From Candidatus Moranbacteria bacterium CG_4_9_14_3_um_filter_42_9 (GTDB lineage: Bacteria > Patescibacteriota > Minisyncoccia > Moranbacterales > UBA2206), in assembly GCA_002790635.1 (NCBI GenBank), contig PFVN01000085.1, forward strand, positions 8,713-19,285: 10,573 bases of DNA, given 5' to 3'. The position numbers were made by a program, and so were the translations under genes. A model generated the notes under the pieces. It was not told where the DNA came from. It was given only the letters and a program-made list of their open reading frames with translations, and did no database searches. Of the stretch, positions 1 through 10,573 are shown one piece after another. The first letter of the stretch is position 1; every line of letters begins with the position of its first letter.

Positions 1-1027
1 TGTTAAGCCTATTTTCCTTTCCTGGTGTTAAAAAGTGGCTCCAACTCCAATCAGGATCTGCGAAATTGTAGGATTTCCCTTCCTTTGCGCTGCCTGAATA
101 TTCAGCGGTAGAAACCGGAGTACCATCTTGAGGGTTATACAGTGCGATAGATTCCCCCTGAGTATCATTTAAGGCGATGTCGCACTCGTCATCTTCATCT
201 TTTTTTAGTACAAGAAATCCGCGTGATGCGATTTCTTTTCCTGAGAGATCACATTCATTTCCGCCTCGATCTTCAAAGCGCCAATTTTTTAAATTCACCG
301 CTTTATCGTCAGCGTTATAAAGTTCAACGAATTCGTTTTGAAGCACAGCGTTATCCGGTTTCGGATAAATTTCATTTATTCTCACCGTTTTTGCATATTC
401 TTTCGGATTGGAATTTTCTTTTCCGGGTGTACCACCCTCCTCATAGCTGTCACGCCAGACCCTACTCGTCTCATCTATCTCTAAGCTCTTGCCATTATTT
501 TTTGCACCCCAACTTTCCAATATATCCAAGGAACTTATGTAATTGTCGGAAGGCGCATCAAAAATTTTAAGCGGATGCACACCTTCTCTCCCGGAAATAT
601 TTATGGAGGATTTTAAAAGCTTTACTTTTTCTAAGTCCGAATAGTCCTTATAATCCTTCTTGAATTGTTCCGGATCTTCAGCAATTACCGCATAGCCGTT
701 CTTTTCCAAGACCACGTCTTGGTTGATGTCGGTGCAAATGTAATGATTGCTGGAATCAGTTATTTTTAAATCTTTTATTCTCCATCTGCCTGGGCAATAG
801 CCTTGGCTGTTAGTTGAATACAAAGTTATTTTGCTACTGCTAGCATTTTGTACTTCTATCCACAAATGGCCGCTATTGCTTCCCGGGTAGTCATACATCA
901 CCTCGGTTATTTCAATGCCTGAATAATCTGATCCCTCCGCCAAAGCCGCTTCCCCAAACCCAAAAAATCCCGCCAGAAGCAGGAGTAAAAACAAAAACCA
1001 TAGAGATTTTTTGTTTTTGTTTTTCAC
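1..1027 (-). CDS. Secreted protein with two lamin-tail domains (3' part outside window)
   Basis: The frame is open from a GTG at 1027 to the window edge: 342 residues, C-terminus missing. Residues 1-30 form a classic signal peptide: a Lys/Asn-rich start, a Leu/Phe core at about 9-24, and ALA before Glu31. Two lamin-tail-domain (LTD) units follow. The first, about 37-206, begins IEITEVMYDYPGSNSGHLWIE and ends GGTPGKENS. The second, about 215-340, begins VRINEIYPKPDN, continues NEFVELYNADDKAVNLKNWRF and ends HFLTPGKEN. The E(I/V)MY and WxFxD motifs and the closing TPGKEN are typical LTD marks. The family is an Ig-like beta fold found in exported bacterial proteins, often beside nucleases or cell-surface modules; any further domain would lie beyond the edge. 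An in-frame TGA occurs six codons upstream of the GTG, and no other start keeps the signal peptide. The GTG lies inside the arm of a palindromic element and has no usable Shine-Dalgarno site. Function beyond export and surface binding is unknown. Confidence 0.85.
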   Translation of the reverse strand, partial: MKNKNKKSLWFLFLLLLLAGFFGFGEAALAEGSDYSGIEITEVMYDYPGSNSGHLWIEVQNASSSKITLYSTNSQGYCPGRWRIKDLKITDSSNHYICTDINQDVVLEKNGYAVIAEDPEQFKKDYKDYSDLEKVKLLKSSINISGREGVHPLKIFDAPSDNYISSLDILESWGAKNNGKSLEIDETSRVWRDSYEEGGTPGKENSNPKEYAKTVRINEIYPKPDNAVLQNEFVELYNADDKAVNLKNWRFEDRGGNECDLSGKEIASRGFLVLKKDEDDECDIALNDTQGESIALYNPQDGTPVSTAEYSGSAKEGKSYNFADPDWSWSHFLTPGKENRLN

Positions 1028-1085
1028 CCTGTTAAATGCTCACCCGGCGAGCACTCCGCTTTGGCGGAGTATTTAACAGGGTGAA
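1023..1085. repeat. 63-base palindromic element folding as a perfect three-way junction
   Basis: The outer arms TTCACCCTGTTAAAT (1023-1037) and ATTTAACAGGGTGAA (1071-1085) are perfect 15-bp inverted repeats. Between them, with no unpaired base left over, sit two hairpins. One is 1038-1052 (GCTC/GAGC, 7-base loop). The other is 1053-1070 (ACTCCGC, loop TTTG, GCGGAGT). The left arm contains the GTG start of the lamin-tail gene, and the element fills most of the gap to the PH-domain gene. No T-tract follows on either strand, so it is not a simple terminator. It resembles REP/MITE-type mobile palindromes. That class is inferred from shape alone, because only one copy lies in the window. Confidence 0.8.
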
Positions 1086-1107
1086 CTCTAACTTAACTAA
1101 AATATTT

Positions 1108-1683
1108 TTACAAATTTTCTCCCTCCATCATCTTCCGGAATTCCGCAGTTTTTTGATGAACTCTTTGTTTTTGCAGCTGCATAATAACATCTTTGATGCG
1201 ATAGGGATCAGGCACTTGCCGAAAAAGGAAGCGCTCCGTCTCAGCTGCTGTCTGGATAAAGACATCGCCGTAATTAAAAAAAGTTGGAATTATGCCGATG
1301 ACTTCCGCGGTCACATCCTGAATCCTTCCAAGATCCATTTCGCTCACTGACCTGTTAAAAAGCCCTTTTTGTTCGATATTAACAATGCGCAAATTGGTAA
1401 TGATCCAAACATCAAAATAATAATCAATCCAGATCAGGAAAAAAAAGATCCAAATGAACATTGCAAAAACATTTTCCAAGAAAAAGAAAAAATAATTCAG
1501 CGGCGAGCTCTGAAGCGCGGTAAATAATATTGGCAGATAAATCGCTCCGGAAAACATAAAGAAAAGCATAAAAAAAACCAGCAGCATCTGCTCAAGGATA
1601 TTGAACCAATGACGATGGACTACCATGATAATTTCTTCCCCGATTTTTTGTCCGGCAAAGTGAAATTTTTTGAAATCTTTCAT
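1108..1683 (-). CDS. Bacterial PH-domain (bPH2/DUF304-type) membrane protein
   Basis: A 191-aa protein with a short cytoplasmic N-terminus, two long hydrophobic segments (about 30-56 and 65-89, very rich in Phe/Leu/Ile), then a bacterial pleckstrin-homology-like domain at about 90-165. The hallmark is the stretch ITNLRIVNIEQKGLFNR, followed by SEMDLGRIQDV and GDVFIQTA, as in bPH2/YdbT-type proteins. A basic, charged tail ends the protein. These proteins sit in the inner membrane with the PH-like domain facing the cytoplasm; their biochemical role is generally unknown. The gene begins 9 bases after the 70-aa membrane protein and 234 bases after the end of ruvB, all on the same strand, so it is probably co-transcribed with them. 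There is no Shine-Dalgarno site ahead of the ATG. Confidence 0.85.
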   Translation of the reverse strand: MKDFKKFHFAGQKIGEEIIMVVHRHWFNILEQMLLVFFMLFFMFSGAIYLPILFTALQSSPLNYFFFFLENVFAMFIWIFFFLIWIDYYFDVWIITNLRIVNIEQKGLFNRSVSEMDLGRIQDVTAEVIGIIPTFFNYGDVFIQTAAETERFLFRQVPDPYRIKDVIMQLQKQRVHQKTAEFRKMMEGENL

Positions 1684-1692
1684 TTGATTTGT

Positions 1693-1905
1693 TTAAACTA
1701 AAAAGCCTGAGGTAAGTACACTCCAGTCTATGGAGAAGAAAAGCAGCAGATTGGAAAACAAGAGGCCGGCCGAGACGAGGATGAAAAGAGAAAGCATCAC
1801 TATGCGCAGTTCTTGGCCGATGGAATAAGTAGACAAATGGTAAACGATAAAAAAAGAAGTCAGCAGATATGCGGCGATAAAGATAAAGTAGAGAAGCAAA
1901 ATCAT
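1693..1905 (-). CDS. Small two-helix membrane protein, function unknown
   Basis: A 70-aa, strongly hydrophobic protein. Residues about 2-24 and 36-60 are predicted transmembrane helices, joined by a short polar stretch (HLSTYSIGQEL). No soluble domain or catalytic motif is present. It starts 12 bases after the ruvB stop and ends 9 bases before the PH-domain gene, so all three look like one transcription unit. It could be a partner of the adjacent PH-domain membrane protein; this is inference from position only. The tight spacing and clean membrane pattern argue that it is a real gene and not a chance frame. Confidence 0.7.
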   Translation of the reverse strand: MILLLYFIFIAAYLLTSFFIVYHLSTYSIGQELRIVMLSLFILVSAGLLFSNLLLFFSIDWSVLTSGFLV

Positions 1906-1917
1906 AAGAGCGAAAAA

Positions 1918-2967
1918 TCAGATTAATTTAGACTGATTATCATATTTTATTCCCAGATGTGCGTAAGCCGTTTCGGTTATTACCCGGCCGCGGGTAGTCC
2001 GCGCTAAAAAACCGATTTGCAAAAGATACGGCTCATATACCTCCTCGACAGTTTTTACTTCTTCAGAGATAGCAGCCGCAATAGTGGTAAGCCCCACTGG
2101 GCCGCCTCCAAACTTTTCTATGATAGTCCTCAGGAAATGACGATCAGACGGTTCCAGTCCCAGTGGATCAACATCAATCATTTCCAAAGCAGCGCTCGCC
2201 ACAACACTGTCAATCGCCTTATGATTCTTAATTTGGGAAAAATCCCGGACACGCTTGAGCAAGCGATTGGCGACCCGCGGTGTGTGGCGTGAGCAGGCCG
2301 CAATCTTTTCCAATCCGGTCTCGTCAATTTCCACGCCCAAAATTTTGGCCGAGCGCTTCAATATTTTTTTGATTTCTTCTTTTGAATAAAACTCCAGTCG
2401 ATGTGTGGCGCCGAAGCGGTTGCGCAAAGGATTGGAAAGCGCGCCTAATTTGGTAGTGGCTCCGATGAGCGTGAATTTTGGCAAATCCAGTTGCAAAGTT
2501 CGGGCAGAAGGGCCCTTGCCGATGATAATATCCAGTTTATAGTCCTCCATGGCCGGATAAAGAACCTCCTCAATTATTTTATTCAGTCGATGGATCTCGT
2601 CGATGAAAAGGACGTCACCGTCCTGGAGATTGGTGAGAATTGACCCGAAATCCCCGACCCGTTCGATGGCCGGTCCGGAAGTCGTTCGGATATTCACGCC
2701 CATTTCTTTGGCAATGATGTTGGCGAGTGTTGTTTTTCCGAGGCCCGCCGGACCATACAATAAGATATGTTCGATCGGTTCCTGTCTTTTTTTGGCGGCG
2801 CGGATAAGAATATCTAAATTCTTCTTGATTTTATCCTGGCCGATATACTCGTCAAAACTTTGAGGACGAAGCGTGTTGTCTAAATTGCCGTCCTCTTTTC
2901 CATTTAGGCGGCTCCGGACTACAGATTCGTCCGTTTCTTCTATTTCAGGTGAGGCAATGATAACCAT
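1918..2967 (-). CDS. ruvB: Holliday junction branch migration ATPase RuvB
   Basis: RuvB is the AAA+ motor that, with RuvA, drives branch migration of Holliday junctions in recombination and fork repair in the cytoplasm. With the ATG at 2967 the protein is 349 residues, normal for the family. Visible marks: [12 protein letters not shown] (about 33-44), Walker [10 protein letters not shown] (72-80), Walker B LFIDEIHR (120-127), sensor 1 IGATTK (168-173), and NPLRNRFG (179-186) with the conserved arginines. The C-terminal winged helix contains [35 protein letters not shown]. The frame can be extended six codons to a TTG at 2985, but ATG and family length favour 2967. ruvA and ruvC are not in the window. 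It leads the unit that continues with the two membrane proteins. Confidence 0.97.
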
Positions 2968-2975
2968 ATAAATTA

Positions 2976-3066
2976 TAAATCTCAATATCCAAAAAAATCC
3001 CAGATGCCTAATTATTATCCAAAACTTAAAATTTTATTTGACATTGGGATTTGGTTTTGGAATTTC
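2976..3066. repeat. Degenerate CCAAAT-rich inverted repeat in the ruvB leader
   Basis: The left part (2977-3002) reads as alternating AAATCTCAATATCC and AAAAAAATCCCA words. The right part (3044-3065) is its imperfect reverse complement, TTGGGATTTGGTTTTGGAATT. The two could pair across about 40 AT-rich bases. The same word family (AAATCCCAATTTCC) recurs inside tsaE and downstream of tsaE. If the ruvB promoter at 3074-3102 is used, this hairpin makes up nearly all of the roughly 100-base ruvB 5' leader. Confidence 0.5.
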
Positions 3067-3073
3067 TAAACAC

Positions 3074-3102
3074 ATAATACCACTTATTGACAAAAAATGA
3101 AA
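3074..3102 (-). promoter_or_regulatory. Candidate ruvB promoter (extended -10)
   Basis: On the minus strand, TGGTATTAT (3082-3074) is an extended -10 element. A weak -35 (TTTCAT, 3102-3097) lies 17 bases upstream. The start would be near 3067, giving ruvB a leader of about 100 nt. It overlaps the opposing plus-strand promoter at 3087-3115, so the two should compete for polymerase. Confidence 0.45.
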
Positions 3103-3115
3103 GTTATGCTACCAT
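3087..3115 (+). promoter_or_regulatory. Candidate promoter of an unassigned plus-strand transcript
   Basis: A consensus -35 TTGACA (3087-3092), a 17-base spacer and -10 TACCAT (3110-3115) preceded by TG at 3107-3108 (extended -10). The predicted start, near 3121-3123, coincides with the first bases of the long stem starting at 3120. No convincing protein-coding frame follows on this strand, so the promoter points to an RNA. Confidence 0.55.
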
Positions 3116-3119
3116 ACCC

Positions 3120-3424
3120 AGTCATCTTGAAAATTTTACCCTCGCACCAATTTTTCGTTGATTTTAAGGCATAAAAAAGAAGGACAAAAAAACTACAAGG
3201 CGAAATTGGTGCGGGGGCAAGGATGACTAGCAGTAAACTGTAGGCAATTTGGGGGCTTCTATCTTTTGTCCTCAAAACCGGAAACTTTTTTGTCCAGATA
3301 TGGGTAATTTGGTTTCGGCTAGATTATGCCTCGACATTGTTTCTTCCTCAAAGCCCTAGGTTTTGAGACTTGCCTGCAGATTATTGATTGAAAAAAACGT
3401 CCCGCTTAGGCGGGACGTTTTTTA
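3120..3424 (+). ncRNA. Candidate structured non-coding RNA of about 300 nt
   Basis: No credible gene occupies 2968-3433. The segment after the plus-strand promoter is rich in self-complementarity. A long stem pairs 3120-3129 and 3139-3153 with 3203-3217 and 3218-3228: 25 bp in all, with one G·T pair, a 9-base bulge on the left side and a single-base bulge on the right. Its core is CCCTCGCACCAATTT with AAATTGGTGCGGGGG. A second hairpin is 3347-3367 (CTCAAAGCC, loop CTA, GGTTTTGAG). The unit ends in the strong hairpin at 3392-3423 followed by U-rich sequence. I find none of the signatures of tmRNA, RNase P RNA or SRP RNA. It could instead be a mobile palindrome or the remnant of one, or a minus-strand RNA. 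The strand choice rests on the promoter. Confidence 0.45.
3392..3423. terminator. Strong bidirectional intrinsic terminator
   Basis: AAAAAACGTCCCGC, loop TTAG, GCGGGACGTTTTTT: 14-bp arms with an 8-bp GC-rich core, and a T-run on either strand. On the minus strand it lies 10 bases after the stop codon of the tandem ATPase gene and is its terminator. On the plus strand it would end the proposed non-coding RNA. Confidence 0.9.
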
Positions 3425-3433
3425 TGGCAAAAT

Positions 3434-6400
3434 TTAAATGTCCGTCACTCTTTCAATTTCTTCTAGCGTTGTCTCTCCTTCTAAAATTTTCAAAACCCCA
3501 TCTTGTTCCATGGTAATCATTCCATTTTCTACTGCCTTGTCATGAAGTTCTGAAGTCATAGCGGCGCGGCTGATCATCTCCTGAATAGAGCGATCAATGA
3601 CAAACACTTCGCTAATAGTCGTTCGGCCCCTGTAGCCGATATGGTTGCATTTTTCACAGCCCTGAGCCTTATAGATAATGGATTCTTTTGGAATAACTAC
3701 ACCGGCATTGGGAGAAATGGTTTTCAAGATAGTATCGATTTTTGTTTTTTCTTCCGGAGTCGGACTGATTTTTGTCTTGCAGTCGCAAAGCTTTCTGACC
3801 AGCCGTTGGGCCAAAAAGGCATTTACGGCGGAAGCGATATCGGAAGGCGACACGCCCATATTCATCAGTCTTTGTACTGAACCAGCCGCGTTATTGGTGT
3901 GGATGGTAGAAAGGACCAGGTGACCGGTGAGAGCGGCTTGCACGGCAATCTGCGCCGTTTCGTCGTCTCTGATTTCGCCGATCATCAGAATGTCCGGATT
4001 TTGACGAAGAAGTGAACGGAGTGCCGAGGCAAAAGTATAGCCTTCTTTTTCATTAACCGGAGTTTGCAAAATTCCTTCTATTTGATATTCGATCGGGTCT
4101 TCTACTGTAATAACTTTGACTTCCGGTTTGTTGAGAATATTGATAATGCTGTAGAGAGTAGTAGTTTTTCCCGACCCAGTCGGCCCGGTGGTCAGAATAA
4201 CGCCATTCGGTTTTGAGATCTCTTTATAAATTTTTTCCAGATTTTGTTTTCTGATACCTAGTTTTTCCAAGACCAGTTCTTGGGAGGCCTTACTCAAAAG
4301 GCGCAGAACGGCCGTTTCTCCATAGCCGCCCAAAATTATTGAAACGCGAACATCCACCGAGCTTTCCTTAACATTCTTAATTTCCGGGTCAAATTTAATG
4401 GAAAAGCGGCTGTCAACCACGCCCTCCCGGACTTCGGTTTTGACGCCACTTAAAAGCTTGATTTCTCCTAACAAATTCGGGTATTCATTTAAGGGATAAT
4501 TGGCCACCGTTTGCAGAATCCCATCGATGCGGAAACGCACCTTGACATCCTTGGCTCCCGGTTCCAGGTGGATGTCGCCTACTCCCAAAATGGCGGCTGC
4601 GGCAAAAATTATCTTGTTAATGTCATCAGTTTTGGAAACAGACAATATTTTCTGAAAAGTTTTGAAGTCAGCTGTCCCTTCGGTGGCTTTTTTAAAATGT
4701 TCCGGACTGATCAGAATTCCAAAGCCCAATGTTTGGGACATCAGTTTTTCATAGATGCTTTCCAGAAAATCCCCTTCACCGGTAACCCGCTTAACTTCAT
4801 CTACGGAGGTGATACCCTCGACCGCTTTCAAAAGACCGTCTTGGAGCAAGGTGACCATACCGGCCTCCAGCGCGGCGAAAGTCAGTTCTGATTCGCCGGC
4901 CAGGGCAAGCACCAGTTTTTCAATCTCTTCGTTAATAGTGAAAACTTCAAATATTCCGACGCGTCCTTTATATCCAAGGTTGTTGCATTTTAGGCAACCC
5001 TTCGGGCGAAAAAGTTTATTTATTTCCTTGGGAATCTCCAGCTTGGCCTTGGGTGAAATAATGGAAAGGATCTTCTTGATGGATTCAACCGCTTCAACGG
5101 CGGGCACATATTCTTCTTTGCATTCACACAATTTTCTGACCAATCTTTGTCCGATCAGAGCGTTGATTGAAGGCGTAATCAAGGAAGGCTTAACACCCAT
5201 TTCCAAAAGCCGCGGAATGGTAGCGACTGCGCTATTGGTGTGGATGGTCGAAAGAACCAAATGTCCGGTGAGAGCAGAATTAACCGCGATATCGGCAGTT
5301 TCTTCATCTCTGATTTCACCGACCAAAATGATATCCGGATCTTGGCGAACAATGGAGCGCAGTCCGGTGGCGAATGTATAGCCACGCGAGGGCTCCACTT
5401 GCGTTTGTGTCAGGCCCTTGATTTCATATTCAATTGGATCTTCAATGGTGATTATCTTGGTTTCCGGATCGTTTAATTTATTGACGATCGCGTAAAGTGT
5501 AGTCGTTTTACCTGATCCGGTCGGTCCGGTTGTCAGAAGCATTCCGTTCGGAGCGGAAATCAGTTTCTGCACTTTTTCATATGCCAGCCCGCGTAATCCC
5601 AGACTCTCAACACTCACCTGGGTCAGTGACGCATCCAGCAGACGCATAACAATGCTTTCCCCATAATTTTCCGGAATGATGGAAACCCGCACAGAAATTC
5701 TCTTGGCATCAATATTGATTTCAAACGCACCATCCTGAGCGATGTCGCGCAGATTCAATTTCATACCCGCCATCATTTTTATCCGGGAAACAATATTTTT
5801 ATAGACAGATAACGGCAAAAGAACGACATCGTGCAAAACTCCGTCAATACGATAACGGACTCGGATATCATTTTTTTGCGGTTCAATATGCACGTCGCTG
5901 GCGCCCATCTTGTAGGCTCCGCCCATAACCACGCTCAACACCTGGGTAATAGGGAGCTCTATAATTCTTTCCCTAAGCGTTATCAAGTCTTTTAGATATT
6001 CGTCAAACTTCTGTAAATCTTCTCCGGTTAAATTGACGCTCATCTGGGACAAAATATCAACAAAAACAGCTTTTTTGTATTTCTCCCAAACCCTGTTTAG
6101 GTTATAATGGGAAACCACAAAAAGAGTTATTTCCCAGTCGTTTTCTTTCTGTAATTTTTCCACAAAATCTTTAGTTTTCTGGGCGCTGGGATCGGTGGAA
6201 ACAATAGTAACTTTTTTTTCTGCTTTTTGGATCAGCGCCACGTTAAATTTTCGGGCATCTTCTTCCGGGATAAGATTCACCACTTCATCGCCAATCGGAA
6301 TCAGGTTGGTGTCAATATAGGAAAAGTTTAATTCAGCCGCCAAGGCGGAGGCCTGTTCTTCTTCTGATTTGTGGCGCAGAAAAGAAAGGGCTTTTTCAGC

Positions 6401-6466
6401 TTCTTTCTCTTTTTGCGCCGCGACTTTTTTGCCGACAAGCGAACGTTTGTGTAATATTTTTATCAT
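3434..6466 (-). CDS. Tandem GspE/PilB-type secretion ATPase: two motor modules in one chain
   Basis: GspE/PilB ATPases are cytoplasmic hexamers that power type IV pilus extension or type II secretion. A usual member has about 560 residues; this has 1010 and holds two. Module 1: an N1 (MshEN-like) domain at about 25-130, then SDVHIEP (190-196), Walker A GPTGSGKTT (314-322), the Asp-box region ITIEDPIEYE (339-348), Walker B with GEIRDEE (383-389), His box GHLVLSTIHT (401-410), and a zinc-type cysteine set C447, C449, C491, C494. It ends with the usual family C-terminus, QDGLLKAVEGITSVDEVKRVT. Module 2 has no N1 domain and repeats everything else: GDIHLEP (630-636), Walker A 761-769, GEIRDDE (830-836), GHLVLSTIHT (848-857), C894, C896, C937, C940, and a matching tail. 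Both sites look intact, so both may hydrolyse ATP. No pilC, pilT or pilin gene is nearby. It is transcribed alone from a candidate promoter at 6494-6522. Confidence 0.95.
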   Translation of the reverse strand: MIKILHKRSLVGKKVAAQKEKEAEKALSFLRHKSEEEQASALAAELNFSYIDTNLIPIGDEVVNLIPEEDARKFNVALIQKAEKKVTIVSTDPSAQKTKDFVEKLQKENDWEITLFVVSHYNLNRVWEKYKKAVFVDILSQMSVNLTGEDLQKFDEYLKDLITLRERIIELPITQVLSVVMGGAYKMGASDVHIEPQKNDIRVRYRIDGVLHDVVLLPLSVYKNIVSRIKMMAGMKLNLRDIAQDGAFEINIDAKRISVRVSIIPENYGESIVMRLLDASLTQVSVESLGLRGLAYEKVQKLISAPNGMLLTTGPTGSGKTTTLYAIVNKLNDPETKIITIEDPIEYEIKGLTQTQVEPSRGYTFATGLRSIVRQDPDIILVGEIRDEETADIAVNSALTGHLVLSTIHTNSAVATIPRLLEMGVKPSLITPSINALIGQRLVRKLCECKEEYVPAVEAVESIKKILSIISPKAKLEIPKEINKLFRPKGCLKCNNLGYKGRVGIFEVFTINEEIEKLVLALAGESELTFAALEAGMVTLLQDGLLKAVEGITSVDEVKRVTGEGDFLESIYEKLMSQTLGFGILISPEHFKKATEGTADFKTFQKILSVSKTDDINKIIFAAAAILGVGDIHLEPGAKDVKVRFRIDGILQTVANYPLNEYPNLLGEIKLLSGVKTEVREGVVDSRFSIKFDPEIKNVKESSVDVRVSIILGGYGETAVLRLLSKASQELVLEKLGIRKQNLEKIYKEISKPNGVILTTGPTGSGKTTTLYSIINILNKPEVKVITVEDPIEYQIEGILQTPVNEKEGYTFASALRSLLRQNPDILMIGEIRDDETAQIAVQAALTGHLVLSTIHTNNAAGSVQRLMNMGVSPSDIASAVNAFLAQRLVRKLCDCKTKISPTPEEKTKIDTILKTISPNAGVVIPKESIIYKAQGCEKCNHIGYRGRTTISEVFVIDRSIQEMISRAAMTSELHDKAVENGMITMEQDGVLKILEGETTLEEIERVTDI

Positions 6467-6493
6467 AGGATATTAGTTTTAACGGGCGCTTTT

Positions 6494-6522
6494 ATTTTAA
6501 TTTATTTTACGATAATTAACAA
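6494..6522 (-). promoter_or_regulatory. Candidate promoter of the tandem ATPase gene
   Basis: On the minus strand, -35 TTGTTA (6522-6517), a 17-base spacer and -10 TAAAAT (6499-6494). The predicted start, near 6487, gives a leader of about 20 nt. It lies after the terminator of the upstream DHH-like gene, which supports separate transcription. Confidence 0.5.
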
Positions 6523-6540
6523 ATGCTCAATTTCTTCCAA

Positions 6541-6565
6541 AAACAAAAACCTCGCCGCAGCGAGG
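6541..6565 (-). terminator. Intrinsic terminator after the DHH-like gene
   Basis: On the minus strand, CCTCGC, loop TGCG, GCGAGG is followed by TTTTTGTTTTT. The 6-bp stem is all G·C but for one A·T pair and lies 17 bases past the stop codon at 6583-6585. Confidence 0.75.
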
Positions 6566-6582
6566 ATGTTTTCTGACCCTTT

Positions 6583-7713
6583 TTAAATTCCCAGCTCCCT
6601 TATTCTTTTTGACAAAAGTTCTCCGGCTTCGGGCAAACTGCCGGTGGCCAGAGTTATTTCCAAAATATTCCGTTTTATTTGGCCATCCAAAAGCGTGTGA
6701 ATTTTTTCCAAAATTTCCGGGGACGCGCTTTTGAGAAGAGCGACAGAGTCTTCTGGAGAGGTGTTATGCAGAGACATAAAAATCTTTCCATCGCTATAAT
6801 TTTCCTGAAGCTTATCCAGGACAAAAGGCACATCTTGAGGAGTGGCCCGGCTTTGGACAAAATCTTCTACTGTCAATTCCATCCAGACCAGTTTAGATTT
6901 TTCATCCCAGTTTAATTTGGACATCGCCCGGCCCCAGAGCTTTAAAATATGCAACGGCTGGGTCTTGTAGAGCCAGCGCACGATCAGTTGCTGATCCGCC
7001 CCTTTTTCCATAAGGTAGGCCGCCTTGGCTAGCGCTTTAGGCGTGGTATTTTTCTTTTGGAAGCTGTCAGTGGCGCTGATAATTCCGGTCAAAAGGCACT
7101 CAGCGATGGTTTTGTCCATAATTTCCGGGCCGCTTTGCTCCAGGAGATTACTGGAAATTTCACTGCAGGAAGAAGCAGTAACATCAACTAAATTAATCTG
7201 TCCGAAATTATCATTATTACTACGGTAATCAACATTCACAACCGGAACTTCAAAAAACAGATCCGGATTAGCTTCATAAAGCTTTCCCAATTTTTCCAAA
7301 TCGGGACTATCAATGACAATAATCAGATCATACTGGAACTTAGCCAAGATAAAAGAAAAGTCTCTCGGATCGAGAGACCCCTTTTCCGGAGTCAGGTAGA
7401 TGTTATATTTATTTTCTTTTACTTCCGTTTTCAGATCAATAATTTTGTTGCGGGTGGTATCAAAGGACAAGACAAAGGCGCGGGCTCCGGAAATATCATT
7501 TAATATCCGCTCCGGCTTGGGCAGATAAGAATATTTGTCGGAAAGATGGTTGGAAAAAGCAATGGTCGGCAAGAGACCTTTTTTCTCCAGAAAAAAATAA
7601 AAAGCCCAGGCGGATCCGACCGCGTCACCAGTCGGATTTTCCGGGATAAGAATAAGGACTTCCCGGGATTTTTCCAAAAAAAGCTTAAATTGTTCGCTGG
7701 GGCCCAGGCTCAT
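6583..7713 (-). CDS. DHH-family phosphoesterase-like protein (NrnA-type) with degenerate active site
   Basis: A 376-aa protein with the layout of NrnA-type DHH/DHHA1 phosphoesterases, which degrade nanoRNA or pAp or cleave cyclic dinucleotides using Mn2+. The DHH domain is about 1-225. DHHA1-like sequence follows, but the usual GGGH-type RNA-binding motif is not evident. Motif I reads PENPTGDAVGS (24-34), where the family has HxxPDGDAxGS, so His and the first Asp are lost. Motif II is VIDSPD with D135. Motif III reads VNVDYRSNNDNFG, so the signature DHH is DYR (162-164). Motif IV reads TGIISATDSF (209-218) where TGIxxDTGxF is expected. Only D30, D135 and D162 of the metal ligands clearly remain. 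The fold is confidently this family; activity is doubtful. The gene is monocistronic, with its own terminator, and lies upstream of the tandem ATPase gene. Confidence 0.8.
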   Translation of the reverse strand: MSLGPSEQFKLFLEKSREVLILIPENPTGDAVGSAWAFYFFLEKKGLLPTIAFSNHLSDKYSYLPKPERILNDISGARAFVLSFDTTRNKIIDLKTEVKENKYNIYLTPEKGSLDPRDFSFILAKFQYDLIIVIDSPDLEKLGKLYEANPDLFFEVPVVNVDYRSNNDNFGQINLVDVTASSCSEISSNLLEQSGPEIMDKTIAECLLTGIISATDSFQKKNTTPKALAKAAYLMEKGADQQLIVRWLYKTQPLHILKLWGRAMSKLNWDEKSKLVWMELTVEDFVQSRATPQDVPFVLDKLQENYSDGKIFMSLHNTSPEDSVALLKSASPEILEKIHTLLDGQIKRNILEITLATGSLPEAGELLSKRIRELGI

Positions 7714-7743
7714 AAAACATTCAGATTAGATAGATAGTATTTC

Positions 7744-7772
7744 AGACTAGCAAGGATTGTTTTGTGTGTCAA
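7744..7772 (-). promoter_or_regulatory. Candidate promoter of the DHH-like gene
   Basis: On the minus strand, a consensus -35 TTGACA (7772-7767), a 17-base spacer and a weak -10 TAGTCT (7749-7744). The leader would be about 25 nt. A better -10 word, TACTAT (7739-7734), lies too far from this -35. The intergenic region 7714-7837 is divergent, with the plus-strand promoter at 7804-7831. Confidence 0.35.
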
Positions 7773-7803
7773 TCAAGGCTCCAAGGGGCCCTGTGAGAAT
7801 ATT

Positions 7804-7831
7804 TTGACCTGTTCGCGGCATATGGTATAAT
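7804..7831 (+). promoter_or_regulatory. Strong promoter giving a probably leaderless mRNA
   Basis: -35 TTGACC (7804-7809), a 16-base spacer ending in TGG, and a perfect -10 TATAAT (7826-7831). The TG at 7823-7824 makes an extended -10. Only six bases separate the -10 from the ATG at 7838, so transcription should start at or within a base or so of the start codon. Confidence 0.8.
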
Positions 7832-7837
7832 TTAAAA

Positions 7838-8131
7838 ATGGAAAACAAGCAAAAAATTCTGAAAATTGTTCAGGATAGCCAACTCTCTCCTGATGACCAA
7901 AAAGAGTGGGAAGCGCTGGCCGAATCCGCGCCTACGGAATTTCTTGAATCAGCCGTTGTTATTCTGGAAAGTTTTCCGGAAGAAATTCAATGGTTTACGG
8001 ACGCTTATAAGAAGAAAAAAGCAGCCTTTGTCATTCTGAAAGAAGACAAGGCCAAAGGAGAAAAGCTATTGCAAGAAATTTTTCAAGAAGAAAAGGAAAA
8101 ATTGCAAGAGCTAGCCAATAAACAAGCCTAA
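7838..8131 (+). CDS. Small charged helical protein, function unknown
   Basis: I do not recognise the family. It is a 97-aa soluble protein, rich in Glu and Lys, predicted almost wholly helical. Residues 1-60 alternate acidic and hydrophobic positions (ESAVVILESFPEEIQWFTDAY). Residues 58-97 form a highly charged helix with coiled-coil character (KKKKAAFVILKEDKAKGEKL and onward). There is no signal peptide, membrane segment or cysteine. The gene directly follows a strong extended -10 promoter, with the ATG at or next to the predicted transcription start. It is followed after 9 bases by the 204-aa gene, so the two form an operon ended by the hairpin at 8773-8797. Strong expression plus small size would suit a structural or adaptor role; that is inference. 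Confidence 0.75.
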   Translation: MENKQKILKIVQDSQLSPDDQKEWEALAESAPTEFLESAVVILESFPEEIQWFTDAYKKKKAAFVILKEDKAKGEKLLQEIFQEEKEKLQELANKQA

Positions 8132-8140
8132 GCTAAAAAT

Positions 8141-8755
8141 ATGAATTTCAGAGAACAGCCAAAAGCACCTATAAAAGAAATCGAAGTGGAATCGGATGAG
8201 GAGATTCAGAAACGAATGCGACAGGAAGCCGAGCCAATAAGAAAAATCGAATTGGATCAAGAGATGGAAGCAGTAACGGAGCAGGTGAGAGTGGAAAATG
8301 AAACTATCGGAGAGGGCGTATTTTCCAAGTTGCCGGAAAATCTAAAAAAATATGCGAAAATTTTGATATTAGGCGGAACCCTTCTTTCCGGTTTAGGAAC
8401 AAGTAATGCCGAAGCCGGAGATAAATCTTTTTTCCAAAAAATGATGAAAGAAGTTGAATTTGGAGTGCTGCAGGGAGTAGGCGGAGATTTTGACAGAGAG
8501 CAACAGCGCAAAAATGCGGAAATGTGGCAAAGGCAACAATTAGAAAGTCAGGCGAACCAAATGGCGCTAAACAATGCTTGGGCGCGAGAGCAAAGGCAGG
8601 AGCAAATGAGCGATCAGAGAATCGAGGAGAGGGCCAGAGCTATCCGAGATGAAGGCAGAAGATTCGCGCAAGCGATCGCGCAGAAAGGAGCAGATCTTGA
8701 TCATGAAGAAAAGATTCATAATAGAATACTGGATGATATCAAAAAAAATTACTAA
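8141..8755 (+). CDS. Unknown protein with an internal signal-like helix and a Gln/Arg-rich helical tail
   Basis: No family is recognised. It is a 204-aa protein in three parts. Residues 1-65 are hydrophilic and strongly charged (KEIEVESDEEIQKRMRQEAE). Residues about 68-92 look like a signal peptide or membrane anchor placed inside the protein: LKKYAKILILGGTLLSGLG, then SNAEA before GDK, an AxA-type cleavage site. Residues about 95-204 are a long charged helix rich in Gln, Arg and Glu, with few hydrophobics and coiled-coil potential. No start codon later in the frame gives a normal short signal peptide, since the next Met residues either lie far upstream of the helix or beyond it. It is the second gene of the unit that starts at 7838. 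It may be a membrane-anchored protein with a cytoplasmic N-tail. Confidence 0.7.
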   Translation: MNFREQPKAPIKEIEVESDEEIQKRMRQEAEPIRKIELDQEMEAVTEQVRVENETIGEGVFSKLPENLKKYAKILILGGTLLSGLGTSNAEAGDKSFFQKMMKEVEFGVLQGVGGDFDREQQRKNAEMWQRQQLESQANQMALNNAWAREQRQEQMSDQRIEERARAIRDEGRRFAQAIAQKGADLDHEEKIHNRILDDIKKNY

Positions 8756-8772
8756 AAGTAATGCATAAAAAT

Positions 8773-8797
8773 CAGGCGAAAAAACAGCCTGTTTTTT
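8773..8797 (+). terminator. Intrinsic terminator after the 204-aa gene
   Basis: CAGGC (8773-8777), a 9-base A-rich loop, GCCTG (8787-8791), then six T. An alternative fold pairs the A-run with the T-run (AAAAAACA, GCC, TGTTTTTT). It lies 18 bases past the stop and before tsaE. Confidence 0.6.
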
Positions 8798-8813
8798 ATT
8801 CCGAAAAATTTTG

Positions 8814-8819
8814 TATACT
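8814..8819 (+). promoter_or_regulatory. Possible -10 of the tsaE promoter
   Basis: TATACT matches five of six -10 positions and lies 20 bases ahead of the tsaE ATG, just after a terminator. No good -35 is visible at 16-18 bases upstream, where the T-run of the terminator sits. The leader would be about 14 nt with no Shine-Dalgarno site. Confidence 0.35.
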
Positions 8820-8839
8820 TGGTCTAGTAAATAACCTAT

Positions 8840-9310
8840 ATGCAAAAAGTTTTTAACACCAGCAATTTTAAAGAAACTCAGGAACTGGGGAAAATTTTAG
8901 CTTCGGAAATAACTCCCGGGGCGCTTATTTGTCTTTCCGGCGATTTGGGTTCCGGCAAAACAACTTTTACGCAAGGATTATTGAAAGGATTAAATGTCAC
9001 CGGACCATTCACCAGCCCAACCTTTTTGATAATTAAAAATTATCAAAAAGAAATCCCAATTTCCAAATCCCAATTTCCAAATAAATCCAAAATTAAGAAA
9101 TATAAAATTCGAAACATTTACCATGTCGATGCGTATAGGGTGACATCAAGAGACATTTTAAACTTAGGCTGGAAGGAGATGGTTGCCGAAAAAAATAATA
9201 TAATTATAATTGAATGGGCGAACCGGATCAGAAAAATAATTCCGCGCGGAGCACTTTGGATAAAATTTGAGTGGCTGGATCAAAACAAAAGGAAAATAAC
9301 ATTCAAATAA
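8840..9310 (+). CDS. tsaE: tRNA t6A biosynthesis ATPase TsaE, with a repeat-derived insertion
   Basis: TsaE works in the cytoplasm with TsaD and TsaB to make N6-threonylcarbamoyladenosine at position 37 of tRNAs that read ANN codons; its ATPase activity resets the complex. The 156-aa protein shows Walker A GDLGSGKTT (34-42), switch-like TSPTF (58-62), HVDAYR (95-100), LGWKEM, and IIIIEWANR (121-129) with the family's conserved EW. Length is usual to slightly long. Between KNYQK (66-70) and NIYHVDAYR the family normally has only a few residues; here about 20 Lys/Ser-rich residues (71-91) are inserted, encoded by the AT-rich genomic repeat. All catalytic motifs are intact, so the protein is probably active. 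tsaD and tsaB are not in the window. Confidence 0.95.
   Translation: MQKVFNTSNFKETQELGKILASEITPGALICLSGDLGSGKTTFTQGLLKGLNVTGPFTSPTFLIIKNYQKEIPISKSQFPNKSKIKKYKIRNIYHVDAYRVTSRDILNLGWKEMVAEKNNIIIIEWANRIRKIIPRGALWIKFEWLDQNKRKITFK
9051..9112 (+). repeat. AT-rich repeat inserted in frame in tsaE
   Basis: Two exact tandem copies of AAATCCCAATTTCC (9051-9064, 9065-9078), then related words AAATAAATCC and AAAATTAAG. They encode residues 71-91 of TsaE. The same word family makes up the inverted repeats at 2976-3066 and 9314-9410. Confidence 0.7.
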
Positions 9311-9313
9311 ATC

Positions 9314-9410
9314 AAAATTCCAAAATCCCAAGGTCAAATCAAGTCTAAAATCCAAATATCAAAAAATTAAAATCTTTGAAATTTGAGCTTTGACATTTGA
9401 AATTAAAAGC
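9314..9410. repeat. Degenerate AT-rich inverted repeat between tsaE and the cyclophilin gene
   Basis: The left half carries CAAAATTCCAAAATCCCAAG and AAAATCCAAATATC. The right half (9373-9408) carries TTTGAAATTTGAG and TTGACATTTGAAATT, roughly the reverse complement. It accounts for most of the 121-base gap 9311-9431; no gene is seen there. Its right half includes the -35 of the candidate promoter for the next gene. Confidence 0.5.
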
Positions 9411-9418
9411 AAAATAAC
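9390..9418 (+). promoter_or_regulatory. Candidate promoter of the cyclophilin lipoprotein gene
   Basis: A consensus -35 TTGACA (9390-9395), a 17-base spacer and -10 AATAAC (9413-9418, four of six). The start near 9425 would leave a leader of only about 7 nt before the ATG at 9432. The -35 lies inside the repeat arm. Confidence 0.4.
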
Positions 9419-9431
9419 TACAACAAAACAT

Positions 9432-10181
9432 ATGAAGCAAGAAGCAAAAATATTATCGTGCTTAACTCTGATAATATTGTTAAGTGGTTGTTCCACAGCG
9501 AACAAACCGGAGCCGAGCCAAGATTCGGCGCAAAACCAAAGTGGCTATCTCAGGAATATGGTCGGAATAAAAAACCAAGCGGAAATAAATATAAAAGACG
9601 CCCAAGAAGCGGAGAATAAAAGATTGAAAGAAACTCTTAAGGAGGACACTAATAATAAGGCTAATAACGTCAACAATATGGACTATGTGAAAAAATACAG
9701 CGGCGCGGTGCTCAACACCAATCTTGGAAAAATAAAAATAAAATTCTATAACGAAGATTCGCCGGTCACGGTCAATAATTTTCTGAAGCTCGCCGCGGAA
9801 AAATTTTATGACGAAACAAAATTTCACCGGGTGATCAAAGGGTTTATGATCCAAGGCGGCGATCCCAATTCCAAGGATGATGACTGGACCAATGACGGGC
9901 AAGGCGGACCGGGCTATAAATTTAAAGATGAACTCAAGGGCACGGAAAAATATCTGCAAGGAACTTTGGCAATGGCTAATTCTGGACCAAATACTAATGG
10001 CAGCCAGTTTTTCATTGTGACAGCCAGTCCTGAAGCATCTCTACCTCCAAGCTATACGGTTTTCGGACAAGTGGTAACAGGCCTGGATGTCGCGCTCAAG
10101 ATTGAAAATGTAAAAACCAACGCGCAGGATCATCCATTGGAAGATGTTGTGATTCAGAGCATTGAACTTATAGCCAAATAA
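9432..10181 (+). CDS. Cyclophilin-type peptidyl-prolyl isomerase, membrane lipoprotein
   Basis: Catalyses cis-trans isomerisation of peptide bonds before proline and should act on exported proteins at the outer face of the membrane. With the ATG at 9432 the protein has 249 residues. Residues 1-20 are a lipoprotein signal ending in the lipobox LSGC (Cys20 lipidated). Residues about 21-90 are a polar, Asn/Gln/Lys/Glu-rich spacer, partly helical. The cyclophilin domain is about 90-248: FHRVIKGFMIQGGDP (131-145) with catalytic Arg133, AMANSGPNTNGSQFFI (180-195), and YTVFGQVVTGLDV (208-220). The frame extends to a TTG at 9390, but that would put 14 residues ahead of the lipoprotein signal and lies within a repeat, so 9432 is chosen. 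A weak terminator follows at 10210-10240. Confidence 0.93.
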   Translation: MKQEAKILSCLTLIILLSGCSTANKPEPSQDSAQNQSGYLRNMVGIKNQAEINIKDAQEAENKRLKETLKEDTNNKANNVNNMDYVKKYSGAVLNTNLGKIKIKFYNEDSPVTVNNFLKLAAEKFYDETKFHRVIKGFMIQGGDPNSKDDDWTNDGQGGPGYKFKDELKGTEKYLQGTLAMANSGPNTNGSQFFIVTASPEASLPPSYTVFGQVVTGLDVALKIENVKTNAQDHPLEDVVIQSIELIAK

Positions 10182-10209
10182 AGTACTCAATTATTGTAAA
10201 GTAAAAAAG

Positions 10210-10240
10210 AGCAAAAAAGCTGGTTTTTTTGTTTGCTTTT
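10210..10240 (+). terminator. Possible weak terminator after the cyclophilin gene
   Basis: AGCAAAAAA (10210-10218) can pair with TTTTTTTGTTTGCT (10224-10237) with one bulged G, followed by more T. The stem is mostly A·T. It overlaps the -35 region of the next candidate promoter. Confidence 0.4.
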
Positions 10241-10261
10241 GCGGTATTTTCAGCGTAAAAT
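10233..10261 (+). promoter_or_regulatory. Candidate promoter of the AbrB-fold regulator
   Basis: -35 TTGCTT (10233-10238), a 17-base spacer and -10 TAAAAT (10256-10261, five of six). The start, near 10268, falls on the first base of the CGTAGAY repeat block. Confidence 0.4.
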
Positions 10262-10268
10262 GAGGGTA

Positions 10269-10294
10269 CGTAGACCGGAACGTAGATGTCTACG
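10269..10294. promoter_or_regulatory. Triple CGTAGAY motif: candidate operator or leader hairpin
   Basis: CGTAGAC (10269-10275), CGTAGAT (10281-10287) and inverted GTCTACG (10288-10294). The second and third form a near-perfect palindrome, CGTAGATGTCTACG. The first and third can form a 7-bp hairpin with a 12-base loop. It lies between the promoter and the ATG of an AbrB-fold gene; such regulators often bind their own promoter. It may instead be a small dispersed repeat. Confidence 0.5.
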
Positions 10295-10307
10295 GCACTA
10301 TGATTTT

Positions 10308-10478
10308 ATGAAAAAATATTCCAACGAAAACGTGCGGAAAATCACCCAAACCGGGCGAGGCAGTCATTACGTCGTTATTTCCAAGGAAATGATGAAAGAG
10401 TTGGGATGGAAGGATAAGCAGAAAGTCAAGGTTAAGCTTTCCCGCAAACGCATTATAATCAACGATTGGAAAAAGTAA
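10308..10478 (+). CDS. AbrB/MazE-type (SpoVT-AbrB fold) DNA-binding protein
   Basis: A 56-aa protein that is essentially one swapped-hairpin domain: VRKITQTGRGSHYVVISKEM, then ELGWKDKQKVKVKLSRKRIIINDW. This matches the usual pattern of a basic first strand, a VxIPKEL-like segment, an LGW turn and a closing III strand. Such proteins are dimeric DNA binders that act as transition-state regulators or as antitoxins. The ATG at 10308 starts just before the domain; an ATG at 10260 would add a non-matching Arg-rich stretch encoded by the CGTAGAY block, so it is disfavoured. The stop is 3 bases before the next ATG, so the two genes are co-transcribed and the regulator probably controls, or is an antidote to, its neighbour. 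Confidence 0.85.
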   Translation: MKKYSNENVRKITQTGRGSHYVVISKEMMKELGWKDKQKVKVKLSRKRIIINDWKK

Positions 10479-10481
10479 AAT

Positions 10482-10573
10482 ATGGAAAGCGCTAAGCAAG
10501 GGATTATCAAGCTTGTTGAAAAATATAACAAGCTCAAGGAACAGGATAAAATAAAGGATTACAATGAAGCTCA
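10482..10573 (+). CDS. N-terminus of a probable restriction-modification protein (cut by window edge)
   Basis: Only 30 full codons are visible: MESAKQGIIKLVEKYNKLKE, then QDKIKDYNEA. A helix of the form IIKLVEKYxKL followed by YNEA is the usual opening of Eco57I-type (type IIG) methylase-nucleases and of HsdR-N-like type I restriction domains, where it precedes TRxDFIxPLFEALGW. That next motif lies outside the window, so the call is provisional. The ATG has a weak purine-rich stretch (GGAAAAAG) 7-14 bases upstream and lies 3 bases after the AbrB-fold gene stop. Confidence 0.5.
   Translation, partial: MESAKQGIIKLVEKYNKLKEQDKIKDYNEA

Follow-up and report, generated by a model that had tools for sequence, protein, structure and literature searches.

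A conserved structured RNA beside ruvB in Patescibacteria, very probably a free-standing gene of a class without an Rfam 15 match

The Patescibacteria (CPR) make up a large share of bacterial diversity and have tiny genomes. The described RNAs with which the RNA of the present work is best compared are 6S RNA (RF00013), Ms1 of the Actinobacteria and the orphan structured RNA classes known from comparative genomics. With 6S RNA it shares the single copy and housekeeping type, the paired ends, an own promoter and a wide occurrence within its group, but it does not match the 6S model, a junction with the hairpins P2, P3 and P4 replaces the open bubble in the class studied here, and the core is mostly shorter. 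Ms1 is likewise lineage-wide, belongs to a group in which 6S was not found, carries extra short hairpins and came to be recognised partly through its gene order; however, it is about 300 nt long and its binding to RNA polymerase has been demonstrated, whereas for the new RNA such binding is a proposal (for Ms1, PMC9130861). The orphan classes resemble the new RNA in being defined by covariation and conserved loops, and what sets the new RNA apart from them is its fixed place between ruvB and pilB, its presence in about three quarters of the sampled genomes of the class and the lack of a match in Rfam 15.

The window, by which we mean the whole stretch of DNA analysed, comprises 10,573 nucleotides of a Candidatus Moranbacteria contig. 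For the gap between ruvB and a tandem ATPase gene the initial annotation had suggested an unrecognised structured RNA, and this suggestion is borne out by the missing Rfam match, conservation, covariation, an own promoter and terminator and a fixed position. We are confident that window positions 3087-3424 are a free-standing gene that encodes a structured non-coding RNA and is made up of a promoter, a folded core and a terminator. With equal confidence we see in it the local member of an RNA class of the Patescibacteria which is old, inherited vertically, normally present in single copy and without an Rfam 15 match. The sequence shows the promoter, the closing helix with P2, P3 and P4, conserved loops, the terminator and the fixed place; the gene is presumably transcribed and its RNA would act in trans. 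The features of the locus are as follows.

1918-2985, minus strand: ruvB, the divergent neighbour (Pfam RuvB_N, AAA_lid_4 and RuvB_C).
3087-3115, plus strand: promoter with the -35 element TTGACA (3087-3092), a 17-nt spacer and an extended -10 element TACCAT (3110-3115) with TG before it (10 of 12 in the promoter scan; conservation).
3120-3228, plus strand: 5' hairpin of the RNA, of which the outer 9 bp (3120-3128/3220-3228) are common to relatives (folding).
3139-3217, no strand assigned: 79-bp palindromic insertion within the 5' hairpin loop, with the inverted repeats CCCTCGCACCAATTT.../...AAATTGGTGCGGGGG, absent there in close relatives.
3226-3387, plus strand: conserved RNA core (covariance models R1 and R2).
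3230-3387, plus strand: P1, the closing helix, 3231-3236/3381-3386 and 3238-3246/3371-3379 (96.8% of cells paired; two-sided changes in 16 of 16 pairs).
3249-3275, plus strand: hairpin P2, its loop with CUAUCUUUU (96.5% of lettered cells paired; reduced or absent in some members of the class).
3280-3347, plus strand: P3, a long imperfect arm whose internal loop is conserved and whose tip is a UNCG tetraloop (3314-3317); the weakest helix lies at its base.
3348-3366, plus strand: hairpin P4 (91.2% of cells paired; two-sided changes in 7 of 7 pairs).
About 3393-3424, plus strand: intrinsic terminator AAAAAACGTCCCGCTTAGGCGGGACGTTTTTT, a hairpin with a T-run (sequence and fold), also a terminator on the minus strand.
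3434-6466, minus strand: tandem PilB-type ATPase of 1010 aa with two T2SSE stretches (Pfam), the convergent neighbour.

The promoter described initially, with its -35 element, 17-base spacer and extended -10 element, is present. On its own the site at 3087 would be unremarkable, as the promoter scan found 27 promoter-like sites in the whole window where 20.3 were expected; it exceeds chance because it is conserved in relatives. Within the order, the best promoter-like site ahead of the core has an exact TTGACA, a 17-nt spacer and TAnnnT in all 94 loci (69 distinct sequences), TG stands ahead of the -10 element in 93 of them, and TGCTA at this point is common to 65 of the 69 distinct sequences. 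Across the class, 43 of 47 loci reach a promoter score of 10-12 of 12, compared with 2 of 47 shuffled ones, while among nine matches from outside the class a best score of at least 10 was seen once, which equals the shuffles. The RNA probably starts near 3120-3123. The terminator at the other end is equally as first described, since a hairpin with a T-run at 3393-3424 is plain in the sequence and in the fold. It is absent from the list of the consensus scan that gave the promoter, probably because the T-run pairs with an A-run and was counted as stem. A T-run lies within 26 nt of P1 in 28 of 47 class loci, in 13 of 69 order loci and in three of the nine matches outside the class, and it may be that P1, being long and having a T-run behind it in many members of the class, doubles as a terminator.

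The region 3118-3430 folds at -119.6 kcal/mol (z = -8.45), and not one of 100 shuffles was equally stable; for the stem 3118-3230 alone z was -5.63, with none of 200 shuffles as stable. A 25-bp imperfect stem had been noted here, followed by more hairpins. Its pairs and its bulge are as described, but the stem is composite: nine outer pairs (3120-3128/3220-3228) are the RNA's own, whereas the 16 inner pairs (3139-3154/3202-3217), which lie beyond a one-sided 10-nt bulge, belong to the insertion. Conservation of the stem, which had been named for a covariation test, is divided in the same way. The outer part is conserved and, as judged by eye, an exchange of C-G for A-U keeps the pairing (AGUCAUC/GAUGAUU in L007 and L010 versus AGUCAUA/UAUGGCU in L008 and L013), but the inner part is not conserved. 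The further hairpins also exist; what had been missed is that the best conserved part of the gene, 3226-3387, lies downstream of the stem. The minimum-energy fold of the window's own 3226-3387 is close to the consensus fold.

Evidence for this consensus comes from alignments at two depths. In the order, RNAalifold on a MAFFT alignment (A1, 44 sequences) predicted 51 pairs, 31 of which changed on both sides in some sequence. An HMM alignment of 68 distinct order rows, which was not fitted to the model, was tested against two tree-aware nulls: five of 50 structure pairs reached E<0.05, while outside the structure no pair did. Of 11,476 column pairs in the order, the top 15 by covariation were all within the structure, as were 22 of the top 50. 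The class alignment A2 was fitted to the covariance model and its figures lean towards the structure, a bias from which the order alignments (HMM and MAFFT) are free. In A2, 93.9% of cells are paired, compared with 72.6% after shuffling and 40-48% after sliding, and two-sided changes occur in 48 of 51 pairs. Under the two tree-aware nulls 19 of the 51 pairs had E<0.05 and again none lay outside the structure, with the top 30 covarying pairs, and 35 of the top 60, falling within it. The null test is our own re-implementation and is distinct from R-scape. L135 has a second match, on the opposite strand (E 6.6e-5), which is included in the paired-cell figures of A2 but was removed for covariation. 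Within P3, pairing in A2 rises from 83.8% of cells at the base to 89.7% in the middle and 94.5% at the tip, which is closed by a UNCG tetraloop or sometimes by others such as GCAA; the loop of P4 is variable. Two additional pairings were considered. One between GGACAAAAAAA, in the big loop of the insertion (3181-3195), and UUUUUUGUCC (3286-3295) was dropped because that loop belongs to the insertion. The other, noticed by eye between UAUCUU in the P2 loop and AAGAUA in P3, is not claimed, there being no significant column pair outside the structure.

The feature is conserved in relatives. In a BLAST search of 91 genomes, the window's own included, about 3222-3385 and, separately, the promoter matched at roughly 70-87% identity. 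The best match had E<=1e-6 in 60 of the 91 genomes (a count from the table), while the 90 of 91 with a match at E<=1 include noise. The 60 loci chosen for their BLAST matches (L003-L062) all fit the profile of the core. A pattern scan of named genomes gave 34 records; the title is Moranbacteria or Moraniibacteriota in 18, and in the others Parcubacteria, Patescibacteria, Paceibacterota or unnamed bacteria. Two covariance models, whose E-values are rough, were used for wider searches. R1 was built from 44 of the 69 distinct order sequences (sequences with long insertions, near duplicates and a partial row were excluded) and found the RNA in 158 of 383 sampled genomes of the class, which we take to be Paceibacteria. 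R2, built from 57 diverse loci with L171 left out, found it in 283 of the 383, in 249 of the 337 genomes of good quality and in 228 of 294 genera; in the order, by listing, it was found in 34 of 37 sampled genomes. The 100 class genomes without an R2 match may reflect strict filters as well as real absence, and the same holds for the small number of genomes with a match outside the class. Copy number is nearly constant, with one R2 match in 277 of the 283 genomes and two in six. The latter are G086, G209, G300, G372, G403 and G428, and in G086 the two matches are adjacent. In a sample of 379 genomes from the phylum, 24 had matches, 15 of them within the class and nine outside it. The 47 class loci used for comparison were chosen from the listed matches for family spread and not at random, 40 through R1 and then seven through the phylum sample. 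A low-similarity search of a plasmid collection gave no match, and viral contigs gave none to a three-part pattern of the core.

The position of the gene is fixed. Divergent ruvB lies beside it in all 69 distinct order loci and in 43 of the 47 class loci, and downstream there is a convergent gene for a PilB-type ATPase, in 47 of the 69 order loci and in 45 of the 47 class loci; in the other 22 order loci the stretch of sequence ends or contains no pilB match. At least one of the two genes stands beside the RNA in 46 of the 47 class loci. Even weak matches within the class are supported by this, because the model is blind to neighbouring genes and yet the position is fixed. In eight loci of the order (L005, L015, L022, L029, L047, L048, L070 and L086) we noticed by eye an ATG behind a ribosome-binding-like stretch, just downstream of the RNA and in the same direction, and a gene between the RNA and pilB is possible there. 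Is the RNA also found beyond the class? For the nine matches outside it, ruvB is divergent in five (within about 160 nt in four and about 1.1 kb off in one) and absent in three, the remaining match having only 213 nt of sequence, in which ruvB could not be judged; pilB is beside none of the nine. Some of these matches may be false, because ruvB is missing in three of the eight that could be judged, pilB is missing in all, and shuffled sequences reach promoter scores as high as theirs. Perhaps the RNA is nevertheless older than the class, the main argument for this being the four cases with adjacent ruvB.

The inner part of the 5' stem has a history of its own. In close relatives the 5' hairpin has a short loop, of the type AGTCATC...GATGACT, in place of the 79-bp palindrome at 3139-3217. 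A screen of the core in the 69 order sequences (the 5' part was read by eye) revealed insertions of 46-126 nt with inverted repeats in eight other loci, situated in the internal loop of P3 in L020, L055, L056 and L060 and in the P3 tetraloop in L023, L032, L037 and L045. All eight lie at positions which are unpaired in the consensus, and several insertions share repeats similar to CCCCGCACTAACTTTGCA. By eye, L052 seems to carry another palindrome in its 5' part. At least nine of the 69 distinct order loci, that of the window included, thus have palindromic elements in loops of the RNA. L020 and L032 belong to one genus, and their elements share 81% identity over 122 nt although they sit in different loops, which we read from these sequences as movement of the element. 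With their inverted repeats placed in RNA loops, 3139-3217 and the related insertions recall MITE-like elements and the palindromic intervening sequences of rRNA. Terminal inverted repeats and related copies at different sites, both traits of MITE-like elements, are found here, but the several copies per genome are not: in the window's genome there is no second copy at E<=0.001, only a short arm-like match (G000:C104) at E 0.1. The palindromic elements may be cut out of the RNA or simply tolerated, and for the insertion in the window the relatives suggest that it is tolerated.

Could the whole feature then be a mobile palindrome or its remnant, which the initial annotation had named as the main alternative? 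For 3139-3217 itself this alternative holds, considering its absence from the loop in close relatives and the eight further inverted-repeat insertions in other species. As an account of the gene it fails and is very improbable, since the core, the promoter and the place are kept throughout the class without the palindrome, normally in one copy per genome, and dispersed copies of the element were not found in the window's genome at the threshold given above. A leader, riboswitch or attenuator that acts in cis on a plus-strand gene downstream would find some encouragement in those order loci where, by eye, an in-line ATG follows a purine-rich, ribosome-binding-like stretch (for example L005, L015, L022 and L070). 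In the window, however, there is nothing between the RNA and the convergent ATPase gene, and the stop of the ATPase gene lies within 60 nt of P1, or overlaps it, in 31 of the 47 class loci and in 10 of the 69 order loci, with a T-run close to P1 in the numbers of loci given above. The RNA is not a leader of either neighbour, because both lie on the opposite strand and the space behind it is mostly too short for a gene in the class loci examined; we regard a leader as highly unlikely.

Known RNAs fare no better as an explanation. No Rfam 15 family passed its threshold anywhere in the window. At E<=10 there were 21 matches in the gap, all below their cut-offs, and the best (E 0.0096) was to the Mycoplasma sRNA MCS4 (RF02713), at 3304-3425 with 31.8 bits against a cut-off of 56. 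This match covers half of P3, P4 and the terminator, hence it does not correspond to the RNA as a unit, and we take it as chance. Rfam searches of the RNA in 26 distant loci (22 from the class and four from outside it) gave nothing convincing and no 6S match; the single overlap, sR4 at the start of the RNA in L206 with E 1.5, is at chance level. The signatures of SRP RNA, tmRNA and RNase P RNA had been looked for by eye without success, and none of the three models matches at the locus. SRP RNA was at first entertained since neither of two Rfam models found it in 25 order genomes (RF00169 in none at E<=0.001, RF01854 in none over the cut-off), and its task might seem vacant. It was ruled out by the Ffh M domain (PF02978), which is missing from all 25 genomes whereas all 14 controls were positive; loss of SRP in Parcubacteria is already described (PMC4508563). 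tmRNA and RNase P RNA were ruled out by the presence of such genes elsewhere in the genomes. tmRNA (RF00023) is over its cut-off in 24 of the 25 order genomes, that of the window included, with only a weak piece in G003, and RNase P RNA (RF00010) is matched at E<=0.001 in 24, over the cut-off in 17, the exception being the window's genome, which is 81% complete. That the feature is a diverged form of one of these three RNAs is scarcely credible, and we continue with the reading that it is a free-standing RNA gene of an unlisted class.

What could such an RNA do in the cell? It is most likely important, because it has been kept in 283 of 383 class genomes, normally in one copy and in one place. 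We suggest, as the most likely way of working, that it would be the scaffold of a housekeeping ribonucleoprotein, in which proteins would bind at the conserved internal loop of P3 and at the junction, and P2 and the UNCG-capped tip of P3 would be structural. The partner might be RNA polymerase, as it is for 6S and Ms1. Being a functional analogue of 6S/Ms1 which tunes transcription through such binding is a possible role by analogy, if on the unlikely side. We favour it because it is the sole widespread bacterial RNA task not accounted for here, and because the compact forms L195 and L197 from outside the class fold as a closing stem, a small central loop and an apical arm. No 6S was over the cut-off in the 25 order genomes (best E 6), compared with 24 for tmRNA and 24 with a match for RNase P RNA, although the 6S search has limited sensitivity, as it was over the cut-off in just four of 14 control genomes. 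A single copy as a rule, a strong promoter and paired ends point in the same direction, and Ms1 sets a precedent, having been spotted via synteny in Actinobacteria, where no 6S had been found, and with extra hairpins of its own (PMC9130861). Several properties argue against this role: the 6S model (RF00013) has no match at the locus, the centre of the class form is a compact multi-helix junction with no open unpaired bubble, two other compact forms from outside the class, L201 and L203, fold with side hairpins, and most cores fall short of the 180-200 nt that PMC9130861 gives for 6S. Some other protein-bound role is conceivable but rather unlikely. We are doubtful about a trans-acting antisense sRNA that would pair with messages via exposed loops, for instance CUAUCUUUU in the loop of P2. 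This loop is conserved within the order, but some members of the class have a reduced P2 or none, the loop of P4 varies and the tip of P3 is a UNCG tetraloop, with others such as GCAA in its place at times. Antisense sRNAs, moreover, usually need less extensive covarying folds than the one found here.

We put forward, tentatively and as a little short of an even chance, that this is an unlisted class of housekeeping RNA which predates the split of the Patescibacteria classes, has been kept beside ruvB and has a core task in the control of transcription or translation in bacteria without SRP or a recognised 6S RNA. We hold this reading lower because, of the eight matches outside the class that could be judged, three have no ruvB, and because promoter scores there do not exceed those of shuffles. 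A search of the open-access literature, with subscription papers and preprints outside its scope, gave no paper on such an RNA among the matches listed. The novelty is at the level of the RNA class; if binding to RNA polymerase were proven, the RNA would belong to the 6S kind. Annotation based on Rfam would miss it, and what is gained is a marker locus, a covariance model with which genomes can be annotated and a candidate for whatever, if anything, replaces 6S RNA.

Two other observations concern the neighbourhood within the window. Two open frames on the plus strand, 7838-8131 and 8141-8755, neither with a Pfam match, lie downstream of a promoter-like site at 7804-7831 which scores 11 of 12. 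The ATPase gene at 3434-6466 on the minus strand joins two PilB-type units (T2SSE) in one protein of 1010 aa.
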